The translations under genes and the position numbers were made by a program. Below, piece by piece: positions 1 to 64,000 of a stretch of 64,000 nt of DNA. Source of the DNA: Methanolinea sp. Its GTDB lineage: Archaea; Halobacteriota; Methanomicrobia; Methanomicrobiales; Methanospirillaceae. The notes below the pieces were generated by a model. That model was not told the DNA's origin. It saw only the letters and a program-made list of their open reading frames with translations, and made no database searches. Position 1 is the stretch's first letter, and every line of letters starts with the position of its first letter. Where the stretch lies: positions 1-64,000 of the forward strand of contig JANIHI010000011.1 in assembly GCA_024518585.1 (NCBI GenBank), written 5' to 3'.

Positions 1-51
1 GGTATACGCGGGGAAGACAAGACAGGAAGAAACGGAGAAGTGAGGTAACCA

Positions 52-399
52 ATGGCAAGAGAGAGCAGGAAAGACCTCCGGGGGCAGGTATTTGCTTTAA
101 AGGACCTCGTTGAGTACCAGCCGGGGACGGTTGCGAGCAGGATGATCATCAACACCAGGGCCGGGAGTTTCACCGTCTTTTCCTTTGACAAGGACGAGGG
201 ACTCTCGGAGCACACCGCTCCCTACGATGCCGTCGTCACCATCCTCGACGGTGAGGCAGAGGTCTGGGTGGGGGGAGAGTCCCATGCCATGAAGGAAGGC
301 CAGACTATCATCTTTCCGGCAAACGTGCCCCACGCCCTCTCTGCAACGACACGGTTCAAGATGGCCCTGACGATGATCCGGGGATCCGAGGAGGAGTGA
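52..399 (+). CDS. Small cupin-domain protein
   Basis: A 115-residue single-domain cupin. The first cupin motif is around residues 52-72 (HTAPYDAV then ILDGEAEVWVGG) and the second around 86-96 (IIFPANVPHAL). His54 and His94 are probable metal ligands. The ATG is preceded by a GAGGTAA ribosome binding site. Small cupins of this type bind a metal and may act as small-molecule sensors or isomerases, but the substrate cannot be read from the sequence. A flavodoxin gene follows about 95 bp downstream in the same direction, so the two may be co-transcribed. Confidence 0.85.
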   Translation: MARESRKDLRGQVFALKDLVEYQPGTVASRMIINTRAGSFTVFSFDKDEGLSEHTAPYDAVVTILDGEAEVWVGGESHAMKEGQTIIFPANVPHALSATTRFKMALTMIRGSEEE

Positions 400-493
400 T
401 GAGGGCGAGGATAAGTACTGCCGATCTGCGGTGGGATTCCTCCCGGAGAGATCAAAATCAGGAAGACCCCGGTCGATGGCAAGGAGAGATCCC

Positions 494-979
494 ATGAAGG
501 TATGCTTCATTTACCATTCGTACTCGGGTATCACGAGAAAAGTAGCCGGTGAGGTGCGGGCAGCCTGTGGCGGCGATGCGATCGAGGTCGTACCACGCCC
601 AAGATACACTCCTTTGACCGCGTATACGCTCGGGTGCGTGAGGGCCAGGAACGGAACATGCGATCCCATCGATCCAGAGGTCATCGATGTTTCAGGGTAT
701 GACCTCCTCGTCATCGGGACACCGGTATGGGCATTCCGGGCAACGCCCGCGGTGAATGCAGCGGTTGCCGCCCTTCAGGGCGCTGAAGGAAAGAGGGCAG
801 TGGTCTTTGCGACCTGCGGGGGGTCACCGGGTGAGACCATCCCAAGGCTCAGAGAGGCACTCGCCGGGAAGGGAACCAGGGTCGTCGGGGAGATGGTCTT
901 TATGAGGAAAGATACAGAAGACGCGGAGAAGGTTGCGGCGCTGTCCAGGATGGTCATGAATGCGGCAGGGGAATCCTGA
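494..979 (+). CDS. Flavodoxin-family protein
   Basis: A 161-residue protein with the flavodoxin fold. The FMN phosphate-binding loop is SYSGITRKV near the N-terminus, followed by the strand LLVIGTPVWAFRATPAV, where flavodoxins place an aromatic residue over the isoalloxazine ring. The ATG at 494 is chosen because GGAGAG lies 6-10 bases upstream; the frame is open further upstream but that sequence looks non-coding. Flavodoxins are soluble electron carriers, and methanogens hold several uncharacterised short ones. The partner is unknown. Confidence 0.85.
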   Translation: MKVCFIYHSYSGITRKVAGEVRAACGGDAIEVVPRPRYTPLTAYTLGCVRARNGTCDPIDPEVIDVSGYDLLVIGTPVWAFRATPAVNAAVAALQGAEGKRAVVFATCGGSPGETIPRLREALAGKGTRVVGEMVFMRKDTEDAEKVAALSRMVMNAAGES

Positions 980-1025
980 AATAACGGAGAAGAAAATTTT
1001 TTACTCTCTGGAAAAAGGGGGAATC

Positions 1026-1220
1026 TCACCCCTGTCCCGGTGTGAGTACCGTGAAGAGCTTCTTGCACCGGGAACACCTTCCGTCCCGCGATTCCTTGTA
1101 AAAGGCCTTGGGCATGTTGAAGACGATCGAATTTTCCTTGGAACAACTGGGGCACGTGAAGCGGATGACGTATCCGGACCGTGTCCCGACGACGGTCTCT
1201 CTGACTGAACTTTTTGCCAT
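1026..1220 (-). CDS. Small zinc-ribbon protein
   Basis: A 64-residue protein with two CxxC pairs (TCPSCSK and RCSRCKK) about 25 residues apart, the pattern of a four-cysteine zinc ribbon. The ATG at 1220 has a strong GGAGG site 7 bases upstream. The frame stays open further upstream, but that part looks like leader. No partner or nucleic-acid target can be inferred. Such small ribbons in methanogens are mostly uncharacterised and may bind RNA or DNA. Confidence 0.75.
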   Translation of the reverse strand: MAKSSVRETVVGTRSGYVIRFTCPSCSKENSIVFNMPKAFYKESRDGRCSRCKKLFTVLTPGQG

Positions 1221-1560
1221 ATTTTCCTCCGGGAAAAACCCTTGACCACTTGCGTATTCTTCAGTCTCTCCCCGCAGGGCAGCGAACCTGCAGGCATTCC
1301 CCAGAATGGGTCCCGTGCACGTGGGAAAAAGACGGGTAGGACCACATTTCAAACAGGGAACTTATAGTATATAGGATGTCCGGGGTTATGAGACCTTGCA
1401 TCCCAACGCAGACCTGCAATCCGGGGGGAGGACCTGGACAGAAACATTTTTCTTTTCCTGGTCTCCTGGACCAAGGGCAGAATGCAGGGGAGGATGAATG
1501 TGCCGGTGGAGAACGGGGCAGGAATGATTAAAAAGACGAATCAACGAAAAAAATGGGGTT
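1221..1560. promoter_or_regulatory. Leader and promoter region of the zinc-ribbon gene
   Basis: About 340 bp with no convincing gene. On the minus strand a TATA-like run (CTATATACTATAAG) lies near 1365-1378, roughly 150 bases before the zinc-ribbon start, which implies a long 5' leader. The leader can form a stem from CCTGCAGG and CCTGCGGG around 1275-1300. The stretch from 1386 to 1560 contains the convergent 3' ends and nothing else I recognise. Confidence 0.4.
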
Positions 1561-1728
1561 TTAGAGCCGTGGCCGCCGGTGGTTCGGGAGGCACTCCCTA
1601 CAGTAGACAGGCCTGCCCTCGGTCGGCTTGAACGGTACTTCGCACTCTTTGCCACAGTCTGAACAGACTACCTTTGTCATCTCGCGGGGGCCGAAGTTCC
1701 TCGGTCCGCCAAAATTTGATCTATACAT
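1561..1728 (-). CDS. CxxC-x17-CxxC zinc-binding protein
   Basis: A 55-residue protein with the pair CSDC and CREC separated by 17 residues, plus the conserved linker PFKPTEGRPVYC. This arrangement is typical of a widespread methanogen family of tiny zinc proteins of unknown role. The N-terminus MYRSNFGGPRNFGPRE matches the usual glycine/arginine-rich start of that family. There is no clear ribosome binding site, so it may be translated from a short or leaderless transcript; a TATA-like ATTATACTA sits about 35 bases upstream. Confidence 0.8.
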   Translation of the reverse strand: MYRSNFGGPRNFGPREMTKVVCSDCGKECEVPFKPTEGRPVYCRECLPNHRRPRL

Positions 1729-1740
1729 GGTTTTACTCAA

Positions 1741-1758
1741 ACAGTTCCGAAAAACTGT
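1741..1758. promoter_or_regulatory. Inverted repeat between TATA box and start of the CxxC protein gene
   Basis: ACAGTT and AACTGT form a perfect 6-bp inverted repeat with a 6-nt spacer. It lies between the minus-strand TATA-like element (about 1759-1768) and the start codon at 1728, where the transcription start is expected. It could be an operator or a leader hairpin. Confidence 0.4.
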
Positions 1759-2099
1759 AGTATAATGTGGAGTCCACCAGCTGATAAAGGAGCGTATCGT
1801 GCCCCTCCCTGCTCTTTTTTGGAAAGCCAGTGATTTTCTGTATTTTAAGCCTTTACTTTTTATATCAGGGCGATCTCTGGAGAAATTCCGGAAACCGGAG
1901 GGACAGGATGAGACCCGGTCCACCGGGGGGAGCGCATGCCGCACGGCAGGGGATGGACACTCTCCCAGCCCGCCCAGCTAATTCGCATCCGGTTCAGACC
2001 TCTCAACGCGGGGTCTTTGTGACACAGGCGGAATAACAGGCAGGAGCCATCTTTATTATCCCTGTTCCCCTCGTGGAAATGGGAGAGAAAGCCAGGGAC
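1759..2099. other. Divergent intergenic region
   Basis: Apart from the TATA-like element at its left edge for the minus-strand gene, the region contains TTTTTATATC near 1856-1865, a possible plus-strand TATA box, and otherwise no coding signal that I can support. Confidence 0.3.
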
Positions 2100-2492
2100 A
2101 TGTCCACGCACCGCTTCTTCATCGACCATCCCATCAGGGCAAAGAAAATCAAGCTCACACTCGGGTGTTGCTGTGAACTGTGCGGTGTCTGCCTCCCCCC
2201 GGAGGGTCTGGAAATACATACGTTCTCACTCGATGAGCTCTATGCCCCAATGCAGCCCGCAGTTCTCGAAGAGCACCTCCTCGTCCTGTGCCCGCGGTGC
2301 CATGCGGATGTCCACGAGTTCTCCCTTCCTCCTGCCGACCAGGAATGGCTCGTCAGAATGAGGGATGCCGAAAAGAAGAAGAGTATATCTGCAATCCTCA
2401 ATTACGTGCCACGCCGGTACACGCCCCCGGAGAGCGACATCGAGGAGGCATACCGGGAAGCGTGTTCCTCCCGGTTCCGCTTCGGCGTCTAA
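2100..2492 (+). CDS. HNH-like zinc protein
   Basis: A protein of about 130 residues with paired cysteines CELC early and CPRC later. They are separated by the segment LEIHTFSLDE and followed by HADVHEF. That resembles the zinc-stabilised HNH (beta-beta-alpha metal) fold, in which Cys pairs flank a histidine-containing catalytic strand. Nuclease activity is therefore possible but unproven. The ATG at 2100 has only a weak AGGGA upstream; in-frame GTG (2073) and ATG (2079) are alternatives. Its 3' end lies 6 bp from the convergent PadR gene. Confidence 0.65.
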   Translation: MSTHRFFIDHPIRAKKIKLTLGCCCELCGVCLPPEGLEIHTFSLDELYAPMQPAVLEEHLLVLCPRCHADVHEFSLPPADQEWLVRMRDAEKKKSISAILNYVPRRYTPPESDIEEAYREACSSRFRFGV

Positions 2493-2498
2493 ATGCTA

Positions 2499-3050
2499 CT
2501 ATTTCCAGGAAAATTCGATTGTCTCAAGCATTGAAAGGGTCTCCTGAGCCCAGTCGATCTGGGCGATGCAGGTCATGACCTCGTACCGGGCGACAGACCG
2601 GAGGAACGGTTTTTCCGCGGCTGTGTCCGGCAGGGCTGCAATCCTGTTTTCCCGCATCTCTATCCCGGCAATATCAGCCTCGCGGCGCTTGCGGAAGCTG
2701 CGGACTTTCTCCTTCAGGACATCGGGCGGGAGGTGATACCCAAAGAGGCACTTGAGCAGGACCTCGGAGCCATTTTCTTCGGGTGACTGCAACCACTGCA
2801 GCAGTTCCCTCTTTCCCTTTCCGGTGATGGCATACACGTCCTTTTTCTGTCCCCCTTCTCCCGGTGGGTGCTCCTTTGTCACCAGTCCCTCTCCTTCGAG
2901 GGAACGGAGTGAGGAGGAGACTGCGCCAGGGCTGATCACGCCGTGTGGGGGGAAGAACTCCCTGGTCCATTTCCTGATCTCGTTCCGGGTCATGGGACGG
3001 ATACCCAGGACACCGAGGACGATGAACGTGGCATATGCGTTCTTTGGCAT
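2499..3050 (-). CDS. PadR-family transcriptional regulator
   Basis: A protein of about 183 residues. Residues 1-85 form a winged helix typical of PadR (AVSSSLRSLEGEGLVTKE followed by a basic wing and YAITGKGKREL). The rest is the alpha-helical C-terminal dimerisation region seen in PadR/Vir-type proteins (FGYHLPPDVLKEKVRSFRKRRE). The ATG at 3050 is preferred because GGTGAT, the exact archaeal anti-Shine-Dalgarno complement, lies 4 bases before it; a GTG 9 bases upstream is the alternative. Ligand and target genes are unknown. Confidence 0.85.
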   Translation of the reverse strand: MPKNAYATFIVLGVLGIRPMTRNEIRKWTREFFPPHGVISPGAVSSSLRSLEGEGLVTKEHPPGEGGQKKDVYAITGKGKRELLQWLQSPEENGSEVLLKCLFGYHLPPDVLKEKVRSFRKRREADIAGIEMRENRIAALPDTAAEKPFLRSVARYEVMTCIAQIDWAQETLSMLETIEFSWK

Positions 3051-3135
3051 CTGTATCACCCGTCTGCCCTCTCTCTTTTGACATGCAATGGGATAAAGGG
3101 AGGGGTCGTTGACAAAACAGGTCTCACTGTCCCCC

Positions 3136-3215
3136 GACTCCCGGGGTTTTACCGTCGACAGATTCTCCCGCGGGGCTGGGATATATCCTGCCTATTGACT
3201 CCCGGGGTTTTACCG
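3136..3215. repeat. Pair of 19-bp direct repeats
   Basis: GACTCCCGGGGTTTTACCG occurs at 3136-3154 and again at 3197-3215, with a spacing of 61 bp. The second copy overlaps the stop codon of the macrodomain gene. The repeat may reflect a small duplication or a paired binding site. Confidence 0.6.
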
Positions 3216-4097
3216 GTGGGAAAACCTCTGCCGGGTCCCGTCGAGAATGCGGTCCAGGACACCGGGAGGGACCTCGATATCTCCCTTCTTTCCAAGGACC
3301 GCAACCCAGCTGTTGAGCCCCGCAGTGACACTGTCAGCACCCCACCTGTCGCCGCACCTCTCCCCGATTGTCCTGGCAAGGCGCTCTTTATCGACGAACC
3401 GCACTCCCCAGACCTCTTCGATTGTCCCGAGCTGGGCCCGGACCTGCTCCTGGAGCACTCCCCGCCCGGTTCCCTGTGTGGTGGGGGCAGGGGGGTGTAA
3501 GCCCGTTGGTGTGGCATACTCCCCGGCCAGTTCGCAGACGGCGTCCAGGTACAGGTCGAAAGCCCGTTTTCCGTGGCATACGAAAATGACCTGCGAGATG
3601 GAGTCCGACCGGGAGAGGAACGAAAGAACGGTCCGGACAGCGATGACTGTCGCCCGGGGGAGGGGGAAACCAAAAGCACCCGTGCTGATCGCGGGAAAGG
3701 CAATCGTCCTGATACCACGTGCCTCAGCGAGTTCAAGGGATCGGGTGTAGCAGGACGCGAGCAGGTCATCTTCCCCGTGGGTTCCCCCCTGCCAGACGGG
3801 GCCGACAGTGTGGATGACAAAGCGGGCAGGCAGGTTGTATCCTGCCGTGATCTTTGCATCCCCCGGTTGACACCCTCCCAGCCGCCGGCACTCCGCGAGG
3901 AGACCGGGGCCTGCCGCCCGGTGGATTGCCCCGTCGACACCACCGCCTCCCAGGAGACTCTCGTTTGCGGCATTGACGATGGCATCAACGTGCTGTTCCG
4001 TGATGTCCCCCTCGACGACGGTGACCCGTTCAGAAAGAGGTCTTTGCATGAGTGGGGGATCGGAACCCCTGCTCATATCTTTTTCGGGCCGACGCAT
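3210..4097 (-). CDS. Macrodomain protein (ADP-ribose binding/hydrolysing) with extra C-terminal region
   Basis: Residues about 22-190 form a MacroD-type macrodomain. Visible motifs are the [26 protein letters not shown] loop and the phosphate loop ISTGAFGFP. This family removes ADP-ribose from proteins or deacetylates O-acetyl-ADP-ribose. A further ~100 residues after the domain have no motif I recognise and are unusual for MacroD proteins. The first ATG (4097) is given, but Met17 (4049) would give the usual family N-terminus. An imperfect tandem ATGCATAGGG lies just upstream. Confidence 0.85.
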
Positions 4098-4161
4098 CCC
4101 TATGCATCCCTATATCTCCTCCGAACGCACGAGATAGTTTAGATGGTAAGGGGTTAGTGGA

Positions 4162-6753
4162 GTGGAGGATACGACCAATCTTCCGGGAGGGGACCTCCGC
4201 AGCCAGGACTTCGTGGCCCTGACGGAGGAGGAGGTACTGTCCGCACTGGCGACGTCTGCGGGTGGACTCTCCCTGCCGGAAGTGGAACGAAGGCGGACAC
4301 AATATGGCCCAAACGACATCTCCCGGGCGCAGAAACGCTCTGTTATCCTCCAGTTCCTCGACCACTTCCGGAATGTCCTCGTCCTCATCCTGCTTTTTGC
4401 GGCGGTCATCTCGTTCTTCGTCGGGGACTTTCCATCGGCCGCGATCATCATTGCAATTGTCATTGCAAGCGTTCTGCTTGATTTCTACCAGGAGTACAGG
4501 GCAGGGAACGCCGCCGACCTCCTCCGGCAGAAGGTACTCACCCGTGCGACCGTTGTCCGGGAAGGGACGGAACACGAGGTCCCGCTCGAGGACCTGGTGC
4601 CTGGAGACATCATCCGCCTTTCTGCAGGGGACATCGTCCCGGCCGATGCCCGGCTCCTCTCAGGACGTGACCTTTTTGTCAACGAGTCCTCTCTGACCGG
4701 TGAACCCTTCCCGGTGGAGAAACATGCAGCCCCCGTTCCCGACGGGACCCCCCTGACTGAAGCGAAAAACTACGTTTTCCTCGGGACTTCAGTTGTCAGC
4801 GGGACAGCCGTTGCGGTCGTTATCCGGACGGGAATTGCGACCGAGTTTGGAAAGATAGCCCGGACACTTGTGGCCCGCCCCCCCGAGACCGAGTTCGAGA
4901 GGGGACTATCCCAGTTTTCCTATCTCATGTCCCGGTTCATCTTCATCCTGGTCATCTTTGTCTTCCTCATCAATGCCCTCTTCCGCCACGGCACCCTGGA
5001 ATCCCTCCTGTTTGCAGTTGCCCTCGCCGTCGGGATGACACCTGAACTCCTGCCCATGATCCTCTCCCTCAACCTCTCCAAGGGAGCCATAGCCATGGCA
5101 GAGAAGAAGGTGATCGTCCGGCATCTCGCGTCGATCCAGAACCTGGGGAGCATGGACGTCCTCTGCACCGACAAGACCGGGACACTCACCGAGAACCGGG
5201 TCTCACTCGTCGAGTACCTGGACCCGGACGGAGTCCCGAGCGAAAAAGTCCTCTATTACACGTTTTTGAACAGTTATTTCCATTCCGGTGTCTCAAATCC
5301 CCTGGACGAGGCGGTCATCGCATTCCGCCCGATGGATACCGGCCGGTTCCGGAAAATCGATGAGATCCCGTTTGATTTCGTCCGCCGCCGTCTCTCCCTT
5401 GTTGTCGATGATGGGGACGAGAGGCTCCTTGTCACGAAGGGTGCACCAGAAGAAGTCCTCTCGATCTGTTCATCCATCGAACGCGGCGGAAAGACAGCTA
5501 CCATCTCTGCAAGGGACCGAGAATCTGTCATTTCCCTCTACCATGAAAAGAGCAGGAAAGGTTTCCGGGCCCTGGCGGTCTGTGCCAGGGAAGTCCCAAA
5601 AGACCGTTCCGTCTTCTCCCCCGAAGATGAGCGGGATATGACCCTCCTTGGCCTCGTCACGTTCCTCGACCCGCCCAAGGAGAGTGCACGGGAATCGGTC
5701 CGGGCCCTGGTGGAATCAGGCATCGATCTCAAGATCCTCACCGGCGACAACGAACTGGTCACGCAGAGGGTCGCCTCGCTCATCGGTCTCGAAATAAAGG
5801 GGGTCCTCACCGGCAGGGAGATTGAACAGATGGACAGGGAGACTCTTTCCCGCGTGGTCGAGGACGTCACGCTCTTCTGCCGCCTCACTCCGGTCCAGAA
5901 GAACCGGGTCCAGAATGCGCTGCGCAAAAACGGCCACGTGGTGGGTTTCATGGGCGACGGGATCAACGATGCTCCTGCCATCCGGGAGGCAGACGTCGGG
6001 ATCTCCGTCCAGAACGCCGTGGATATCGCGAGGGAATCCGCAGACATCATCCTGCTCGAAAACGACCTCCGCGTCCTGCACGACGGTGTCCGTGAAGGGC
6101 GAAAGACGTTTGCAAATACCCTGAAGTACATCCTGATGGGCACGAGTTCCAATTTCGGGAATATGTTCAGCGTGGCCGGGGCATCCCTGTTTCTCACCTT
6201 CCTCCCCATGCTCCCCATCCAGATTCTCCTCAACAACCTCCTCTATGACATTTCGGAGTCGACGATACCCACCGACAATGTCGATGAAGACATGGTGCGC
6301 TCACCAAAGAGGTGGGACATGGAGTTCATCAGGAAATTCATCCTCGTCTTTGGTCCGATCAGTTCTCTCTTCGACTTTCTCACGTTTTTCATCCTGCTCT
6401 CTTTCTTCACCGCAGACCCCCCCTTTTTCCAGACGGCATGGTTCATCGAATCGATCTGTACCCAGACTCTCGTCATTTTCCTCATCCGCACGAGAATGGT
6501 TCCGTTTTTCCGGAGCAGGCCAAGCCGGCTCCTGCTTGCGAGTACCCTCTCCATCGTGGCCGCTGCTTGTCTCCTCCCCTTCACGGTGCCGGGAATGGTA
6601 TTTGGGTTCGTGCACCTCCCTCCTGTGTTCTACCTGGTCCTTGGCGGCCTCATTTCTGCGTATTTCGTCCTCGTGGAGGTCGCAAAGAAGTGGTTCTTCG
6701 GTAGATACTCGTTCCTTGTCGAACAGGGAAAGGGGGATGCTTTGACTGCGTGA
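4162..6753 (+). CDS. mgtA: Magnesium-type P-type ATPase
   Basis: An 863-residue P-type ATPase of the MgtA/P3B class, close to the family length. Visible features are the N-terminal cation ATPase domain, LTGEPFPVE in the actuator domain (about residue 180), the phosphorylation motif CTDKTGTLT with Asp337, the hinge LTGD, and MGDGINDAP near residue 600. C-terminal membrane segments of the MgtA type follow (LLNNLLYDISESTIPTDNVD). The family imports Mg2+ at the cost of ATP. It starts with GTG; no strong ribosome binding site is visible. Substrate assignment is by overall resemblance only. Confidence 0.9.
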   Translation: MEDTTNLPGGDLRSQDFVALTEEEVLSALATSAGGLSLPEVERRRTQYGPNDISRAQKRSVILQFLDHFRNVLVLILLFAAVISFFVGDFPSAAIIIAIVIASVLLDFYQEYRAGNAADLLRQKVLTRATVVREGTEHEVPLEDLVPGDIIRLSAGDIVPADARLLSGRDLFVNESSLTGEPFPVEKHAAPVPDGTPLTEAKNYVFLGTSVVSGTAVAVVIRTGIATEFGKIARTLVARPPETEFERGLSQFSYLMSRFIFILVIFVFLINALFRHGTLESLLFAVALAVGMTPELLPMILSLNLSKGAIAMAEKKVIVRHLASIQNLGSMDVLCTDKTGTLTENRVSLVEYLDPDGVPSEKVLYYTFLNSYFHSGVSNPLDEAVIAFRPMDTGRFRKIDEIPFDFVRRRLSLVVDDGDERLLVTKGAPEEVLSICSSIERGGKTATISARDRESVISLYHEKSRKGFRALAVCAREVPKDRSVFSPEDERDMTLLGLVTFLDPPKESARESVRALVESGIDLKILTGDNELVTQRVASLIGLEIKGVLTGREIEQMDRETLSRVVEDVTLFCRLTPVQKNRVQNALRKNGHVVGFMGDGINDAPAIREADVGISVQNAVDIARESADIILLENDLRVLHDGVREGRKTFANTLKYILMGTSSNFGNMFSVAGASLFLTFLPMLPIQILLNNLLYDISESTIPTDNVDEDMVRSPKRWDMEFIRKFILVFGPISSLFDFLTFFILLSFFTADPPFFQTAWFIESICTQTLVIFLIRTRMVPFFRSRPSRLLLASTLSIVAAACLLPFTVPGMVFGFVHLPPVFYLVLGGLISAYFVLVEVAKKWFFGRYSFLVEQGKGDALTA

Positions 6754-6857
6754 TAGAGCGGAAACGACTGGTCTCCGTTTTTGCTTTTCCATGTCATCAT
6801 GCTGAAGACCCCTGCGGTGTAACCTAAAAGGACGAAGGAGAGAGGAGACACACTGCC

Positions 6858-7805
6858 ATGAGAGTCCCGTCCCCCAGGCCCTTCCTGAAGTGGGCCGGAG
6901 GAAAGACACAACTGCTCCCAGCCCTGGCCGAGAGAGTCCCGAAAAAAGTGCGGGAGGGGCAGGTTCCCGTGTACGTGGAGCCCTTCGTCGGCGGTGGGGC
7001 AGTCTACTTCCATTTCAACAGCCGTTTCCGTTTCAGGGAGTGCCATATCTTCGACGTCAACGAAGAGCTCTTCCTTGCCTACACGGTCGTTCGGGACCGC
7101 GTGGAGGAACTGATCGAAGTCCTCCAGGGACTCGCCGGGGACTTTCTCTCCCGTGACGGAGCAGGCCGCCAGGAGTATTACAGGGAGGTCCGGGATGCGT
7201 TCAACAGGCGGAGGAAAACGGTCACCAGTGCACGGTTTCACCCGTCCTGGATCGAGCGGGCGGCCCAGCTCATCTTCCTGAACAGGACGTGTTATAACGG
7301 GTTGTTCCGGGTCAATTCGCGGGGCGAGTTCAACGTCCCGTTCGGGCGGTACAAAAACCCCCTGATCGTGAACGAACCCCTCCTCCGCAGGGATTCCATG
7401 CTCCTCCAGAACACGTCGGTGCATCTCGGTGACTTTGCCCAGTCCCTCCCCACCATGTCAGAGGGCACGTTCGCCTATTTTGATCCGCCCTACCGCCCGA
7501 TCAGCAAAACAGCCCGATTCACGGCGTACTCGGAGGACGGGTTCTCCGACGCGGACCAGGAGAGGCTTGCCCGTTTCTTTGCGGCCTGCAACGCGAGAGG
7601 TGCACTGCTGATGCTCTCCAATTCCGACCCGAAGAATACCGACCCGGAAGACGATTTTTTCGACCGGCTCTACGGCGATTTCTTCATCACCCGCGTGCCC
7701 GCCCGGCGGGCGATCAACTCGGACGGGGGAGGGAGGGGCAGGATATCAGAGGTGGTCGTGACGAACTACCCGACCGGCCGTGCAGGGACACTCCTCCCGG
7801 GGTGA
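6858..7805 (+). CDS. Dam-like DNA adenine methyltransferase
   Basis: A 315-residue D12-class N6-adenine methyltransferase. The N-terminal SAM motif FLKWAGGKTQLLP and VEPFVGGGAVYFHF are followed by the catalytic DPPY (about residue 208) and the nearby region ISKTARFTAY, which contacts the target in Dam enzymes. This class commonly methylates GATC or short related sites. No restriction endonuclease or specificity subunit is adjacent, so it looks like an orphan methylase, perhaps regulatory or protective. The sequence around the ATG is purine-rich. Confidence 0.9.
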   Translation: MRVPSPRPFLKWAGGKTQLLPALAERVPKKVREGQVPVYVEPFVGGGAVYFHFNSRFRFRECHIFDVNEELFLAYTVVRDRVEELIEVLQGLAGDFLSRDGAGRQEYYREVRDAFNRRRKTVTSARFHPSWIERAAQLIFLNRTCYNGLFRVNSRGEFNVPFGRYKNPLIVNEPLLRRDSMLLQNTSVHLGDFAQSLPTMSEGTFAYFDPPYRPISKTARFTAYSEDGFSDADQERLARFFAACNARGALLMLSNSDPKNTDPEDDFFDRLYGDFFITRVPARRAINSDGGGRGRISEVVVTNYPTGRAGTLLPG

Positions 7806-7858
7806 CAGTGGCAATCCATGGCCGTGGTATCCCACGGAAATAGCCCTGGAGAACATTT

Positions 7859-9376
7859 TTAACCCCTTTCACCGGTCCGTTCCGGGGACCGCCGCCGGAA
7901 CTTCCCTTCCGGGACGAGGATCTCGAAGCGGGCACCCTTTCCCGGGACCCCCGTCTCCCGGATGGAAAGACCGGTGATCGCGAGGATCTCGCGGGACAGG
8001 AAGAGGCCAAGACCGGTATGTTTTCCAAAGCCCTTCCTGAAGAGATGTTTTTTGTCCTCATCCGGGATTCCCACGCCATTGTCCTCGACGGCGATGGCAA
8101 GACCCTCCGGCCCTTCGGCGGCAGTGACCCTGATCAAGGAGAGGGAAGGACCACCGTAACGGAAGGCATTTTCAAACAGGTTGAAGATGACCTTCTCGAA
8201 GAGGGGATCTGCATAGACCTCGATCTCATCCAGTGCAAGGACGATATCGACACCCGATGGCTGAAACCCTGCTCTGATCTTCCCGACGATGTCTGCGATG
8301 TTCTGCCAGGCAGGTTCCCTTACACCAATCTCCTGGTAGTCGCGGGTGAAGTTGATTTGTTCCTCGACGGTGTCCAGGACCTTGTCCATCTTGTCGAGGA
8401 ATTCCCTGGTACGTGCAATCTCTTTCTCATCCCTGGCAAGTTCGATGTAGCACTTCAGGGCTGAGACCTGGTTGAGGAGGTCATGGCGGGTGATAGTGGA
8501 GAGGAGGTGGAGTTTCCGGAGCGCGAGGGCAAGGGCATCCTCGGCAATCTTCCTCTCCGTGATATCCCGCACGACCGAGAGGACAACATCCCTGTTCCGG
8601 ATCGTCACGCGGTGGGTATGGATCTCGACGGGGACAGTGCTACCGTCCTTTCTCTTGTGCTCCGTCTCGAAAATGGCGTGTCCTTTCCCGAGGATCTCCC
8701 TGCCGATTACGTCGAGGGGCTTGCCGTGTCCTCCCTGGACGAGGTCAAGAGGCGTCATCCCGAGGAACTCCTCCCTGCTGTATCCAAGCATCTCGCAGGC
8801 TACCGCATTCACCTCGGAAAACCGGCCCGGGAGGCCATCCTCGCGGAGTTCGTGGATGTGGATGGCATCGTTTGCCGAGTTAAAGATCTCGCGGAACTTT
8901 GCCTCGCTCTCCTCGAGGGCCGCCTCTTTCTCCAGCCTCTCCCTCACCTCGCGGAGTGCCCGGTCCCGCATCCCGCGGTAGGCACGGACCTGCTGGACGA
9001 GCTCGGTCACGTCGTCGATGAATACCAGTGCATAGGTCTCTTTCCCCTCGTAAACGGCATGGACGGTCGTCCTCTGGAAACGGAGCCCCCCGCCTGGCAG
9101 GGGTGTGGGGATGAAATGGGGGTGGAACTGCGTCGAGAAGAATGCAGCAGCCCCGCCCTCGAAGACCTGCTGGATGCGGAGCGCGTATTTCCTGTCCGCG
9201 AGGTGGGGAAAGATCTCACGGAGGTCGCGGCCGAGGATTTTCTCCCTGGGAATGCACGTCCATTCCGCGATCGTCCTGTTCCAGCAGACGACCGTGTAAT
9301 CGGGTCCCAGGATGATGATGCCAGCGGGCAGGATATCAAGGTTCTCGCACTGGGAGAGGAAGGAGTTCGTATTCAT
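7859..9376 (-). CDS. PAS-PAS histidine kinase
   Basis: A 505-residue soluble sensor kinase. PAS domain 1 covers roughly residues 10-125 and PAS domain 2 roughly 155-275, ending in the PAC motif VVRDITERK. The phosphoacceptor helix is TITRHDLLNQ near residue 290. The ATPase domain has an N box (FENAFRYG), DNGVGIP and GLGLFLSREIL. No membrane segment is seen, so it probably senses a cytosolic signal. The ATG overlaps the stop of the CheC gene by 4 bp, making it the third gene of a receiver-CheC-kinase operon. Confidence 0.9.
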   Translation of the reverse strand: MNTNSFLSQCENLDILPAGIIILGPDYTVVCWNRTIAEWTCIPREKILGRDLREIFPHLADRKYALRIQQVFEGGAAAFFSTQFHPHFIPTPLPGGGLRFQRTTVHAVYEGKETYALVFIDDVTELVQQVRAYRGMRDRALREVRERLEKEAALEESEAKFREIFNSANDAIHIHELREDGLPGRFSEVNAVACEMLGYSREEFLGMTPLDLVQGGHGKPLDVIGREILGKGHAIFETEHKRKDGSTVPVEIHTHRVTIRNRDVVLSVVRDITERKIAEDALALALRKLHLLSTITRHDLLNQVSALKCYIELARDEKEIARTREFLDKMDKVLDTVEEQINFTRDYQEIGVREPAWQNIADIVGKIRAGFQPSGVDIVLALDEIEVYADPLFEKVIFNLFENAFRYGGPSLSLIRVTAAEGPEGLAIAVEDNGVGIPDEDKKHLFRKGFGKHTGLGLFLSREILAITGLSIRETGVPGKGARFEILVPEGKFRRRSPERTGERG

Positions 9377-9981
9377 GGGGGACTGCCCATTACCGCGGTG
9401 ATCTTTTCGATGAGGGTATCCAGGGCACCTATCTCGAATATCATCAGGATGGTGCCGACCACCCGGAGGTCTTCGATCATGAACTGCGACACGGCGAGGA
9501 TGACCCAGTCATAGCCGGGAGACCTCTCCCTCCCAAGGATATCCTCAATTCTGCCTTCCCTGTACTCCGGCATCGAGTAGGTGAGGCGCTCGCCGAGGAC
9601 GTTTGTAATGGAGCCCATCACGGCATTGTTCACGATGTTCCCGACCTCGTTGAGGGTCTCGATCCGGAGCGCGTCGAGTTCAGGCTCATCGATCTCCTCC
9701 CCTGTCAGGGCCATGATCAGGACTGCGGCACCCTTTTCAGGAAAAATGAGCATGCTCATGCCCGAGAACGATCCCGCAAACCTGAGGGTGACGGCAGAGA
9801 GGTGCGCACTGTCCAGGAGCCGCTGCTCACCGGCAAGATCCGAATACCGCAGGACGCGGACCTCGGGGACGTGGAGCCGGATGTGTGTCCCGGTCATGTC
9901 GTTGAGGAGCCCGGCGGCACGCCCGACACCGATGTTGATCAACTCGCGGATCGCGTCAATAGACTCTTCTCCGACATTCAT
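9373..9981 (-). CDS. cheC: CheC-type phosphatase
   Basis: A 202-residue member of the CheC/CheX/FliY family, which dephosphorylates CheY-P. It has two copies of the family signature: ELINIGVGRAAGLLN followed by a proline about 22 residues later, and ETLNEVGNIVNNAVMG followed by a proline. Both keep the Glu and Asn that position water for dephosphorylation. The gene overlaps its neighbours by 4 bp on each side. The receiver just upstream is therefore the likely substrate. No chemotaxis receptor, CheA or archaellum gene is present here, so this is probably a local circuit outside motility. Confidence 0.85.
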   Translation of the reverse strand: MNVGEESIDAIRELINIGVGRAAGLLNDMTGTHIRLHVPEVRVLRYSDLAGEQRLLDSAHLSAVTLRFAGSFSGMSMLIFPEKGAAVLIMALTGEEIDEPELDALRIETLNEVGNIVNNAVMGSITNVLGERLTYSMPEYREGRIEDILGRERSPGYDWVILAVSQFMIEDLRVVGTILMIFEIGALDTLIEKITAVMGSPP

Positions 9982-10349
9982 GCCTTCTTTGCGCTCCCGA
10001 TTGCCCTCTCGACGGCAGGGATGAGAGTCTCCCTGTCCACCGGCTTATTGAGGATATCGCAGGCCCCAAGCTCCAGGCAGATGTCCCGGGTGGTCTTCTG
10101 GATATCGGAGGTAAAGACAAGGACCGGGGTGCCAAGACGCTCTTTTCGGACCATTCGTACAAAGCTGTACCCGTCGATCCCGGGCATCAGGAGGTCGCAG
10201 ATGACGAGGTCGGGGGTCTCGCGGAGGGCCACCGCGAACCCCTCCTTCCCGTCGCCTGCGGTCACGACCTCGTACCCCTTCTCCTCAAGGACAGAAGAAA
10301 TGAGTCTCCTCTGAAACCTTGAATCATCGATGACGAGAATTTTTGCCAT
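9978..10349 (-). CDS. Single-domain CheY-like response regulator
   Basis: A 123-residue stand-alone receiver. Asp8 and Asp9 bind Mg2+, Asp52 in ICDLLMPG is the phosphoacceptor, Thr80 is the switch residue and Lys102 (NKPVD) completes the active site. There is no output domain. It is the first gene of an operon with the CheC phosphatase and PAS kinase downstream; the overlaps imply translational coupling. A good minus-strand TATA box (AAATTTATAAGG) lies about 50 bases before the ATG, and GGAGAG precedes the start. Confidence 0.92.
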   Translation of the reverse strand: MAKILVIDDSRFQRRLISSVLEEKGYEVVTAGDGKEGFAVALRETPDLVICDLLMPGIDGYSFVRMVRKERLGTPVLVFTSDIQKTTRDICLELGACDILNKPVDRETLIPAVERAIGSAKKA

Positions 10350-10439
10350 GATCGGCTCTCCGTCCCCAAAACTTGTTTTCTTTCTCCCGTTCGCCTTTTA
10401 TCCTTATAAATTTCGCCATGCGGTTTTCCGGCCGGGGTC

Positions 10440-11201
10440 TCATTCATTGAACGTTCTGTAAAGCCTGTTTGCCAGGGACTGGAAGGCCCCGATGGCAATG
10501 CAGAGGGCGGCGATGTCGAGGAGGGGGTGGAAATGGGTTGCCTTTCCAAACCCCGCCTGGACGAGGTCGTTTCCATAGGTCAGGGGAGAAAGGTACGCGA
10601 TGACCTGGCCCGGGAACGGGACCTCCCCGATGGGGACAAAGACCCCCGAGACAAAGATGAGCGGGAGGCGCACGAGGTTGAGCATGGACATGATATCGCC
10701 CGGGCTCTCTGTCGGGTAGGCAGCAAAGAGGGTCCCCATCGTTGCGAAGCAAAAGGAAAGGAGGACGATCCCGGCTGCGAGGGCCGGAAGGTCTGAAACA
10801 GGGGCCTTGAAGAGGACCATCCCTGCGGCAAGGGGAACGAGCGCGATGCAGCAGGCATACAAAAAACCGCTCATGCTCTCGCCAAGGACGACCATGTGCA
10901 GTGATATGGGGGCAGAGAGAAGGCGTTCGAATGTCTTTGTCCTCCTCTCGAGGGGGATGGAGACGGGTTCGATCGAGGACGAGGAGAAGAGGATTGTTAT
11001 CGCGATCAGACCCGGGACCATGGTCGCCGGGTCTGCCGGCCGGCCGACCGCGAAAGCAAGGAACATGAAGAGGGGAAAGAGCATCCCGGAGACGATGATG
11101 TTGGGCTTGAGGTAGTAGATGAGGATGTCTTTGCGTGCAATTGCCCAGGCGGCGGAAAACCCTGTGCAGACCTCCCGCCAGTACTCCGACACAATTCTCA
11201 C
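10440..11201 (-). CDS. ABC-2 type transporter permease
   Basis: A 253-residue integral membrane protein with about six hydrophobic segments and the ABC-2 signature around GLIAITILFSSSSIEPVSIPLERRTKTFERLLSAP. It also has the late motif PLIFVSGVFVPIGEVPFPGQ that is typical of drug/lipid exporter permeases. The start overlaps the end of the ATPase gene by 4 bp, so the two form one exporter. The substrate is unknown. Confidence 0.9.
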   Translation of the reverse strand: MRIVSEYWREVCTGFSAAWAIARKDILIYYLKPNIIVSGMLFPLFMFLAFAVGRPADPATMVPGLIAITILFSSSSIEPVSIPLERRTKTFERLLSAPISLHMVVLGESMSGFLYACCIALVPLAAGMVLFKAPVSDLPALAAGIVLLSFCFATMGTLFAAYPTESPGDIMSMLNLVRLPLIFVSGVFVPIGEVPFPGQVIAYLSPLTYGNDLVQAGFGKATHFHPLLDIAALCIAIGAFQSLANRLYRTFNE

Positions 11202-12148
11202 GGGGTCCCGCCCCCTCCTTTTTCGTCAAGGCCCGTCAGCCGGATGAATACGTCCTCGAGACTGGGGCCCCTGGTGTTGATACTGATGATCCGGAGGTTG
11301 GCCCTCCGGGCGTAGTCCATGACACCCTCGATGACTGCCGGCGGGTCACCGGTGATCAGGCGGACCTTGTCGCCCATCTTCCGGACACCGGTGACCTGAT
11401 CGATCCCGGCAAGATCCTCCGCCCTGACGGCGCCCGGGAGGTCGAAGGCGACCTCGATCGACTGGACACTCTGGATCGTCTTCTTGAGCCTTTCCGGCGT
11501 GTCGATGGCTGCGATCCGGCCCCTGTTGATGATCGCCACCCTGTCGCAAAGGATGTTTGCCTCCTCGATGTTGTGGGTCGTGAGGAATATGGTCACTCCT
11601 TCCCTGGTGAGACGCTGGATGACGTCCCTGATGATCAGGTTGCTCTGGACATCCAGGCCAGAGGTCGGCTCGTCGAGGAAGAGGAGGTGGGGCTTGTTGA
11701 TGAGGCCCATGGCAATCGTGAGCCGCCGTTTCATGCCCTTGGAAAAACCCTTCGTTTTATCGTCCTTCCGCCCGGTAAGGCCAAGGACCGAGAGGAGGTC
11801 GAGGGCCCGGCTCTCGCGTTCCCTTTTCCCGACGTTGTAGAGCCTGGCGGTGAACATGAGGTTTTCCCAGGCAGAGAGGTCGGTGTAGATATTGGACGTC
11901 TCGTGCACGATTCCAATCTCCCTGCGTGCCGGGATCTTTTCCCGCACGACGTCCCTGCCGAAGATGCGCCCGGAACCTCCCGTGGGCTCGGTCGTGCCGG
12001 TCAGGATGCGGATCGTTGTCGTCTTTCCCGCCCCGTTCGGCCCGAGGAACCCAAATGTCTCGCCCTCCTCGACGGAAAAGCTGATACCTGCCAGTGCCTG
12101 GATGGTACCGAACCTCTTTTCGAGGGATATTGCCTCTATTGCATGCAT
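11198..12148 (-). CDS. ABC transporter ATP-binding protein (daunorubicin-resistance type)
   Basis: A 316-residue ATPase. It has Walker A GPNGAGKTTT, the signature FSKGMKRRL, Walker B LLFLDEPTSGLD and the switch His in TTHNIEEA. A C-terminal extension of about 90 residues follows, as in DrrA-type exporter ATPases. It is followed by its permease with a 4-bp overlap. No regulator is fused or adjacent. About 385 bp separate it from the partner-switching genes, so it probably has its own promoter. Confidence 0.92.
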   Translation of the reverse strand: MHAIEAISLEKRFGTIQALAGISFSVEEGETFGFLGPNGAGKTTTIRILTGTTEPTGGSGRIFGRDVVREKIPARREIGIVHETSNIYTDLSAWENLMFTARLYNVGKRERESRALDLLSVLGLTGRKDDKTKGFSKGMKRRLTIAMGLINKPHLLFLDEPTSGLDVQSNLIIRDVIQRLTREGVTIFLTTHNIEEANILCDRVAIINRGRIAAIDTPERLKKTIQSVQSIEVAFDLPGAVRAEDLAGIDQVTGVRKMGDKVRLITGDPPAVIEGVMDYARRANLRIISINTRGPSLEDVFIRLTGLDEKGGGGTP

Positions 12149-12533
12149 GGGTCGTCACGGGGGGGACAGGAGAGCCTGGAAAATCTCCCCGGGGATAAGG
12201 GGGGATATGGAACCCTTCCGACGTGAAGGTTTCTCTTCCTTCCCAAGGCAGGGGATTATGGCCCCAGCACCCCGTTGTTCCGGTGAAAATGGCTTCGCCG
12301 TCTTCACTATTCAGGCTCGACCGCAGGGCGGTCATCGGCGGTGTGCATGAAGATGATTTCGCTGTTTTTAAACCTTATGTTCAGCTGCATGGTGGTCAGG
12401 GATGGTCACTGTGGAAAATATCTGTGCCAATTTCATGACTGTGTATGCTCGTGTACCAGAGAGAACCATGTGGTTTTTCCCAATCCCAGCGGGAGTGTTA
12501 TATGCTCCCCGTGCCGGAATGGAACGGCCCTTT
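12149..12533. other. Intergenic region upstream of the ABC exporter
   Basis: A minus-strand TATA-like TTTAAAAA lies near 12366-12374 and could serve the ABC operon through a leader of about 200 nt. The rest shows no coding signal and no repeat that I can identify. Confidence 0.3.
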
Positions 12534-12947
12534 TTAATCCCGTCGTTTCCGGAGTGTGAGGATATTTTCCCCGTCCCGGTACTCGTAGGAGACCTCGTCC
12601 ATCAGAGTCCGGATGAGGTGGACGCCCAGTCCCCCGATCTCCCTCTCCCCGAGGGGCGAAGTGATATCAGGCTCCGGCACGAGGAGGGGGTTGAAGGGGG
12701 TCCCCCTGTCCCGGAGCTCGATGGTGACATAATCGGGGCCGGGCAGGACACCGAGAACGAGGTCACCCTCGCCGTTGGGGTACGCATAGGTCATGACGTT
12801 GACTACCGCCTCCTCGACGGCCAGTTCCAGGTCAGGGAGGAGCTGTTCCCTGATACCGGCCCCGCCGAGGACCTGGCGGAGGAACAAAAAAACCTCCCCG
12901 AGGTTATTTTTTTCCGCCCTGAGCGTGAGGTGTGACCAGCCGGTCAT
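12534..12947 (-). CDS. RsbW-like serine kinase / anti-sigma-type ATPase
   Basis: A 137-residue protein of the HATPase_c_2 family used as switch kinases (RsbW, SpoIIAB, RsbT). Visible elements are the N box EEAVVNVMTYAYP, a G1-type motif RDRGTPFNP and the G2 loop GGLGVHLIRTL. In bacteria such kinases phosphorylate a STAS antagonist and bind a sigma factor. Archaea have no sigma factors, so the output partner here is unknown. It is the last gene of a three-gene set, 2 bp after the phosphatase gene. Confidence 0.88.
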   Translation of the reverse strand: MTGWSHLTLRAEKNNLGEVFLFLRQVLGGAGIREQLLPDLELAVEEAVVNVMTYAYPNGEGDLVLGVLPGPDYVTIELRDRGTPFNPLLVPEPDITSPLGEREIGGLGVHLIRTLMDEVSYEYRDGENILTLRKRRD

Positions 12948-12949
12948 GG

Positions 12950-14332
12950 CTATCCGACCTTCAGGACGAGGAGGGTGATGTCATCGAACTGGGGCATGCC
13001 ACGGGTGTGCAGGGCGACACTCTCCGTGATTGCGTCGAGGATATCCCGGGCCGTCCGTTCCCGGGAAGATACGACCACGTCCGCCAGGCGCCCGACCCCG
13101 AACTCCTCGTCCTTTGTATTGACGGCCTCGGTGACGCCGTCGGTGTAAAAGATGAGGACGTCGCCCGGAGAGAGAGATTCCCTTGCGTCCGTGTATTCGG
13201 CCTCCCCGATGACGCCGAGTGCCGGCCCCGTTGTGCCCAGGTCCGAGAGTGTCCCGTCTGCCCTTGCGAGGAGGGGCGGGTTGTGGCCGGCATTGACATA
13301 CTCGACAGCCCGCGATCCAGGGTCGACCACGCCGTAGCAGAGGGTGACAAACATCCCGTAGCGGGCGTCGGCAGAGATCATCCTGTTTGCGTCCCTGATG
13401 CACGGGAGGGGAGCCCTGTGCCACATTGCGTTTGCCCGCGTCACCGTCCGGGAAAGCGCCATGAAGAGGGCGGCGGGGACTCCCTTGCCGGACACGTCGG
13501 CGATGATGATGCCGAAAGGTTCGCCGGGGCCCCGGACAATGACGTCGTAGAAGTCTCCCCCGACCTCCTTTGCGGGAATACTCCGGGCAGCCAGGTCGAA
13601 TCCTCCTATCCGGGGAATCGATTCGGGGAGGAAACTCTCCTGGATCTGGCGTGCAACTGCCAGTTCCGCGTTCTTCCTCTCGAGCTCGTCGTGGAATGTG
13701 TCCCGTTCTCCCTTCGTTTTCTGCTCGGCTGCCAGGTTGGAAATGATGAAGGCGAATATGAACATCCCCCCGGCGTTCGCAAGGACCATGGGGATGCAGA
13801 TCTGGGCGACGAGGCTCTCTGCCATGGAACGCGGTTGCGCCATGACGAGTACGAGGCCATTGTGGAGCAGTTCCATACCCCCTGCAAAGAGGACGGCCTT
13901 TCCCATACCAATGAATTTCCTGCCGCTGGAGAGCCAGAGAAGACCGCCAAAAAGACCTGCAATCACTGTCGCAAGGCAGCAGGGGACGACCGTGAAACCT
14001 CCCATGCCGGACCTGTAGAGGGCCCCGACCAGGCCGGCACCCATGCCGGCGACGGGCCCGGCAAGGAGACCTGCAACCATGGGCCCCAGGTCCCGCACGT
14101 TGACGGGGGCACCCATGATCTCGATGCTCCCCCACGTGCCATAGATCGAGAGGGCCCCGAACACGAGGACGAGAAACGCCTGGTGCTTCCACGTCAGTTT
14201 GCCGGATACAATATCGCGGAACGTGGGGGTCCGTGAGAGGAGGTAGGCGATGACGGAAAGGACGCAGACGAGCTGGAAGAGGACGTGGATTATCTTTGCA
14301 TAGTCAGTGAGCAACGCAGTGGGAATATCCAT
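12950..14332 (-). CDS. Membrane-anchored SpoIIE/PP2C-type phosphatase (RsbU-like)
   Basis: A 460-residue protein. Residues 1-205 carry about six hydrophobic helices with the pattern of a 5TM receptor of the LytS type (GSIEIMGAPVNVRDLGPMVAGLLAGP). A short coiled coil follows, then a PP2C-like SpoIIE domain (FLPESIPRIGGFDLAARSIPA, EVGGDFYD, ADVSGKGVPAALFM, YTDGVTEA, FDDITLL). The acidic residues that bind the two metal ions are present. The family dephosphorylates phospho-STAS proteins, which are encoded here 24 bp upstream. A membrane sensor coupled to this phosphatase suggests detection of an envelope or small-molecule signal. Confidence 0.9.
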   Translation of the reverse strand: MDIPTALLTDYAKIIHVLFQLVCVLSVIAYLLSRTPTFRDIVSGKLTWKHQAFLVLVFGALSIYGTWGSIEIMGAPVNVRDLGPMVAGLLAGPVAGMGAGLVGALYRSGMGGFTVVPCCLATVIAGLFGGLLWLSSGRKFIGMGKAVLFAGGMELLHNGLVLVMAQPRSMAESLVAQICIPMVLANAGGMFIFAFIISNLAAEQKTKGERDTFHDELERKNAELAVARQIQESFLPESIPRIGGFDLAARSIPAKEVGGDFYDVIVRGPGEPFGIIIADVSGKGVPAALFMALSRTVTRANAMWHRAPLPCIRDANRMISADARYGMFVTLCYGVVDPGSRAVEYVNAGHNPPLLARADGTLSDLGTTGPALGVIGEAEYTDARESLSPGDVLIFYTDGVTEAVNTKDEEFGVGRLADVVVSSRERTARDILDAITESVALHTRGMPQFDDITLLVLKVG

Positions 14333-14356
14333 TCCTGAGTACCTGCACGACTGCCT

Positions 14357-14710
14357 TCAGGAGAAGAAGCTCTCGACGGCCTGGTTCTCCTGCTCGAATA
14401 TGGTAAATATCCGGTCAAACCCCGTCATCGTGATCACGTCACGGACCTGGGGCTGGAGGCAGGAGAGCCGGAGGTCGCCCCCCGCTTGCCGTGCCTGTTT
14501 CAGCCCGGCGAGGAGGACACGGAGGCCCGAGCTGCTGATGTAGGAGAGGTCAGATGCGTTGACGACCATTTTCGTCCGACCCGACCGGACCAGTGACTGG
14601 ATAGCATTCTCCCCCTCTGGACTTGTGTTGGCATCCATCCGCCCGGAAAAAAGGATGATATCGATATCACGGTCCCTTTTTGTCGAGACCTGGAAGGGAG
14701 CACTCACCAT
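14357..14710 (-). CDS. STAS-domain anti-sigma-factor antagonist (RsbV/SpoIIAA-like)
   Basis: A 117-residue STAS protein. The diagnostic loop YISSSGLRVLL carries the serine that switch kinases phosphorylate, preceded by the strand KMVVNASDL. It is the first gene of a minus-strand set with the phosphatase and the kinase, so all three parts of a partner-switching cycle are co-encoded. A perfect 10-bp inverted repeat lies only 5 bp before the ATG. Confidence 0.9.
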   Translation of the reverse strand: MVSAPFQVSTKRDRDIDIILFSGRMDANTSPEGENAIQSLVRSGRTKMVVNASDLSYISSSGLRVLLAGLKQARQAGGDLRLSCLQPQVRDVITMTGFDRIFTIFEQENQAVESFFS

Positions 14711-14714
14711 AGGT

Positions 14715-14741
14715 ATAATGTGACTCCCATTGTCACATTAT
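14715..14741. promoter_or_regulatory. 27-bp palindrome before the partner-switching operon
   Basis: ATAATGTGAC and GTCACATTAT are perfect 10-bp arms around a 7-nt spacer. The element ends 5 bp before the ATG of the STAS gene. It could be an operator covering the promoter, or an RNA hairpin that hides the start region. Confidence 0.6.
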
Positions 14742-15022
14742 TCTTCCCCTCGTATTTCCTGCCGGTGAGACTACCCTGTCGCCGAACGCGGCTCATTTCT
14801 CCACATTACCGGCAAACATCTTGTTTATCGACCCAGTGTAGGCCGGATGCCTGCATTTCCCGCGGGGAGATGGCAGGGCCGGAATTGTGCCCTTGAGTAA
14901 TCACCGGGGGTGTCCCGGGCACCTGACTTTCCCCGCCATCGTTTTATTTTCACGCATCCGTCCCGGGATACTTCCCCGGATGCCGGTACCCCGGGGGTTA
15001 ACGGTGTGGTTTTTACCCCGGA
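14742..15022. other. Divergent intergenic region between STAS and metallo-beta-lactamase genes
   Basis: A plus-strand TATA-like GTTTTATTTTC lies near 14939-14950, about 75 bases before the metallo-beta-lactamase gene. No other element can be supported. Confidence 0.3.
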
Positions 15023-16780
15023 ATGCACACTCTCCCTGAGATGATCCGACCTCTCTCCCCCCTTCTTCCCGCCCGGTGGCAGCCCCTGCCCGGGGCAGCG
15101 GGAACGCGCGTGTATCCTTTTTTTGGAAAGCCAGACTGCACCAGTTCCAACCTTTGCCTGGTCGACACCGGCACCGAGTTTATCCTTGTCGATTCCGGGA
15201 CAAGCGAGCGTCAACTCGACGAAGTCGTCCGCCTCGTTGGGGAAGTCCCGGGCGGAGCTTCCCGTCCCGTCATTCTCTTCATCACGCACTGCCACGTCGA
15301 CCATTGCTACCCGCTCCTTGCCGGGTCACCGCTCGACAGCCTCTCCCTCATCGTCGCTGTCCAGGAGGAGGGCGCAGCCGCAATCGCAACCGGGGACGTC
15401 CACCTGACCCTCGGGGAGCTGTTTCGGAAGGAGGTGAGACCCCACGCGGTCCACATCCCCCTCCTGTGCCGGGCTGACCGGGAGGGAGGCGGTGAGAGGA
15501 GACTTATTGTTCCCGGCCTTGGCCCCGTCCGCCTGGTGATGGACATTCCAGCCGGGCATGTCTCTCCCCCTCCCCCCTCGCAGCAGGTCATCTTTCCCTC
15601 GGGGACGCGGGTCCTGGTTTTTCACACCCCAGGGCACACGCCGGACAGCACCTGCATCCGCATCGGGGACGTCCTCTTCTGCGGGGACATCATCTTTGCA
15701 ACGAAACCCGGCGTTGCAGGCATCAGGGGTTTTTCCCGCGATGACCTCCTTTCGTCGATCCAGGCCCTCCAGTCAATCGTGGATGCGGGAGAGGTCACCG
15801 TCTGGTACCCCGGGCATGGTGACCCGCTTGCGACCCCTGCCATGGCCAAAACCCTGCACAAGCTCAAAAAGGAGGCCCTCTCCCTCGAGGACATCCACTC
15901 CTTTGACCTCTCCCGCCTCGAGGAGTCCAGGGACCATGCCCTCGACATCCTCGACGAGGCAGAGAGGCTCTTTGCCATCATCGGGGGACGGCTCCTTTCC
16001 CTCTCGTTCCTCCTCGAGTCCCTCGGGGAAGACGCAGAGGCAGAAAAATTCCGAAAAGTCATGGATATTGCCGGGATTGACACTGTGCTCTGCGATTTCC
16101 AGCAGTTCTGCGCCGATGTCCGTGCGGGGAAGAGAGTCGAGATCCAGCTCGTCATGAAAGCAGTCCAGGTGCTCCAGAAACTCCAAAGGTCCATCTCCTA
16201 CGAGGAAGTCTCATGTGCCGTTGACAATTCCATCATCTGGAGGGCCGGGAGGCTCCTCGACGAATTCCTCGCCACATCCCGTGACATACCCCGGGACCCG
16301 ACACCCGACGCCGTCGACCTCGGTCCCCTCCTTGAGTCTCTCGTCACGACCGCACACTGCCCGCCCGTCTCTGACGAAGAATTTATTGCTGCTGCGGATG
16401 ACCCGGAGGCGTTTGGAAGGGCCCTCGTTGCCCGGCTCGCCTTCCTCCCCCCCTTTCCCCTGCTCTCCCTCGCCCTCGACCGGGAATGCGTCGGGATTCC
16501 CCCGGTTGCAAGCGACAGGTTCCGTCTCACCGACGGCCTGATGGCCCTTCTCGAGGACCTCGAGGCGGCAGGATGCCGGGACGCACGCCTTGGCGCCTGC
16601 CAGAGGGAAAACGCGGTCAAACTGGTCGTCGAGGCAGGTTGTCCGGGTGGAAAGGGAATATTTTCACCCCGTCTCATCCGGCGGCACGCACGCAGGTTCC
16701 AGCTCTGCGGTGGGGAGTTCTCGGCATCCCCGGGCGGGGACCGGATAACCTGCACGGTCTCGTTTGCCGCAGCACGGTGA
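15023..16780 (+). CDS. Metallo-beta-lactamase-fold protein fused to a degenerate kinase-like region
   Basis: A 585-residue protein. Residues about 25-285 are a metallo-beta-lactamase-fold hydrolase with THCHVDH, HTPGHTPDS and CGDIIF, plus a late GHGDP, so the dinuclear metal site looks complete. The remaining 300 residues are helical, then alpha/beta. They end in CGGEFSASPGGDRITCTVSFAA, which resembles the last strands of a histidine-kinase ATPase domain. I see neither a clear phosphoacceptor His nor ATP-binding boxes. The domain order and the position divergent to the partner-switching genes suggest a signalling role, but this is inference. The start ATG has a modest GGTGTGG upstream. Confidence 0.75.
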   Translation: MHTLPEMIRPLSPLLPARWQPLPGAAGTRVYPFFGKPDCTSSNLCLVDTGTEFILVDSGTSERQLDEVVRLVGEVPGGASRPVILFITHCHVDHCYPLLAGSPLDSLSLIVAVQEEGAAAIATGDVHLTLGELFRKEVRPHAVHIPLLCRADREGGGERRLIVPGLGPVRLVMDIPAGHVSPPPPSQQVIFPSGTRVLVFHTPGHTPDSTCIRIGDVLFCGDIIFATKPGVAGIRGFSRDDLLSSIQALQSIVDAGEVTVWYPGHGDPLATPAMAKTLHKLKKEALSLEDIHSFDLSRLEESRDHALDILDEAERLFAIIGGRLLSLSFLLESLGEDAEAEKFRKVMDIAGIDTVLCDFQQFCADVRAGKRVEIQLVMKAVQVLQKLQRSISYEEVSCAVDNSIIWRAGRLLDEFLATSRDIPRDPTPDAVDLGPLLESLVTTAHCPPVSDEEFIAAADDPEAFGRALVARLAFLPPFPLLSLALDRECVGIPPVASDRFRLTDGLMALLEDLEAAGCRDARLGACQRENAVKLVVEAGCPGGKGIFSPRLIRRHARRFQLCGGEFSASPGGDRITCTVSFAAAR

Positions 16781-16828
16781 AGCGGCGAATACCAAACTTT
16801 TATTACCTGACATAGGCCAGAATCGTCC

Positions 16829-17206
16829 ATGACAGAAAGACCACTTGGTGTCACTATCATCGGTATCCTCTGGATCATTGGTGGAATTCTTGCATTCCTT
16901 GGCGGGATAGGGATCGCCGTCCTCGGTGGCGTCATCGCAGGTCCCCTGGGAGCTGCCATCGGGCTGGTCATCGGCTTTATCCTCGTCATCGTCGGGTTGA
17001 TCGAGATTGTGCTTGGCATCGGCTGCTTCAAGGCATGGGGATGGGTCTGGACCGTGGGCGTCATCATCACCATCATCAGCCTCGTCATCGGTCTCATCGA
17101 TCTCGTGCAGTCAGGCGCGAGTGCCCTGATCGGGATCATCATCTCCGCGATCATCCTCTGGTACCTGTTCCAGGAGAACGTCAAGAAGTACTTTGGCAAG
17201 GCCTGA
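16829..17206 (+). CDS. Small membrane protein, four predicted helices
   Basis: A 125-residue hydrophobic protein. It has long Gly/Ile/Val-rich segments at about residues 8-30, 34-65, 70-93 and 98-118, and a charged C-terminus (FQENVKKYFGKA). It begins with MTERPLGVTIIGILWIIGG, a pattern common to small archaeal membrane proteins of unknown function. A TATA-like CTTTTATTACC lies about 30 bases before the ATG. No function is proposed. Confidence 0.75.
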   Translation: MTERPLGVTIIGILWIIGGILAFLGGIGIAVLGGVIAGPLGAAIGLVIGFILVIVGLIEIVLGIGCFKAWGWVWTVGVIITIISLVIGLIDLVQSGASALIGIIISAIILWYLFQENVKKYFGKA

Positions 17207-17775
17207 ACGGCGACAAAGGGCAGGAAATATTTATTTCCCCCCCTTTTTGTCATTTTAAGGGGTGTGAGTAGCACGGGTGCTTGAAAGCCTCACGTTCTTT
17301 TTAGTTTGTTGATTAAAGGGTGAAATGCCGTCTTTTTTTTAAATCCTTCTTCGTCATTTCAGGTGGGTACGTTGTATAACGGGGTTATTGTCTCTTTCTG
17401 GATTGCGCTGGTTAATTTAAAAAATATCGACTTAACGCGAAATGAATGGTGAAACCGCCGCCGGGGGGTCTTTCGGGAACGGCGGAACTATCCTCATGGG
17501 TGGGTGTGGTGGCGAGGCAGCCCCCCTTTTTTGGTCCCTATCCCCCCACTCAGGACAGCGAAGAGCCCGTTTTTCCCGTATTGCACCCGCGGCAGAACCG
17601 ACGGATTGCATCACGAAAGGGAAACGCTATCCCATTGAATTATTGGCCTTATTCATCAAAAACCCATTTTCTTGCTGCCATGTGCACCCCCGGGCTCCCG
17701 GTACAGCGGCAGGTATTAATACCCGGGAAGGGCACTCTCCTCATCCATTCCCCATTCCGTTTCCCGGAGTTATCC
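17207..17775. other. Intergenic region carrying repeat copy A
   Basis: About 570 bp between the membrane-protein gene and the REC-PAS gene. It starts with a T-rich stretch and contains the 220-bp dispersed repeat. It then runs through an AT-moderate leader to the ribosome binding site of the next gene. Short open frames within the repeat are not supported as genes. Confidence 0.5.
17348..17567 (+). repeat. 220-bp dispersed repeat, copy A
   Basis: This segment aligns along its whole length with 44263-44482. Shared blocks include CATTTCAGGTGGGTACGTTG, AATATCGACTTAA, GCGAAATGAATGGTGAAACC and GGCGGAACTATCCTCATG. The centre can fold into a GC-rich stem (CCGCCG with CGGCGG) in both copies. No transposase or clear terminal inverted repeat is present, so it is either a small non-autonomous mobile element or a structured RNA. 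The orientation is that of the next kinase gene. Confidence 0.75.
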
Positions 17776-18657
17776 ATGATCGATATCCTCTACGTGGACG
17801 ACGACCTCGATTTTCTCGAGATAACGAAGCGCATGGTCGAGAAGTCCGGCGGGATCTCGATCGAGACTGCAAGTTCTGCCGAAAATGCCCTCGCGATGGT
17901 GGAGGAACGTGCATACGATGTCATCGTCTCAGACTACCAGATGCCTGTCATGGACGGCATCGAGTTTTTGAAGATGCTCCGGGGGTCCGGGAATACAACG
18001 CCTTTTATCATTTTTACCGGCAGAGGCCGCGAGGAGGTCGTCATAGAGGCCTATAACAGCGGGGCGGACTTCTACGTCCAGAAGGGGGGAGACCTGAATG
18101 CACAGTTCCGGGAACTGGAGCACAAAATCGTGCAGGCGGTGCGGATCCACGAGGCCGAGTTTTCCCTCCGTGAGAGCGAGGAACGATACCGCTCCGTCGT
18201 CGAGAACGCAAGCGAGGGGATCGTGGTCGTGCAGGACGGACTCCTCCGGTATGCCAACCCTCGGGCCCTGGCAATGGTCCAGGCAACCCCGGAGGAGGTG
18301 GAAGGAAAGCACTTTTCGCTTTTCGTTCATCCCGATGATAGGCCCCTCGTGACAGAACGGTACCACCAGCGCCAGGGAGGAGGAGCGATTCCCCAGACCT
18401 ATGACTTCAGAATAGTCGGGAAGGAGGGACTTGTCACCTGGGTCCAGGTATCTGCAGTCCTGGTCCCCTGGAACCGCCGGCCTGCAACCCTCGCCCTCCT
18501 GGTGGATATCACCGAGCGGAAGGGGAGGGAAAATGGTGTCCGCCAGCGAAACGTCGCCCTCGAACAGACGGTGGAAGAACAGGCTGCCCGGCTGGAAGCA
18601 TCAGAAAAGGAGAAGAAAAACCTGCTCGACAGGATTGCCGGGAGGGATGCCGGCTGA
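17776..18657 (+). CDS. Receiver-PAS protein without kinase domain
   Basis: A 293-residue protein with a receiver domain at residues 1-122 (metal-binding Asp8/Asp9, phosphoacceptor Asp53 in VSDYQMPVMDG, switch Thr in FTGRG, Lys in VQKGG). A PAS/PAC domain at about 140-260 follows, then a short coiled coil (NVALEQTVEEQAARLEASEKEKKN). The output domain is absent. The ATG has a CGGAG site 7 bases upstream; the frame is open further upstream, but that part belongs to the repeat. It precedes a receiver-PAS-kinase gene with a very similar receiver and probably works with it. Confidence 0.88.
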   Translation: MIDILYVDDDLDFLEITKRMVEKSGGISIETASSAENALAMVEERAYDVIVSDYQMPVMDGIEFLKMLRGSGNTTPFIIFTGRGREEVVIEAYNSGADFYVQKGGDLNAQFRELEHKIVQAVRIHEAEFSLRESEERYRSVVENASEGIVVVQDGLLRYANPRALAMVQATPEEVEGKHFSLFVHPDDRPLVTERYHQRQGGGAIPQTYDFRIVGKEGLVTWVQVSAVLVPWNRRPATLALLVDITERKGRENGVRQRNVALEQTVEEQAARLEASEKEKKNLLDRIAGRDAG

Positions 18658-18831
18658 GGGGAACAGCCATCTCTTCACCGGCACGGGGGGCCTCATTACC
18701 CTACCCGTTTATGCATCTCTCCCCCGCAGTGCCATTTTCTCTTCTCTCATGAGAGATGAGTTTTTATCCTGTTACTCATATCCTTCTTCATCCAGTTTCC
18801 TGCGTCGTTAAAAGAATCGAGATCCGGAGCA

Positions 18832-21800
18832 ATGACAAATCAATACCGCATCCTATACGTGGACGATGAACCGGCATTGCTCGAGGTCGTCCGGCTCTAC
18901 CTTGAGAAGAAGAAGTGGTTCATTGTGGAGACGGCCACGTCAACAGGCGAGGCACTGAAAAAGATGCAGGGCGGCCCACCGTACGATGCTGTCATCTCCG
19001 ATTACCAGATGCCCGTCATGGACGGAATCGAGTTCCTCAAAGTCCTCCGGAAGCGCGGGGATGATACACCGTTCATCATATTCACCGGGAAAGGCAGGGA
19101 AGACATTGTCATCCAGGCCTTAAATGAGGGTGCCGATTTTTACCTCCAGAAAGGAGGAGACCCCGCGTCCCAGTTTGCCGAGCTTGCTCACGTCGTCCAG
19201 AAGGTCGTCCGGCAGAAAAGAGTCGAGTCCAGTATCTGCGACATGGAACGACGGGAGGCAGACATCCTCAATTTCCTGCCTGATGCAACGTTTGCCATCG
19301 ACCTCCGCGGCACCGTGATCGCGTGGAACCGTGCAATGGAGAAGATGACAGGCATTCCCGCATCTGTCATCCTCGGTAAGGGGGACTACGAGTATTCCCT
19401 CCCGTTTTACCACGAACGGCGCCCTATCCTCATCGACCTCGTCCTCAAAGCCGATCCCGATACCGAGGCAAAGTACCCGTACATCAGGAGGGAGGGAGAG
19501 ACACTCATCTCGGAGATCTTTATTCCCCACCTTAACGCCGGCCAGGGAGCGTACCTCTGGTTCCTGGCATCCCCCCTCTACAATTCAAAGGGAGAGGTTG
19601 CCGGTGCCATCGAGTCCATCCGGGACGTGAGCGAGTGGAAGGACGTGGAAGAGGAGTTGGAGGAGAGGGGGAGGTTCCTCTCCACGCTGATTGCAAACCT
19701 CCCGGGCTTTGCCTACCGGTGCAGGAACGACAGGAACTGGACGATGGAATACATCAGCGACGGATGCCAGGAGATCACGGGGTACGCCCCCTCGGATTTC
19801 ATCGGGAATGCGACACTAGCCTTCAATGATATCATCCGGCCCGACTACCGGGACCTCCTCTGGGGCATCTGGCAGGAAGTCCTGAAGGAGAAACGGACCT
19901 TTGAACATGAGTACCCGATCATCACCCGGAGCGGGGAGACACGGTGGGTGTGGGAACGGGGGAGGGGGATCTTTTCGGAGGAGGGAACCCTTCTCTATCT
20001 GGAAGGGTTCATCACAGATATCACGGCCCGGAAGAACGCCGAAGAAGAGCTCCGCAGGAGCCAGGAGCAGCTTGCCCTCGCGATCGAGGGGTCAGGGGCC
20101 GGTCTCTGGGACTGGAAGGTACAGACCGGTGAATTGACAATCAACGAGAAGTGGGCCGGGATCGTGGGGTATACACTGGATGAACTTGCACCGGTGAGCA
20201 TCAAGACATGGACCCGCCTTGCACACCCCGATGACCTGGAAGTCTCCAAATCCCTGCTCCAGAAACATTTCGCCCGCGAGATCCCGACCTACGAGTGCGA
20301 AGTGCGGATGCGGCACAGGGACGGGCACTGGGTCTGGGTCCTTGACAGGGGGAAGGTGACAGAGTGGGACGGGGAGGGAAGACCGGTGCGCATGACAGGG
20401 ACTCACCTCGATATTACCGGGAGAAAACAGGTCGAGGAGGAGCTCCGGGAAAGCAGGGAAATTCTCCATAGTTTCATCGAGAACCTCCCGGTCGGACTTT
20501 ACCGGAACACTCCCGGTCCCCGGGGCGAGTACATCATGGCAAACCCCTATATTGCCCGGATGTATGGATACGAGACCCTCGACGAGTTTCTTACCCATCC
20601 TGCAGCAGACCTGTACGAAGACCCCACCGAGCGCCTTGTGTTCTCTGACGAGCTGGTCCGGACCGGTTCAGTGTTTGGAAGGGAGTTACGCCTCAGGAAA
20701 AAGAACGGGGAGCTGTTCTGGGGACGTGTCTCTGCGGTTGCTGTACGCGATGATAAGGGGAACGTCAAGTACTTTGACGGTATCATCGAGGATATCACCG
20801 AGCAGAAGAAGGCCGAGATCGCGTACCGGGAGAGCGAGAAGAAATACCGCGACCTCCTCGAAAAGCTCCCCGAACAGGTCATCGTGCACCGGGATGGCCT
20901 CATCCTGTATGCAAACCCCGCAACCTTCAAGACACTCGGCTATATGCCCGACGACGTGATCAACCGCCATGTCCTCGACTTCATCCCCCCGGAGTACCAC
21001 CCGCAGGTCGTATTGACCCTTCGGCGGAGGGCTTCCGGGCAGGAGACGGAATATTACGATATCGAGATCTTCGCGAAAGACGGGACGCGGAGGACCATGA
21101 GAGTCAGCGGCAACCCCATCACCTTTGGGGGTGAGCCGGCAACCCTCATCGTCCTCTTTGACATCACGGAGAGGAAACGTGCAGAGGAGGCACTCCAGCT
21201 GGCACACCGGAAGATCGCCCTCCTCAATACAATCACGCGGCATGATCTCAACAACCAGCTCCTCGTCTTATCCGGTCTCCTGGACTTCCTGGAGGACGCA
21301 GATCAACCCGCGGACAGGAAGGCATACCTCGAAAAGGCCCGGATGGCAGTCGGCCGAATCCTCTCGACCATCAGGTTTACGCGGGACTATGAGCAGATCG
21401 GGGGAAGCGAACCCCAGTGGCAGGACTGCCACGAGCTTGTCGGGGGTGCCGGGAAGGATTTCGTCTCCCCGACCCTCACCATCATCAATGAAATTCCTGC
21501 GGGGCTCCTGATCTTTTCGGACCGGATGATGAGCAGCGTCTTTGCAAACCTCATCGATAATGCCGCCCGCCATGGCGAGAAAGCAACAATTGTCCGTTTC
21601 ACGGCGGAAGTTGGGGAAGGAGGCTCTCTTTCAATCGTGTGTGAAGATAACGGGACAGGTATCCCGCCGGAGGAGAAGGAGAAGATCTTCGAGAGGGGAT
21701 ACGGGAAGAATACCGGTTTTGGGCTCTTCCTGGCACGCGAGATCCTGGGCATAACCGGATTGACCATCCGGGAGACAGGAGAGCCGGGCAAGGGAGCACG

Positions 21801-21870
21801 TTTCGTCATCACCGTGCCACAGGGGTCCTGGCGGCAGCCCGACCTCTCCCCCGGGAAGGGAGGGGAATAG
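18832..21870 (+). CDS. Receiver-multi-PAS hybrid histidine kinase
   Basis: A 1012-residue soluble kinase. The receiver is at residues 1-125 (Asp11/Asp12, Asp57). About five PAS/PAC modules follow, recognisable by ISDVSEWK, FITDITARK, HLDITGRK, IIEDITEQK and LFDITERK type endings. The phosphoacceptor helix is TITRHDLNNQ and the ATPase domain ends the protein (NLIDNAARH, CEDNGTGIP, GFGLFLAREIL). GGAG precedes the ATG. An N-terminal receiver followed by PAS modules indicates that phosphorylation by another kinase feeds into this one. The H-box neighbourhood resembles that of the kinase at 7.9-9.4 kb. Confidence 0.92.
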   Translation: MTNQYRILYVDDEPALLEVVRLYLEKKKWFIVETATSTGEALKKMQGGPPYDAVISDYQMPVMDGIEFLKVLRKRGDDTPFIIFTGKGREDIVIQALNEGADFYLQKGGDPASQFAELAHVVQKVVRQKRVESSICDMERREADILNFLPDATFAIDLRGTVIAWNRAMEKMTGIPASVILGKGDYEYSLPFYHERRPILIDLVLKADPDTEAKYPYIRREGETLISEIFIPHLNAGQGAYLWFLASPLYNSKGEVAGAIESIRDVSEWKDVEEELEERGRFLSTLIANLPGFAYRCRNDRNWTMEYISDGCQEITGYAPSDFIGNATLAFNDIIRPDYRDLLWGIWQEVLKEKRTFEHEYPIITRSGETRWVWERGRGIFSEEGTLLYLEGFITDITARKNAEEELRRSQEQLALAIEGSGAGLWDWKVQTGELTINEKWAGIVGYTLDELAPVSIKTWTRLAHPDDLEVSKSLLQKHFAREIPTYECEVRMRHRDGHWVWVLDRGKVTEWDGEGRPVRMTGTHLDITGRKQVEEELRESREILHSFIENLPVGLYRNTPGPRGEYIMANPYIARMYGYETLDEFLTHPAADLYEDPTERLVFSDELVRTGSVFGRELRLRKKNGELFWGRVSAVAVRDDKGNVKYFDGIIEDITEQKKAEIAYRESEKKYRDLLEKLPEQVIVHRDGLILYANPATFKTLGYMPDDVINRHVLDFIPPEYHPQVVLTLRRRASGQETEYYDIEIFAKDGTRRTMRVSGNPITFGGEPATLIVLFDITERKRAEEALQLAHRKIALLNTITRHDLNNQLLVLSGLLDFLEDADQPADRKAYLEKARMAVGRILSTIRFTRDYEQIGGSEPQWQDCHELVGGAGKDFVSPTLTIINEIPAGLLIFSDRMMSSVFANLIDNAARHGEKATIVRFTAEVGEGGSLSIVCEDNGTGIPPEEKEKIFERGYGKNTGFGLFLAREILGITGLTIRETGEPGKGARFVITVPQGSWRQPDLSPGKGGE

Positions 21871-21981
21871 GACTTTTCCGCCGGCGGCTCCCACCACATC
21901 CCCGGGCATGGTGGGGCCAGGCCAGGAAATACGGTCTTTTCCCGGGCGACTCATCCGAAGGTGACCGTCCCTTCCCTTTTC

Positions 21982-22611
21982 CTAACGGAAGGCACTTTCA
22001 AGGGCGAACGCGAGGTACGACAGACCGAACAGGACGAGGAATGCCCCGCACCCCCGGAGGACCCATGCGTACACCCGGTCATCAAAGAGCCGCTTTCCCC
22101 GGTGGATGCTTGCCGAGACGATTGTGTACCACCCGAAGTCTGCCGACCAGTGCCCGGCGAGGAACGCGACCGCAAAGAGAAACGCCTGCTGGGCAGCCGC
22201 GAGCACGAGGGCGCTCCCGACCGAGAACCACCAGAGCCAGAAGTAGGGGTTCGAGACGCTCGTGACCGCCCCGGCAAGGTAGGGGTTTGCGACCACGCTG
22301 CCGGGCGACCCCTCGCCAGGCACCCCGGAACCGGCACCCCGGATCGTCAGTATCCCGAAAGCAACGAGTGCAATCCCCCCGATAGCCCCGATCAGGCCCG
22401 AGAAATCAGATACCGCCGTGACGGAGCTCACCCCCAGGATGATTGCAGAGAAGACGAGAGCCTCGACGAGGGCATGCCCGGCCGAGACCCGGGCGCCCGT
22501 CTTCCAGCCGCCGGTCACGGACGTATTGATAGTCGCAACGAGGGTCGGACCGGGAACGAGCGCCCCCGTCAACCCGATGACGAGCCCAAGGAGGTAGGTC
22601 TTGAGCACCAT
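21982..22611 (-). CDS. LysE-family exporter
   Basis: A protein of about 209 residues with six hydrophobic segments. The N-terminus MVLKTYLLGLVIGLTGALVPGPTLVATI matches the LysE/RhtB family motif around GPTL, and the NPYFWLWW element also fits. Family members export amino acids or other small cations/anions. ATG 22611 gives the canonical N-terminus, with CGGAG about 10 bases upstream; an in-frame ATG 30 bases earlier is the alternative. It sits between two histidine kinase genes and is not clearly linked to either. Confidence 0.85.
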   Translation of the reverse strand: MVLKTYLLGLVIGLTGALVPGPTLVATINTSVTGGWKTGARVSAGHALVEALVFSAIILGVSSVTAVSDFSGLIGAIGGIALVAFGILTIRGAGSGVPGEGSPGSVVANPYLAGAVTSVSNPYFWLWWFSVGSALVLAAAQQAFLFAVAFLAGHWSADFGWYTIVSASIHRGKRLFDDRVYAWVLRGCGAFLVLFGLSYLAFALESAFR

Positions 22612-22718
22612 CGCACGAATACTCCGATTGCATACCCCCATTGGTCATTTGACCTCTCCAACTTTTCCTCCGTCGGCATGTGTGACACCCGTCAAAGAGA
22701 CCCGGCGGGGAGAGGAAA

Positions 22719-24776
22719 TCAGAATTTCTCGGGGAAACGGATGCGGAACGTGGCGCCGGGCGCATTCCCGACGTCCATGGTCCCCCCCATCTGGCGGACC
22801 AGGATGGTGATGATCTGCAACCCGAGGGTCGGGGCATTCGCGATGTCGAGGTCGGGGGGAAGCCCGGTACCATCATCACTGACGAAGAGCGTAAAGAAGT
22901 GGTCATCACCCAGGGTGAGTTTTACAGTAATTTTTCCCTCGTCCCTCCCGGGAAATGCATACTTGAGGGAATTGGTGAGGAGTTCATTGAGGATCAGCCC
23001 ACAGGGTATGGCAATATCAAGGTTGATCTTCATGTCCTCGATGTCCAATTCGAAGGAGACGTCTTTCTGGAGGATATAGGAATTTTTCAGGTCTGAAACA
23101 AGGCTCTCAATATACTCCCTGGCATTGATGAATCCCACGTACCGGGACTGGTAGAGTTTCTCATGGACGAGTGCCATCGTCCTCACCCTCCCCTGGCACT
23201 CTTCGAGCATTGCAACAGAGTCAGGATCATTGATATACTGGGCCTGGAGCTGCAAAAACCCGGAAATTACCTGCATGTTGTTCTTGACGCGGTGGTGAAC
23301 TTCCTTGATGATGACCTCCTTTTCCCGCAACGATGCTTCGATTCGCTCTTCGTAATGGCGGCGGTCCGTGATATCAAGGTGGATGCCGACCCAGGAGATT
23401 GTCTTTCCCCCGCTGTCCTTGAGGGGGGCTCCCCGGGAGAGGACGAAGTGTTCCCGGCCGTTCCGGTCCAGGATTCGGTATTCATAATCCCAGAAGTATC
23501 CCCCCTCTACGCAATGGCGCCAGTCGGACATTGCCTGTTCCCGGACGTCGGCAGGCAACCGGGTCATCCAGTTCTCCGTCTGGCATTCCTCGAGGGTCAT
23601 CCCGACCAGGTCCAGGAAGGAGGGGGATGCATAGGTTATTATCCCCTTGTCATCCGTTATCCAGACCCCGAACGGGATCAACTCTCCAATCATGCGGTAC
23701 CTCTTCTCGCTCTCGCGGAGCGCATCCTCTGCCCTTTTCCTGGCTGTTATATCGCGCAAGATGCTGATAACAGACGGGGACCGGTAGTACTCGATAGCTT
23801 TGCTGCTCATCTCGATCGGTATGGGGGTGCCATCCTTCCGCAGAAGGGTAGTCTCGCACACCAGCGTTCCCCTGTACCGGAGGTCATCGATCCAGGAGGT
23901 GTCGTTTCCTGACCAGAGATTGAATCCGAGGTCCCGGAGGGAACGGTTTTTGAGTTCATCTTCGGTGTACCCCGTTTTTTCGCAGGCAATCGTATTCGCT
24001 TCGAAAATCCGGCCATCGAAATCGTGGATAATGATCGCATCACCGGCATTGTCAAAGAGTGTCCTGTAGTGGATCTCCTGGAAGATGAGCTCATCCTTGA
24101 CTTTCTTTTTCTCTGTAATGTCAATGGCAGAGAAGATGATCTGACCGTCCCGCGTGAGCGAGGCGGAAAGAAGTACCCAGGCGCCCGTCCCGTCTTTTTT
24201 CTGGAGCATCACTTCCCTGTCCCTGGCTTTCCCTTGCACCTCCAGTTCTTGTTGGAGCGAAAGGAAAGATTTCTCATCGGAAAAAACCTTTTTTCCATCG
24301 AGCCCAACCATCTCTTTCTCGGAATATCCAAGCAGTGTTGCGATCGGGGCATTGGCAACCACGACCAATCCGGTCTTGTGGTCAACGATAAAGAGGCCCG
24401 CCTGGGAATTGAGGAAGATGGTGCGGAACTTTCTTTCCTTTGCAATTTCGTTTGAAAAGGCCGATATCACGACACCAAGGGTGACAAAGACGTAGAACCA
24501 GGCACTGCTTGCGGTATAGACCCTGATGTCGAACGGTCCGTAGTAATAGACGACGGCAAGGTAGAGCCAACCGATCAGGATAGTAAAATAGACCGCAAAG
24601 CGGGGCCAGGTGTAGGCGATGAGGATGACAGGGATGATGAAAAAGTACTGGAATATCTCGAATATCCCGTTTTTCAGGGAGAATATGGAGGTCAGGACCA
24701 CGATAAAGGAGACAAGGGCCGTCACAAGGATGACTGCGAGATCCGTCCGGGAGATCTCGGTCTCAAAGAAGCTGAT
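22719..24776 (-). CDS. Membrane sensor histidine kinase, multi-PAS, HisKA_2 type
   Basis: Four or so N-terminal hydrophobic segments are followed by three PAS domains (endings FSAIDITEKK, ILRDITARK, HLDITDRR) and a HisKA_2 phosphoacceptor region (EVHHRVKNNMQVISGFLQLQ). The ATPase domain contains LNELLTNSLKYAFP and DDGTGLPP. The first standard start codon is a GTG at 24725. However, the frame stays open 17 codons further, to an ATC at 24776 that is preceded by GGAGG at 7-base spacing and directly by an in-frame TAG. The extra residues (FFETEISRTDLAVILV) read as genuine protein. The start codon may therefore be mutated or non-standard. Confidence 0.88.
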   Translation of the reverse strand: MSFFETEISRTDLAVILVTALVSFIVVLTSIFSLKNGIFEIFQYFFIIPVILIAYTWPRFAVYFTILIGWLYLAVVYYYGPFDIRVYTASSAWFYVFVTLGVVISAFSNEIAKERKFRTIFLNSQAGLFIVDHKTGLVVVANAPIATLLGYSEKEMVGLDGKKVFSDEKSFLSLQQELEVQGKARDREVMLQKKDGTGAWVLLSASLTRDGQIIFSAIDITEKKKVKDELIFQEIHYRTLFDNAGDAIIIHDFDGRIFEANTIACEKTGYTEDELKNRSLRDLGFNLWSGNDTSWIDDLRYRGTLVCETTLLRKDGTPIPIEMSSKAIEYYRSPSVISILRDITARKRAEDALRESEKRYRMIGELIPFGVWITDDKGIITYASPSFLDLVGMTLEECQTENWMTRLPADVREQAMSDWRHCVEGGYFWDYEYRILDRNGREHFVLSRGAPLKDSGGKTISWVGIHLDITDRRHYEERIEASLREKEVIIKEVHHRVKNNMQVISGFLQLQAQYINDPDSVAMLEECQGRVRTMALVHEKLYQSRYVGFINAREYIESLVSDLKNSYILQKDVSFELDIEDMKINLDIAIPCGLILNELLTNSLKYAFPGRDEGKITVKLTLGDDHFFTLFVSDDGTGLPPDLDIANAPTLGLQIITILVRQMGGTMDVGNAPGATFRIRFPEKF

Positions 24777-24858
24777 CTAGCCCCCTCCTTTTTTCCTCAA
24801 TAAAAATCGCCTGATACACATTTCAATCTATGATTCCGAAGAAATTCATGGACCTAGT

Positions 24859-25950
24859 GTAAAAGTACATTTCGAAAAATCTCTAAATCGAAAAATAAGC
24901 AAGAATAAATCGTAAAATTGATTGTACTCGAAGGGGAATACATATTTGGTGAATACATGAATTCCCCTTTGATAGTAGATCGCAAGGACCCAAAATGGTT
25001 TCTGCTCGAACAAGTATTGTCACTGATTTCCAGCCGTGAAGCAAGGCAGGTATTTTCAAAGAACAAGCTTGAGCCAATCAATGAAGCTGTAGAGACAGTG
25101 AAAATCGTTCTTGTCGCAATGTTCTTCTCCGTCGATTATGCCTTTGTTATCCATGAATTGACGATTCGGAGAAAACTCCGAAAATTCATGGATATTCGGT
25201 CAGTCCCTACCGTGGATTCAGTCTACAAAACGTTGAGCGAATTCAATGAGAACTAGTTCATCTCCCTCGTGAATGGAATTCTCAATACATGTTGCAAATG
25301 GAGGAGACGGCGCGGAAAAAACACGTTTATCGTGGATGCAACGGCAATTACGCTTGACCTGAACTGGTTCAAGAGAAAATATACAAAGAAGAAATTGGAA
25401 AACCGGGAATATTCGTGGGGATATTGTCCCACTCATGGGCATTACATCGGATATAAACTGACACTGGCCCTGGATGCTCATTCTCTGAAACCGGTTTGTT
25501 TCCTGCTCCATCCAGGATCTCCCCACGATTCTGCCATTTTTCGAGAGATCGTGAATGAATTGAAAAGGCGCAGAATTGCTCAGATTGGCGATACAATCGT
25601 TTTTGATAAAGGCTATTACGCATACGACAATTACGTTGAGGGAATTTTTGAGTTTAGTATCGTCCCGATGATTTTTACCAAGAAAAATTTCTCAGTGCCC
25701 AAGTTGCTCAAGAAACTCAATTATCCTCTTTGGATTTTCGGGAGATCCGATACGAAATTGCTCCTCGAGAGATTCGCTTCCCTGGCCCGCCGGTTGTTGA
25801 AGTTCCTCCGTGATGAGGTCCAATTTATCGAGAAGAGATCCCTCATCGAGGATGTGTTTAAAATGGCGAAAAATGCATTCGGTTTGAAGAGAATTCACAA
25901 GTATACAACGAGATCTGTGAAAAAGACCGTTTGTCTGAATGTACTTTTAC
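24859..25950. mobile_element. Insertion sequence, IS4/IS5-superfamily-like, probable core
   Basis: An AT-rich island (A/T runs and codons ending in A/T) inside GC-rich DNA that carries a split transposase. GTAAAAGTACATT at 24859-24871 is repeated in inverted orientation at 25938-25950, a perfect 13-bp match. The right copy falls inside the transposase reading frame, 65 bp before its stop. The true end of the element may therefore lie a little further right, and the match could be fortuitous. Target duplications were not identified. Confidence 0.6.
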
Positions 25951-26015
25951 TCGGACTCGTCATTTCTCTGGGATTTGGTGAAAAGATTCAATTACAGAGG
26001 TTATCTGAGTGGTGA
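24918..26015 (+). pseudogene. DDE transposase interrupted by an in-frame TAG
   Basis: Two parts in one reading frame are separated only by a TAG at 25254-25256 (codons AAC TAG TTC). The N-terminal 112 residues are helical (DRKDPKWFLLEQVLSLIS). The second part carries the catalytic core: VDATAI with the first Asp, FDKGYYAYDNY with the second, and RSLIEDVFKMAKNAFGLKR with the Glu of a YREK-like motif. This is the layout of IS4/IS5-type DDE enzymes. TAG encodes pyrrolysine in some methanogens, but no pyl gene is visible here, so a simple nonsense mutation is more likely. Codon use is clearly AT-rich compared with neighbours. Confidence 0.8.
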
Positions 26016-26032
26016 TCCGGGGAAGGGGCTAA

Positions 26033-26224
26033 AGGCGTCGTGAAAGCATCCGGGACATCCCGGTCATCATTCTTTCGGCCTGGGACCTCTCCCCGGCAGA
26101 AAGGGAAAAATACAGGGATGATATCATCGGCATCATCCGAAAACCAGTCCTGCCCAGGGCCCTCGTCGAGGTCGTGACAGGATTTCTCAATCCCGGTCCC
26201 GGCATTCACCCCCATGCAGGATAA
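26033..26224 (+). pseudogene. C-terminal remnant of a response-regulator receiver domain
   Basis: The 63 codons after an in-frame TAA read RRRESIRDIPVIILSAWDLSP and continue to IIRKPVLPRALVEVVTGFL. This is the second half of a receiver domain: the beta4 strand with the switch Ser, then beta5 with the conserved Lys-Pro. The first half with the phosphoacceptor Asp is missing, and no start codon is suitably placed. The remnant begins 18 bp after the transposase stop, so it was probably cut by the insertion or a linked deletion. Confidence 0.7.
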
Positions 26225-26268
26225 AAGGAGGCAAGCGGTCCTGCCGGCCGGGTCCACGTCCCCCGACC

Positions 26269-26886
26269 TTATTTTCCCCTCAAAAACTCCCGGTATGCCT
26301 CCGGGATATCTCTCCTCTCCTCGGCGATCGCCCTCTCCACCTCTCCAAGGTTCCCGGCTATCTGGCGGATCCGCGCCGCTTCGAGGAGGAGGCCGGCCCT
26401 CATCTCCTCGTCGTTTCCCTGACCTTTCAGAGTCTTCTCCGCGAGGTCGGCAAGGTTCTGCTGCACGATGAGCAGGGGTTCGCGTATCCGCATCACGATC
26501 TCGCTGACATATCCGATCAGGGCACACCTGCGTTCCTCGGCAACCTTCCGGTCGCGGATGTCGATGAAGCTCTCGATGAGGAGGTCCCGCCCTCCGACGC
26601 GGGCACGGGTCGCTGTCTTGAGGATCGGGATGTGCGTCCCGTCGCCGGCGATGATGACCCTCTCGCTGTTGTCAATCTCCTGGTGGAGGTCGGTGATCGG
26701 ACACCTGCCGCGCTCGGCAGGGCAGATAAACGTATGGCACTCGTGCCCGACGATATCCCCCTTCTGCCGTCCGATGAGGGAGACTGCTATCGGGTTGATG
26801 TCAAGGATCGTGTGCGTCTCCGGGTCGATGATCACGATGCCGGTCTGTATCCTGTCGAAGATGGCCTGCAGTTCTTCCCTGTCCAT
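26269..26886 (-). CDS. PAS-domain protein with cysteine-rich insert and kinase-like helices
   Basis: A 205-residue protein. Residues 1-120 are a PAS/PAC domain with the unusual insert HECHTFICPAERGRCPITDL, which has three Cys and two His within about 20 residues. The rest is two long helices resembling a kinase dimerisation region (ALIGYVSEIVMRIREPLLIVQQNL) but lacking an obvious phosphoacceptor and any ATPase domain. The Cys/His cluster could bind a metal or haem, or act as a redox sensor. No kinase is directly attached. Confidence 0.8.
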   Translation of the reverse strand: MDREELQAIFDRIQTGIVIIDPETHTILDINPIAVSLIGRQKGDIVGHECHTFICPAERGRCPITDLHQEIDNSERVIIAGDGTHIPILKTATRARVGGRDLLIESFIDIRDRKVAEERRCALIGYVSEIVMRIREPLLIVQQNLADLAEKTLKGQGNDEEMRAGLLLEAARIRQIAGNLGEVERAIAEERRDIPEAYREFLRGK

Positions 26887-26985
26887 GCCCTCTGCCCCTT
26901 AGAAAGGGATGGGAGACTGGGAAGAGATAGTGTTTGCGATCGGCAGGCAGGCGGGGATAATCCCGTATGCCCGGTCCAAGCCGGT

Positions 26986-27026
26986 AAAAAAAAAATTCCC
27001 TGGTCATTTCACGGTTCAGGACCAGG
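26986..27026 (-). terminator. Hairpin plus T-run terminator
   Basis: On the minus strand CCTGGTC and GACCAGG form a 7-bp stem with a 14-nt loop (26999-27026), followed by GGAA and a run of ten T (26995-26986). This is placed correctly to end the transcript of the disulfide oxidoreductase gene. Confidence 0.65.
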
Positions 27027-27144
27027 AGGGCAGTTTCACTCGGAAAAACGCATCCGCGGTTTTCATTTTGCACCCCTGGATCCCGGAGAGAAGCATGTGG
27101 TTTTACTATTGCGGGGGAACACGGCGACTTTCCCGCCTCCCCGG

Positions 27145-28491
27145 TCAGTCGTTCCGCGGGCCCCTCTCTCCCCGCTTCAGGCGGCCTGCGGCAAACTTTG
27201 CCAGGGGATAGATGCCATCGCTCGATGGGTGGACTTCGGTGAAGCGGGAGAAGTCATGGACAGAGACCCCCCTCTTCATGAGAAACGCACAGTAAGCGGC
27301 AATGGTCCCCCCGGCGGGCCCGGCAACAGAGATGCCCCCTATCCGCCCGTCTCCCCGGGAGACGATCAATTCTGCCATGCCCGTCCTGCCCCGCGGCACC
27401 TCCCAGAACGTCCCCGGCCCGGCCGGGCCCGGCGAGGAGAAGGCGACTTCGTCGTCGGCCGGCTCGCCGTCAACGAAGGCGTACTCGTGGGCGAGGGCAA
27501 CGGACTGGGGAATCGCCGAGTAGTCCATGAGGACGTCCTCGCCGAGGATCGAAGACGCGGCAACGATGCCCTCCTGGCGGGCGACCGGTGTCAGGCAGGG
27601 AGACCCGGTCACGTCCCCGCAGGCATACACGCCCGGGACACTGGTTGCCATCCGCCTGTCCACGACGATCCTCCCGTCCTTCCCCTTCTTCACGCCGGAA
27701 ACCATCCGGGAGTTCGGGACAAGGCCGGCGGCGAGGAAGACCGCGTCGCAGGGGACCTCCCTCTCCCCGTCCTCACCCCGGAGGACGGCACTTCTGACGG
27801 CGGGGTCGCCGTCGATGCGGGTCACCGTGCAGTTCTCGTGGATCGCGACACCCTCGAGGTCTTTTTTTGCAGTCTCCCGCAGGGCCCGCGGGACCTCGCG
27901 GAGGAACGTGCTCCGGACCGCGACATCGACCTTTGCCCCCCACTCGTGGAAGATGAAGGCAAACTCCGCGGCCATGATCCCCCCGCCGATGATGAGGAGG
28001 TGGTCCGGGACGGCAGGCATCGAGGGGAGGGAATGGGCATGGAAGACACCCGGTTTCTCAACACCCGGGATTGGAGGGATGCGGGGGAGGGAACCCGTCG
28101 CGATGACGAGGGCGGACGTCTGAAGGGGTTTTCCATCGACGGAGAGGGAACTTCCCTCGACGCTCCCCTCTCCCCGGAGGACTGAGACCCCGCACCCCCT
28201 CGTCTCGGCATCGAGGATGGCGGTGATCTTCTCCTGGACCGATACCATCTGTGAAATCGTCCGGGGAAAGGAGAACGAGGGGACCCGGTCGAGGATACCA
28301 AGGGCGTGGAGGTTCCGGGTGGTGTGCAGGGCGCGGGCAACATCGTTGAGAGCACAGACAACCATGCAGCCATAGTGGAGGCACTGGCCGCCGAGCCCGC
28401 CCTTCTCGACCAGGGTGACATCCTTTCCCGCGAGGCCGAGTTTCATCGCCGCGGTCCGGCCCGCGGGCCCGCCGCCAAGGACGCCGATCAT
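27145..28491 (-). CDS. FAD-dependent pyridine nucleotide-disulfide oxidoreductase (dihydrolipoamide dehydrogenase-like)
   Basis: A 448-residue flavoprotein. It has the N-terminal FAD motif GVLGGGPAGRTAAM, the redox-active disulfide GGQCLHYGC, a second Rossmann motif (IIGGGIMAAEFAFIF) for NAD(P)H, and the FAD-binding YACGDVTGSP. The C-terminal interface domain follows. In lipoamide dehydrogenases the end carries a His-Glu pair; I see only EVHPSSDGIYPLAKF, which fits imperfectly. No 2-oxoacid dehydrogenase genes are near, so the substrate may be another disulfide. It lies 11 bp after the upstream gene in the same direction. Confidence 0.88.
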   Translation of the reverse strand: MIGVLGGGPAGRTAAMKLGLAGKDVTLVEKGGLGGQCLHYGCMVVCALNDVARALHTTRNLHALGILDRVPSFSFPRTISQMVSVQEKITAILDAETRGCGVSVLRGEGSVEGSSLSVDGKPLQTSALVIATGSLPRIPPIPGVEKPGVFHAHSLPSMPAVPDHLLIIGGGIMAAEFAFIFHEWGAKVDVAVRSTFLREVPRALRETAKKDLEGVAIHENCTVTRIDGDPAVRSAVLRGEDGEREVPCDAVFLAAGLVPNSRMVSGVKKGKDGRIVVDRRMATSVPGVYACGDVTGSPCLTPVARQEGIVAASSILGEDVLMDYSAIPQSVALAHEYAFVDGEPADDEVAFSSPGPAGPGTFWEVPRGRTGMAELIVSRGDGRIGGISVAGPAGGTIAAYCAFLMKRGVSVHDFSRFTEVHPSSDGIYPLAKFAAGRLKRGERGPRND

Positions 28492-28502
28492 GCGTGCCGG
28501 CT

Positions 28503-29477
28503 CTAGAAGATCTCCACGCCCTCGTCCATCGGGGAGGAGAGGACCTCACCGGAGAAGGCGTTGACTTCGACGATCTTCTTGCCGCGGACCTGCCAGATGG
28601 GGACGTAGACCTGCCGGACGGTGACTTCGATGTTCCGCCTGTCAGGTTTCAGCACCTTCTCCTCGTAGGAGATGGCATCGCCGCTCACCTGCTTGATCCG
28701 TATCCTCTGGGTCAGGCTCTCGGCAACCTCTGACACGATCTTTTCCCGGGCCTCCTCCTGCGTGATGCGGGGGGAGACGACTTCGGCACCGGCCGGGACC
28801 GCGTCCTCGACGAGGGACTTTGCGTCCACCTCGAACTTCAGCCCGTTGATGGCATTAAGGCCGCCGTCCCCCTCGGCGTCGAAGGGAACGCGGTGCTCCT
28901 TGTAGACCTGCTCGCCGGAACTCCTGTACGAATAGAACCAGAACGGCATGAATTTCAGGGCGACAGTCCCCTGCATCTTTGCAATCTGGACTGCGGCATC
29001 CTTCTTTACCCGGATGGGCAGGTGGGGGATGGTAACGCCGGGAACATCGGCCCCGCCGGCAGGGCCCCCTTTCCTCTCCCCCGGCAGGGACACGGATTCT
29101 CCCTGTGCCCCGGTCAGTGTGCCGGACCCAAGGTCAAGGGCAAGGGGACGCGAGAGTATCCTTGCGAGGGCCGCTTCGCCGGAGAGACGGATGAACTCGT
29201 CCCTCCCCCAGAGAATGCACCCCTCCGGCTCCGTGCCGGGGTCAAGGGAGAAGAGGAGTTTCCTGTACGTGATCTCCTTTCCCTCGCTCATCAGCCGGAA
29301 GTTCCCTGCCGCGTAATCTCTGATCTCTGCAGGGTCATCGCTGCACAGGACCATGAGATACTCGTCTTCCCGGGCGGCAAGGTCATAGGGGTATTCGAGT
29401 GTACTGACCTGGAAACCGGCCGTCTCCAGGATGTCCTTTATGGCATTCCTCGCCTTTTCCCGAACTTTTTCGTCCAT
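28503..29477 (-). CDS. Conserved protein of unknown function
   Basis: A 324-residue protein. The first ~110 residues (ILETAGFQVSTLEYPYDLAAREDEYLMVLCSDDPAEI) resemble the nuclease-like or substrate-binding fold of some archaeal proteins, but no catalytic set is clear. The C-terminal half is alpha/beta and ends with VPIWQVRGKKIVEVNAFSGEV, which recalls a PepSY-type strand pair. It has no signal peptide or membrane segment. It lies directly upstream of the disulfide oxidoreductase gene and probably shares its transcript. A TATA box (TTCTATAAGATAG) about 25-35 bases upstream is shared with the divergent gene. No function is assigned. Confidence 0.75.
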   Translation of the reverse strand: MDEKVREKARNAIKDILETAGFQVSTLEYPYDLAAREDEYLMVLCSDDPAEIRDYAAGNFRLMSEGKEITYRKLLFSLDPGTEPEGCILWGRDEFIRLSGEAALARILSRPLALDLGSGTLTGAQGESVSLPGERKGGPAGGADVPGVTIPHLPIRVKKDAAVQIAKMQGTVALKFMPFWFYSYRSSGEQVYKEHRVPFDAEGDGGLNAINGLKFEVDAKSLVEDAVPAGAEVVSPRITQEEAREKIVSEVAESLTQRIRIKQVSGDAISYEEKVLKPDRRNIEVTVRQVYVPIWQVRGKKIVEVNAFSGEVLSSPMDEGVEIF

Positions 29478-29492
29478 TAACCATACATTTCC

Positions 29493-29506
29493 TCTATCTT
29501 ATAGAA
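29493..29506. promoter_or_regulatory. Shared divergent TATA region
   Basis: CTATCTTATAG is nearly symmetric and can be read as a TATA box on either strand. It sits about 20 bases before the minus-strand gene and about 40 before the plus-strand DUF128 gene. Confidence 0.4.
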
Positions 29507-29540
29507 CAATTTTTCTATTTTGGGGACGAGATTCTAGCCA

Positions 29541-30287
29541 ATGCATCTCCCCCTCAAGTTCGTGCATACCCGGATCGAGGAGTATGCCATGCAGGTGACG
29601 TATGACCCCCGGGAGGGTCAGGGACTGGTCGTGTACAACCTCGCCCTTGTTCCGGACAAGGACCTCGAAGCCTCCATCGGGATCATGAAGGACACGTTCC
29701 GTGCCGGGCTCTGCGTGAGCGGGCTCGTCCGGTTCTTCCACGGGGGAGAGACTGCCGGGGACTTCCGGGTACCTCCAGGGCAGACGGGTATCGTGACCAT
29801 CTGCAGCTCCACCCTGGACGGGCTCCTCCTCCACAGGGGTATCCCGTCAAACCCCATCGGGGGAGGCGTGGTGGAGATCGAGGAGCGGATCCCCCGGCGG
29901 TTCACGCACCTCATCCTCTACGAGTACACGACCATTGACCCCCTCCAGGCCCTCCTCTCGCAGGAGATTACATCTGTCTCGGAGATGATGCGGAGGGGGA
30001 GCGGGGATATCCTTGCAAACATCCGGCAGTGCCACATGGAAGCAGAGGGGCTCCTGGGAGAGGTGATCGATGACCTCGCGGGCAGCAGTTTCTCCCCCAT
30101 CCTGGACGTCGGCCTGCCCAACACGCCGGCACTCGGTGTGACCGTCGACCCGCAGTACATGGGCATCGTTGCGCTCGGGGGAACAAACCCCATGGCCGCC
30201 ATCAAGGAGAACGGGATCCCGGTCACGATCCATGCTATCAAGGGCTTAATGGACGTCCGCGAGATGGAAGAGGTCCTGGACTACTAA
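29541..30287 (+). CDS. NrpR regulatory-domain (DUF128) protein without DNA-binding domain
   Basis: A 248-residue protein that consists of one NrpR regulatory domain. Visible features are TVCSST-like ICSSTLDGLLLHRGIP, GGGVVEIEERIPRRFTHLILYEYTTIDP and the late ALGGTNPMAAIKENGIPV. In methanogens NrpR binds 2-oxoglutarate through such domains and represses nitrogen-assimilation genes with an N-terminal winged helix. That helix is missing here, so this protein may be a ligand-binding partner of a full NrpR encoded elsewhere, or a metabolic sensor. It converges with the TrmB gene and overlaps its stop by 4 bp. Confidence 0.85.
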   Translation: MHLPLKFVHTRIEEYAMQVTYDPREGQGLVVYNLALVPDKDLEASIGIMKDTFRAGLCVSGLVRFFHGGETAGDFRVPPGQTGIVTICSSTLDGLLLHRGIPSNPIGGGVVEIEERIPRRFTHLILYEYTTIDPLQALLSQEITSVSEMMRRGSGDILANIRQCHMEAEGLLGEVIDDLAGSSFSPILDVGLPNTPALGVTVDPQYMGIVALGGTNPMAAIKENGIPVTIHAIKGLMDVREMEEVLDY

Positions 30288-31054
30288 AGGGGGTCTCTCT
30301 CCGGCAAAGACACGAGTTCGAGGTAGGTCGAGAAGAACTTCACGAATCCCCTGGACTCGGACAGGAGGGCTGTTGCTTCCTCGCCTGCCACCATCACCAC
30401 GATCGCCCTCTCGTGGTCGACCAGGAACACACCGCCGGCAATGGCAAATCCCCTCTCGTCCTTTCCCGCCGGGGGGGCGGGGATGGTCCGGACCATCACA
30501 CCGGTGCCTGCAAACATTTCAGGGCAGTTTGTCGTGACCCTCACGGGGATGGTACCCGCCATCTCGCGCACGAGGGGGGGCAACTCGTCAGGGAACAGGC
30601 TGCCGTAGAGGAGGATATCGATCGAGGCAGTGGCATGGCGCAGGAGATCGACGAGCCGGGGCCGGATGTTCTCGATCCCGTAGATACTCCAGATGAAGTC
30701 CTGGTCCGCCGGTCCGCGGGCCGAGCGTTCCCGCCACACGCGGGAGAGGATCTTCTTTGCCCGTTCCGCATCCGCGGAGACCACGTCCAGGAGGCGGTCG
30801 ATCCCCTCATCCGGTGGGACAGCCTCGAAGCGGCGGGGTGTCGCAAGGGAGACGGAGACGAGGTTCTTGTGGGTCAGCCTCTCGAGGACGGGGTATACCG
30901 ATGCGCGGGGTACCCCCGTGATCTCGTGGATCCGTGTCGCGGTCGAACCCGGTTCCCGCAGAAGCCCGATGTACACGAGGGCTTCGTACTTCGTGAGGCC
31001 CAGGGACTTGAGCAGTTCAGAGAGAGCAAGGTTCGAGGTCGAAGGCTCGGCCAT
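30284..31054 (-). CDS. TrmB-family transcriptional regulator
   Basis: A 256-residue regulator. The N-terminal winged helix (LLKSLGLTKYEALVYIGLLREPGSTATRIHEITGVPRASVYPVLERL) is typical of TrmB. A ligand or PLD-like C-terminal domain follows (SIDILLYGSLFPDELPPLVREM, then VFLVDHERAIVVM). TrmB proteins respond to sugars in several archaea. A perfect palindrome lies between this gene and the divergent S-layer-like gene and is the best candidate for its operator. The phosphoglucose isomerase gene in the divergent unit would fit sugar-linked control. Confidence 0.88.
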   Translation of the reverse strand: MAEPSTSNLALSELLKSLGLTKYEALVYIGLLREPGSTATRIHEITGVPRASVYPVLERLTHKNLVSVSLATPRRFEAVPPDEGIDRLLDVVSADAERAKKILSRVWRERSARGPADQDFIWSIYGIENIRPRLVDLLRHATASIDILLYGSLFPDELPPLVREMAGTIPVRVTTNCPEMFAGTGVMVRTIPAPPAGKDERGFAIAGGVFLVDHERAIVVMVAGEEATALLSESRGFVKFFSTYLELVSLPERDPL

Positions 31055-31085
31055 TCCATAGCATTATATAGGGTTGCCTCTTAAA

Positions 31086-31107
31086 TGTTGTTATAGCAAT
31101 AACAACA
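31086..31107. promoter_or_regulatory. 22-bp palindromic operator candidate
   Basis: TGTTGTTAT and ATAACAACA are perfect 9-bp arms around AGCA. The plus-strand TATA box TTATATA at 31064-31070 would start transcription at about 31092-31096, inside the palindrome, so a bound regulator would block the divergent S-layer-like gene. The TrmB gene next door is the obvious candidate regulator. Confidence 0.6.
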
Positions 31108-31118
31108 AGTGATATCCC

Positions 31119-32396
31119 ATGCATTTACGGCAAATTGTGTTTCTGGCCGTTATAATCTGTTTATTATGTACCCCCTGCCTCGCGGGCGTCAAGTACCTCA
31201 CCGGTGAGCCCGACCTCTCGGCATCGATCCAGGGAAAGAACGAGTTTGCACCCGGCGAGGACGTCACCCTCAAAGTCAGCATCGAGAACCGGGGACTCAT
31301 CGAGATGAAGTTTGTCCAGTCGACCATCATCGAGCGTGATGACCTCCCCAACACGGCGAAGCTCGTCAGGGCAACACTCGGGGCGGGAGACTCGCCGCTC
31401 GTCATCAAGGCCGACCCCCAGGCAGTGGGGGATATCCCGGGCGGGAAGTCAGCGGTCGTTGCGTTCACCGTCAAGGTTCCCACCGATGCAGCAGCAGGCA
31501 ACTACACGCTCCCGCTCACGGTCCATTACAAGTACCTCAAGTATGCCGAACAGTATGGCCAGGACGCCATCTCCTACACCTACCGGGACGTGGAGGAGAC
31601 CCTCCCCCTCCCCGTCAGGATCACGCCAAGGGCGATGCTCGAGGTGGTTTCCGTCCGGGGTGATCACCTCAACGCCGGGTCGGAAGGGTACCTGGTCCTC
31701 TCTGTCAGGAACGCCGGGTACGAGGACGCGAGGGATGCCGTCCTTACCCTTACCCGGAATGGCAACAGCCCAGTTGTCCCAACAGACAGCAACCTCTTCA
31801 TCGGTGAATTTTCCAAGGACAGCACCCGCGACGCCAGGTTCCGCGTCGCTGTCTCCCGTCAGGCGAGCGAGGGGTCCTACCCCATTGACCTCTCCTGCCG
31901 GTATACCGACAGTGACGGGGACACGGTGACGTCGAGCACGGTGACCATCGGTGTGCCGGTCGGGGGCAAGATATCGTTTGCCGTCGTCTCCCCGCCATCC
32001 AAGGCAAGGGCGGGAGGAAAGACCATAATCGAGGTCGATTACCAGAACACGGGGTCAGCAGTCGCCCGCGATGCCCAGGCACGGATCAGTGCCGTGGACC
32101 CGTTCTCGAGCAACGACGACGCAGCGTACCTCGGGGACATCCCACCGGGGGGAACAGCCCACGCCCGGTACGAGGTCAATGTTGCATCAGGGGCAGTTGC
32201 CAAGGAATATGGGCTCGACTCGGAGATACGGTATAAGGACGCGCTCGACAACAGCGTGATCTCTGACACGATGAAGGTCCGGGTCAAGGTGATACCGGCC
32301 GAGATATCCCCGTTAATCATCCTCGCAGTCGTCTTCCTCATCTCCATCGGCATCGGTGCAGGGTATTATTACCGCAAAAAAAGAAAGACTGGCTGA
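31119..32396 (+). CDS. Secreted S-layer-like protein with repeated Ig-like domains and C-terminal anchor
   Basis: A 425-residue protein. An N-terminal signal peptide (FLAVIICLLCTPCLAG) is followed by about three beta-rich CARDB/NEW3-like modules (DVTLKVSIENRG, GYLVLSVRNAGYEDAR, TIIEVDYQNTGSAVARDA). One C-terminal membrane helix (PLIILAVVFLISIGIGAGYYY) and a basic tail end the protein. This is the layout of the archaeal COG1361 family, thought to be cell-surface proteins. GTGAT precedes the ATG. The stop overlaps the start of the PGI gene, so the two are translationally coupled. Confidence 0.85.
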   Translation: MHLRQIVFLAVIICLLCTPCLAGVKYLTGEPDLSASIQGKNEFAPGEDVTLKVSIENRGLIEMKFVQSTIIERDDLPNTAKLVRATLGAGDSPLVIKADPQAVGDIPGGKSAVVAFTVKVPTDAAAGNYTLPLTVHYKYLKYAEQYGQDAISYTYRDVEETLPLPVRITPRAMLEVVSVRGDHLNAGSEGYLVLSVRNAGYEDARDAVLTLTRNGNSPVVPTDSNLFIGEFSKDSTRDARFRVAVSRQASEGSYPIDLSCRYTDSDGDTVTSSTVTIGVPVGGKISFAVVSPPSKARAGGKTIIEVDYQNTGSAVARDAQARISAVDPFSSNDDAAYLGDIPPGGTAHARYEVNVASGAVAKEYGLDSEIRYKDALDNSVISDTMKVRVKVIPAEISPLIILAVVFLISIGIGAGYYYRKKRKTG

Positions 32397-33091
32397 TGAG
32401 AGACTGGCGGGATTTTACCCAGAAACCCGAGGTCCGGGAGATCGGGGACCTCCGGGCAGTCCTCCGGGACCCGGGGTGCAACCGGCACGGACCCGCTTAC
32501 CTCATGTTCCGGGACATTGCCCGGACGCCGGAAGACAGGGCATGGCTGTCTTCCCATGGCCTGCGCTTTGACGTCACGTGCATTCCCCCGGCAGACTTCT
32601 GCGGGGAGTATGCCAAGACAAAGGGTCACTACCACCCGCACAACCCTTCCGGCACGGGATACCCCGAGGTTTACCAGGTGATCGCCGGAGTGGCAGATTT
32701 CCTCCTCCAGAGCGAGGACTTAAAGCACGTCGTCCTCGTCCGTTCCGGGGAGGGCGAGACCGTCCTTGTACCCCCGGGATACGGGCACGTCACGATCAAC
32801 TGGGGAGAGGACGAGCTCGTCATGGCAAACATCGTTGCCTCGGTCTTTGCGAGTGATTACCGGTTCTACGAGGAACACCGCGGGGCCGCGTACTACGAAC
32901 TGGTCACGGGGGAACTCGAAAAGAACCCGCGGTACCCCCCCCTGCCCCCTATCGAGAGGACCAGTGCCCGGTCCCGGAAACCGGGGCCATGGTTCTTTGG
33001 CCCCCTCTACGAGAGGGTCACTGCAAGGGACGAGAGGCTCTTCTCCCTCGTGCACCCGGAGAGGTTCCCGGAACTTTTCTCTCTGTCATAG
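32396..33091 (+). CDS. pgi: Cupin-type phosphoglucose isomerase
   Basis: A 231-residue archaeal cupin-type glucose-6-phosphate isomerase, unrelated to the classical enzyme. The metal-binding motif is GHYHPHNPSGTGYPEVYQV, with the later His in PPGYGHVTIN. It interconverts glucose-6-phosphate and fructose-6-phosphate. The C-terminus is about 40 residues longer than in Pyrococcus-type enzymes (the RKPGPWFFGPLYERVT region). It is coupled by an ATGA overlap to the S-layer-like gene, an odd pairing that could place both under the palindrome near the TrmB gene. Confidence 0.88.
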   Translation: MRDWRDFTQKPEVREIGDLRAVLRDPGCNRHGPAYLMFRDIARTPEDRAWLSSHGLRFDVTCIPPADFCGEYAKTKGHYHPHNPSGTGYPEVYQVIAGVADFLLQSEDLKHVVLVRSGEGETVLVPPGYGHVTINWGEDELVMANIVASVFASDYRFYEEHRGAAYYELVTGELEKNPRYPPLPPIERTSARSRKPGPWFFGPLYERVTARDERLFSLVHPERFPELFSLS

Positions 33092-33835
33092 GAGGCTTGG
33101 GGCCGGCAGGCGCTTGTGCTCGCTTGCCCGCACCAGGGCAAGGACCTTCTCCTCGACGGGGTTTTGGCTCTCCCACCTGTTCTCTTCCAGCGCTTTGAGT
33201 GCCGCATCGATCTCGGGGTACGAGAGCCCTATCTCGCCCTCGTCCGTCTGGCCCCTCCACAGCCCTGCCGTCGGGGCCTTGGAGAGGACCCTTTGGGGGA
33301 TGTTTTCCATTGTCCCAGCCATTGCATAGACCTCTGTCTTGTAGAGGTGGAGGAGGGGCTGGACGTCGGCGGCGTTGTCACCCCACTTGGTGCAGTACCC
33401 GATCAGGTATTCCGTCCTGTTGGAGGTGCCGCAGACAAGCCGCCTCTCCCGGTTGGCGTGGTAGTAGAGGACCGCCATGCGGCAGCGGGCCATCAGGTTC
33501 CCGGTGAGGAAGGGGTCGTCCCGAAAGCCGGGCATGGCCCGGTAGGCAGAGAGGACCGGCTCGATGCTGATGGTGCGGCATTCCATGCCGAGGCGCCTGC
33601 AGACCTCGCGGGCGTCCTCGATATCGTCCGGGGCCGTCACGCTGCTCGGGAGGACGAGGCCGAGGACGCGTTCCGGGCCGACCGCCCTGCAGCACATGGT
33701 TGCGGCGACCGCGGAATCTATCCCCCCCGAGATGCCGACCACAAAGCCCGTGCACCCGCTCTTCCAGTACACGTACCGGAGGAGGTGTTCGATCCGGCCG
33801 AGGGCACACCCCGTCTCTTCGTCCATGGCACTCAC
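33086..33835 (-). CDS. nadE: NAD+ synthetase
   Basis: A 249-residue NadE without glutaminase domain, thus ammonia-dependent. The ATP pyrophosphatase loop is GISGGIDSAVAATMC. NRTEYLIGYCTKWGDNAADVQPLLHLYKTEVYAMA is the NaAD-binding and catalytic region. It converts nicotinic acid adenine dinucleotide to NAD+. It overlaps the potassium-channel gene by 4 bp upstream and converges with pgi, overlapping its end by 6 bp. Confidence 0.93.
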   Translation of the reverse strand: MSAMDEETGCALGRIEHLLRYVYWKSGCTGFVVGISGGIDSAVAATMCCRAVGPERVLGLVLPSSVTAPDDIEDAREVCRRLGMECRTISIEPVLSAYRAMPGFRDDPFLTGNLMARCRMAVLYYHANRERRLVCGTSNRTEYLIGYCTKWGDNAADVQPLLHLYKTEVYAMAGTMENIPQRVLSKAPTAGLWRGQTDEGEIGLSYPEIDAALKALEENRWESQNPVEEKVLALVRASEHKRLPAPSLL

Positions 33836-35556
33836 AGGAGATCTCTCTGGGTTACCCTGATGAACTTTCGCAGCCCGCGGGGGAGGCCCATCACGAGGAG
33901 CACGTCACCGGCACGAAGGAAGGTCTCCCCGTCGGGGAAGATGACGGACTCGTCCATCCGCTGGATCCCGAGGACACGGACGGCACATTTCTTCTCGAGC
34001 GAGGAGACAGTTTCGGGGGTCCGGGCGGTATACCGCCTCCGCACGATGACCTGCCCGTTCGGGAGCGAGAGGATGATGTACACGGTATCGGCAAGGAGCA
34101 CGCCGGCAACGATCTGGCCGCCGATGCTCGGGAGGAGGGCAACGTAATCGGCACCTGCCCGGGCCAGCTTATCGACGGACGCAGGATCGTTTGCCCGTGC
34201 GAGGATGCGGATGCGGGGGTTCTGGTTCCTTGCCATGAGGGTGGTGAGGATGTTGCGGGCATCGTCGTTAAGGGCAACGATGCAGAAGTCTGCGTCCCGG
34301 ATCCGGGCCTCCTGGAGCGTCTCCTCGTCCTCGGCCTTACCGACAACGATGTTGACGGGGTAGGGTCTCTGGTCAATGACCATGCACTCCATCCCGAGTG
34401 CCGTCAGTTCCCTGTATGCCGACCTCCCCACGTCTCCAAACCCGGTGATGACGCCGAGGACCTCTGTCTTGCCCGCGGGGAGGAAGAGCTCGGCGACCAT
34501 CTTCTCGATGCTGCTCATCCGCGTCAGGAGGAAGAGCATGGTCGAGGTATCCAGTACCTCGCCGGGGCCGGGAAAAAAGGAGAAGTGCCCCCGGCGCGAG
34601 ATGAGGAGGCACTCTGCGCCAAATCGCGAAGGGAGTTCCAGTTCACCCAGCCGGAGCCCGGCAGCCCGGGACCCCTCGAGGACCGGGATGTTGATGATGC
34701 GGAGTGGGTCCCGGGGCCGGGGTGACCCCTGCACGCCGTTTTCAACGACAACGGTCTCCTCGACCAGGGTATCGACGTGCGAGGTGAGTGCCACGTGCCG
34801 GGCGAGGATCTGGCCGGTCGCGTGCTTGGGTGAGAGCACGGTATCTGCACCCGCGTACCGCAGGTAGCGCTCAAACGAGAGCTTGTCAACGACTGCGACT
34901 ATCCGTGCCTCCGTCAACGCCCTGATTCCAAGGATGATGCTTGCCGTGGTCTGTTCCTCCTCGCAGACCACGACGTCCCGGGCCTTTTTGACCCAGGCCC
35001 CCTCCCACGTCGCATTGTCCTGGTAACTGCCCCAGATCACGTACACGCGCTTTCGAAAGAGGTCTGACAGGAAAAAAGCCGTCTCCTTTTTGTCCACCAC
35101 GATGACGAGGGGGAGTTCGGTGATGAGCAGGCTCTCGATGAGGGCCCGCGTGATGGGGCTGTACCCGATGATGACGATGTGACCAGAAATTTCGTGGGAG
35201 ATCCGCTGCGGGGGCGAGGGCTGGAGGTGGGACCCGATGTACGGGACGAGCAGGAGGGGGATGACCATGAAGAGCTGGATGATCCCGGAGACCATCATCA
35301 GGATCGTGAGTGCGACAGTATACTGGTTCGTAAACGGGAGGAGGTCCCCGTACCCGACAGTGGTGATAGTCTCGAGAACAAAGAGGAGTGATGCCGGCCA
35401 CGTGATGGTCTTTCCCTCGAGCAGCGGGTAGGCATGGTGGAAAATAAGGGTATAAAAAACGATCTGGCCTGCAAACACGAGGAAGTACAATGCGACCTTC
35501 AGCCGACGGGACCCGTGGAGAAGCCTCCATACTGTCCCTTTCCGGTCACGCGCCAT
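33832..35556 (-). CDS. Potassium channel with two RCK (TrkA-N/TrkA-C) domains
   Basis: A 574-residue protein. Two membrane helices flank a pore loop with the K+ selectivity filter TVGYGD (residues 66-71). Two RCK modules follow: TrkA-N at about 120-240 (IVIIGYSPITRALIESLL) and about 345-465 (VLGVITGFGDVGRSAYREL), each with a TrkA-C-like part. In this family the RCK ring opens the channel on binding Ca2+, nucleotides or other ligands. The first RCK has GYSPIT in place of the classic GxGxxG, so nucleotide binding there is doubtful. It is linked by short overlaps to nadE and the thiolase gene. Confidence 0.9.
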   Translation of the reverse strand: MARDRKGTVWRLLHGSRRLKVALYFLVFAGQIVFYTLIFHHAYPLLEGKTITWPASLLFVLETITTVGYGDLLPFTNQYTVALTILMMVSGIIQLFMVIPLLLVPYIGSHLQPSPPQRISHEISGHIVIIGYSPITRALIESLLITELPLVIVVDKKETAFFLSDLFRKRVYVIWGSYQDNATWEGAWVKKARDVVVCEEEQTTASIILGIRALTEARIVAVVDKLSFERYLRYAGADTVLSPKHATGQILARHVALTSHVDTLVEETVVVENGVQGSPRPRDPLRIINIPVLEGSRAAGLRLGELELPSRFGAECLLISRRGHFSFFPGPGEVLDTSTMLFLLTRMSSIEKMVAELFLPAGKTEVLGVITGFGDVGRSAYRELTALGMECMVIDQRPYPVNIVVGKAEDEETLQEARIRDADFCIVALNDDARNILTTLMARNQNPRIRILARANDPASVDKLARAGADYVALLPSIGGQIVAGVLLADTVYIILSLPNGQVIVRRRYTARTPETVSSLEKKCAVRVLGIQRMDESVIFPDGETFLRAGDVLLVMGLPRGLRKFIRVTQRDLL

Positions 35557-36439
35557 CTCTCACCTCGTCGAGGATCTCGCAGCTCCGGCAGGTCGTCCCG
35601 CAGGGCTCGCCGCACCGGGTGCAGGTATGTACGGTCCCGGGTGACGCCGATCCCAGGGCTGCCAGTTCCTGCCCAAGGTTCACGAGTGCAAAACGTGTCG
35701 CGGGGTGTTTCCAGGCATAGGCGTTGAGCATCTGCCGGACCTCGGCCCGGAGGGCATTGTGCGAGTAGGGGCACCGTCCTGTATCGATGCGGCCGGTCTG
35801 GAGGTAGGTGTAGAGGGCGACCTCCCGTTCCGGGATGGAAAGGAAGGGCTTTATCCGGGGGACCATGCCGGGCACTGGCCGGGTGCCCCGGAGGAGGCGG
35901 GCGGAATCGCCCCGGAGAACGTTCATGAGGACGGTCTGCGCCTCGTCATCAAGGTTGAACCCCAGGGCAAGGCGGGTTGCCCCTGCGTCCCGGGCAGCCT
36001 CGTTGAGGAGGTTCCGGCGGAGCACACCGCAGTAGGAGCAGGAGAGGGCATCGCCCTTCTTTTCCACGATGCCGTCAACCGTTGTCCCGTACCGTTCCTG
36101 GAACGAGACGGTCACGTGCGGGACCCCGAGGTCCCCGGCAAAGGACCGGGCTCTCGCGGGGTCCCGGTACCCCCTGATGCCCTCGTCGATGGTGATCGAA
36201 AGGAGGGAGACGTCCCTCCTCTTCGAGAGGAGGGTGTGCAGGAAGATAAGGAGGGCGGACGAGTCTTTCCCGCCCGAGAAGGCCACGGCAATCCTGTCCC
36301 CCGGCAGGACCCACCGGTTCTCGCGTATCGTCCTCTTGGCCCGGGTCTCAAAGTCGGCGATGAAATGGTCGCGACAGAGGTGCAGACCCGAATACCTTTG
36401 GAAGAGAACAGCAGGACGGCGGCACTTGTCGCAGCGCAT
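35546..36439 (-). CDS. tRNA 2-thiolation enzyme (Ncs6/TtuA family)
   Basis: A protein of about 297 residues with the TtuA/Ncs6 layout. It has an N-terminal zinc finger (MRCDKCRRPAVLFQRYSGLHLCRDHF), the PP-loop VAFSGGKDSSALL, a central Cys pair (SCSYCG) with a later Cys for the Fe-S cluster or persulfide, and a C-terminal zinc finger (CTRCGEPCGTTCRSCEIL). The enzyme activates tRNA uridine with ATP and inserts sulfur; whether it acts on U34 or U54 is not decided from sequence. ATG 36439 begins at the zinc finger; in-frame starts at 36466 and 36472 exist. It is divergent to Rio2. Confidence 0.88.
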   Translation of the reverse strand: MRCDKCRRPAVLFQRYSGLHLCRDHFIADFETRAKRTIRENRWVLPGDRIAVAFSGGKDSSALLIFLHTLLSKRRDVSLLSITIDEGIRGYRDPARARSFAGDLGVPHVTVSFQERYGTTVDGIVEKKGDALSCSYCGVLRRNLLNEAARDAGATRLALGFNLDDEAQTVLMNVLRGDSARLLRGTRPVPGMVPRIKPFLSIPEREVALYTYLQTGRIDTGRCPYSHNALRAEVRQMLNAYAWKHPATRFALVNLGQELAALGSASPGTVHTCTRCGEPCGTTCRSCEILDEVRDGA

Positions 36440-36492
36440 GGGGGATATCAGATCAACCTTTATCATGAGCATAGATAAATTGTGTAGCAGAC

Positions 36493-37350
36493 ATGGCCAT
36501 TTCTGCCGAGACGATACGGCAGCTCCACCCCTACGAGAAACGTATTTTGCAGACCCTGGAGCACCTGATGAGGACTCATTCCTGGGTTCCGCTCGATCTC
36601 CTCAGGAGGTCCGTGGGATTTTCCGAGGCGGAGACGCGCTATCGGCTCGGAAGCCTCCTCGAGAAGGGGATGGTCCGGTACGATGTCGTTCCCTACGAGG
36701 GCTACTGTCTCACATTCCTCGGGTACGATACGCTTGCCCTCCTCTCCCTCTCCCGGAAGGGGACAATTACCGCACTGGGACCCCTGGTTGGCGAGGGAAA
36801 AGAGTCGGTTGTCTACGAGGCGCTCGCGATCGGCCGTGTCGCGCTCAAGTGCCACCACGTGGGGCAGAGGTCTTTCCAGTCGGTCCGGTCATCGCGGGAC
36901 TACATCGGGGAAAAGTCGCACTGTCCCTGGATCTTTGCATCGCGGACCTCGGCAGAGCGGGAATTCGAGGCCCTTACGAGGCTCTCCCCCCGGGTCCGCG
37001 TCCCGTTCCCCATCGGCAGGAACAGGAACGTTGTCGTCATGGAGTATATCGATGGCAGGAACCTCCACCGGGTGACCGTGCCGGACCCTGGGGACGTCCT
37101 CGCCGACGTGCTCGACCAGGTCGCCAGGGCACTTGCGGCCGGCGTGATCCATGCTGACCTCTCGGAGTTCAACGTGATGCTTGATGCAGGGGGAGTCGTC
37201 CTGATCGACTGGCCCCAGTGGATCCCGCCGGACCACCCCAATGCCGACCAGATACTCGCCCATGACGTGGAGACGATCGTCCGGTACTTTACCCGCAAGT
37301 ACGGAATCCGGGCGGACCCCCGGGAAGAGCTCGCATGGGTGAGGGGATGA
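36493..37350 (+). CDS. rio2: Rio2-type atypical serine kinase/ATPase
   Basis: A 285-residue Rio2. Residues 1-90 are the Rio2 N-terminal winged helix (LHPYEKRILQTLEHLMRTHSWVPLDLL). The RIO domain carries the P-loop-like GEGKESVVYEA, the catalytic HADLSEFNVML and the metal-binding LIDWPQW. Rio2 acts in final maturation of the small ribosomal subunit. Its stop overlaps the next gene (ATGA), which fits co-expression with other RNA-related functions. Confidence 0.93.
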   Translation: MAISAETIRQLHPYEKRILQTLEHLMRTHSWVPLDLLRRSVGFSEAETRYRLGSLLEKGMVRYDVVPYEGYCLTFLGYDTLALLSLSRKGTITALGPLVGEGKESVVYEALAIGRVALKCHHVGQRSFQSVRSSRDYIGEKSHCPWIFASRTSAEREFEALTRLSPRVRVPFPIGRNRNVVVMEYIDGRNLHRVTVPDPGDVLADVLDQVARALAAGVIHADLSEFNVMLDAGGVVLIDWPQWIPPDHPNADQILAHDVETIVRYFTRKYGIRADPREELAWVRG

Positions 37351-39299
37351 AAATCTTTGGCATCGATGTGATCAGGGGGTCGGTTCGGTCCCGGTCGTGC
37401 CGTCCCCGGTACGCGCTCGTCGTCCTTTCCGGCGACGAGATCCTCGAGGAGACGGAGGTCACGGCGTTCCGTCTCTTCCGGCGGCTTGCAGCCGAGAGAC
37501 CTGATATCCTTGCCGTTGACAGCCTGCAGGAGATCGCAGCAGATTCCCACGAGCTTTTCTCGTTCCTCCAGATGCTCCCCCCCCACGTCCGCCTCGTCCA
37601 GGTGACGGGTGGGGAGAAGAAGGAGACGCTGGGCAAGGTTGCCGGCCGGTTCAACATCAGCTTCAACCGGTTCGACCCCTTTGACGAGGCCCGGACGATC
37701 GCCCGGGTCGCGGCCCGGGGAGCCGGTGCCGAGGTCATCGCCTTTGAGGACACGAGCGAAATCGTCGTCAGCAGGCACCGGTCGCCCGGGAAGGGGGGGT
37801 GGAGCCAGAACCGGTACTGCCGCAAGATCCACGGGGCCGTGCTCCAGAAAGCCCGGGAGGTCGAGATGGCTCTTGTTGCTGCCGGTGTGAAGTACGAAAA
37901 GCGGGAGACCCGTGCATTCGGGGGGTGCAGCAGGGTCTCTTTCCTCGTCCAGGCACCGCGGGACCAGGTCCCTGTCGCGTCATTCCGGGGTGCCGACGTC
38001 CAGGTCAGGGTCTCGGGAAAGAGGCTCGAGAGGATACAGTTCCGTCCCCTGTCGGGAAAGCCCCCCTACCTCATCGTCGGCGTCGACCCCGGCACGACCA
38101 CGGCAGTCGCCGCCCTCGACCTCGAGGGAAACCTCCTCCACCTCGCCAGCTCGCGCCAGATGTCCATGTCAGGGGTCATCGAGTCGCTCCTCCGGGTCGG
38201 AAAGCCCTTGATCATCGCATCCGACGTCCACGAGATGCCATTTTCCGTCGAGAAGATCCGCCGTGCCTTCAACGGGGTCGCCTACACTCCCCGCCAGGAC
38301 ATGAGCGTGGAGGCCAAGCAGGCACTCACGCAGGGCTTCGGGACCCGGAACGACCACGAGAGGGACGCCCTTGCCGCGGCGCTCGACGCATTCCGGACCT
38401 ACAAAAACAAGTTCCAGAACCTGGTCCGGCGGGTCCCCCCGGGCTTTGACCTCGACGAGGTCAAGGCCGGTATCGTCCGGGGCCAGTCACTCGACCAGGT
38501 CATCGGGGAGATGCGGGAGAAAGCAGCACCGGTCGAAGAGGTTGCTCCCACCGTCGCGATCGACGAGATACGGGATGAACGGATCCGCATCCTCGACGGG
38601 ACAGTCAAGAGGCTCCGGGCCCTCGTTGCCGAGCTCCAGGAGGAGATCCAGAAGAGGGACGCCCAGATCGCCCGTCTCCAGGGACGCTTAAAGAAGGTCC
38701 GTTCGCGCCAGGAGCAGAAGGCCCGGTCAGAGACCGAGGTCACGAAGAGGGACGTCATCATCGAGAACCTGAAAAAAAGGCTCCGCAGCGAGGAGAAGAC
38801 GACGAAGCAACTCCGCAAGAGGATCCAGAGGATGAAAGAGTTCGACGAGGCCCTCCTCTCGGGGGAGACAGTCCCCCTCAAGATCCTCTCCTCCCTGACA
38901 CGGGAGGGGATCAAGTCCCTTGCGGCCGAGATGGGGATCCGGGAAGGGGATATCGTGTACGTCCAGAGGATCGAGGGGTTCGGGAAGGTCGCTCTCCGGG
39001 AACTTGCCGAGGCGGGGATTGGCGGACTTCTCATCGGGGAAGACCAGGGAGGGGCGCCGTTCCAGGAGATCGAGACATTCCTCCGGGAGTTGGGCGTCCC
39101 CGTCCTCTCTGCGGCTGACGTCCGGGTCGTCGTGAAGGGCAAGCGGGGGGCCGCCGACCCGTCGCAGTTCCGTGCGGCACTCGCCGCCTGGAAGGTCTCT
39201 CAGGAACGGTACGAGAAGGAGAAGAAGGGGCAATTGGTCCAGCAGATCTTCGAGGAGTACCGGACCGAACGGGGAAGGGAGATGAAGAAGGTTGGATGA
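37347..39299 (+). CDS. DUF460 archaeal protein with RNase H-like domain and coiled coil
   Basis: A protein of about 650 residues from the archaea-specific DUF460 family. The N-terminal part has SFLVQAPRDQVPVASF. The core LIVGVDPGTTTAVAALDLEG is an RNase H/YqgF-like acidic motif with a second conserved acidic cluster at SDVHEMP and DALAAALDAF. A charged coiled coil covers about 410-510, and an alpha/beta C-terminal region ends the protein. The function of the family is not established; a nuclease acting on nucleic acid is an inference from the fold. It starts at ATG 37347, overlapping the Rio2 stop. Confidence 0.85.
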   Translation: MKIFGIDVIRGSVRSRSCRPRYALVVLSGDEILEETEVTAFRLFRRLAAERPDILAVDSLQEIAADSHELFSFLQMLPPHVRLVQVTGGEKKETLGKVAGRFNISFNRFDPFDEARTIARVAARGAGAEVIAFEDTSEIVVSRHRSPGKGGWSQNRYCRKIHGAVLQKAREVEMALVAAGVKYEKRETRAFGGCSRVSFLVQAPRDQVPVASFRGADVQVRVSGKRLERIQFRPLSGKPPYLIVGVDPGTTTAVAALDLEGNLLHLASSRQMSMSGVIESLLRVGKPLIIASDVHEMPFSVEKIRRAFNGVAYTPRQDMSVEAKQALTQGFGTRNDHERDALAAALDAFRTYKNKFQNLVRRVPPGFDLDEVKAGIVRGQSLDQVIGEMREKAAPVEEVAPTVAIDEIRDERIRILDGTVKRLRALVAELQEEIQKRDAQIARLQGRLKKVRSRQEQKARSETEVTKRDVIIENLKKRLRSEEKTTKQLRKRIQRMKEFDEALLSGETVPLKILSSLTREGIKSLAAEMGIREGDIVYVQRIEGFGKVALRELAEAGIGGLLIGEDQGGAPFQEIETFLRELGVPVLSAADVRVVVKGKRGAADPSQFRAALAAWKVSQERYEKEKKGQLVQQIFEEYRTERGREMKKVG

Positions 39300-40152
39300 A
39301 CGCGAGCTGAAACGGGTTGTTGCCGGCGTGGTGGGGAGGGAGGCGATCCTTGACGATTGCGCCGTCTATCCCCTCGGTGAGGAGTCAAACCTCCTTGCGA
39401 CCACCGACATGCTCCACGAGAGCACGGATTTTCCGGCCGGGATCTCCAACCGCGAGATAGGGTGGATGAGTGCCGCGGTCACCCTCTCGGACATCGCGGC
39501 CATGGGGGGCGATCCCGCCCTGGTTCTGCTCGCCGTCGGGCTCGACAGGACGTCCCGGTTGCAGGATATCCTCATCGGTGCCCGGGAGTGCTGCGAGGCC
39601 TACGGAGCGAGGCTTGCGGGGGGCGACCTTGACGCCCACGGCGAGCTCACCCTGGTGAGCTCGGGGATAGGGTTTGCCGATCGTCCCGTGCGGAGGTCAG
39701 GCGCCCGGCCCGGTGACCTGGTGGGAATCGTCGGGGTGCCGGGACGGGCCCAGGCGGCCCTGGAGGGGTACGACATGTTCCGCGGATACCTCTGCACCCC
39801 AAAGCCCCGGGTCAGGGAAGGGCGTGCCCTTGCGGCTGCCGGCGTCACGTCGATGATGGACGTCAGCGACGGGCTCCTCCTCTCGCTCGATGACATGCGG
39901 TTGGCAAGCGGCCTTGGCTATGCGATCGAGTCAGAAAAGATCCCCCCCCTTTCCGGGGTTCCGGCCGGCATCGCGCGGAGGTTCGCCCTCGAGGGGGGAG
40001 GGGACTTTGGACTCCTGTTCACCTTCCCCCCCGGGGTCATTCTGCCACCACTGCCCGAGCTCTTTGTCATCGGGACGGTCACGAGGGAGCCGTCCCTCCT
40101 CGTTGACGGAAAAGAGGTGGTAATTTCCGGGTACCAGCACCACTGGGACTAA
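39292..40152 (+). CDS. thiL: Thiamine-monophosphate kinase
   Basis: A 286-residue ThiL of the AIR synthase-related fold. Visible motifs are LDDCAVYPL, a metal-binding TTDMLHESTDFP, AVTLSDIAAMGGDPALVLLAVGL, GGDLDAHGELTLVSSGIG and MMDVSDGLLLSLDDM. It phosphorylates thiamine monophosphate to thiamine diphosphate. It starts with TTG, overlapping the upstream stop by 8 bp, with AAGAAGG just upstream as ribosome binding site; no ATG is available in frame. Confidence 0.9.
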   Translation: MDERELKRVVAGVVGREAILDDCAVYPLGEESNLLATTDMLHESTDFPAGISNREIGWMSAAVTLSDIAAMGGDPALVLLAVGLDRTSRLQDILIGARECCEAYGARLAGGDLDAHGELTLVSSGIGFADRPVRRSGARPGDLVGIVGVPGRAQAALEGYDMFRGYLCTPKPRVREGRALAAAGVTSMMDVSDGLLLSLDDMRLASGLGYAIESEKIPPLSGVPAGIARRFALEGGGDFGLLFTFPPGVILPPLPELFVIGTVTREPSLLVDGKEVVISGYQHHWD

Positions 40153-40154
40153 GT

Positions 40155-42137
40155 TCAGGCCCCGTTCGGGACGTAGGACGGCCACATGATACGGATGGCC
40201 TGGACCCGCCCATACCGTGCATCCGCGTTCTGCGGGTTGAGCTGGATCGCCTTGTCAAACGACCGGATGGCATCCTGGATGCGCCCGAGCTTGACGAGCG
40301 TGTACCCGCGGCTTGACCAGACATTTGAATTGGCGGGGTCTTTTTCCAGGAGGGCGTCATAGATGGCAAGGGCTTTCTCGTACTGGCCGTCCTGGTAGTA
40401 GGCTATCCCCTGGTACATGACTGCCTGGGTATTGTCGGGGGCAATCTCCCGGACGAGATCAAAAGTCTTTATTGCGCCCTTGTAATCTCCTGAATAGTAC
40501 TGGACCTGGCCCTTGAAGAGGAGGGCGTCGAGGTTGCCCGGGTCGAGGGAAAGTACCTTTTCAAGGGCGATGAGTGCCTCGTTTCCCCTGTTGACAATGA
40601 CCAGGGCATGGGCTTTCCGGAGGAGGAGGGTCACATTCCCGGGGTCCTTCCAAAGATCCCAGTCCGTGGACCGCACTGCTTCTTCCCCTCGCCCGAGGCC
40701 CCTGAGGGCAGAGACCTTGTAGTCCCAGGCGTTCATGTTCACTGGATCGAGCGAGAGAACCCTGTCAAAGGCACGGACTGCCCCCTCGTCGTCCTGTGAA
40801 TAGAGGAGGGCCCTCCCCTTGCTCAGCCAAATGTCCGGGGCTTTGCTGTTGATTGCAAGTGCCCTGTCGAAAAAGGATGATGCCTCCTGGTACTGACCCT
40901 TTTCAAGGAGTGCCATCCCCCCGACAGACCACGCAAGAAAACTCCCGGGATCCCGTGAAACTGCCTGTTTTGCATCAGCAACGGCCTCATCGAAATTTCC
41001 ATTGCGGTAATTCGCCAGTGCCCGGTAGGTCCACGCGGTGGAGATTGAAGGTTCCAGCTGGATGGCCTGGTTCAAGTCGGCGATCGCCTCCTCGTATTTT
41101 CCGAGGTTCAGGTACGAGTACCCCCTGTTGGTCAGGGCAACGACATTGCGGGGGTCACTTCCGATCGCCCGCGAGTATGCCGGCACTGCTTCCTCAAACC
41201 TGCCCATGGAGTTGTAGGCAAATCCCTTGTTGTTCCATGCGACCGAGTTTTGAGGGTCAATTGAAATGGCCTTCTCCGCGGCCGCGATTGACTCGTTCCA
41301 CATGCCGAGGTTGTTGAGGATGTAACTCTTCTGGACCCAGTAGGTCGCATTCTCCGGGGATATCTCGAGCATGCGCTCATAGACCGAAAGTGCATCAGTA
41401 TTCCTGCCCATCAGGGTCAGGAGAGATGCCTTTTGCAACAGGAGGGGTGTATCGTTGGGTGAAAACCGGAGGGCATACTCGTAGGCAGACAGTGCATCAT
41501 CGTACTTTCCGAAGCGGAAATAGAGGTCTCCCATGGCACGGGCTGCATCACCCGATGAGGGGTCCATCTCGGTTGCCTGCCGGTAGACATTGAGGGCTGC
41601 ATCATATTTCCTGACCGCGACCAGGACGTCCCCGAGGTTCTTTGCCGCCGGCGCAAATGACCCATTCGTGCGCAGGGCTGCCAGGAACGCTCTCTGTGCG
41701 CCCTCATAGTCACCCGCCCGGGAGAGGGCCTTTCCAAGACCCATCCAGCTTTCTGTTGAATTCATGTCGCGGGCAATTGCCTGGTTGTATGCATGAATGG
41801 CATCCCCGGTCCTATTCATTTGGAGGAGGATATCCCCGGCGGTAACCCAGCGGGAAACAGGGTCCGGATCTAATGCAAGTGCCCGTTCAATGGCTTCGAG
41901 GGCATCCGTGGGCCGTCCCATTTCACCGAGTACTTCTCCCTTTCCGGCCCAGGCTGCACTGTTATTGGAATCAAGGGAGATCGCCTCATCGTAGAGAGCA
42001 AGTGACTGCCCGAGGTCCCCCTTCTCCTGGAGATCCCGTGCCTCAGCGACAAGGTCACGGGGCGCAGGGGAGAGACATCCGGAAAGAGCGAGCACTACTC
42101 CAATGAGGGCAAGACAGAGAAAAACCCCTCTCCGCAT
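40155..42137 (-). CDS. TPR-repeat lipoprotein
   Basis: A 660-residue secreted protein. The signal peptide ends in a lipobox (VLALSGC), so it is probably lipid-anchored outside the membrane. The rest is a solenoid of about 16-18 tetratricopeptide repeats, each ending in the pattern (A)LDPxN / SLDPGN. TPR arrays bind other proteins. The minus-strand TATA box CTTTTATGG ends about 20 bases before the ATG, so the transcript is nearly leaderless. It lies next to the secreted-protein cluster and could help assemble or anchor those proteins, which is speculation. Confidence 0.88.
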   Translation of the reverse strand: MRRGVFLCLALIGVVLALSGCLSPAPRDLVAEARDLQEKGDLGQSLALYDEAISLDSNNSAAWAGKGEVLGEMGRPTDALEAIERALALDPDPVSRWVTAGDILLQMNRTGDAIHAYNQAIARDMNSTESWMGLGKALSRAGDYEGAQRAFLAALRTNGSFAPAAKNLGDVLVAVRKYDAALNVYRQATEMDPSSGDAARAMGDLYFRFGKYDDALSAYEYALRFSPNDTPLLLQKASLLTLMGRNTDALSVYERMLEISPENATYWVQKSYILNNLGMWNESIAAAEKAISIDPQNSVAWNNKGFAYNSMGRFEEAVPAYSRAIGSDPRNVVALTNRGYSYLNLGKYEEAIADLNQAIQLEPSISTAWTYRALANYRNGNFDEAVADAKQAVSRDPGSFLAWSVGGMALLEKGQYQEASSFFDRALAINSKAPDIWLSKGRALLYSQDDEGAVRAFDRVLSLDPVNMNAWDYKVSALRGLGRGEEAVRSTDWDLWKDPGNVTLLLRKAHALVIVNRGNEALIALEKVLSLDPGNLDALLFKGQVQYYSGDYKGAIKTFDLVREIAPDNTQAVMYQGIAYYQDGQYEKALAIYDALLEKDPANSNVWSSRGYTLVKLGRIQDAIRSFDKAIQLNPQNADARYGRVQAIRIMWPSYVPNGA

Positions 42138-42439
42138 TCATAGTATTTCGGCAAGTGACCATAAAAGGAATGCGGAAACGGGAGGTTATATCCTGGTCCC
42201 TCAACAGCGTCCAATCATTTGTCCCCCCGTGTCAGGGGGAAGACCCATGCGGAGGACGCGTGGGTGCTGGTGCACCGCCGGTGATGGAAACTCCCCCGCT
42301 CCCGAAAGGCACCCCCGCGGACTCTCCTAAAAAAACCGGGCCAATTAAAAGATTGCAGTTCTCCCTTTGATCGATCGACAGAGATGGTGAAAAAACAAAT
42401 TTTTCTCGAATACATTTTCACGAAAAAAGGATGAGGGGA
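42138..42439. other. Intergenic region with GC-rich inverted repeats
   Basis: About 300 bp between the TPR lipoprotein and the secreted paralogue. A GC-rich block at about 42215-42335 contains paired arms CCCATGCG/CGCGTGGG (one G-U pair) and the palindrome GGTGCACC, and is flanked by AT-rich sequence. It could be the terminator region of the upstream gene or a small structured RNA. I cannot identify it with any known class. Confidence 0.35.
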
Positions 42440-43216
42440 TCAGAACCGTCGGATACCCGACTGGTAACTCATCGCCTTGCTGAAGGATGCAATGACACCG
42501 GAGGCGGCGGTCTTCTCGGAATAGACCAGGTCCATGCCCTTGTCAGTCTCACCCCTGCCCTCCTGGAGGTGAGCGCGGATCCAGGCGGATGCTGCACCCC
42601 GGCCGGAGAGGTCAACGGTGTATTCCATGCCGGCGGGAACATCTGCAGACAGCGAGATATGCCTCTCCATGGCAGTCGTGGTCAGGGAAACAGAGGTCCC
42701 CGAGAACGAGCTGCCCATCTCAATGATGTTGCAGTATGCCGGGATTGTGCCGGTGCCTGACGACCAGGGACAGAGGACCCGGTCGGCAGAAGAAGATCCC
42801 GTGCTGACGGTATCGAGCAGGAGGCTCTCTTCACTTATCACGCTCCCAAAGGCATCCTCAAAGCTTTCGAAGTCCATCTGCCTGACAGACCTGAAATTAC
42901 CCTGGTTTGCTGCCTTTTGTCCGGTATCGAGGTTCATGCCCTTGTTGTATTCAACATACCCGTTATTTGCAAGGGTGGTCTCCGAGTAGGACATCGTTGC
43001 CATGCGCTCTGATGAGCCGAGGGGTGGGTTATCGGCGAGACCACCGCTCGACTGCTGCCAGACGATGGTATCGACCTCTGAAAATGTCCCGTAGACTACA
43101 ACGGATGTCGAAGTCGTGATCCCCATGGTCTCGTATGTTGCATTCACAGGGTCATCAGCAGAGGTGATGCCCACCAGGGAAATGCAGAGGAATAAAAACA
43201 AAACGGCTTTCTTCAT
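42440..43216 (-). CDS. Secreted paralogue family member 1
   Basis: A 258-residue protein. The signal peptide (residues 1-20, LFLFLCISLVGITSA) is followed by a Ser/Thr/Gly-rich, beta-type region with LADNPPLGSSER, two Cys (LCPWSS and AYCNIIEMGSSFSG) and the family C-terminus KGMDLVYSEKTAASGVIASFSKAMSYQSG. The two Cys may form a disulfide. It shares this layout with five other full or partial genes in the window. I do not recognise the family; it is presumably exported and may be a surface-layer or filament component. A GAGGAG site precedes the ATG. Confidence 0.8.
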   Translation of the reverse strand: MKKAVLFLFLCISLVGITSADDPVNATYETMGITTSTSVVVYGTFSEVDTIVWQQSSGGLADNPPLGSSERMATMSYSETTLANNGYVEYNKGMNLDTGQKAANQGNFRSVRQMDFESFEDAFGSVISEESLLLDTVSTGSSSADRVLCPWSSGTGTIPAYCNIIEMGSSFSGTSVSLTTTAMERHISLSADVPAGMEYTVDLSGRGAASAWIRAHLQEGRGETDKGMDLVYSEKTAASGVIASFSKAMSYQSGIRRF

Positions 43217-43275
43217 TTATGATCTCCTCTTTGATGCAGGGAACTAAAAAACAATAGTGATCTTTTTTTAATTTA

Positions 43276-43647
43276 TTACGATTGGACACCGGAGATATAA
43301 CTGAACGACTTGCTGAACTTCAGGATAGTTCCCGATGCCGTGGTCTGTTCAAAATAAGAACCACTCAACGAGTTATAGGCAGGTGATGCCCCCGACATGA
43401 ACCGTGACCGCATAAATGCCGAAGCAGTCCCAATGCCAGAGAGGTCAACAGTGTAACCGGTCGTCACCGGTTTCAGGACGCTGGATCCGACAAACCTGTC
43501 GGTTGCGACCGTCGTCATGGACACGGATGATCCTGAAAAGGAACTCCCCATCTCCGCGCCGGAACAATACGAGTACAAGGTTTCTGCGCCTGCTACGCCT
43601 GTCAACGCAAAGGCAAGAACTCCTATTAATAGTATCCATTTTATCAT
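43276..43647 (-). CDS. Half-length secreted paralogue
   Basis: A 123-residue protein with its own signal peptide (WILLIGVLAFALTGVAGA). The mature part corresponds only to the C-terminal half of the neighbouring family: YCSGAEMGSSFSGSSVSMTTVATDRFVGSS, TVDLSGIGTASAFMRSR, and QTTASGTILKFSKSFSYISG. It keeps one of the two conserved cysteines. Because it has a good GAGGAGG site and an intact signal peptide, it is probably a functional short form rather than a broken copy. A TCCTGA/TCAGGA hairpin sits 28 bases upstream. Confidence 0.75.
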   Translation of the reverse strand: MIKWILLIGVLAFALTGVAGAETLYSYCSGAEMGSSFSGSSVSMTTVATDRFVGSSVLKPVTTGYTVDLSGIGTASAFMRSRFMSGASPAYNSLSGSYFEQTTASGTILKFSKSFSYISGVQS

Positions 43648-43674
43648 TGTCAGTCCTCCTCGTAGATCTCTTTC

Positions 43675-43691
43675 TCCTGATCATTTCAGGA
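43675..43691. promoter_or_regulatory. Leader inverted repeat of the half-length paralogue
   Basis: TCCTGA and TCAGGA are perfect 6-bp arms around a 5-nt loop. They lie in the leader, upstream of the ribosome binding site. Confidence 0.45.
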
Positions 43692-43755
43692 TTACGGGTA
43701 TATTAAAACTTTGTCCCTGATGGGGGAGTTAAAAAAATATCAGGTGGATTTTTTA

Positions 43756-44142
43756 TCAGGGGAAACGAAAAGCATCATCAAGTGTCTTTGCCGAAGAAAG
43801 CTTCAGAGTCGGGGTTGAAAAGACTGCATCGTAGGTTTTTGCTGAGGACGGTTTGATCGTCGGAGTTGCAAAGACTGTGTCGAAGGTCTTTGCTGATGAT
43901 GGTTTGATCGTCGGAGTTGTGAAGACCTCGTCAAAGGTCTTGCCTGATGATGGCTTCACCGTTGGACCTGCAAAGGCTGTATCGTTCGTCAACCCCGAGG
44001 AATACTTCAAGGAAGGAATGGCAAATTCCTTGTCATAGGATTTACCAGAGGACGAGGTCATGTTTTCCCAGAATGCCGAAACACTGCACCCTGTCAGAAC
44101 GAGCAGGCAGATGCAAAATACAAGAAATCCAATTTTTTTCAT
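43756..44142 (-). CDS. Lipoprotein built of 17-residue tandem repeats
   Basis: A 128-residue protein. The lipobox LVLTGC at the end of the signal peptide predicts lipid anchoring. The mature part consists of about four to five tandem copies of a 17-residue unit, KPSSAKTFDTVFATPTI and variants, beginning with a diverged copy (YSSGLTNDTAFAGPTV). The underlying 51-bp DNA repeats are about 80-90 percent alike, so the array expanded recently and may vary in number. No function is recognised. Its position inside the secreted cluster suggests an envelope role. Confidence 0.75.
   Translation of the reverse strand: MKKIGFLVFCICLLVLTGCSVSAFWENMTSSSGKSYDKEFAIPSLKYSSGLTNDTAFAGPTVKPSSGKTFDEVFTTPTIKPSSAKTFDTVFATPTIKPSSAKTYDAVFSTPTLKLSSAKTLDDAFRFP
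43768..43976. repeat. 51-bp tandem coding repeats
   Basis: About four copies of a 51-bp unit in the lipoprotein gene, visible as recurring GGTTTGATCGTCGGAGTTG and AAGGTCTTTGC blocks on the plus strand. Confidence 0.7.
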
Positions 44143-44548
44143 TGTGAAACCTCCTTTTTTATACGTGTTTTTGTCCGTGATTTCTTATATTTTCCTATTG
44201 GAGATTGCGTGTGCAATAAAATTTCCTGGCAAGAATCAAAAAACAACAGTAGTGAAAATCCCTCTTCATCATTTCAGGTGGGTACGTTGTATGAATGGAT
44301 TACAGCCTCTCGCTGGATTGAGCTGGTTAATCCAAAAAAATATCGACTTAATGCGAAATGAATGGTGAAACCGCCGCCGGGTCGCCGTTTTGGGGGCGGC
44401 GGAACTATCCTCATGTGGGGGTTTGGTGGCAAGGCAGCCCCCACTTCAGTTCCCGTCCACCCACTCAAAATAACGAAGAACCAAAAAAAAAAACGAATTT
44501 TTTGAGGGGTATTTACCCCTCATTGTCCCGTGGCTCTGCCGTGAGGTA
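44143..44548. other. Intergenic region carrying repeat copy B
   Basis: About 400 bp between the lipoprotein and the next secreted paralogue. It contains an AT-rich promoter-like stretch for the lipoprotein gene (TTTTATACG and TTATATTTTCC near 44157-44198), repeat copy B, a run of A, and the inverted pair GAGGGGTA/TACCCCTC near 44513-44532. That pair is probably the terminator stem of the downstream-ending paralogue. Confidence 0.45.
44263..44482 (+). repeat. 220-bp dispersed repeat, copy B
   Basis: It aligns end to end with 17348-17567. Here the central stem is longer and perfect (CCGCCGCC with GGCGGCGG), and AAACC/GGTTT can close an outer stem. The differences from copy A keep some of the pairing, which favours a structured RNA or a folded mobile element. 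The surrounding genes run on the opposite strand. Confidence 0.75.
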
Positions 44549-45340
44549 TCAGAACCGGCGGACGCCGGACTGGTAGCTCATTGCCTTGCTGAAGGATGCA
44601 ATGGCACCGGAGGCAGTGGTCTTCTCGGAGTAGACGAGGTCCATGCCCTTGGTAATTTCTTCATCAATCGGGCTCCTGCCCTCCTGGAGGTGAGCGCGGA
44701 TCCAGGCGGATGCTGCACCCTGGCCAGAGAGGCCGACGGAGTAGTCCATTGCGACCGGCACATCAGCACTGTTTGCAACGTGCCTCTCGCTGGCAACGGT
44801 TGTCATGGAGACTGCAACGCCAGAGAATGTGCTGCCCATCTCGACAATGTTACAGTAAGCAGGGAACACACCGTCAGTAGTCGTGGCGAATGGACAGAGG
44901 AATCTGTTATCCTGGTCGTGGTCCACGGCTGCACCGTCAAGGAGCAGGCTCTCGGAGGTTGCCACCTGGCCGAATGCCTCGTCAAAGGACGTGTAGTCGA
45001 ACTGCTTGGTCGACTTGAAGTTGTTCTGGTTGGCGACCTTGTTGGCAGTGTCGAGAGCATTCACAGCGTTGTACTCGGCGTAGCCGTTGTTTCCACTGAT
45101 GGACTGGGAGTAGGACATGGTGTACTGGCGTTCACCATCAGCGAGGGAAGCTCCCCTCATGTCCTGGTTGCTCTGTGTCCAAACAATGCTCTCAGCGTTT
45201 GTCACTGCACCCTGGGCAATGACCGCGGTAGACGTCGAGAACCCCTGGGTCTCGTATGTCTGGTTAACGGGGTCATCTGCCATTGCAAGTCCTACGGCAA
45301 GGACGGCAAGAGCAATGACCGCAATTGCGAATTTCTTCAT
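44549..45340 (-). CDS. Secreted paralogue family member 2 (duplicate A)
   Basis: A 263-residue protein. The signal peptide ends in AVGLAMA. The mature protein begins DDPVNQTYETQGFSTSTAVI and has the two conserved cysteines (FLCPFA, AYCNIVEMGS). It ends with KGMDLVYSEKTTASGAIASFSKAMSYQSG. It is rich in Ser, Thr, Asn and Ala and has no membrane anchor. It differs from duplicate B by a single residue (Ala for Val). A GTAGGAGG site and a 7-bp hairpin precede the ATG. The family is unrecognised; export and a structural role are inferred from the signal peptide and copy number. Confidence 0.82.
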   Translation of the reverse strand: MKKFAIAVIALAVLAVGLAMADDPVNQTYETQGFSTSTAVIAQGAVTNAESIVWTQSNQDMRGASLADGERQYTMSYSQSISGNNGYAEYNAVNALDTANKVANQNNFKSTKQFDYTSFDEAFGQVATSESLLLDGAAVDHDQDNRFLCPFATTTDGVFPAYCNIVEMGSTFSGVAVSMTTVASERHVANSADVPVAMDYSVGLSGQGAASAWIRAHLQEGRSPIDEEITKGMDLVYSEKTTASGAIASFSKAMSYQSGVRRF

Positions 45341-45359
45341 TATTTTCCTCCTACAGTTT

Positions 45360-45378
45360 ATGCTGATACTCTCAGCAT
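45360..45378. promoter_or_regulatory. Leader hairpin of duplicate A
   Basis: ATGCTGA and TCAGCAT are perfect 7-bp arms around a 5-nt loop, 10-12 bases before the ribosome binding site. The same hairpin stands before duplicate B, and a related one with other bases stands before member 4. Confidence 0.5.
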
Positions 45379-45383
45379 CAACC

Positions 45384-45680
45384 GTTTATGTGTGCGGGAA
45401 CCCCATAAGAGTTTTTCTCTCTTTCTTCCTTTTTTGGCTCTATTTCGCTTTTGGGCAGAAACACCTCCAAGGCAGTGAGATGAAGTCTATCCCTGGATAT
45501 CCTCACAATTATTATTCCCATAGCCTCATCAGATGAACATGTCTGGCTCTGGTTCACTCAAAGAATTCTCGTCCCGTACCTGCAAGAGATATACAGGATA
45601 GAATCCGCCGCACTTCGGTGCCGAAAAAGGTCTGGGCTAAACCAGTTTTTCAAAATTCTGACGAAAACCAAAAAAAAAAT
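45384..45680. other. Unique spacer between the duplicates
   Basis: About 300 bp that are not part of the 889-bp duplication. They hold the promoter region of duplicate A on the right-hand side of its leader and no gene or repeat that I can identify. Confidence 0.4.
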
Positions 45681-45734
45681 GAATTTTTTGAGGGGTATTT
45701 ACCCCTCATTGTCCCGTGGCTCTGCCGTGAGGTA

Positions 45735-46526
45735 TCAGAACCGGCGGACGCCGGACTGGTAGCTCATTGCCTTGCTGAAGGATGCAATGACACCGGAGGC
45801 AGTGGTCTTCTCGGAGTAGACGAGGTCCATGCCCTTGGTAATTTCTTCATCAATCGGGCTCCTGCCCTCCTGGAGGTGAGCGCGGATCCAGGCGGATGCT
45901 GCACCCTGGCCAGAGAGGCCGACGGAGTAGTCCATTGCGACCGGCACATCAGCACTGTTTGCAACGTGCCTCTCGCTGGCAACGGTTGTCATGGAGACTG
46001 CAACGCCAGAGAATGTGCTGCCCATCTCGACAATGTTACAGTAAGCAGGGAACACACCGTCAGTAGTCGTGGCGAATGGACAGAGGAATCTGTTATCCTG
46101 GTCGTGGTCCACGGCTGCACCGTCAAGGAGCAGGCTCTCGGAGGTTGCCACCTGGCCGAATGCCTCGTCAAAGGACGTGTAGTCGAACTGCTTGGTCGAC
46201 TTGAAGTTGTTCTGGTTGGCGACCTTGTTGGCAGTGTCGAGAGCATTCACAGCGTTGTACTCGGCGTAGCCGTTGTTTCCACTGATGGACTGGGAGTAGG
46301 ACATGGTGTACTGGCGTTCACCATCAGCGAGGGAAGCTCCCCTCATGTCCTGGTTGCTCTGTGTCCAAACAATGCTCTCAGCGTTTGTCACTGCACCCTG
46401 GGCAATGACCGCGGTAGACGTCGAGAACCCCTGGGTCTCGTATGTCTGGTTAACGGGGTCATCTGCCATTGCAAGTCCTACGGCAAGGACGGCAAGAGCA
46501 ATGACCGCAATTGCGAATTTCTTCAT
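45735..46526 (-). CDS. Secreted paralogue family member 3 (duplicate B)
   Basis: A 263-residue protein, identical to duplicate A except for Val in place of Ala in the C-terminal motif TTASGVIASFSKAM. Val is what members 1 and 4 have at this position, so the substitution probably happened in duplicate A. It has the same signal peptide, cysteines, ribosome binding site and leader hairpin. The near-identity points to a very recent duplication or ongoing gene conversion. Confidence 0.82.
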   Translation of the reverse strand: MKKFAIAVIALAVLAVGLAMADDPVNQTYETQGFSTSTAVIAQGAVTNAESIVWTQSNQDMRGASLADGERQYTMSYSQSISGNNGYAEYNAVNALDTANKVANQNNFKSTKQFDYTSFDEAFGQVATSESLLLDGAAVDHDQDNRFLCPFATTTDGVFPAYCNIVEMGSTFSGVAVSMTTVASERHVANSADVPVAMDYSVGLSGQGAASAWIRAHLQEGRSPIDEEITKGMDLVYSEKTTASGVIASFSKAMSYQSGVRRF

Positions 46527-46545
46527 TATTTTCCTCCTACAGTTT

Positions 46546-46564
46546 ATGCTGATACTCTCAGCAT
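46546..46564. promoter_or_regulatory. Leader hairpin of duplicate B
   Basis: Same ATGCTGA/TCAGCAT hairpin as before duplicate A. Upstream sequence differs, so the two copies may have different promoters with the same leader. Confidence 0.5.
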
Positions 46565-46746
46565 CAACCAGACATTTTAGTTAAGGATGCATAAGAACTT
46601 TTCTCTCTTTTGGCGGGTTTGGAGGCATTTTTTTTTTAAATATAGACCATGAGTTGCACCCGATTGGGAAAAAAGGTAGTTAGAGATTATGAGAGAGGGG
46701 TTTTGCCCCTCCCTCCAGGCTACATTGCTCTTTTGACTGTGCGATA

Positions 46747-47526
46747 TCAGAACCGGCGGGCGCCGGATTGATAGCTCATTGCCTTGCTGAAGGATGCGAT
46801 GACACCGGAAGCAGTGACCTTCTCGGAGTAGACAAGGTCCATGCCCTTATCTTCCGTACCCCTGCCCTCCTGGAGGTGAGCGCGGATCCAGGCGGATGCT
46901 GCACCCTGGCCAGAGAGACCGACGGAGTAATCCATTACGACCGGCACATCAGCACTGTTCGCAACGTGCCTCTCGCTGGCAACGTTTGTCATGGAGACTG
47001 CAACGCCCGAGAAGGTGCTGCCCATCTCGATGATGTTACAATACGGTGGGAACTTATTGACCGACGCTGCAAACGGACAGAGGAACTTGTCTGGTGCAGT
47101 GTCTACAGAACCAACACCGTCGAGGAGCAGGCTCTCGGAGGTTGCGACCTGTCCGAATGCCTCGTCAAAGGACATGTAGTCGAACTGCTTGGTCGACTTG
47201 AAGTTGTTCTGGTTGGCAACCTTGTTGGCGGTGTCAAGAGTGTTCACACCGTTGTACTCGGCATACCCGTTGTTCCCGGAGATAGACTGGATGTAGGACA
47301 TCGTGTACTGGCGTTCCATTGTAACGTCGAGGGAAGATTCCGTCATGTCCCGGTTGCTCTGAATCCAAACAATGCTCTCAGCGTTTGTCACTGCACCCTG
47401 GACAATGACCGCGGTCGACGCCGATAACCCCTGCGTCTCGTATGTCTGGTTCACAGGGTCATCTGCGATTGCAAGCCCTACCGCAAGGACAGCAAGAGTA
47501 ATGACAGCAATGGTAAATTTTCTCAT
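46747..47526 (-). CDS. Secreted paralogue family member 4
   Basis: A 259-residue protein, clearly related to members 2 and 3 over its whole length but with many substitutions (DKFLCPFAASVNKFPPYCNIIEMGSTFSG; GTEDKGMDLVYSEKVTASGVIASFSKAMSYQSG). The signal peptide ends AVGLAIA. GTAGGAGG precedes the ATG. The leader has an ACGCT/AGCGT stem in the place of the hairpin seen in the duplicates. Upstream AT-rich DNA (TTATAATATTAA on the minus strand) provides a strong TATA candidate. Confidence 0.82.
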   Translation of the reverse strand: MRKFTIAVITLAVLAVGLAIADDPVNQTYETQGLSASTAVIVQGAVTNAESIVWIQSNRDMTESSLDVTMERQYTMSYIQSISGNNGYAEYNGVNTLDTANKVANQNNFKSTKQFDYMSFDEAFGQVATSESLLLDGVGSVDTAPDKFLCPFAASVNKFPPYCNIIEMGSTFSGVAVSMTNVASERHVANSADVPVVMDYSVGLSGQGAASAWIRAHLQEGRGTEDKGMDLVYSEKVTASGVIASFSKAMSYQSGARRF

Positions 47527-47544
47527 TACTTCCTCCTACATTTT

Positions 47545-47566
47545 ACGCTGATTTTCACCTTAGCGT
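47545..47566. promoter_or_regulatory. Leader inverted repeat of member 4
   Basis: ACGCT and AGCGT form a 5-bp stem with a 12-nt loop at the position of the hairpin in duplicates A and B. The shape is kept but the bases differ. Confidence 0.4.
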
Positions 47567-47735
47567 TAATTGGATGTTAATATTATAATTAGTATAATAA
47601 TTTTTTTCTTATTTACCGGGTTCGGGGCACTTTTTTAAAGAAACAGCCTTGACAGCACCGATTGGGAAAAAGGACCTTGTCCCGGAAAGGGGGCAGAGGG
47701 GTGAGTAACTGATCCGCTTGATTGCACCTGTTCCT

Positions 47736-48461
47736 TCACACCCTCGCCACCGTCACGTACCCCGTGTGGCACACGCGGGTGGAGGGCCGGGTCCCCCGCG
47801 GCCCCCTCGCAATCTCCCGCCCGATGCACTCGTGGGCCGTGACCTCGGTGAAGAGGTCCCGGGCGGTGTCCATGACGGTGACGAGCTGCTCGAGGAACGG
47901 CGTGTAGCAGGCAAGGTACCCGCCGGGCCGGAGGATCGAATGGGCGTGGGAGACGATATCCGGGGTGACAGAGAGGTCGAGGTGGACGATATCGTACGTG
48001 CCGGCAGCCTCCCGCACGTCGCCGCAGATGACCTCGACGGTGGAGAGCTTCGCATCAGCCACGTTCTTTTCGGCTTGGCGGGCAAATTCCGGCCGGATTT
48101 CGTAGGATACGACCTTCCCGGCAATGCCTCCGAAGTAGATGGCTGCAATCCCGCTCCCCGTCCCGGCATCGAGGACCACGTCCCGGTTGTTCATGCCGGT
48201 ATATGCAATGACGAGGCCGATGTCCTTGGGGAGCATGGGCGCCCCGCTCCGGCTCGCCCGGGCAAAAAAATCGGGGGCACGGGGGGCAAGCACCTGGAAC
48301 ACCCCGCCGGTGTGGGTCTGGATGGTGTCACCCGGCGAGGCAGCAAGGAGGGCATCAAGGTCGATGACTCCCCGGTCGGTCGAAAAAGAGCCACAACCGG
48401 CCCGGACAAAGAACGTCCGCCCCCCTCCGACCAGGAGGACACGGTCACCGGGTTCAAACAT
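47736..48461 (-). CDS. trmI: tRNA (adenine-58-N1)-methyltransferase
   Basis: A protein of about 241 residues of the TrmI family. The N-terminal beta domain (FEPGDRVLLVGGGRTFFVRAG) is followed by the SAM-binding VVLDAGTGSGIAAIYF and HLDLSVTPDIVSHAHSILRPGGYLACYTPFLEQ. It methylates A58 (and in some archaea A57) in the T loop of tRNAs. ATG 48461 overlaps the stop of the NAC gene by 8 bp and starts at the conserved domain, so the longer open frame upstream is not used. Confidence 0.9.
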   Translation of the reverse strand: MFEPGDRVLLVGGGRTFFVRAGCGSFSTDRGVIDLDALLAASPGDTIQTHTGGVFQVLAPRAPDFFARASRSGAPMLPKDIGLVIAYTGMNNRDVVLDAGTGSGIAAIYFGGIAGKVVSYEIRPEFARQAEKNVADAKLSTVEVICGDVREAAGTYDIVHLDLSVTPDIVSHAHSILRPGGYLACYTPFLEQLVTVMDTARDLFTEVTAHECIGREIARGPRGTRPSTRVCHTGYVTVARV

Positions 48462-48798
48462 TGCCCGAGAGACGGATGATGGCGGCAGCGATGTCCCCGC
48501 CGGTGCGGGCGAGGGCCTCCCGTGCGGCATCGAGGCTGACACCTGCCTGCTCGGCGACCATCTTCACGTCGTCCTCCGGGATCGCGGGTGCAGCAGGCTC
48601 AAAGCGCGGACTCCCGGTTATCTGGTAGGTGGTAATGCCCTGCATGGTCATGACCGCGACTTCCGCGGCATCAAAGACGTAGTCCCCCTTCCCGGTCGAG
48701 ATGACGATTCGCCGCACGTCCTCGATCGGCTCGACTTGCATCCCCAGCTGCTTCATCATCTGCTTCATCTTCTTCGGGTTGATGTTGCCCGGCATCAT
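48454..48798 (-). CDS. nac: Nascent polypeptide-associated complex protein
   Basis: A protein of about 114 residues. The basic N-terminus (MMPGNINPKKMKQMMKQLGM) contacts the ribosome. A NAC beta-barrel domain (DVRRIVISTGKGDYVFDAAEV) and a C-terminal UBA domain (DVKMVAEQAGVSLDAAREALARTGGDIAAAIIRL) follow. It binds nascent chains as a homodimer in archaea. Two consecutive ATGs are available (48798 and 48795). The start lies inside the 3' end of the PUA-protein gene. Confidence 0.92.
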   Translation of the reverse strand: MMPGNINPKKMKQMMKQLGMQVEPIEDVRRIVISTGKGDYVFDAAEVAVMTMQGITTYQITGSPRFEPAAPAIPEDDVKMVAEQAGVSLDAAREALARTGGDIAAAIIRLSGNV

Positions 48799-49285
48799 GT
48801 GAACGCACACCCTGGCGTACTTTTACCGCTACACCGTAATTAAATCCCAGCATCTCCTCCCCGGAAAGGACGGCGGTGCCCGTGCCACACAGTTCATCGT
48901 CGCCTGTCACGACGAGGACCTCGTCACCGGCACGGATCGCCGGATCGGCAGCGACCACGTGCCGGGCAAAGGCATTCTTCCCGTCCCGGATAAAATCGGC
49001 GACTTCCGGGAGGATACTCACCCTGTACGCCGGGGGGGCGAGGACCTCCCTCAGCCGGCGGGCACCAGCAATCCCGAGAGTGAGCCGCCCGTCCGAGGCC
49101 CGGACCGTCGCAAGCCTCTGCCCCGCCAGCAGTACCTGGCGGATGCGGCCCGTCCGCGAGTACACGAACAGCGACCCGTCGGGAAAAAGCCCCGTCCCGG
49201 CACCCCGCCCGAACTGGAAGTCAGCAATGACCCTGACCCGCGCGAGCGGACTGCTCGGCGATGAGCTGGTTGACTCTCTCGACAA
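48671..49285 (-). CDS. PUA-domain protein, reading through into nac
   Basis: A protein of about 204 residues. The core from VIADFQFGRGAGTGLFPDG to MLGFNYGVAVKVRQGVR is an archaeal PUA-type RNA-binding protein, with an N-terminal domain and a PUA domain (RHVVAADPAIRAGDEVLVVTGDDELCGTGTAVLSGEEM). No ATG or GTG is near the expected start; a TTG at 49285 has GGAGG at 6-base spacing, inside the DHH gene, and is chosen. At the 3' end the frame does not stop where the domain ends. It continues about 43 codons over the nac gene with an acidic, low-complexity tail, so a stop codon may have been lost. Confidence 0.75.
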   Translation of the reverse strand: MSRESTSSSPSSPLARVRVIADFQFGRGAGTGLFPDGSLFVYSRTGRIRQVLLAGQRLATVRASDGRLTLGIAGARRLREVLAPPAYRVSILPEVADFIRDGKNAFARHVVAADPAIRAGDEVLVVTGDDELCGTGTAVLSGEEMLGFNYGVAVKVRQGVRSHDAGQHQPEEDEADDEAAGDASRADRGRAANRHLDREGGLRL

Positions 49286-50618
49286 AGTACTCCTCCGATT
49301 CTCTGGGGATATAAGCCCCTGCGGCGATCCGGTGGCCCCCCCCGGCACCCCCCACCTCCATGGATGCAACGGTGAGGGCATGCTGGAGGTCGATGCCGCG
49401 TGATACGACCCTCTCGGTGGTGCGCATCGAGACCTTCGTGAGGGACGTGTCCTCCGGTTGCACGACCATGACGAGGATGGGCTTGTCCATGTTTAGGCGC
49501 GAGAGGGCCATGCCGGCTCCGATACCCACGATGGTGTCAGGGTACCTGTCACCGACGTGGATGTACTGGATGTGGGAGAGCTCCGTGACGCCGGTGTCAA
49601 GGATAAACTCGAGGAGCTCGCGGATGACGGCCCGGTGGTTCGTCAGCATGTGCTCGGCCTCGCGGTAGGCCTCCCCCCGGTCACCCCGGCAGATGGCACC
49701 CCCGACGCGGGGCCGCGTCCACCTCCCGCACGCATTGAGGAGGGTGGCAAACTCCTGGGCGTTCCGGAGCGGCGTCCTGGCGGGTTCTCCCGGGAAGATG
49801 TAGGTCTCTGAGAACAGGCGGCTCGTCGGCTCCCCGCAGGCGATCAGCTGCTGGGCGAGTGAACTCGTCACCAGCCGCTTCTCCTCCGGGGAGAACTCCT
49901 CCCATACCCGCCACCTCTTCATCGGGGTCTGGAGCTCTATTCCCAGGCGCTGGAGGAACCGGAGTGCGCCGGTGGGGTTGTTGGAGATCCCCGGGATGAA
50001 GGGGTCGTCATTGTAGGCCAGGCAGACGTGGAGGGGCCGCGTCGACGTCCCGTAGCAGTTTAAGTCGCGGGGGACTATCTCGATCCACCCGGCCTCCGCG
50101 CCCTCTGTTGCGATCTCCCGGGCGGGGCCGACAAGGCCGCAGTCTTCCCTCGCCATCATGTCGCCGACATTGCCGACGACGGCAAGACGCGAGAGGTCAC
50201 AGTTCCCGCTGTCCATCTCGCGGGCCACGAGGTAGGCGACACCGGCAGCACTCAGCTTGCCATGCCCGTGGAGGAGGCTGTTTGCCTGGAGGTAATCCCT
50301 CCCGCAGGGCTGGCTGACGTGGTGGTCGATTATAACAACCCCCTCCTCGGGAAGCCCCCTCTCGAGGAGGAGATTTTGCTGGCCGGCACCCAGGTCACAG
50401 AAGACCTTGAGGCTGTCATCCTCCGGGACCTGTCGCATGGTCAGGGGCTCGAGCTGCCGCACGAAGACCGATGTATGGGGGACCTCCGCCCGCGAGAGTG
50501 CCTGGGCGAGGATCGCTTCGCCCGCGATCCCGTCCGCGTCGATGTGCGAGACGATCGTCACCTCGTGGTGGGCGAGGATCTCCCGTGCAACAGCCCGGAC
50601 GTCATCGCAGAGGCTCAT
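49221..50618 (-). CDS. DHH-family phosphoesterase, archaeal RecJ-like
   Basis: A protein of about 465 residues. The catalytic motifs are SHIDADGIAGEAI, FCDLGAG, IDHHVSQP and VGNVGDMMA. A DHHA1 domain at the C-terminus ends with GGAGGGHRIAAGAYIP. This is the layout of archaeal GAN/RecJ-like nucleases, some of which associate with the replisome and others with RNA or deadenylation. ATG 50618 matches the conserved start (SLCDDVRAVAREILAHHEVTIVSHID); the open frame upstream is non-coding. It is divergent to the NAD(P)HX repair gene. Confidence 0.88.
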   Translation of the reverse strand: MSLCDDVRAVAREILAHHEVTIVSHIDADGIAGEAILAQALSRAEVPHTSVFVRQLEPLTMRQVPEDDSLKVFCDLGAGQQNLLLERGLPEEGVVIIDHHVSQPCGRDYLQANSLLHGHGKLSAAGVAYLVAREMDSGNCDLSRLAVVGNVGDMMAREDCGLVGPAREIATEGAEAGWIEIVPRDLNCYGTSTRPLHVCLAYNDDPFIPGISNNPTGALRFLQRLGIELQTPMKRWRVWEEFSPEEKRLVTSSLAQQLIACGEPTSRLFSETYIFPGEPARTPLRNAQEFATLLNACGRWTRPRVGGAICRGDRGEAYREAEHMLTNHRAVIRELLEFILDTGVTELSHIQYIHVGDRYPDTIVGIGAGMALSRLNMDKPILVMVVQPEDTSLTKVSMRTTERVVSRGIDLQHALTVASMEVGGAGGGHRIAAGAYIPRESEEYFVERVNQLIAEQSARAGQGHC

Positions 50619-50816
50619 TGGAATAGTAATGAGCAATACAGGAGAAAAAAGGTGCATATTGCAGGCAGTGGAAAACAGGGCGGTGGGAGACAGTCTACCC
50701 GGCTTTGCCCCGGTACTACCCCGGCAGGCAGTGCACCCGGCCCAAACATATCCGGGAGATTCATTATGCCCTGGAGGACACACTCTAAACTGAGTCCGGG
50801 ACGGGGGTCGGGAACA

Positions 50817-52217
50817 ATGGTCACGAGGGAATGCCGCGAGTTTGCAGAGACGGGGCTGATCTCACCGGAAAGGATGCGGGCGGTTGACGGAAACGCCCGT
50901 GCCCTCGGGGTCTCCTCGCTCCAGCTCATGGAAGCAGCCGGTGCAGCCCTTGCCGGCCTGGTCCGGTCAATCTCCCGGGAACCGGTCCTCGTCCTCTGCG
51001 GCAGGGGGAATAACGGCGGTGACGGGATGGTGGCCGCACGCCACCTGCAGGATCTCCCCGTCACGGTCCTCTACCTCGACGGTCCGGGCCGGAGCCCCGA
51101 GTGTGACACGCAGCTGCAGGCCCTCTCCCACTGCTCGGTCACCTGCATCCCGGTCAGGTGCCCGGAGGACGCCCTCTCGCGTGCACGCCTCTTCGAGGAG
51201 GCAGGGTGCATCATCGATGCCCTGCTGGGGACGGGAAGCCAGGGTGAGCCCCGCGAGCCCGTCAGGACCCTCGTCGGGATGGCGAACGCCTCTCCGGCCG
51301 CAAAGGTCTCGGCCGATGTCCCCACGCCGGGCCTCGTGCCGGACCGCATCCTCGCATTCCACCGCCCGAAGGTGGAGGGCTCCCTGGTCGCAGGGATCGG
51401 CATCCCGCTCGCTGCAGAGGTCACCGTCGGCCCGGGTGACCTGACCCTCCTCCCCGGGAAGGACCCGGCGGCGCACAAGGGTGCGGGGGGACGGGTCCTC
51501 GTGGTCGGGGGCGGGCCCTACCAGGGCGCACCCTACCTCGCGGGCCTCGGGGCCCTCCGGGCCGGTGCAGACATCGTGCGCATCGCGTCGCCGGTCTTCG
51601 AACCGGTCCCTGACCTCATCTACGAGCGCCTCGAGGGGAAAGTGATCACGGAACACCACCTGGAGACGCTGCAGGGACTTGCCGAAGAGGCTGACGTGGT
51701 CGTCATGGGCAATGGGCTCGGGGACAGGAGCCACCCCGTCATGGTCAGGCTGGCAGAATCATGCCCAAAAGCTGTCGTGGACGCCGATGCCCTCCGGCGG
51801 CCGCTCCCCCGGGCGGGGAGTACGGTGTATACACCCCACGCGGGCGAATTCCGGCGGGCTTTCCTGGCCCAACCCCCGGATGACCTCGTCAACCGGGCAC
51901 GCACCGTCAGGAAAACCGCGGGGGTAGGGACAATCCTCCTCAAGGGGAAGGTAGATATCATCTCCGACGGAGAGCGGGTGCGGTTCAACACGACGGGGTC
52001 TCCCCTGATGACCGTCGGCGGGACGGGAGACGTCCTCGCCGGCGTGTGCGGGGGCCTCTTCTGCCACCTTCCCGCGTTTGAAGCGGCATGCATTGCGGCA
52101 TACGTGAACGGCAGGGCAGGCAGGGCGGTCGAGGAGGCAATTGGCGGGGGGATGATCCCAAGCGATCTCCTCGACCGTATTCCCCGGGAGCTGTTCATGC
52201 GAGGAGAGAGAGGATGA
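50817..52217 (+). CDS. nnr: Bifunctional NAD(P)HX epimerase/dehydratase
   Basis: A protein of about 466 residues. Residues 1-210 are the YjeF_N epimerase (LQLMEAAGAALA, LCGRGNNGGDGMVAARHL, DALLGTGSQGEPREP). Residues 215-466 are the ribokinase-fold ADP-dependent dehydratase (GAGGRVLVVGGGPYQGAPYLAGLGALRAGADIV, VYTPHAGEFRR, TTGSPLMTVGGTGDVLAG). It repairs hydrated NADH and NADPH. ATG 50817 gives the family N-terminus FAETGLISPERMRAVDGNA. The stop overlaps the moaC start. Confidence 0.92.
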   Translation: MVTRECREFAETGLISPERMRAVDGNARALGVSSLQLMEAAGAALAGLVRSISREPVLVLCGRGNNGGDGMVAARHLQDLPVTVLYLDGPGRSPECDTQLQALSHCSVTCIPVRCPEDALSRARLFEEAGCIIDALLGTGSQGEPREPVRTLVGMANASPAAKVSADVPTPGLVPDRILAFHRPKVEGSLVAGIGIPLAAEVTVGPGDLTLLPGKDPAAHKGAGGRVLVVGGGPYQGAPYLAGLGALRAGADIVRIASPVFEPVPDLIYERLEGKVITEHHLETLQGLAEEADVVVMGNGLGDRSHPVMVRLAESCPKAVVDADALRRPLPRAGSTVYTPHAGEFRRAFLAQPPDDLVNRARTVRKTAGVGTILLKGKVDIISDGERVRFNTTGSPLMTVGGTGDVLAGVCGGLFCHLPAFEAACIAAYVNGRAGRAVEEAIGGGMIPSDLLDRIPRELFMRGERG

Positions 52218-52738
52218 CAGAATTTTCGCACATCACGGATGACCGGGCCCGCATGGTGGATATCAGCGGGAAGGGCGAGGTGTACAGGGAAGCAACCGCA
52301 TCGGGGCGGATAGTGTTGCGCCGGGAGACGCTCGCGGCGATACGGGACGGGGCGGTCGTGAAGGGGAACGTGCTTGCGACCGCCCGCGTGGCGGCGACCC
52401 TGGCCGTGAAGGGGACACCCGCCCTCATCCCCCTCTGCCATCCCATCCCGGTCAGCAGCATCGACGTCGACTTTGAGCAGCGGGAAGACTCCCTCGTGGC
52501 AACGGTCCGCGTGCGCTCGCTCGGTCGGACCGGTGTCGAGATGGAGGCACTCACGGGGGTGGCCGTCGCCCTGCTGACGGTATGGGACATGGTCAAGTCT
52601 GCGGAGAAGGATTCGGGGGGCCAGTACCCGGTGACGGCCATCACCGATATCCGGGTCCTCGAGAAGAGGAAGAGCGAACTGACCCGGGGGGGAGTGACAG
52701 GCGCGGATTCCCATCATTCCGGCGACCGCGCACTTTAA
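52214..52738 (+). CDS. moaC: Cyclic pyranopterin monophosphate synthase
   Basis: A 174-residue MoaC. It has [29 protein letters not shown] and [23 protein letters not shown], with the conserved His, Glu and Lys-Asp of the active site (KDSGGQYP). It forms cyclic pyranopterin monophosphate in molybdopterin synthesis, needed for the Mo/W enzymes of methanogenesis such as formylmethanofuran dehydrogenase. It is translationally coupled to nnr through an ATGA overlap. Confidence 0.94.
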
Positions 52739-52767
52739 GTCCGGTCCGGTCGAATTCTATAGGTCTC

Positions 52768-52783
52768 ACGGGATGCGTCCCGT
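52768..52783. promoter_or_regulatory. Leader hairpin before the eL15 gene
   Basis: ACGGGA and TCCCGT form a perfect 6-bp stem with a TGCG loop, about 50 bases before the eL15 start and just after a TATA-like TTCTATAGG. It may be a site for ribosomal autoregulation. Confidence 0.4.
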
Positions 52784-52832
52784 CAAGGAATGTGGCCTGG
52801 ATCCTGGGCTGAACCTGGAAGGTGTAAAAATA

Positions 52833-53423
52833 ATGGCACGATCAATGTATGCCTACGTCAGAGAGGCATGGAAGAAGCCCTCACGGACGGGAGTCGACGA
52901 ACTCCTCTGGTCCCGCATGCAGCAGTGGCGGCGCGAGGGCAGCGTCGTCCGCATCGACCGCCCGACACGGATCGACCGGGCACGCAACCTCGGTTACAAG
53001 GCCAAGCAGGGCATCGTGATGGTCAGGGTGAAGGTCCGCAGGGGTGGCCGGCGCAAGTCCCGGTACGTCCGGGCGCGCCGGTCGATCCGGATGGGGATGA
53101 GCCGCATCACGGCAGCAAAGAGCCTGCAGAGGATGGCAGAAGAACGCGCCTCGCGCCGCTACCCGAACATGGAGGCCCTCAACTCCTACTGGGTGGGCCA
53201 GGACGGGAGGCACAAGTGGTACGAGGTCATCATGGTGGACGGGAACCACCCGGCCATCAAAAGTGACAGCCAGCTCTCCTGGATGAGCGACCCCGTCCAC
53301 CGGGGACGGGCAGAGCGGGGCAGGACCAGTGCCGGGATGAAAGGCCGGGGCATGCGAACCCGCGGGCGGGGAACTGAAAAGACACGGCCAAGTATCCGCT
53401 CGCACGGAAACCTTGGCAAATAA
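52833..53423 (+). CDS. rpl15e: Large-subunit ribosomal protein eL15
   Basis: A 196-residue, strongly basic protein with the eL15 pattern from [18 protein letters not shown] to [27 protein letters not shown] precedes the ATG. It begins the archaeal cluster that continues with RNase P and proteasome genes; the promoter is probably in the 100 bp after moaC, where TATA-like sequences and a hairpin occur. Confidence 0.96.
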
Positions 53424-53456
53424 CTTATCCCCCCCTTTTCCCAACTACTCTTCTCC

Positions 53457-54098
53457 ATGCACTGCACTGACGCCTGCGTCTACCCGTACCCCGACGGGGA
53501 CTCCACCATCCGCCGGATTGCCCTGACCGCCCGCGAACTTGGCCTGGACAGTGTCGTCGTCCCGGGGGCGGTCCCCCAGTCCTTCCGGGGGGTGGAGATC
53601 GTCGGGGCGGTCTTTTACCGGAAAAGCCACCCGGGAAGCGGGAGGGTCCCAAACGGCACCCAGGGTGCCGGGTGGGTTCTGGCCCTCGCGCAGGCAGGCG
53701 AGTATGCGGCCAACAGGGCCCTCCTCCGCTCGGGGAATGGAATGGTCCTCCGGGGGCTTCATGCGACGCCAAAAAACTCGTTTGACCATATCCTTTCCCG
53801 GATTGCCGCAGAGAAGGGGATTGCCGTTGACATCGACTTTTCGCCAGTGATAAAGGAGAGGGGGAGCCCGCGCCAGCGTGCCCTCCAGAAATACGCAGAC
53901 GTTATCCGTCTTCACCGGAAATTCGATTTCCCTCTCACAGTCTCCACGGGGGCCCGGTCCGTCCTCGAGATGAGGTCACCCCGCGAGATGGCTGCCCTGG
54001 GGCGGCTCATCGGCCTCGAGAGGCAGGAGACACAAGAGGCCCTCGCAACAGTGGGGAGACTTCTCTTTCCCGGGAAAGCCGTGGAGGTCGTCGGATGA
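53457..54098 (+). CDS. rnp3: RNase P protein component 3 (Rpp30)
   Basis: A 213-residue TIM-barrel protein. It starts CTDACVYPYPDG and has GVVLRGLHATPKNSF-like GMVLRGLHATPKNSFDHIL, and VDIDFSPVI and FPLTVSTGARSVLEMRSPREM near the end, as in archaeal Rpp30. It forms a complex with Pop5 on the RNase P RNA to process tRNA 5' ends. The next gene, pop5, overlaps its stop by 4 bp. Confidence 0.92.
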   Translation: MHCTDACVYPYPDGDSTIRRIALTARELGLDSVVVPGAVPQSFRGVEIVGAVFYRKSHPGSGRVPNGTQGAGWVLALAQAGEYAANRALLRSGNGMVLRGLHATPKNSFDHILSRIAAEKGIAVDIDFSPVIKERGSPRQRALQKYADVIRLHRKFDFPLTVSTGARSVLEMRSPREMAALGRLIGLERQETQEALATVGRLLFPGKAVEVVG

Positions 54099-54580
54099 AA
54101 CCCCGGCCGCCCACGCTCCGGGAGAACAGGCGTTACGTCCTCGTCCGGGTTGAACCGCCCTGGCCGGTGGCAGAGAACCGGGTCATCTACAGTGCCGTTG
54201 CAGAGGCCGTCACAAGCCTCTTTGGTGACGCGGGGGTGGCACGGGTGCAGCCGGCGGTGATCGCGGGCGGCCCGGGCTGGGCGATCGTCCGGTGCATCCG
54301 GTCGACCGAAGAAGACCTCCTCGCTGCCCTGGCCACCGTGACATGCGTGGACTCGCAGAGGAGGGCGCTGCGCCCCCTCCGGACATCGGGGACAGTACAG
54401 GCACTCAGGCGCCTCCTCTGCGCGGTAGAGACCACCCCCGTGACCGGGGGAGAAGAGGTCATTTACGGTGGCAGGACATTTTCCCCGGTCAGGTACCCGG
54501 GTGAAAAGGTTGATTTATTTGAAAAAGGATTTAAAAGCCAGGAACCATTGTTTCTCACAGCCGAGGATCTGGAGGAATAA
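54095..54580 (+). CDS. rnp2: RNase P protein component 2 (Pop5)
   Basis: A 161-residue protein with the Pop5 start RPPTLRENRRYVLVRVEPPWP and a beta-alpha-beta core (AIVRCIRSTEEDLLAALATVTCV). It is the partner of Rpp30, with which it is translationally coupled. The C-terminal 40 residues are longer than the core domain and end EPLFLTAEDLEE. An AT-rich TTTAAAA inside the last 60 bp may act as a TATA box for the proteasome gene. Confidence 0.9.
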   Translation: MKPRPPTLRENRRYVLVRVEPPWPVAENRVIYSAVAEAVTSLFGDAGVARVQPAVIAGGPGWAIVRCIRSTEEDLLAALATVTCVDSQRRALRPLRTSGTVQALRRLLCAVETTPVTGGEEVIYGGRTFSPVRYPGEKVDLFEKGFKSQEPLFLTAEDLEE

Positions 54581-54583
54581 GGA

Positions 54584-55309
54584 ATGCAGCCACAAGCGTA
54601 CCAGATGGGATATGACCGGGCGATCACAGTCTTCAGCCCGGACGGCCGCCTTTATCAGGTCGAGTATGCCAGGGAAGCCGTCAAGAGGGGAACAACCGCG
54701 GTCGGGATGAAGTGCCGCGATGGCGTGATCCTTATCGTGGACAAGAGGGTCAGTTCGAGGCTCCTTGAGCCCTCCTCAATCGAGAAAATATTCAAGATCG
54801 ACGAGCACATCGGTGTTGCCTCCTCCGGCCTCGTGGGAGACGCCCGTGCCCTCGTGGACAGGGCGCGGATAGAGTGCCAGATCAACCGCATCACTTACGA
54901 CGAGGAGATCGACGTCGAAGCCCTCGCCAAGAAACTCGGGGACCACATGCAGACGTATACCCAGTTTGGGGGTGCACGTCCCTACGGGACCGCCCTCCTC
55001 ATCGCTGGTGTGAGCGACGGACAGTGCCGGCTCTTCGAGACAGACCCGAGCGGGACGCTCCTCGAATACAAGGCCACGGGTATCGGCATCGGCCGGAACG
55101 CCGTTATGAAAGTATTCGAAGAGGAATATGACTTTGAAAGCAGCATCGATGACTGCATCCTCCTCGGTCTCAAGGCACTCCACGATGCCACCGAGGGCAA
55201 GTTCGATGTCAACACCGTGGAGATTGGCATCATAGAGCGCGAAAAACCCCTCTTTCGCAAGATGACCAAGGAAGAGGTCGCATCATTCGTTGAAAAACTT
55301 GAGAAGTAA
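54584..55309 (+). CDS. psmA: 20S proteasome alpha subunit
   Basis: A 241-residue alpha subunit. The N-terminal helix region is QMGYDRAITVFSPDGRLYQVEYAREAVKRG, followed by the lysine-containing GTTAVGMKCRDGVIL and the fold core GVASSGLVGDARALVDRAR. Alpha subunits form the outer heptameric rings that gate the proteolytic chamber. It lies 4 bp after pop5 in the superoperon. Confidence 0.96.
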   Translation: MQPQAYQMGYDRAITVFSPDGRLYQVEYAREAVKRGTTAVGMKCRDGVILIVDKRVSSRLLEPSSIEKIFKIDEHIGVASSGLVGDARALVDRARIECQINRITYDEEIDVEALAKKLGDHMQTYTQFGGARPYGTALLIAGVSDGQCRLFETDPSGTLLEYKATGIGIGRNAVMKVFEEEYDFESSIDDCILLGLKALHDATEGKFDVNTVEIGIIEREKPLFRKMTKEEVASFVEKLEK

Positions 55310-55321
55310 GGGGGACGTGGC

Positions 55322-56017
55322 ATGATACCCCTCGAGAAGGCTGTCTGCGCCCGCCTGGAGAGCCACGGGGAGAAGTTCGAGATCCTCGTCGATCCTGACC
55401 TTGCCGTGAAGTTCCGGCAGGGCGAGGAGGTGCCCGTCGAGGACATGGTCGCAGCCCTCTCGGTCTTTTCAAATGCGTCCCGGGGGACGAGGGCGTCCGA
55501 CGAGGCGCTCGAGAAAGTCTTTGCGACGACCGATTTTTCAGAAATCGCACGCAGGATCATCCGCAAGGGAGAGATACACCTTACCGCCGAACAGCGGCGG
55601 CAGATGATCGCAGACAAGAAAAAGCAGGTCATCCACTTCATCGCGAGGAATGCCATCAACCCGCAGACGGGGCTCCCGCACCCCCCCCAGAGGATCGAGC
55701 TCGCGATGGAGGAGGCCCGGGTCAATATCGACCTTTACAAGCACCTGGACGAACTCGTCAAGGAGACAGTCAAGGCGCTCCGCCCCATCCTCCCCATCAA
55801 GTTCGAAGAACTGCGCATCGCCGTCAGGATCCCTGCAGATCACGCTCCAAAGGCTTTTGGAGAGATCCAGTCAGCCGCAACGATCGAGCGGGACGAGTGG
55901 CAGAAGGACGGGTCCTGGATCTGCATCGTGCGCATCCCCGCCGGGATCCAGGGAGATTTCTACAGCCTCATCAATAAGATCACGAAGGGGCAGGGCGAGG
56001 TGAAGATCCTCGATTAA
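55322..56017 (+). CDS. sdo1: SBDS/Sdo1 ribosome maturation protein
   Basis: A 231-residue SBDS homologue. It has the FYSH domain (CARLESHGEKFEILVDPDLAVKFRQGE), a central helical domain (RRQMIADKKKQVIHFIARNAINPQTGLPHPPQRIELAMEEA) and the C-terminal ferredoxin-like domain. It helps release aIF6 from new large subunits. In many archaea the exosome genes follow; here the next gene is eL43 after only 56 bp. Confidence 0.93.
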   Translation: MIPLEKAVCARLESHGEKFEILVDPDLAVKFRQGEEVPVEDMVAALSVFSNASRGTRASDEALEKVFATTDFSEIARRIIRKGEIHLTAEQRRQMIADKKKQVIHFIARNAINPQTGLPHPPQRIELAMEEARVNIDLYKHLDELVKETVKALRPILPIKFEELRIAVRIPADHAPKAFGEIQSAATIERDEWQKDGSWICIVRIPAGIQGDFYSLINKITKGQGEVKILD

Positions 56018-56073
56018 GTATATCAGGAAAGACTGCGAATTATAAAAGACCAGATGATTTCGGGGTATGAACC

Positions 56074-56364
56074 ATGAGCAGCGGACAGCAGAAGGCAAAG
56101 GGACGTGTCACAGGGAGTGCAGGGCGGTTTGGACCACGGTATGGCAGGTTCATCAGGAAGAGGGTCGCCGAGACAGAGAGTATCTCCCGTGCTGCACACC
56201 GCTGCCCCCGGTGTGACACGATGGCGGTCAGGCGCGTCGGGACGGGGATATGGGCATGCCGCAAGTGCGGGTTCAAGTTCGCGGGCGGTGCCTACACGCC
56301 GCAGACCCCGGCACTCCGGATCGCCATGCGGGCAATTGACCGGACGATGAACATCCCGGAGTGA
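56074..56364 (+). CDS. rpl37ae: Large-subunit ribosomal protein eL43
   Basis: A 96-residue zinc-ribbon ribosomal protein. The start ([25 protein letters not shown]), CPRC and CRKC pairs and [11 protein letters not shown] are typical of eL43 (L37Ae). It is part of the translation superoperon. Confidence 0.95.
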
Positions 56365-56371
56365 AGGGGCC

Positions 56372-56506
56372 ATGGTTGCGAATTACAAGTGTGCCCGGTG
56401 CAAGCAGAAGGTCGAGATCGATGTCAACGTCCGGTGTCCCTATTGCGGGCACCGCATCCTCTTCAAGGAACGCGGCGCTGCGATCAAGGAACTGAAGGCA
56501 CGGTAA
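56372..56506 (+). CDS. rpo12: RNA polymerase subunit Rpo12 (P)
   Basis: A 44-residue protein, [18 protein letters not shown] and onward, with the zinc ligands CARC and CPYCGHR and the C-terminal [14 protein letters not shown], which are diagnostic for RpoP/Rpb12. It lies 7 bp after eL43; the GAAGGGG before the ATG provides a ribosome binding site. Confidence 0.94.
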
Positions 56507-56811
56507 GAGAGCCGGGGCGTCCCCGCGATCCCCCCAAAAATATCAAACCCCCATTCCTGTTTTTCATCCCTCCAACTTTTGTTCTCCTCCCCCCCTCCGT
56601 GGATAATCCCTTTCTCACTTTTTTTCGGGAACGCGACGGGGGACACTTTGCAAACCCTAGCCGTTGCAAAAAATTGCACTGATGTGTTCCGCGGGGAAAA
56701 TGGCCAGGGAAAGGACCAATTGGTTTTAAGCATGCCGGTGTCAATATATCACGGTCATATGCGGGGACGGGGAGAGAGACTTCCTTCCCGCTGGCCATGC
56801 TAGGTGAAGAA
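56507..56811. other. Intergenic region between rpo12 and pcc1
   Basis: About 305 bp with several T-rich runs between 56555 and 56630 that could terminate the upstream superoperon. TATA-like sequences (GGTTTTAAGC near 56721, CAATATATC near 56746) could start a separate pcc1-pfdB transcript. No gene is seen. Confidence 0.4.
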
Positions 56812-57093
56812 ATGCCGCAGGAAAAGGGGTCGTGTGCGCACGAAGCGGTCTTTTGCTTCCGGTGTGCCCATGCCGCCATGCTCTACGGCGCCCTTTTCCC
56901 TGAACTTGCCGCAGAGGAAAACCCCCGTTCCCGGGCAGAGTGTTTCCGGGAGGGCAGTGATACCCTGGTCCTGAAAATCAGGGCCCGGGACATCGCCGCC
57001 CTCCGGGCATCACTCAACATGTGGTTGCGCCTGGTCACCGTCGCAGACGAGATGCAGGCGCTCGTGTCAGGTAAGCGCGAGGAGAGAGAATGA
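56812..57093 (+). CDS. pcc1: KEOPS complex subunit Pcc1
   Basis: A protein of about 93 residues. The pattern NPRSRAECFREGSDTLVLKIRARDIAALRASLNMWLRLVTVADEM is that of Pcc1, the dimerising subunit of KEOPS, which makes t6A37 in tRNA. An N-terminal extension with CAHEAVFCFRCAHA contains three cysteines and is not usual. ATG 56812 is preferred over 56797 because GGTGA lies just before it. Position next to prefoldin beta is typical for archaea. Confidence 0.85.
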   Translation: MPQEKGSCAHEAVFCFRCAHAAMLYGALFPELAAEENPRSRAECFREGSDTLVLKIRARDIAALRASLNMWLRLVTVADEMQALVSGKREERE

Positions 57094-57455
57094 GCAGCAA
57101 CATATCCCCCAAAGTCCAGAACCAGATCGCCCAGCTGCAGACGATGCAGCAGCAGATGCAGACCATCGGGGCGCAGAAGAGCCAGTACGAGATGGCGGTG
57201 CGCGAGGCACGGCGGGCAACCGAGGAATTAAAAGACCTGCCCGACGAAAACGCTGTCTTCATGAGCGTGGGCTCGGTCCTCATGCAGAAGAAGAAGGAGG
57301 AGGTCCTCGCCAAGCTCAATGACAAGATCGAGACCCTCGAGGTCAGGATCAAGTCCCTCGAGAAACAGGAGACCCTGCTCCAGGGCAAGTTCGAGCAGCT
57401 CCAGGCGCAGGTCAGGCAGGCCATCGAGGGCAAGCCTGCCCCGGGCGCTGCCTGA
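57090..57455 (+). CDS. pfdB: Prefoldin beta subunit
   Basis: A 121-residue coiled-coil protein. Two heptad-rich helices (SPKVQNQIAQLQTMQQQMQTIGAQKSQYEMAVREARRATEEL and EEVLAKLNDKIETLEVRIKSLEKQE) are joined by the beta hairpin NAVFMSVGSVLMQ. Four beta and two alpha subunits form the chaperone. The start overlaps the pcc1 stop. Confidence 0.95.
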   Translation: MSSNISPKVQNQIAQLQTMQQQMQTIGAQKSQYEMAVREARRATEELKDLPDENAVFMSVGSVLMQKKKEEVLAKLNDKIETLEVRIKSLEKQETLLQGKFEQLQAQVRQAIEGKPAPGAA

Positions 57456-57461
57456 CCGCCC

Positions 57462-57479
57462 CTCTCCTTTTTTCCCGGT
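57462..57479. terminator. T-rich termination region between convergent genes
   Basis: CTCTCCTTTTTTCCC follows the prefoldin stop codon. The convergent synthase gene ends only 30 bp away. Confidence 0.4.
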
Positions 57480-57485
57480 CGTTTC

Positions 57486-59027
57486 CTATTTCCCTTTCCC
57501 GGCAGGGGCGTCCAGCCGGTGGAGGAGGTTGAGTGCGTTGATCATGGCCTCGGTGGAGGCAAGCACGATGTCGTCGCCGGAGGCACTCGCGTCAAAGACA
57601 CGCCCGTGCTCGTCCTCCACGGCAATCGTCACGTGACCGATGGCGTCTGAGCCCCCCGATATGGCCTCGACGTGGAAGTCCTTGAGGTGGACCTTCACGG
57701 GGAGCATCCCGAGGACGGCGTTGAGTGCGGCATCTACGGGCCCCGTCCCCGTCGCACTGTAGACCGATTCCTTCCCCCCGATCCGTGCCTTCACGCTGGC
57801 CGTCGGGATGACATGGTTGCCGGTCATCACGGCAAACTCGTCCATCTCGATGTAGCGCCCCCCGTTGCCCACGCCCATCTCGCTCTCGGCTATCTCGTAG
57901 AGGTCGGCATCTGTCACCCTCTTGCCCTTGACGGAGATGAACTTGATCTTCTCCACGATCCTGTCCAGCTGGGTATCATTCGGGTGGAGGTGAACCTCCT
58001 CGAGCATCTGGCGGACGGCGTGCCGCCCGACGTGCTTGCCGAGCGTGAGACGACGGCGGTGCCCAACCATCTCCGGTGTCATGATGCCGGGCTCGAACGT
58101 GGCGGCACACGCAATGACACCGTGCGAGTGGATACCGCTCTCGTGCGAGAACGCGTTGTCCCCAACGATTGGGTACGTGGGAGGAATCGCGATGCCCGAG
58201 TACCGGGAGATGAGCCGGGATGTCTCGACGAGCTTCTCCTTCACAATTCCGGTATCGATCCCAAAGATGGACTCAAGGACCATCACGGTCGCGGAGAGGT
58301 CGGCGTTCCCCGCCCGTTCGCCAAGGCCGTTCACCGTCACCTGGACCTGGGATGCCCCGGCCTCGACCGCGGTGATCGTGTTTGCAACGGCAAGCCCGAA
58401 GTCGTTGTGGCAGTGCACGTCGAGGGGGCAGTCGATCTCGCGGGCGAGGTGGGAGATCAGGTCCCTCATCGCCATCGGCGTGGAGACACCGACGGTGTCC
58501 GGGACGTTCAAAATGGTAGCCCCGGCCTCGGCAGCGGTCCGGAAGACCGAGAGGAGGTAGTCCCTCTCCGTCCGGGTCGCATCCATTGCCGAGAACATGC
58601 ACAGGTTGCAGTGGTCCCGGACGTAGGCGACGATCTCGCCCGTGATATCAAGGACCTCTTCCCTGCTCTTCTTGATCGTGTGCACCCTCTGGACCTCGGA
58701 GGTCGGGATGAAGACGTGGACCATGTCCACGCCGCAGTCGAGGCACGCGTCCACGTCCTCCCGGCGGGACCGGGCGAGGCCGCAGACCCTGGCGTCAAGG
58801 CCAAGGTCGGCAATTGCCCTGACCGTCGTCTTCTCCCCCTGCGAGGAGGCAGGAAATCCCGCCTCGATGGCATGGACGCCGATCGAGGAGAGCTGGCGGG
58901 CTATCTCGAGCTTTTGTTCAAAGGTAAACGAGATACCGGGCGTCTGTTCCCCGTCCCGGAGGGTGGTGTCAAAAACAGTCACTCTTCTCTTTGCCTGGCT
59001 AGCGACAAAGAAGACAATTCCCCACAT
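57486..59027 (-). CDS. leuA: 2-Isopropylmalate synthase / citramalate synthase family
   Basis: A 513-residue member of the HMGL-like Claisen synthases. Motifs are VFDTTLRDGEQTPGISF, the metal-binding HCHNDFGLAVANTITAVEAGA and GLGERAGNADL, and a C-terminal LeuA regulatory domain (SVKARIGGKESVYSATGTGPVDAALNAV). Archaeal LeuA and CimA are hard to separate by eye, so the acceptor may be 2-oxoisovalerate (leucine) or pyruvate (isoleucine). It has a separate promoter from the tRNAs on the other strand. Confidence 0.85.
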   Translation of the reverse strand: MWGIVFFVASQAKRRVTVFDTTLRDGEQTPGISFTFEQKLEIARQLSSIGVHAIEAGFPASSQGEKTTVRAIADLGLDARVCGLARSRREDVDACLDCGVDMVHVFIPTSEVQRVHTIKKSREEVLDITGEIVAYVRDHCNLCMFSAMDATRTERDYLLSVFRTAAEAGATILNVPDTVGVSTPMAMRDLISHLAREIDCPLDVHCHNDFGLAVANTITAVEAGASQVQVTVNGLGERAGNADLSATVMVLESIFGIDTGIVKEKLVETSRLISRYSGIAIPPTYPIVGDNAFSHESGIHSHGVIACAATFEPGIMTPEMVGHRRRLTLGKHVGRHAVRQMLEEVHLHPNDTQLDRIVEKIKFISVKGKRVTDADLYEIAESEMGVGNGGRYIEMDEFAVMTGNHVIPTASVKARIGGKESVYSATGTGPVDAALNAVLGMLPVKVHLKDFHVEAISGGSDAIGHVTIAVEDEHGRVFDASASGDDIVLASTEAMINALNLLHRLDAPAGKGK

Positions 59028-59112
59028 CAGTGGTTCTGGAGGTCATGTCTCTATGGTTAGTGCCCCGATCCCATAAAGGTACCCTGCATTGCACCCGGAT
59101 TCCCGGGGAATC

Positions 59113-59130
59113 GATACGTTTAATAGGTTC
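59113..59130 (+). promoter_or_regulatory. TATA box of the tRNA transcript
   Basis: ACGTTTAATAGG lies 30-38 bases before the tRNA-Tyr 5' end, the expected spacing for an archaeal tRNA promoter. Confidence 0.55.
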
Positions 59131-59156
59131 ATTCCCCCTATAGTATGAGCGCAAAT

Positions 59157-59262
59157 CCCGCCTTAACTCAGACTGGTAGAGTGCGCGGCTGTAGTATGAT
59201 GTGCCGGGAAAGGCAATTGCGCGGCTACCGCGATGTCCCCGGTTCGAATCCGGGAGGCGGGA
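59157..59262 (+). tRNA. tRNA-Tyr (GUA) with a 32-nt intron
   Basis: The acceptor stem CCCGCCT pairs with AGGCGGG, with discriminator A. The D arm is ACTC/GAGT. The anticodon stem is CGCGG/CCGCG with loop CTGTAG-A, anticodon GTA. The T arm is CCCGG-TTCGAAT-CCGGG. Bases 59195-59226 are an intron after position 37, the standard archaeal place, removed by the splicing endonuclease. The C1-G72 pair and A73 fit archaeal tyrosyl-tRNA identity. CCA is not encoded. Confidence 0.93.
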
Positions 59263-59295
59263 TCACCCAAAACCGTTGCGCGAAAAAAAAACCGT

Positions 59296-59368
59296 GCCCA
59301 GGTAGTGTAGTGGCCTATCATGTCGGCCTGTCACGCCGACGACTCGGATTCGAATTCCGACCTGGGCG
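59296..59368 (+). tRNA. tRNA-Asp (GUC)
   Basis: The acceptor stem GCCCAGG pairs with CCTGGGC, with discriminator G. The anticodon loop CTGTCAC has anticodon GTC, and the T loop is TTCGAAT. It has no intron. It lies 33 bp after tRNA-Tyr and is probably transcribed with it. Confidence 0.94.
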
Positions 59369-59489
59369 TCTCCTTTTATCGTTCTTCACCATTTCACGGG
59401 GAAGAGCAGCCCGCGTGGTTTTCAGCCTCCCGAAGTTTTACATTTGGTGACAGAACGAAAAATTGCTGTCTTGAGAGGAACATGCTAAT

Positions 59490-59556
59490 CAAAACCACGG
59501 CGGAAATGCCCACCGGGGGCGGCGGGGCTATCCCATTTTTTAGGGGCGTGGTTTTG
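59490..59556 (+). repeat. 67-bp element related to the dispersed repeat, bounded by a 10-bp inverted repeat
   Basis: CAAAACCACG at the left end and CGTGGTTTTG at the right end are perfectly complementary. The inside contains GGGGGCGGCGG and CTATCCCAT, which align with the core of repeat copies A and B (GGCGGCGGAACTATCCTCATG, then GGGGGTTTGG). It probably is a shortened or diverged third copy whose outer stem has changed by compensating bases. Confidence 0.55.
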
Positions 59557-59662
59557 GTAGAAAAATGCATCCGGGTTTTCATCAGGGGGATGTGACCAAA
59601 AGGGGTCGTGAGCGTTTCAATAGGACCTGAAAAAGTACGATAAAAACCGGGGTGAGGACCAA

Positions 59663-59688
59663 ATAGCAAATCATTTAAGGTTTGCTAT
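59663..59688. promoter_or_regulatory. 8-bp inverted repeat before secreted paralogue 5
   Basis: ATAGCAAA and TTTGCTAT are perfect arms around a 10-nt spacer containing CATTTAAGG, a possible TATA box. The gene starts 39 bp downstream. It could be an operator. Confidence 0.5.
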
Positions 59689-59727
59689 GGAAAAAAATAT
59701 CAGATTTATCCTTCCGGAGGACGTTGC

Positions 59728-60813
59728 ATGAAAAAGCAGTGGTTTTTAATCGGGATCTTGATCCTTGCCTGGATTCTCGTGTGCACGGTATCGGCAGATG
59801 TTCGTCCCCCGGAGACGAAGGAGACACAGTCCTTCGCGACCGTCACCTCCGTGGAAGTATATGGGGCCTTTTCCGAAAGCGATATCCTTGGATGGAGGCA
59901 GAGCAACGAGGCGCTTGATAAAAATAGGGATTATATTTCCAATGCGCCACTACTAGACGATGACGGAGATTGGACATTTACCGGTGAGAATATTGAAAAT
60001 ATGCAACCGTCCGACTGGAGACCCAGGGAACCAGGTGATGAAAATCAATTTTGGATTTTTGCATTTTTCCCTTATCCAAATTTTCCACCCCTCTTTGAAG
60101 GGTTTGTCGAATCTCCAGAACCGCCCCTCGGCCGGTACGAGGTCCAGATAGCATCTTCAATACGGGAAGATACCCTGGCAAACCAGGGCCTGACTTCCTA
60201 TGCAAAACAGTCATCCATTGATACCCGAGCCCCGGCGGCAAACATGTTCAATGTTGAACAGAGGAAGGCAGTCGGGTTTGCAGGAACTGCGACGGGGCGA
60301 ATCGTTTCGGATGAATCCGCATTGATTGACGGAGCGGGCGCAACGATTCAAACGGCCGGCCGGCAACTCGGGAGCTGCCCGTTCCTGAACGATTGCATTG
60401 GAAACTGCGTGCCACCGTTCTGCACTATCGTGGAGATGGGGAGCATGCTTGACATGAAGGAAGTGCAGTTTGCGAGCGAGGTGAAATCAAGGACGATTGC
60501 GAAAGTGGCCATCGAAAGCGGTGAGTCCTCCTCGGACGAACCAGCGGCACAGGTGGCATTCCCCGTCATCGATGGTCCGCCAACCACCCTCGTGTATGGT
60601 ATCAGGGTGACGGGTCCCGGTCAGGCACCGGCTGCGGTCGGGGATGTGATGGCTTACATGAACGTCCATGCCCAGGATGGGAGCCCTGGTTGCCCTGGTT
60701 CCTCCCTTGCAAAAGGTATAGATCTCGTCTACAAGGAGAAGACAACTGCCGGAGGTTACGTCTCCCTCTTTGAAAAGAAGATGCAGTATGAATCCGGGAT
60801 TCAGTGTCACTGA
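59728..60813 (+). CDS. Secreted paralogue family member 5 (long form)
   Basis: A 361-residue protein with a signal peptide (LIGILILAWILVCTVSA). It begins DVRPPETKETQSFATVTSVEVYGAFSESDILGW. After an insertion of about 70 residues rich in Pro, Phe and acidic residues, it returns to the family pattern with ESALIDGAGATIQ, CIGNCVPPFCTIVEMGS and the C-terminus KGIDLVYKEKTTAGGYVSLFEKKMQYESG. It has more cysteines than the clustered members. The ATG follows a CCGGAGG site. A palindrome upstream may control it. Confidence 0.78.
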   Translation: MKKQWFLIGILILAWILVCTVSADVRPPETKETQSFATVTSVEVYGAFSESDILGWRQSNEALDKNRDYISNAPLLDDDGDWTFTGENIENMQPSDWRPREPGDENQFWIFAFFPYPNFPPLFEGFVESPEPPLGRYEVQIASSIREDTLANQGLTSYAKQSSIDTRAPAANMFNVEQRKAVGFAGTATGRIVSDESALIDGAGATIQTAGRQLGSCPFLNDCIGNCVPPFCTIVEMGSMLDMKEVQFASEVKSRTIAKVAIESGESSSDEPAAQVAFPVIDGPPTTLVYGIRVTGPGQAPAAVGDVMAYMNVHAQDGSPGCPGSSLAKGIDLVYKEKTTAGGYVSLFEKKMQYESGIQCH

Positions 60814-60836
60814 TTATTACTACTCTTTTTTAATTT

Positions 60837-61178
60837 TTAACCGACTTTCTGAGTGACGTGAACACGCCATTTGATTTTTTGCAAAGCACACTCAATCGCC
60901 AGCTGTGCACACGGGTCCGTGTCCTCGAGCATCCGTTCGAGGTAGGGAATCGCCCTCCTGCTCCCCGTGTTGCCGAGCGCCCACGCAGCAAGAACCCTGA
61001 CCCCCGGGTCATCATGGTAGAGACCCTTGATGAGGATATCAACAGCATCATCCCCCTTTTCACTCAGTGAGCGTGCGGCCCTCCACCGGGTATCGACTAC
61101 CGGGCTCTGGAGACATTCAAGAAGGTCATTGACTTCCCTCCCAGGACTCCGCTCTCCCGTCTCACCAGGGTGTGTCAT
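60837..61178 (-). CDS. Short HEAT-repeat protein
   Basis: A 113-residue protein with about three HEAT-like helical pairs (VVDTRWRAARSLSEKG, DPGVRVLAAWALGNTGSRRAIPYLERML, CAQLAIECALQKI). Such proteins are usually protein-protein adaptors; phycocyanobilin-lyase-type HEAT repeats have the same DPGVRxxAAWALG pattern. A minus-strand TATA box (CTTTTATATG) lies about 35-45 bases before the ATG, so the leader is short. Its role beside surface proteins is unknown. Confidence 0.8.
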   Translation of the reverse strand: MTHPGETGERSPGREVNDLLECLQSPVVDTRWRAARSLSEKGDDAVDILIKGLYHDDPGVRVLAAWALGNTGSRRAIPYLERMLEDTDPCAQLAIECALQKIKWRVHVTQKVG

Positions 61179-61312
61179 GTGCTAACATACCGCAATATCC
61201 TGTTCATCATATAAAAGTATCGCCCATGATCGCATTTCCTCTGCAGATACCCCCGCAGATAGGTATATTAAAATACAGAGTATTCTGTTTCATATCGCAT
61301 GGTGGTTGAAAG

Positions 61313-63544
61313 ATGACTCCTAATGAAGGAAAGGTTCCCTATGGTACTCTCATCCTTGCAGTGATACTTTTCGGGTGTATCCTGGCAGGCGTGACGTCGG
61401 CCCAGACGACAGCGACTTTCACAGGTCTCGGTGCAGGCGAAAACATATATACGAGATATTACAGCCGGTATACGCCGGCACGGGTTTTTAACATGACGGT
61501 CGGTTCGACGATGTACGAAGGCTTCTGCATCGACCTCTACACGACCATCAGCATCGGGAACACCCTCGTTGTCAATGGTCCCCTCTCGGACGACATCCGG
61601 ACCCAGGTGGACTGGTGCAAGGTCAATTACATCCTTTACCAGTACGGTTCGAATTACACGTCAAAACCGAATCCCAACCTCGAAGCAGCGGCAATCCAGT
61701 CGGCACTCTGGTACCTGACCACTGCCCCCTATGGGCCATATACGGGTTCGGGCGGAAGGTACCAGTTCATGACTGATCCAAACACGACAGCACCGTACGA
61801 CGCCTACCGGCAGTCAGGCAGCCCCCGGGACGCGGTGAGAGCGAGGGCGAATGATATTCTCGCCTCGATACCATTGAACGAGTCGGGCAAATGTGACTAC
61901 AGGTTCCCGACCCGCATAACGCTCACGCCGGTTGTCCAGAGTACGAGTCCAGATGGGATTGTACCCCTGGTTGCTACCGTGTATGACCAGTACCATCAGC
62001 CACTTTCCGGGATCAACGTCACTTTCTTACCCAGTTCTGGGACTGTGGCACCCACGAGTGGAGTTACAAATTCGACTGGGGAGGTTCAAATTTCGTTTAC
62101 TGCACCGGGGACTACGGAGGGACATGCTCACATCATGGCTGATGTGAGGGGTAACTACGGGACCCTCCTCTATGACCCGGGGAGGAACCGCCAGTCTGTG
62201 ACAACGATCTCCCTCCTCCCTGGTTCAATCAGTGCGAATGCAACGGTTCTCTGGCAAAGTCTCCCGTCAATCAAGGTTGAGAAGCTGATATCGACCGATA
62301 ACGTGACCTTCACGCACGCAGAAGTGCCCATCAGTATTCTCCAGGGATATCCCGTCTATTACAAGTACATTGTCACCAATGACGGGAATGTTCAGCTTTA
62401 CCCGGTTAACCTGACAGATTCAGTATTTGGAGATTTATGCAGTGACAGGACACTGAACCCTGGAGAATCATTTACCTGTTACCATAAAGAGGATCAGGCA
62501 AAAGAGGGTGTCAATTGCAATGAAGCCAATGCAACGGGGTATAATGGCACACAGCTTAATTGGGATACCGACACCGCCTGCTACAATGCAAGTCCCACCT
62601 ACAAGAAATCAGGGACAGTCTACTACGATGAGAACGGTAACGGCAAGCAGGACCCCGGTGAGCCGGGCATATACAACGTGACCATGTGGCTCTGCATTAA
62701 TTGTGGAAATATATACCCCTGCAGCACTATCAACATTACAAGGACCGACGCCAATGGGTACTACGAGTTCCCGCTCCTGACGCCAGGGCCTTACGTGGTA
62801 AGCGTTCCCGCCGTAACGGACGGGGATTTGTATGATTACAATGAGAAGCTGTATGCCAACGCAAGTCCCGTGCTCGTCCCGCCGCTCGTCTACAACGACG
62901 ACCCCGTCCCCCGGACATGCATCTTCTTCACTATCACTGACACCAATCACACGGGCAACAACTTCGGCTTCTTCCGCTGGCTATACGTGACAGGCTACAA
63001 GTACCTTGATGCCAACAAGAACGGGCAGAGGGATGCCGGTGAGCAGGGCCTCCAGGACTTCACGATAAAGGCATATAATATGACCTGTCTCTACACATCC
63101 ACGGTCTCTTCTCCGTCGGGCTACTATGAACTCGTCATCAAGAGTCCGGGTATTTACACAGTGAATGAGACCCCCAAGACAGACTGGCAGCAGACTGAGC
63201 CTGCCACGGGGAAACTTGTGTTTACGGCAGTTGCCGGGACCAACGTGACGCAGAACTTTGGAAATTTCCAGGTCCAGAACTGCTGTGCATGCCCGACCCA
63301 GGCAGTATTTGCATACAGTGCCCTCTCCTCACCTCCCCACACCATCCAGTTCACCGATAAAACGACGGGAAATCCCATATCCTGGCTATGGAACTTCGGG
63401 GATGGAAAATATTCACTGTCACGTAACCCGGTCCATACCTATGCGAAGTCCGGGACCTATTCCGTGAAGCTGTCAGTAAAGGCACAGGATTGCAGTGGGA
63501 AGACCTACTGGACGTATTATTCCCTGGGAGTGAGGGTTCCCTAA
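61313..63544 (+). CDS. Large secreted protein with predicted thioester domain, Ig-like, SdrD-B-like and PKD domains
   Basis: A 743-residue exported protein (signal peptide about residues 10-30). Residues about 35-195 look like a bacterial-type thioester domain: MYEGFCIDLYTT with Cys72 and AAAIQSALWYLTT with Gln129 match the Cys and Gln that form the internal thioester in Gram-positive adhesins. A Big_1-like Ig module follows (TLTPVVQSTSPDGIVPLVATVYD), then two SdrD-B-like modules with DENGNGKQDPGEPG and DANKNGQRDAGEQG. A C-terminal PKD domain is also present (FTDKTTGNPISWLWNFGDG). Many N-glycosylation sequons are present. No membrane anchor is visible at the end. An adhesin or matrix role is inferred. 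Confidence 0.85.
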   Translation: MTPNEGKVPYGTLILAVILFGCILAGVTSAQTTATFTGLGAGENIYTRYYSRYTPARVFNMTVGSTMYEGFCIDLYTTISIGNTLVVNGPLSDDIRTQVDWCKVNYILYQYGSNYTSKPNPNLEAAAIQSALWYLTTAPYGPYTGSGGRYQFMTDPNTTAPYDAYRQSGSPRDAVRARANDILASIPLNESGKCDYRFPTRITLTPVVQSTSPDGIVPLVATVYDQYHQPLSGINVTFLPSSGTVAPTSGVTNSTGEVQISFTAPGTTEGHAHIMADVRGNYGTLLYDPGRNRQSVTTISLLPGSISANATVLWQSLPSIKVEKLISTDNVTFTHAEVPISILQGYPVYYKYIVTNDGNVQLYPVNLTDSVFGDLCSDRTLNPGESFTCYHKEDQAKEGVNCNEANATGYNGTQLNWDTDTACYNASPTYKKSGTVYYDENGNGKQDPGEPGIYNVTMWLCINCGNIYPCSTINITRTDANGYYEFPLLTPGPYVVSVPAVTDGDLYDYNEKLYANASPVLVPPLVYNDDPVPRTCIFFTITDTNHTGNNFGFFRWLYVTGYKYLDANKNGQRDAGEQGLQDFTIKAYNMTCLYTSTVSSPSGYYELVIKSPGIYTVNETPKTDWQQTEPATGKLVFTAVAGTNVTQNFGNFQVQNCCACPTQAVFAYSALSSPPHTIQFTDKTTGNPISWLWNFGDGKYSLSRNPVHTYAKSGTYSVKLSVKAQDCSGKTYWTYYSLGVRVP

Positions 63545-63770
63545 AATTTTTTTCTTATCAAAAACCTCTTTGAATAGTCCGGGCTGTTCTTCACCAGAGC
63601 TATCAGAAAACCCATTCCAAAAATTTTCCGTCTGACACATCCATTTTTAATATGGGATAGTAATCAATCTCTTTTTTGCGTTTTACCCTCAATTTATCCA
63701 GAAACTATAAATAGTTCCAGTTGATAACAATGTCTTAAGTTCGCAGTCCCATGCGAATCAAGGTGGCATC
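63545..63770. promoter_or_regulatory. Promoter region of secreted paralogue 6
   Basis: AT-rich DNA with a clear TATA box, ACTATAAATAGT near 63704-63715, which is itself palindromic. It lies about 60 bases before the start at 63771. AAGGTGG provides the ribosome binding site. Confidence 0.5.
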
Positions 63771-64000
63771 ATGAAAGGCAAAACAGCTCTATTGGTAGCA
63801 CTCGTTGTGGTTATTGCCCTATGCGGAAGTTATGTAACCGCAGCACGAACACTACCCCCCACGAACGAGACATCAACAATATCAGTGACCACGTCTGTCT
63901 CTGCTATCGGGAATGTCTACTCGAGATCCGATATTGTGTATGTGCAGGGCAACGGTAACCTCTCGGATAATCCACCGCTCTCCCAGGACGGAGAAGGACA
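63771..64000 (+). CDS. Secreted paralogue family member 6 (cut by the window end)
   Basis: The first 76 codons of a gene that continues past the window. The signal peptide (LLVALVVVIALCGSYVTA) is followed by ARTLPPTNETSTISVTTSVSAIGNVYSRSDIV and LSDNPPLSQDGEG. The blocks PPxxETxxxxVTxSV, SDI and L-DNPPL are shared with members 1 and 5, so it belongs to the same family. GGTGG precedes the ATG. Confidence 0.75.
   Translation, partial: MKGKTALLVALVVVIALCGSYVTAARTLPPTNETSTISVTTSVSAIGNVYSRSDIVYVQGNGNLSDNPPLSQDGEG

Follow-up and report, generated by a model that had tools for sequence, protein, structure and literature searches.

The 64,000-nt stretch of DNA analysed here (the window) most probably holds an array of SH/MspA genes from a Methanolinea-like methanogen that has a sheath, with main subunits whose genes bear a 5′ leader hairpin and with a TPR helper protein. 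We put the probability of this reading as a whole at roughly 0.88. The genome holding the window (1.78 Mb, 27 contigs, 96.5% complete) has eight SH copies, seven of which lie within or overlap the window and the eighth on contig C16. The features of the array and its surroundings are the following:

40155–42137, reverse strand: TPR lipoprotein P0007 of 660 aa with the lipobox LSGC and many TPRs; a candidate for sheath assembly or anchoring
42440–43216, reverse strand: SH protein gene, 258 aa, adjoining the TPR lipoprotein gene, without leader hairpin
43276–43647, reverse strand: half-length SH protein, 123 aa, corresponding to the C-terminal half of the SH core
43756–44142, reverse strand: secreted protein P0008 with 17-residue repeats, found beside SH genes in same-genus relatives
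44549–45340, reverse strand: SH protein gene, 263 aa, recent duplicate of 45735–46526
45341–45387, reverse strand: leader with the same hairpin as at 46527–46573
45735–46526, reverse strand: SH protein gene, 263 aa, capless
46527–46573, reverse strand: leader with a 7-bp hairpin (ATGCTGA-GAGTA-TCAGCAT) and the Shine-Dalgarno sequence GTAGGAGG
46590–46603 (approximate), reverse strand: putative BRE/TATA-like box GAAAAGTTCTTATG, at a hairpin distance common to the leader-bearing genes
46747–47526, reverse strand: capless SH protein gene (259 aa) at the head of the array; adjoins a methyltransferase gene, which precedes mspA in Methanospirillum too
47526–47575, reverse strand: diverged leader copy with an ACGCT...AGCGT stem and GTAGGAGG; its folding alone is weak (z −0.83)
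59295–59370: tRNA-Asp(GUC), upstream of the diverged SH gene
59728–60813, forward strand: diverged SH protein, 361 aa, 3′ of tRNA-Asp(GUC), with an extra insertion where the MspA cap sits
63771–64000, forward strand: first part of a CCPWG-subtype SH protein of 273 aa; the gene extends to contig position 64592

The sheath protein genes and their relation to MspA

The first-pass annotation had described a row of four full-length genes and one half-length gene, and two further members, and all of these could be confirmed; the row is on the reverse strand and the two further members are on the forward strand. The cysteine pair it had placed around CPxxx...YCNIxEMGS is found as CPF/CPW...YCNI-EMGS in all four clustered full-length proteins, and the N-terminal signal peptides of the SH copies are visible by inspection of the sequences. 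The C-terminal pattern it had proposed applies only approximately: the half-length member has YFEQ in place of YxEK and the window-end member, which also misses the second cysteine, ends in YSDVTSASGLFTLAKEVSYTSG. The neighbouring genes at 44549 and 45735 differ by one nucleotide in 792, and the two copies align over 911 nt at 99.6% identity with the leader included. Half-length SH copies near the TPR gene are found again in several genera.

The same annotation had called the family unrecognised. Searches of Pfam, NCBIfam and PDB sequences with the window proteins indeed gave nothing useful, and a PDB profile search returned a single 21-residue chance match; the literature, however, knows the family as the SH/MspA sheath protein (PMC6242892, PMC10593813 and PMC11576556). 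A profile made from six copies of the window genome gave 11 match segments in the M. hungatei genome, and the same-genome-copy profile matched a 377-aa M. hungatei protein with an E-value of 5.5e-28. This match (Mhun_2271, WP_011449234.1; cysteines 257 and 271, 40.5 kDa) agrees with the published figures for MspA/SH, which give 377 aa, 40.6 kDa and C271 (PMC6242892) and two cysteines with Cys257 at the tip of the linker (PMC10593813). The single cysteine stated in PMC6242892 is contradicted by the sequence, which contains both C257 and C271. BLASTP of a window protein against MspA aligned the whole core with ≈25% identity (E 1e-15). Scanning with MspA gave matches in M. stamsii, in a Methanospirillum MAG and in another MAG; the M. 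stamsii relative is 66% identical to M. hungatei MspA, which is the top figure for M. stamsii in PMC6242892.

Of 74 full-length relatives, 72 have a cysteine near the linker position and 64 have one at the sheet position. Both the linker and the core-strand cysteine are present in the four clustered full-length copies, and the half-length and CCPWG-type copies each miss one. In the SH family the core is expected to be amyloid-like, with two stacked six-stranded β-sheets. AlphaFold2 predicts strands in the window protein P0003, and these correspond one by one and in the same order to those of the M. stamsii MspA model; both models are of moderate quality (pLDDT 78 and 70, 11 sequences). The M. 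stamsii model has an additional helical segment at the location of the cap. The M. hungatei-type cap (a six-helix domain that also has a sheet and follows the first strand) is not present in the 258–263-aa copies, which have no insertion at that place. As capless SH proteins are described in PMC11576556, the missing cap rules out only the M. hungatei-type subtype.

The Foldseek and VIA-align matches share long strands without a common fold (TM-score ≤0.27 among the matches listed, Z ≤6.5), the best Foldseek matches in the PDB being trivial long-strand matches. The families DUF2114 and bMG10 stayed below threshold.

Based on the profile homology, the paired cysteines, the predicted strand order without a cap domain and the mspA locus, the seven window genes belong, as judged from their sequences, to the SH/MspA family of archaeal sheath proteins known from Methanospirillum and Methanolinea. 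The array is a new member at the known mspA locus of an already known protein family. It shares with M. hungatei SH/MspA the homologous sequence, the predicted export, the paired linker and core-strand cysteines, the position beside the methyltransferase gene and the 5′ leader hairpin, and differs from it by its shorter copies (258–263 aa), the lack of a helical cap, the ≈25% identity and the tandem array with a near-identical duplicate pair. In M. hungatei the sheath protein builds amyloid-like rings that surround the cell (PMC10593813), and the earlier guess of a polymer-forming surface coat gains support from this homology to a ring-forming, amyloid-like protein. The Methanolinea SH proteins of the 2024 survey (PMC11576556) are likewise multi-copy and clustered, with near-identical neighbours, and lie near tRNA-related housekeeping genes.

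Some further observations concern individual SH genes. The CCPWG-type subfamily (the window-end member at L063:72-893 and its relatives) has adjacent cysteines, mostly lacks the second core cysteine and forms a separate group in the tree. A HEAT-repeat gene (60837–61178) adjoins an SH gene, and M. hungatei (L050) also has a HEAT-like gene beside an SH gene. The gene at 61313–63544, for a secreted 743-aa protein with SdrD_B, Big_1 and PKD domains, sits between two SH genes. An AglB/STT3 oligosaccharyltransferase gene is found between two SH genes in M. stamsii (L060:9246-11678); the SH cap has been named as a possible glycosylation site (PMC10593813).

The 5′ leader hairpin

The sequences upstream of SH genes have GTTGATGCTGAGAGTATCAGCATAAA(C/A)TGTAGGAGG in common. 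This leader hairpin is placed before the Shine-Dalgarno sequence of the main SH genes at a nearly fixed distance from it, and it is identical in M. hungatei mspA and two window genes, whose proteins are ≈25% identical. The window has two exact matches to the leader pattern, where shuffled sequences lead one to expect none. The two leaders fold better than shuffled sequences do, with z-scores of −3.7 and −3.1; the diverged third scores −0.8.

The stem also shows covariation. In an alignment of 81 distinct sequences, made to fit the structure and with a few antisense reads among them, both sides change in six of the seven pairs; 10 cells with both-side changes were observed against 1.0 in shuffles, and shifted pairings performed worse. 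A MAFFT alignment of the leader points in the same direction, with both-side changes in three pairs.

Upstream of the stem, at a distance of 39 to 26 bases, there is a purine-rich and T/A-rich box. Scans for sigma-70 promoters and terminators are not applicable to archaea. In archaeal promoters a box at this distance would place the start of transcription close to the hairpin, and the hairpin may therefore stand at the 5′ terminus of the mRNA.

The distribution of the leader was determined with a covariance-model search. Within the family it is found in 44 of 53 SH-bearing genomes and in none of the 47 SH-less ones. Across the order 33 of 199 genomes have it, all of them inside the family and SH-bearing. 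Among 393 genomes searched across the phylum, a single match falls outside the family, in G338; it is due to chance, with a degraded stem and a position in an ABC-transporter region. The window genome has three matches, each directly before an SH gene of the array, and M. hungatei has one, before mspA. When 40 further matches were retrieved, an SH gene lay directly downstream in 36, two ran off the contig, and the other two, with E-values of about 0.007, were unrelated, so that no good-scoring match was seen away from an SH gene. Viral contigs gave no exact match to two leader patterns.

No family in Rfam 15 matches the leader hairpin. The eL15-Euryarchaeota leader (RF03144) and other Rfam leaders resemble it in being short structured 5′ leaders by an archaeal gene start, and differ in sequence, structure and gene. 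An eL15-Euryarchaeota ribosomal leader is also present in the window itself, at 52769–52820 before the L15e gene. Our literature search found no paper on the untranslated region of Methanospirillum sheath genes and, as far as that search went, the leader hairpin appears to be unreported.

Gene neighbourhood and the TPR lipoprotein

The gene order L15e-moaC-nnrD-DHH-PUA-NAC-methyltransferase-SH is common to the window and M. stamsii. The other end of the window array, with the TPR lipoprotein gene, a gene with an AIRS domain and a DUF460 gene, matches a second M. hungatei locus, which has one full-length and one half-length SH gene too. A tRNA-Asp(GUC) gene lies upstream of this second locus in M. 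hungatei, in M. stamsii and in one further genus, and likewise upstream of the 59.7-kb member in the window; it stands directly before an SH gene in L066 of M. hungatei, L134 of M. stamsii and L095 of genome G047. In M. hungatei (L066:3601-4308) and G047 (L095:2165-2884) a gene for a PKD-domain protein separates the half-length SH gene from the TPR gene.

Of 100 genomes of the family, 53 have SH proteins, and none of these 53 belongs to genera g2, g3, g7 or g10. This fits the loss of SH in Methanoregula published in PMC11576556. The SH-less genomes form one clade in the AIRS tree (SH-aLRT 84), and the joint absence of SH, TPR gene and leader may therefore be a single event.

The annotation had flanked the cluster with two dedicated lipoproteins. 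For the TPR protein the lipobox recurs in nearly all complete homologues, with a few that the search pattern left unmatched, and its gene neighbourhood tracks the SH genes. The protein with 17-residue repeats, on the other hand, is no lipoprotein in its family: its homologues in that place have LTGYSVSA, IGGASA, LIGSASA and LSGSVTA, and no cysteine.

The AIRS-domain gene, which occurs with or without SH, was used as the landmark for comparing TPR neighbourhoods. A TPR gene of this type was found in the SH/AIRS neighbourhood of 37 of the 44 SH-bearing genomes compared and of none of the 35 SH-less ones. Five of the seven exceptions are g4 genomes whose stretch stops at or near a contig end, and in three of these (G166, G212 and G214) a TPR match is listed on a different contig. 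The remaining two exceptions are SH-bearing g13 genomes with no TPR gene beside AIRS. In the SH-less genomes the best genome-wide TPR matches fall inside reading frames of 2,000 to 5,400 codons.

The 2024 survey reports conserved genomic context and an assembly protein as absent for SH genes and has no TPR protein in its main text (PMC11576556). As far as we found, the TPR-SH neighbourhood appears to be unreported. PilW, Tgl and PrsT, bacterial TPR lipoproteins of surface assembly, have a lipobox and a TPR solenoid facing outside as well; the similarity to them is generic TPR similarity, and most scores are below the curated cut-offs. The above-cut-off scores of the TPR lipoprotein for PilW, MamA and LcrH are TPR cross-hits.

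Sheath formation and alternative readings

The SH proteins, predicted to be exported, would fold into long antiparallel strands. As with SH of M. hungatei, the subunits most likely join edge to edge in rings that surround the cell, with the linker and core cysteines tying adjacent rings together. The leader-bearing genes (44549, 45735 and 46747) most likely supply the bulk subunit, and the remaining SH copies probably encode specialised or minor subunits. The main copies would be transcribed from their own promoters into short-leadered mRNAs beginning at or near the conserved hairpin. The hairpin probably acts by stabilising the mRNA or by controlling translation, which would allow very large amounts of one subunit to be produced. 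The TPR lipoprotein, in turn, probably holds or hands over SH subunits at the outer face of the membrane.

What speaks against this scheme is that the four clustered full-length copies have no MspA-type cap and that identity to MspA is only ≈25%. They could be SH relatives with another surface role (minor coat, adhesin or plug) in an organism without a full sheath, and the half-length and CCPWG-type copies would agree with that, as would the minor and specialised copies that published SH families contain (PMC11576556). Yet the array stands at the mspA locus and bears the leader that M. hungatei has solely before mspA, and the 2024 survey reports SH proteins in every Methanolinea it examined (PMC11576556); we hold a sheathless organism to be very improbable. 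That the hairpin is a DNA element, such as an operator or a recombination site spreading SH copies, and no RNA element, we regard as unlikely, if somewhat less so. A palindrome is a typical protein-binding DNA site too, the both-side changes fit such a site as well and do not decide alone, and the near-identity of two neighbouring copies across leader and gene means that the hairpin travels with duplicated genes. An RNA element is favoured by the position downstream of the BRE/TATA-like box, at a nearly fixed distance to the Shine-Dalgarno sequence, by the 5-nt loop, which is not palindromic, and by the 40 further matches with their lack of good-scoring hits elsewhere.

AIRS is itself a stable neighbour, and the linkage of TPR and SH genes may partly be plain synteny. 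With the AIRS gene present whether or not SH is, and the SH-less genomes forming one clade that could go back to one event, the TPR lipoprotein might be a bystander held in place by regional synteny with the AIRS and DUF460 genes, which we consider a serious possibility a little short of even odds. Against it, SH genes lie between the AIRS and TPR genes in genera g4 and g14, the TPR gene of a g11 genome is ≈2.3 kb from AIRS and close to SH genes, and all 35 SH-less genomes lack the TPR gene beside AIRS.

Under the preferred reading of a sheath gene array, the hairpin could represent a new RNA family, a sheath-specific mRNA leader that marks and boosts the main subunit and stayed nearly unchanged while the protein diverged to ≈25% identity, and the TPR lipoprotein could be the first candidate sheath-assembly factor in these archaea; we judge this wider proposal to be evenly balanced. 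A leader that singles out the main sheath genes offers a direct, testable handle, as does a lipoprotein gene that keeps close to SH genes, and the leader may be used to flag likely major sheath genes in uncultured genomes.
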